NCBI GenBank assembly: GCA_001789205.1
Contig: MFYT01000087.1
Coordinates: 1-6,980 of the forward strand
Direction: 5' to 3'
Source of the DNA: Candidatus Raymondbacteria bacterium RIFOXYA2_FULL_49_16
Lineage (GTDB): Bacteria; Fibrobacterota; OXYB2-FULL-49-7; XYB2-FULL-49-35
DNA length: 6,980 nt
A model generated the notes under the pieces. It did no database searches. It was not told the origin of the DNA and saw only the letters and a list, made by a program, of their open reading frames with translations. Within the stretch, counting starts at the first letter, position 1, and each line of letters opens with the position of its first letter. Below are positions 1 to 6,980 of this stretch, in pieces. The position numbers and the translations under genes were made by a program.

Positions 1-106
1 CAAGCGCTACCGAGTGATTCGGCTAAATCTTGCTCGGGGAAACCTCCTTGTCTCCTTGATGATGACTCATTGCCAGGTTAACCATATATGTATCTTCTTT
101 CGTTTC

Positions 107-140
107 TTTTGTGGCATGCAATTAACTGCATGCCACAAAA
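107..140. repeat. Perfect inverted repeat downstream of proS
   Basis: Two perfectly complementary 14-nt arms (107-120 and 127-140) are separated by a 6-nt loop (attaac). The element begins 18 nt after the proS stop on the proS transcript, so it would form the 3' stem-loop of that mRNA. It is not a classical intrinsic terminator: the T run is at the 5' base of the stem and the A run at the 3' base, on both strands, and no U tract follows the stem. It may be a stabilising 3' stem, part of a Rho-dependent end, or a protein-binding palindrome (the arms contain GCATGC). I see no convincing gene in the rest of 1-158. Confidence 0.75.
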
Positions 141-158
141 GCACACACTCAAAACACT

Positions 159-1871
159 CTAGTATTTTTTCTCTTGTATCGATTGCCGTATCATGTCCAC
201 TGCCTTGGCGATTTCCACATTCTCCTTGATCGCCCCTCTTCTGCTTTTCACCTCAACCATGCCCTGGGCCGCGGTCTTGCCCGCGATTATCTTATAGGGA
301 AAGCCGATGAGGTCCGCGTCCTTGAGTTTTACGCCCATGCGTTCATCGCGATCGTCGAGCAGTGCGTCAATACCTTGTTCTCTCAGCGAGATGTAGAGCT
401 TTGCCGCAATTTCCATTTGCACAGGATCATTTGGCGTGGCAGGCGTGACAAGGACCATGAAGGGCGCAAGAGACAGGGGCCAGACAATGCCATATTCGTC
501 GTGCGACTGTTCAATGGCCGCTGCCGCAGTCCGGCCAATGCCAATGCCGTAGCAGCCCATGATAAAAGGCCTTGACGCGCTTTCCCTGTCAAGAAACTGG
601 GCGTTCATGCTGTCGCTGTACTTGGTGCCCAGCTTGAAAATATGACCCACCTCAATGCCGCGGTGCGACTCAAGCGCCTTTTGTCCGCAAGCAGGACACA
701 TATCGCCCTTGCGGGTAATCCTTAGGTCAAAAAGCTCCGGCGCCATAAAGTCCCTGCCGTATTTGACGTTAACCAGATGAAAATCAGTGCGGTTGGCGCC
801 GGTATAGCCGTTTTTTATGAACTGGACCGATTCATCGGCAACCACGCGTATGTCCTTCATGCCAACAGGTCCGGCAAATCCAACATCAGCGCCGGTTATC
901 TTTTTGACCGTGGCGTCGTCGGCAAGCGCGAGCGTGGCTGCCTTAAGTACATTCTTCAGCTTCACTTCGTTGACCTCATGGTCGCCGCGCATAAGCACCA
1001 TGACCGGTGTGTTGTCAGCAGTGTAAATGAGTGTTTTTATCGCCTGTTTGGGCAGTTTTTTCAAAAAGGCCGACACCTCTTCAATGGTTTTTTTTCCTGG
1101 CGTGGGCGTCTCCTCAATGCCCTGCTGGGCCTCGGGAACATCGTCGCACCGCACTGGAAGCGCGCGCGCAGCCTCCACGTTCGATCCATAGCCGCAGGAA
1201 CACGAAAGCACCTCGTCTTCGCCGCTCTTGGCCAGAACCATAAACTCCTCCGAACCCGACCCGCCCATGTCGCCGTTGTCAGCGCCCACAATGCGGTAAT
1301 CAAGGCCGCAACGCTCAAAAATGCGGCAATAGGCTGCGCGCATGTTCTTGTATTCGGCGTCAAGACTCTCCTCGGTCTCGTGAAAACTATAGGCGTCCTT
1401 CATGATAAACTCGCGTCCCCGCATAAGCCCGAACCGCGGCCGGATTTCGTCCCTGAATTTGGTCTGTATTTGATACAGATTAATGGGCAATTGCCGATAT
1501 GACCTAACGTCAGAACGCACCATAAAAGTGATTACTTCCTCGTGCGTGGGGCCAAAACAGAATTCAGCCTCTTTCCGGTCTTTGAATTTGAGCAGAAGAT
1601 CGCCGTATTTGTCCCATCGGCCCGATTCTTTCCACAACTCGGCCGGGACCGCGTTTGGCATAAGCACTTCCTGAGCTCCTGCGCGGTTCATCTCTTCGCG
1701 TACAATGGTCTCGACCTTGCGGATGACCTTGAGGCCCAAAGGAAGATAATTATAGATGCCTGCGGCGACTTTGCGGATCAGACCCGCCCGCAGCATGAGT
1801 TTGTGGCTCTCGACCTCGGCCTCGGCAGGCACCTCGCGGAGCGTGGGAGCAAGCAGCGATGACATTTTCAT
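159..1871 (-). CDS. proS: Prolyl-tRNA synthetase (ProRS, class II, bacterial type)
   Basis: It charges tRNA-Pro with proline in the cytoplasm. The 570 residues match the usual length of bacterial ProRS with an inserted editing domain. Visible in order: motif 1 ending at the proline of LMP (about residue 72); motif 2 from FRDE (139-142) through RGREF (151-155); a YbaK-like insertion domain at about 225-390 with IKTLIY (278-283) and GADVGFAGPVG (327-337), which in this family hydrolyses mischarged Ala-tRNA-Pro; RGIEVGHIFKLGTKYS (404-419); motif 3 GCYGIGIGR (439-447); and a C-terminal anticodon-binding domain. Four cysteines (C224, C226, C392, C395, the last two in CPACG) could form a metal site; that is inference. 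The start at 1871 is preferred over the in-frame ATG at 1865 because an AGGAAAGGG Shine-Dalgarno (1878-1886) sits 6 nt upstream of it. It follows lpxH by 16 bp, so the two are probably one operon. Confidence 0.97.
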   Translation of the reverse strand: MKMSSLLAPTLREVPAEAEVESHKLMLRAGLIRKVAAGIYNYLPLGLKVIRKVETIVREEMNRAGAQEVLMPNAVPAELWKESGRWDKYGDLLLKFKDRKEAEFCFGPTHEEVITFMVRSDVRSYRQLPINLYQIQTKFRDEIRPRFGLMRGREFIMKDAYSFHETEESLDAEYKNMRAAYCRIFERCGLDYRIVGADNGDMGGSGSEEFMVLAKSGEDEVLSCSCGYGSNVEAARALPVRCDDVPEAQQGIEETPTPGKKTIEEVSAFLKKLPKQAIKTLIYTADNTPVMVLMRGDHEVNEVKLKNVLKAATLALADDATVKKITGADVGFAGPVGMKDIRVVADESVQFIKNGYTGANRTDFHLVNVKYGRDFMAPELFDLRITRKGDMCPACGQKALESHRGIEVGHIFKLGTKYSDSMNAQFLDRESASRPFIMGCYGIGIGRTAAAAIEQSHDEYGIVWPLSLAPFMVLVTPATPNDPVQMEIAAKLYISLREQGIDALLDDRDERMGVKLKDADLIGFPYKIIAGKTAAQGMVEVKSRRGAIKENVEIAKAVDMIRQSIQEKKY

Positions 1872-1887
1872 ACAAGACCCTTTCCTG

Positions 1888-2631
1888 TTATTCTATGGTG
1901 AACCGGTGCATGGTGAACTGGCCGTTTTCGAGTATAGTGTAATCGTAATCGCGCAGCCAGTTGCCCGTATTGACATAGGTTTTTCCGTTAAAATCGGCCA
2001 AATCGGCATAGTGGGTATGGGCGACAACAATGGCGTCGAGATTTTCTTTTTCAAAGAGAACCTTAGCAGCCGCGCGGTATTTGGCCTTCACTTCCTCAGT
2101 ATTTTTCGGATTGCTTACAAATCCTCTGCTCAGAGAGGATATTTTCTTTGCAAGATAGAGGCCAAGGGTGGGATGGATGAGCCGGTAGAGGCGTGCATTC
2201 AGACGGCTGCGGAGAAGGCCTTTGAAAACGACCTGTGATACGTCCCGTTTCAGGAGCCCATTACCATGATGTATAAGGACCCGCTTGGTGTCTATAGTCT
2301 CTGTAATCGGGGTAAAGTGGACCTCGATGCCCACCTCGTTTTCCATGAAATCGCCATACCAGAAATCGTGGTTGCCTCCCACATACACGACCCGTATGCC
2401 AGCGTCGACCAGTGATCGGAGCGCGCAGAGTTCCCTGAAGTGCTCCTTTGGGACAACCGCGCCGAATTCAAACCAGAAATCGAACATGTCGCCCACAAGG
2501 TAGAGAGTGCGCGCTTCACTTGTAATTTCTTTGCAGAAACGGACAAAGGCCCGTGGACCTGGATGGCCTTTGGTAAAATAAAGCGCGCCAAAATGGGCGT
2601 CGGACACGAAAAAGGACTTTGTGCGCAGCAT
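1888..2631 (-). CDS. lpxH: UDP-2,3-diacylglucosamine diphosphatase-like metallophosphoesterase (LpxH type)
   Basis: It is predicted to cleave UDP-2,3-diacylglucosamine to lipid X and UMP in lipid A synthesis, at the inner face of the inner membrane. The 247 residues carry the calcineurin-like metal-site motifs in order: SDAHFG (D11, H13), GDMFDFW (D48), GGNHDFW (N87, H88), HHGNGL (H121/H122) and AHTH (H205, H207). The overall layout, including FDFWFE and the terminal GNWLRDYDYTI block, resembles the LpxH variant of Bacteroidetes and related phyla more than the E. coli enzyme. Oddities: HGN replaces the usual HGD, and the last motif is AHTH, not GHTH. A different UDP-sugar or nucleotide phosphoesterase remains possible. 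The ATG at 2631 has no clear Shine-Dalgarno, but no other in-frame ATG, GTG or TTG lies just upstream. A strong terminator (2742-2776) separates it from the genes before it, so it should have its own promoter in 2632-2741; I could not identify one confidently. Confidence 0.85.
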   Translation of the reverse strand: MLRTKSFFVSDAHFGALYFTKGHPGPRAFVRFCKEITSEARTLYLVGDMFDFWFEFGAVVPKEHFRELCALRSLVDAGIRVVYVGGNHDFWYGDFMENEVGIEVHFTPITETIDTKRVLIHHGNGLLKRDVSQVVFKGLLRSRLNARLYRLIHPTLGLYLAKKISSLSRGFVSNPKNTEEVKAKYRAAAKVLFEKENLDAIVVAHTHYADLADFNGKTYVNTGNWLRDYDYTILENGQFTMHRFTIE

Positions 2632-2741
2632 GGGATAAAAAATACATGGAAACCAAGGCGAATTCCCAGCATCTTCTGACTATTCCGCTTTTTCCTGGGC
2701 GCAGAAAAATGTATTCAGGAACGCGCATCCATACCCTGATT

Positions 2742-2776
2742 AAACAAAACGGCCCCGCCAAGTCCTGGCGGAGCCG
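2742..2776 (-). terminator. Intrinsic terminator ending the minus-strand RNA
   Basis: On the minus strand the stem arms are 2776-2766 and 2760-2750: 11 pairs with one G-U, extended by two A-T pairs, and a 5-nt loop. TTTTGTTT (2749-2742) follows immediately. This is a textbook GC-rich hairpin plus U tract. It lies downstream of the epimerase gene and the candidate small RNA, and upstream of lpxH, so it insulates lpxH from them. The plus strand has only a weak T tract, so it acts mainly in the minus direction. Confidence 0.85.
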
Positions 2777-2797
2777 TTCAAAGCTTAGGGTGCCCCT

Positions 2798-2833
2798 AAA
2801 AAAGCCTTGTTGCTAGCAAGCCTCACAAGAGGC
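2798..2833 (-). terminator. Possible internal terminator or attenuator
   Basis: On the minus strand, GCCT (2833-2830) plus TGT (2827-2825) can pair with ACAAGGC (2810-2804) around a 2-nt bulge, and TTTTTT (2803-2798) follows directly. A competing perfect 5-bp hairpin, GCCTC-TTGT-GAGGC (2833-2820), uses the same left arm, so the two folds exclude each other, as in attenuators. Part of the left arm being shared is visible; regulation is inference. It may simply be the first of two tandem terminators. Confidence 0.3.
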
Positions 2834-2858
2834 CCCTATTCTACTTTGGTAGATAATA

Positions 2859-2871
2859 GGATCACCTCCTT
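2859..2871 (-). promoter_or_regulatory. 13-nt perfect complement of the 16S rRNA 3' end
   Basis: The minus strand reads AAGGAGGTGATCC, the exact reverse complement of the canonical bacterial 16S terminus GGATCACCTCCTT. A 13-mer match by chance in a window this size is very unlikely. Eleven of its bases lie in the unpaired linker between the pseudoknot and the next hairpin. A ribosome-binding site this strong should precede a gene, yet no ATG, GTG or TTG occurs at a normal distance. The only triplet at the right spacing is ATT, opening a 14-codon frame. Confidence 0.6.
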
Positions 2872-2875
2872 CCAT

Positions 2876-2924
2876 CGGGGAAACGTGATACGCGCCGGGA
2901 ATTTCCCCGTAAAATTAGCGGCGC
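2876..2924 (-). other. Predicted H-type RNA pseudoknot
   Basis: In minus-strand order, GCGCCG (2924-2919) pairs with CGGCGC (2897-2892), and CGGGGAAA (2909-2902) pairs with TTTCCCCG (2883-2876). The stems of 6 and 8 perfect pairs interleave as S1a-S2a-S1b-S2b, with loops of 9, 4 and 8 nt. That is compatible with a classic H-type pseudoknot, or with two alternative hairpins. It ends 4 nt before the anti-16S element, so folding could control access to that site. Confidence 0.45.
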
Positions 2925-2935
2925 AGCAGACCGTA

Positions 2936-2964
2936 ATTATAATATACTATAAATTTCCTGAAAA
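2936..2964 (-). promoter_or_regulatory. Sigma-70-type promoter for the candidate small RNA
   Basis: On the minus strand, -35 TTTTCA (2964-2959, 4 of 6 matches) is followed by a 17-bp spacer and a perfect -10 TATAAT (2941-2936). Transcription would start near 2929-2930. The -35 lies inside the last codons of the epimerase gene, so this is a promoter embedded in a 3' end. Confidence 0.5.
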
Positions 2965-3864
2965 TGCCCATTCAACCGTATTGTAGATGGTATGGCGCGG
3001 TGAAAAACCGAGGTTGCGCGCCTTTGCGAGACTAATCTCAAACGAAAAGGCATCGGGTGTTGCAACGCCATGAATGGACGCGGGCTCTTTTTTTGTCATA
3101 TATTCGGCCAATTCCTGGTAATCAAACGCGTTTGGTCCTGCAATGTGGAAGATCTCTCCGTACGTGGACGCGTTCTTCAGCGCCCAAACAAAGGCAGCGG
3201 CAAGGTCGCGGGGATCAACCACATGGCGTTTCAGCGGCTTGCCGTGCATATCAAGGGGAACAACGTAGAAATTTTCGCCCGCATCCAGTTTTTTCCTTAG
3301 ATCATCGGACAGGTACCGCTTCCACCCGCCAAGCCGGGGATGGCACAACTGCGTTGCACGCATGCCTTCCATTATCCACGATCCACGCAAAACCGTTATG
3401 GGCATCCTGAATTTCCTCGCGTATTGGAGTGCCACGGTTTCCTCAAGAATTTTAGACAACCCATATTCGTCGTCCACAAAAAGATAGGGCGTTGTCTCGT
3501 CGAACAAGGCCGGATGCTCGTAATCGTAGATAGGGACCACGTTGTCGCCCGAGAGAAGGATGACCTGCGGCAAACGGTCAGATGCGCGCGCAGCCTCGAG
3601 CACATGGTAAAAACCGCCCACATTGACCTGTAGGAATTTTTCCTTGTTCCCTTTCACCGTGGCCAAATGACAGATGCAATCCACCCCTTCGCACGCCTTT
3701 TTAATCTCCGCTGGATTGGTCATATCGCCTGTCATCTGTTCAACGCCCGCTATGTGTATCGGCGTGGCATGCACCAGTACGCGGACCTGGTGCCTTTCCT
3801 GAACAAGCCGATTGACAAGTAATGGTCCAAATTTACCGGTTGCGCCCGTGACAAGTATGTTCAT
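2947..3864 (-). CDS. NAD(P)-dependent epimerase/dehydratase family protein (extended SDR)
   Basis: The 305 residues form an extended short-chain dehydrogenase/reductase. An N-terminal Rossmann glycine motif GATGKFG (residues 7-13) binds the dinucleotide, followed by GDMT (46-49) and CHLAT (65-69). The catalytic set is S105 in LLSGDNVV, and Y134 and K138 in YGLSK. RHVVDPRDLAAAF and FHIAGPNAF match conserved C-terminal blocks of sugar epimerases and related reductases. No transmembrane segment or signal peptide is apparent, so it is likely cytoplasmic. The substrate cannot be told from sequence; nucleotide sugars are typical of the family, but no sugar-pathway genes are nearby. An AAGGCGG Shine-Dalgarno sits a few nt before the ATG at 3864. 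The aldehyde dehydrogenase gene ends 204 bp upstream, so co-transcription is uncertain. Confidence 0.88.
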   Translation of the reverse strand: MNILVTGATGKFGPLLVNRLVQERHQVRVLVHATPIHIAGVEQMTGDMTNPAEIKKACEGVDCICHLATVKGNKEKFLQVNVGGFYHVLEAARASDRLPQVILLSGDNVVPIYDYEHPALFDETTPYLFVDDEYGLSKILEETVALQYARKFRMPITVLRGSWIMEGMRATQLCHPRLGGWKRYLSDDLRKKLDAGENFYVVPLDMHGKPLKRHVVDPRDLAAAFVWALKNASTYGEIFHIAGPNAFDYQELAEYMTKKEPASIHGVATPDAFSFEISLAKARNLGFSPRHTIYNTVEWAFSGNL

Positions 3865-3894
3865 GATAGCCGCCTTTTTTCAACCATTAATATA

Positions 3895-3924
3895 AATATA
3901 ACACTAATCCCGTTTTTTCCACAG
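3895..3924 (-). promoter_or_regulatory. Possible promoter of the epimerase gene
   Basis: On the minus strand, TATATT (3900-3895) can serve as -10, with a weak -35 CTGTGG (3924-3919) 18 bp upstream. A second TATATT overlaps at 3894-3889. The -35 abuts the GTGACA/TGTCAC palindrome, which is a typical place for an operator or activator site. Confidence 0.3.
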
Positions 3925-3941
3925 GTGACAGGTTTTGTCAC
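3925..3941. promoter_or_regulatory. Palindromic operator candidate GTGACA-N5-TGTCAC
   Basis: Perfect 6-bp inverted arms are separated by GGTTT. The site lies upstream of the epimerase gene and directly next to its possible -35, consistent with binding of a dimeric regulator. The spacing does not fit a CRP site (TGTGA-N6-TCACA). Which regulator binds, if any, is unknown. Confidence 0.35.
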
Positions 3942-4009
3942 ACTTCATCGTTATGTTTATAAGCATATATGCCAGAAATAAGGTGCGATGCATTTGCACA
4001 GAGCCATAT

Positions 4010-4025
4010 CCTGAAAGGTTTCAGG
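4010..4025. repeat. Short inverted repeat downstream of the aldehyde dehydrogenase gene
   Basis: CCTGAAA (4010-4016) and TTTCAGG (4019-4025) are perfect 7-nt arms. On the plus strand TGCC and then five Ts follow, so it could be a weak plus-strand terminator, but no plus-strand gene ends here. On the minus strand it lies about 45 nt after the dehydrogenase stop without a U tract. The rest of 3942-4068 shows only small palindromes such as GCATATATGC (3963-3972). Confidence 0.35.
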
Positions 4026-4068
4026 TGCCTTTTTCAGATCAGTAAATGTTTTTTTAATGCTCGCATAA

Positions 4069-5436
4069 TTATCCCAATACCCGTTTCAGAATTGAAAGTT
4101 TTTTTCCATAGGGTGCATACCTGAGGGGAATGTCAAAAAAGAAATGGTTTCGTAGAATACTTTTGTGGTGCGAGAACGCGTCAAACGAGGCTTTACCGTG
4201 ATACCGCCCCATACCGCTCGATCCCACGCCGCCGAAAGGGAGATGCGGCCCGATAAATTGAAACATGACGTCGTTAATGCATCCGCCGCCGAAACCAAGG
4301 CTGTTGATAACAATATCCTGGGATTTCTTGTTTTTTGAAAAGAGATAAAGGCCCAGAGATTTTGGCCGCGTTTTAAGGTCTTCGATAAGTTGTTTAAAGT
4401 CAGTGAATTCGAGCACGGGTAGCAATGGGCCAAAAATCTCCTGCTGCATAACTGGATCGACCCAGGTTACATTGTCGATCACAGTTGGGGCCAGGTAGCG
4501 CTGCACTTCATCATGCTGCCCGCCTGTACGCAGATTTCCCCGGTTCAACAGGGCGCTAAGCCGCTGGTATTGCCGGTCATTCACGATCCTGCCGAAATCT
4601 TTGCTTTCTTTTGGATCAGCACCGAAGAACCGGGTGATCCAATCTTTAAGGGCAAGAACAAGCTCTTCTTTGATTGAGCTGTGTGCGGCAATATAATCGG
4701 GCGCCACGCATGACTGGCCAGCGTTAAAAAACTTGCCCCAGGAGATCCGTTTTGCGGACAGTGAAATGTCCGCAGAGTCATCAACGATACAGGGGTTTTT
4801 GCCGCCCAGTTCCAAGGTGACCGGCGTCAGATTGTTTGCAGCTGCTTTGAGGATTATTTTTGCCGAGTCCGGACTGCCGGTGAAGAATATTTTATTAAAC
4901 GGAAGATTTAAAAGCGCTCCCCCTTCTTCACGGCCGGCCTGAACCACGGTTACGTGCCGTGGTTCAAACGTCTCATCAACGATTCTTTTTATACACTGGG
5001 ATGAATGCGGGGCCTGGGAGGAGGGCTTTATCATAACGCAGTTTCCAGCGGCAACAGCGCCCACAAGCGGGCAGAGCGACAAAAGGAAAGGAAAATTCCA
5101 TGGGCTAATGATAAGGCAGATGCCAAAGGGTTCAGGAATTACAAAGGATCTGGAAGGAAAAGAAACAAGCGGTGTCCGGGTTTTTATCGGCGCACTCCAC
5201 GACTCAAGATTCGACAAAGCATGTTTTATTTCGTGCAGTACTATGCCGAGGTCCGCAGCATACGCTTCAAAAGCGGGCCTGGATAAATCCTTTGCCAGGG
5301 CATCGAGAATATCAGGTTCCCGTTTCCGTAAGACCGTTTCAAACTGCTTCAGGCTATCTTGCCGGAACGGCAGAAGCCGGGTTTCGCCTTGAAGGTGAAA
5401 CGCATGCTGCACCTGAAACTGCGATTTAATATCCAT
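4069..5436 (-). CDS. Aldehyde dehydrogenase, class 3 (ALDH3) type
   Basis: It oxidises an aldehyde to the carboxylic acid using NAD(P)+. All main family elements are visible across 455 residues: PWNFPF with the oxyanion-hole N114, IKPS (K137), the coenzyme loop FTGSPDSAK (185-193), TLELGGKNP with general base E209, NAGQSC with catalytic C243, and QEIFGP (E333, F335). The C-terminal block PFGGVGSSGMGRYHGKASFD (400-419) is highly characteristic of ALDH3 and fatty or coniferyl aldehyde dehydrogenase relatives. The length of about 455 residues, shorter than the roughly 490 of other ALDHs, also fits ALDH3. The specific aldehyde cannot be inferred. The ATG at 5436 has a weak Shine-Dalgarno; an in-frame stop lies about 27 nt upstream, so no much longer form exists. 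It appears to be the first gene of the minus-strand run. Confidence 0.93.
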   Translation of the reverse strand: MDIKSQFQVQHAFHLQGETRLLPFRQDSLKQFETVLRKREPDILDALAKDLSRPAFEAYAADLGIVLHEIKHALSNLESWSAPIKTRTPLVSFPSRSFVIPEPFGICLIISPWNFPFLLSLCPLVGAVAAGNCVMIKPSSQAPHSSQCIKRIVDETFEPRHVTVVQAGREEGGALLNLPFNKIFFTGSPDSAKIILKAAANNLTPVTLELGGKNPCIVDDSADISLSAKRISWGKFFNAGQSCVAPDYIAAHSSIKEELVLALKDWITRFFGADPKESKDFGRIVNDRQYQRLSALLNRGNLRTGGQHDEVQRYLAPTVIDNVTWVDPVMQQEIFGPLLPVLEFTDFKQLIEDLKTRPKSLGLYLFSKNKKSQDIVINSLGFGGGCINDVMFQFIGPHLPFGGVGSSGMGRYHGKASFDAFSHHKSILRNHFFFDIPLRYAPYGKKLSILKRVLG

Positions 5437-5459
5437 ACTACCAGAAATATACTTTGCAT

Positions 5460-5465
5460 ATTATA
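5460..5465 (-). promoter_or_regulatory. Possible -10 box of the aldehyde dehydrogenase gene
   Basis: A perfect TATAAT on the minus strand lies 23 bp upstream of the ATG. At 17-18 bp spacing the -35 region is poor (GAAACA at best). TTGTCA is present but only 10 bp away, too close for a standard promoter. A short 5' UTR would result. Confidence 0.3.
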
Positions 5466-5559
5466 TTCCAGGATATGACAATCTGTTTCATGAAGATAGT
5501 TACGTGCGTTTTTCCATGGAAAAGGTCGCAGACCTAACGCTTTTGGATACTTGACCAGA

Positions 5560-5590
5560 CTAGTGCCATGACCATTTATTTTTTTCACTT
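5560..5590. repeat. Imperfect direct repeat, left copy
   Basis: This 31-bp sequence begins CTAGTGCCATGACCA and ends in CACTT. It matches 6913-6943 at 27 of 31 positions in the same orientation, with no gaps. The pair brackets the yjdF-like pseudogene and the 140-residue ORF. It may be a remnant of a repeat family or of a small mobile element; no transposase is present in the window. Confidence 0.6.
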
Positions 5591-5615
5591 CGAGTTAAAG
5601 AAAGACCCCTGTTTT

Positions 5616-5650
5616 GTCATTTCGAATCAGCCGCAGGCTGATGAGAAATC
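5616..5650. repeat. REP-like palindrome (GTCATTTCGA ... GAGAAATC)
   Basis: The unit opens GTCATTTCGA and closes GAGAAATC. It folds into a stem of ATTTC/GAAAT (5 bp), a symmetric GA/GA internal loop, ATCAGCC/GGCTGAT (7 bp), and a GCA loop. Intergenic palindromes with these same outer sequences and a variable centre are, from my general knowledge, common in several Gram-negative genomes. It sits about 33 nt upstream of the yjdF-like start. Confidence 0.6.
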
Positions 5651-5682
5651 CCCTTGGTTTTAAATGTCTTAGAACAACGGAG

Positions 5683-6286
5683 ATGTCTCGCTCATCAGCG
5701 TTTTAACCATTCTGGTATGCTCGTTCATCTTCTGCCACAACCGCAATGTGTGGGTGCTTGAAGGCGCGCCCATTCTTGCGGGGCTGCCAATCCTTGTCGC
5801 GACCTATGGACGATTCCAGTTCACTAACCTGGTCTATTTCTGGATCATAGTACACTCGCTCATCCTTTCGCTTGGCGGCATCTACACCTGTGCGGAGTAC
5901 CCTTGGGCTTCTGGATGCAGGAGTGGTTCGGTTTTGCACGCAATCACTACGACCGGATAGGCCATTTTGCACAAGGCTTCATTCCAGCGCTCATTATACG
6001 CGAAGTCCTGATACGAACATCGCCCCTTCGCAGCGGCAAATGGCTGACCACAATCGTGATCTCCATGTGCCTTGCCATTAGTGCCGCATACGAGCTTTTT
6101 GAATTCGGCTATGCATACAATTCAGGCGGCAGTTCAAACGATTTTCTGGGTTCGCAGGGGGACATCTGGGATGCCCAATGGGACATGACATTCGCCCTCA
6201 TTGGAGCTACTGCCTCAATGCTGATTCTGCCACCTATCCATGACCGGTTCCTGAAAAAGAAAGGTATAATCGTCAGAGAGCAATAA
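5683..6286 (+). pseudogene. yjdF: YjdF/DUF2238-family inner-membrane protein gene, two frameshifts
   Basis: This is a multi-spanning membrane protein of unknown function. Three consecutive frames are needed to read it. The start frame from ATG 5683 gives MSRSSAF and then a stop in a TTTT run (5701-5704). The next frame carries TILVCSFIF, WVLEGAPILAGLPILVATY and VYFWIIVHSLILSLGGIYTC up to AEYP. The third frame, entered at about 5901, reads LGFWMQEW, then the family signature RNHYDRIGHFAQGF, KWLTTIVISMCLAISAAYELFEF, FLGSQGDIWDAQWDM and a last hydrophobic helix, ending at the TAA at 6284-6286. Adding one T at 5701-5704 and one C at 5901-5902 restores about 200 residues, the usual family size. 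GGAG lies directly against the ATG, too close to work well. Two homopolymer losses fit either genuine decay or sequencing error. This is not the riboswitch-linked Bacillus protein also named YjdF. Confidence 0.8.
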
Positions 6287-6348
6287 AACTGGGACTAACC
6301 ATGAAACCAAGGCATACCTGATTGTAATAATAGAGTACCTACCTTCGG

Positions 6349-6376
6349 TTACGCCATCACACCGTGTATTTATTAT
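6349..6376 (+). promoter_or_regulatory. Possible promoter directly before the 140-residue ORF
   Basis: TTACGC (6349-6354), a 16-bp spacer and TATTAT (6371-6376) would place transcription start at about 6383-6386, on or next to the ATG at 6386. That would make the mRNA leaderless, which would explain why no Shine-Dalgarno is visible. The -35 match is weak. Confidence 0.25.
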
Positions 6377-6385
6377 TTTATTCAT

Positions 6386-6808
6386 ATGCCTGTAAAATAC
6401 TTTCCTGATGAAAAAACCGTCGCCGAAGCAAAAGCTAACGACGACCCGCTCCTGGTGCTTGCGTCGTTCGATGGGAGTGAAACGCTTGCCGCATGCATCG
6501 ATGATGCCATGGAACATACGATCTTACTGAAAAAGATGGGTTACAAGGAAAGCTTGATCGACCACTATTTCAGGATTGTCCTTAATCGTGAAGGCGCGGA
6601 CTGGACCTTTGCCTGTCCGGCTGATTATAAAAACATCACTGATAGAAACCGCAGAATCGAGACTTTTTATAACGATGGTATTGATTGTATCGATTTAGCG
6701 ATTAAAGCGCTGGGCTACAAGGTTGCCATCAATATCCCCGAACGCTATCGGAGGCATTCTAATACTTTCAGATTCCTGACCGGGTATGAGAACCCAAGAA
6801 GCGGGTAA
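6386..6808 (+). CDS. Unrecognised 140-residue protein
   Basis: I do not recognise this family. The product appears soluble, with no signal peptide or membrane helix. An acidic N-terminal half (PDEKTVAEAKANDDP, GSETLAACIDDAMEH) leads into a probable alpha-helical middle (LLKKMGYKESLIDHYFRIVLNREG) and a basic C-terminus (ERYRRH). Notable features are WTFACPADYKNITDRNRR and only three cysteines. The upstream 80 nt are AT-rich, with no Shine-Dalgarno and no alternative in-frame start, so translation may be leaderless. An overlapping small ORF in another frame (6786-6881) raises the possibility that the true C-terminus is longer and frameshifted. It lies 100 bp after a decayed gene and inside the direct-repeat pair, so it could itself be degenerate. 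The long open frame with natural-looking composition supports a real gene. Confidence 0.55.
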   Translation: MPVKYFPDEKTVAEAKANDDPLLVLASFDGSETLAACIDDAMEHTILLKKMGYKESLIDHYFRIVLNREGADWTFACPADYKNITDRNRRIETFYNDGIDCIDLAIKALGYKVAINIPERYRRHSNTFRFLTGYENPRSG

Positions 6809-6881
6809 AGCTTTACGCAGACGCTTATACGACCCGGAAAATAAAAATGTCGGTCAATTCATCAACCGATCGAGAAAGTAA
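6786..6881 (+). CDS. Possible small ORF or frameshifted C-terminal extension
   Basis: This 31-codon frame starts at ATG 6786, overlapping the end of the 140-residue ORF, and stops at TAA 6881. The product is strongly basic (KALRRRLYDPENK, INRSRK) and looks protein-like. There is no good Shine-Dalgarno; it would rely on coupling to the upstream gene, or represent its original C-terminus after a frameshift near 6786-6805. It may equally be chance. Confidence 0.2.
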   Translation: MRTQEAGKALRRRLYDPENKNVGQFINRSRK

Positions 6882-6912
6882 CCCTTAAAAAACTCATGGT
6901 GGAGTTAACGGG

Positions 6913-6943
6913 CTAGTGCCACGACCACTTAATTTTTACACTT
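6913..6943. repeat. Imperfect direct repeat, right copy
   Basis: The right-hand partner of 5560-5590 begins CTAGTGCCACGACCAC, is 27 of 31 identical, and has the same orientation. Positions 6882-6912 and 6944-6980 show nothing else I can name; the end of the window is AT-rich with T runs. Confidence 0.6.
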
Positions 6944-6980
6944 TTTGTATTTAAATTTTTCTCGCGCTTTTTTTCGTGTA

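Follow-up and report, generated by a model that had tools for sequence, protein, structure and literature searches.

A predicted small RNA gene that recurs in several bacterial phyla and is absent from Rfam lies on the minus strand of the window, the whole 6,980-nt stretch of DNA analysed here. Judged from sequence comparison, it probably encodes a stand-alone structured micro-mRNA of ~190 nt, composed of a 5′ hairpin (H1) with a pseudoknot, an extended Shine-Dalgarno (SD) sequence, an open reading frame (ORF) of ~14 codons, a downstream hairpin and a terminator (Table 1). An earlier note on this DNA had proposed a new small RNA gene with its own promoter and terminator. The gene is indeed undescribed, conserved and outside Rfam, but the RNA is probably not noncoding, since its ORF appears to be selected. 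Because comparative evidence places this short frame under selection, we prefer to call the RNA a small structured mRNA; it may possibly be a dual-function RNA.

Table 1. Predicted features of the RNA gene and their positions in the window
Feature	Position	Strand	Details
Promoter-like TTTTCA-N17-TATAAT	2964–2936	−	−35, 2964–2959; −10, 2941–2936; 10 of 12 consensus bases
Complete inferred RNA, ~190 nt	2742–2930	−	fold z = −4.2; relatives by models R1/R2/R3 in several phyla
Hairpin H1	2892–2924	−	arms GCGCCG (2924–2919) and CGGCGC (2897–2892)
Pseudoknot	2876–2909	−	H1 loop CGGGGAAA (2909–2902) with UUUCCCCG (2883–2876), just 5′ of the SD
Extended SD AAGGAGGUGAUCC	2859–2871	−	complements free 3′ tail of own 16S rRNA
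Short ORF ATT...TAG, IIYQSRIGASCEAC-stop	2857–2813	−	14 codons + stop; frame, spacing, stop and peptide conserved
Helix H2	2828–2869	−	GGAGG (2869–2865) with CCUCU (2832–2828); would hide the SD
Helix H3	2786–2838	−	UAGGGGCCUCU (2838–2828) with AGGGGCACCCUA (2797–2786); encloses stop codon
Intrinsic terminator	2742–2779	−	stem 2779–2747, 15 pairs, 9 G-C; then U tract TTTTGTTT

Locus, Promoter and Terminator

The promoter-like sequence that the earlier note had seen overlaps the last codons of a gene for an NAD-dependent epimerase (2947–3864, minus strand). It is the joint best match of its kind within the window, and from its position we infer that the RNA starts near 2929. Promoter-like matches are in modest excess across the window (12 observed versus 7.6 expected from shuffles), so that the promoter alone is little proof. 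A relative (L130, equivalent to G028) contains TTGACA-N18-TATAAT at the equivalent place. The GC-rich hairpin with a U tract, also pointed out before, ranks strongest among the 13 terminators detected in the window. Between promoter and terminator lies a compact RNA, placed on the minus strand as claimed, with a predicted fold energy of −82.4 kcal/mol versus −63.5 kcal/mol in shuffles; none of 200 shuffles was as stable. The Rfam search produced no family that reached its gathering score, in line with the lack of a match to known RNA classes reported before, and literature searches returned no description of the RNA.

Predicted Pairing with the 16S rRNA Tail

The minus strand at 2871–2859 reads AAGGAGGTGATCC. 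The complement of this 13-mer occurs at two sites in the source genome (5.4 Mb in 112 contigs), namely the 3′ end of 16S rRNA and the window; outside rRNA, the 13-mer is unique to this locus. Given this complementarity, the RNA could pair with the single-stranded 16S tail of its own ribosomes, in 13 contiguous pairs that reach past the SD core toward the start codon. The predicted duplex comprises 15 bp, including one G-U pair, with an energy of −27.5 kcal/mol, compared to −11.6 kcal/mol for AAGGAGGU. Most family members retain the 13-nt complement. We rejected an antisense fragment or pseudogene of 16S rRNA as the source of this match, because the shared part is confined to the tail complement and flanking 16S sequence is absent. 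We also discarded further AAGGAGGTGATCC sites of the phylum (L014, L015, L018–L022 and L024); they do not carry the pseudoknot and terminator pattern and resemble coding sequence.

RNA Structure

Covariation was assessed on a 33-sequence MAFFT alignment that was fitted to no structure. In this alignment H1 varies two-sidedly at all seven aligned pairs (78% of cells paired), and the five core pairs of the pseudoknot are 97% paired, with a two-sided exchange between A-U and G-C at one pair. Total covariation exceeds that of 500 out of 500 shuffles, which are uncorrected for relatedness, and that of all slid controls. Conservation in relatives, covariation and the lack of a known Rfam family, which are among the checks suggested by the earlier note, therefore all speak for the RNA.

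Two further helices share the segment CCUCC in the later codons of the ORF. Pairing of this segment with GGAGG (H2) is possible in 99% of cells in the 33 sequences and is nearly invariant, which makes H2 plausible but unproven by covariation. H3 pairs the same region with a downstream strand and competes with H2. Compared with shuffled sequence, H3 reaches a z of −2.8 on average over 27 members, and L174 shows joint changes in the two arms of this helix. Predicted accessibility of the SD, a computed tendency, falls to ~1% when transcription has reached the CCUCC segment and is ~22% for the longer transcript. These data support the conservation of the predicted H1, pseudoknot and H3, and they support the reality of the RNA family.

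The Short ORF

The region was initially described as about 190 nt with no usable ORF. This statement does not hold: a putative ATT start codon (2857) sits 7 nt after GGAGG of the 13-nt SD and opens a frame that ends at TAG (2813). Such a frame is overlooked when ATG, GTG and TTG are the only starts allowed. For comparison we used 106 loci, filtered on RNA features (pseudoknot and GGAGGTG) among the matches listed. The frame 7 nt after GGAGG closes after 11–15 codons in 102 of them, whereas frames at offsets 5, 6 and 8 do so in 39, 3 and 47 loci. After dereplication at 70% identity the corresponding counts are 18 of 20 for the +7 frame and 4, 3 and 5 of 20 for the other offsets. At the start position, ATC (78 loci), ATT (18) and ATA (2) together account for 98 of the 106 loci, with ATG in five; TTG is found there in Nitrospinota and in the alphaproteobacterial member L191. 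Three loci (L127, L140 and L183) have ATT shifted 1 or 2 nt later and retain the peptide frame.

The peptide consensus is roughly [I/M/L]-[S/N]-S-x-S-I-x-G-A-S-G-x-x-C-stop, with a C-terminus that differs between lineages. In-frame stops are absent, compared to means of 4.6–17.3 in column-shuffled alignments, and substitutions are conservative, with substitution scores that beat column shuffles (P from 0 to 0.026). This test was limited to loci with GAS or AAS at codons 8–10, and the discovery scan that yielded most loci demanded GGRGCCTC in any frame; the G-A-S codons are therefore conditioned by the choice of loci. RNA pairing limits change at these codons as well, so that some of the conservation of the peptide may stem from structure. 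L174 retains G-A-S through the synonymous codons GGC GCT TCT, and serine 2 is encoded variously by AGT, TCT and TCA. In L166, L197 and L199 the SD or its extension has decayed, yet peptide and ATT persist (ISSSILKETSGEIC and ISSQLKGTSGEIR, each followed by a stop); they also persist where codons have diverged (ISSNKLIGTPGTGC-stop). The comparison supports coding selection on the short frame for its peptide, with G-A-S conservation partly shared with the RNA structure.

Several variants were seen alongside. The gammaproteobacterial loci L177 and L178 have an ATG start and shorter, different peptides (MSNGCIEVLTG and MSDGCIEVLTG, each before a stop), and contain neither the G-A-S motif nor the CCUCC partner. 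The Fibrobacterota genome G048 encodes related peptides in its two copies, L030 (ISSNKLIGTPGTGC-stop) and L166 (ISSSILKETSGEIC-stop), the second of which no longer has GAUCC as an extension of its SD. Apart from these variants, three alphaproteobacterial loci (L073, L105 and L192) have other small ATG ORFs directly after AAGGAGGTGATCCA (MSSEIIV..., MSVTMSRG... and MSNEIIW...), which may represent a separate class of small genes whose SD sequences match the full tail.

Family Distribution and Genomic Context

A nucleotide search of 100 genomes of the phylum returned two relatives, and a pattern search added a third. The covariance model built from four sequences recovered more Fibrobacterota members; as model calibration was shortened, E-values are rough. 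A pattern scan of one genome per species, covering ~85,000 species, gave at least 119 stretches. Among the matches listed, most come from marine Gammaproteobacteria, and the others from Calditrichota, KSB1, Bacteroidota/Rhodothermaceae, Lentisphaerae and Nitrospinota. Nine pattern matches were judged to be chance or unrelated (L052, L059, L069, L073, L083, L105, L113, L123 and L153). Later model searches contributed L191 and more members in Bacteroidota, Calditrichota and the order of genome G167. Altogether, the 5′ hairpin and the pseudoknot are shared by relatives from Fibrobacterota, Calditrichota, KSB1, Bacteroidota, Lentisphaerae, Nitrospinota, and Gamma- and Alphaproteobacteria. The loci are mostly metagenome-assembled, and many of those from Gammaproteobacteria are close to one another. 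At L130 and L137 the RNA is the same as in G028 and G076.

Prevalence is patchy. The gene was found in 8 of 167 Fibrobacterota genomes and in 10 of 40 genomes from the phylum of G168. The order of G167 had it in 4 of 244 genomes, and the phylum of G169, convincingly, in 3 of 247; searches of more than 40 genomes used strict filters, so that weak members may be missed. The gene is single-copy, with the exception of G048. Searches of plasmids, E. coli genomes and viral contigs gave no family match.

The genes on either side change from one lineage to another, and the one downstream is frequently convergent. Downstream genes in relatives code for a LysR regulator, an Lhr helicase, a TonB receptor, an alanine dehydrogenase and others. 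In the window, the neighbors are the genes for the epimerase, a calcineurin-like phosphoesterase, which we take to be LpxH-like, a prolyl-tRNA-synthetase-like protein and an aldehyde dehydrogenase. The lack of conserved neighbors between lineages suggests a stand-alone gene and argues against a cis-acting leader.

Possible Mechanism and Alternative Explanations

How might such a micro-mRNA work? We propose that 30S subunits would bind through the extended SD to a message whose predicted ORF usually starts at AUU, AUC or AUA, sometimes at AUG or UUG, and ends inside the downstream hairpin. The extended SD would compensate for the weak start codon and leave initiation open to the action of IF3. 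With their CCUCC, the G-A-S codons would either mask the SD by forming H2 or engage the downstream strand in H3, and access to the SD may be switched in this way. Since initiation can be slowed by an SD helix as long as 13 bp, and non-AUG codons are poor starts, output of the ORF may be very low. The product that matters would mainly be the peptide, which would be made in limited amounts and act in trans. More speculatively, and in our estimate rather doubtful, the family could serve as a sensor of translation initiation, in which output of the conserved 11–15-residue peptide reflects how free 30S subunits and IF3 stand, and the peptide signals this in trans. This idea builds on the full pairing with the 16S tail, the IF3-discriminated start codon and the two-state hairpin.

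The same features can be read without a role for the peptide. The RNA could be a ribosome-binding regulator that captures 30S subunits by full-tail pairing, as a decoy or sensor of free 30S and IF3, with a functionless peptide and an ORF that merely positions or releases the ribosome. Retention of the 13-nt complement across most members and the prevalence of start codons of the IF3-discriminated kind are consistent with this proposal. We nevertheless consider it unlikely, because the peptide is conserved through synonymous changes and because L166, L197 and L199 keep peptide and ATT despite a decayed extended SD. An ordinary noncoding RNA acting in trans, as the earlier note had proposed, would account for the strong structure and for the promoter-like and terminator sequences, and the ORF would then be a by-product of structural conservation. 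The frame, the stop position, the codon-level pattern of change and the survival of the ORF through 1-nt shifts, unexpected from structure alone, render this explanation improbable.

A cis-acting leader or attenuator of the phosphoesterase gene would fit the window itself, where this gene (1888–2631) lies on the same strand ~115 nt beyond the terminator, and the arrangement of SD, H2 and H3 resembles a leader switch. In relatives, however, a variety of genes follows the RNA, many of them on the other strand, and with no conserved gene in the same orientation we regard a leader as very improbable. A small structured mRNA, our preferred explanation, would be one of the smallest protein-coding genes with wide conservation that have been proposed. 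Gene finders are blind to an 11–15-codon gene with an AUU or AUC start, which would explain why neither protein annotation nor Rfam has picked up a structured gene shared across phyla. It would also offer a natural case for how far a full-length SD helix offsets a poor start codon, and for the action of IF3 on such messages.

Comparison with Known Systems

The closest kind of known system is the dual-function small RNA, of which SgrS/SgrT is one example. VcdRP of Vibrio cholerae is another (PMC8672173). Like these RNAs, the window RNA would be a small transcript with its own terminator and a short ORF; its promoter-like and terminator sequences and the changing neighbors agree with a stand-alone transcript, and coding selection agrees with a translated ORF. 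In contrast to them, the window family has 11–15 codons, a usually non-AUG start, a full-tail SD and a 5′ pseudoknot, and it crosses phyla. Extended SD pairing coupled to conserved non-canonical AUU or AUA starts has an experimental precedent in infC, cvfC1 and ccpN of Staphylococcus aureus (PMC13009471). The window RNA would share this coupling, with its predicted non-AUG start, but the S. aureus mRNAs encode proteins of at least 61 residues, whereas the window message totals ~190 nt and includes a pseudoknot and a possible internal switch.

The alphaproteobacterial RNA CC2171 (Rfam RF01867) shares with the window AAGGAGGUGAUCC, which aligns near the 5′ part of its Rfam model, a nearby GGAGCCUC/GGAGCCTC element and a terminator. 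It also has a short GTG-start ORF of 21–22 codons at similar spacing. Membership of the window RNA in CC2171 was rejected: the window scores 24.8 bits with the full model against a gathering score of 75, which no family member outside true CC2171 loci reaches. Reciprocally, true CC2171 loci score 15–18 bits with model R3 through positions ~39–101, the SD region alone, compared to 84.5 bits for the window and 12.9 bits for the 16S antisense. No matching H1 or pseudoknot was seen in CC2171, and its peptide is different. CC2171 may represent either an analogue or a distant relation; we do not claim that it belongs to the same family. With the same SD and a short ORF, CC2171, filed as noncoding, may be open to the same reading.

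Six further loci, from Caulobacterales or unplaced Proteobacteria, are true CC2171 (L075, L090, L092, L115, L125 and L144). At these loci the GTG ORF, which reads VSHCHQPRS... or a close variant of it, begins 7 nt past the GGAGG of the shared 13-nt SD. In L075, L125 and L144 this ORF lies ~1.1–1.4 kb from an alpha-tmRNA gene.

Other Features of the Window

A DUF2238 membrane protein (5748–6286) is split over two frames, with 5748–5960 matching profile positions 2–45 and 5903–6286 matching positions 45–140. The split is a frameshift that is either genuine or due to the assembly. This region is flanked by a 31-nt direct repeat (CTAGTGCCAYGACCAYTTA..., 5560–5590 and 6913–6943, 87% identical), which might point to a mobile or repeated element. 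A near-perfect 36-nt palindrome (106–141) lies downstream of the prolyl-tRNA-synthetase-like gene and is possibly a bidirectional terminator.
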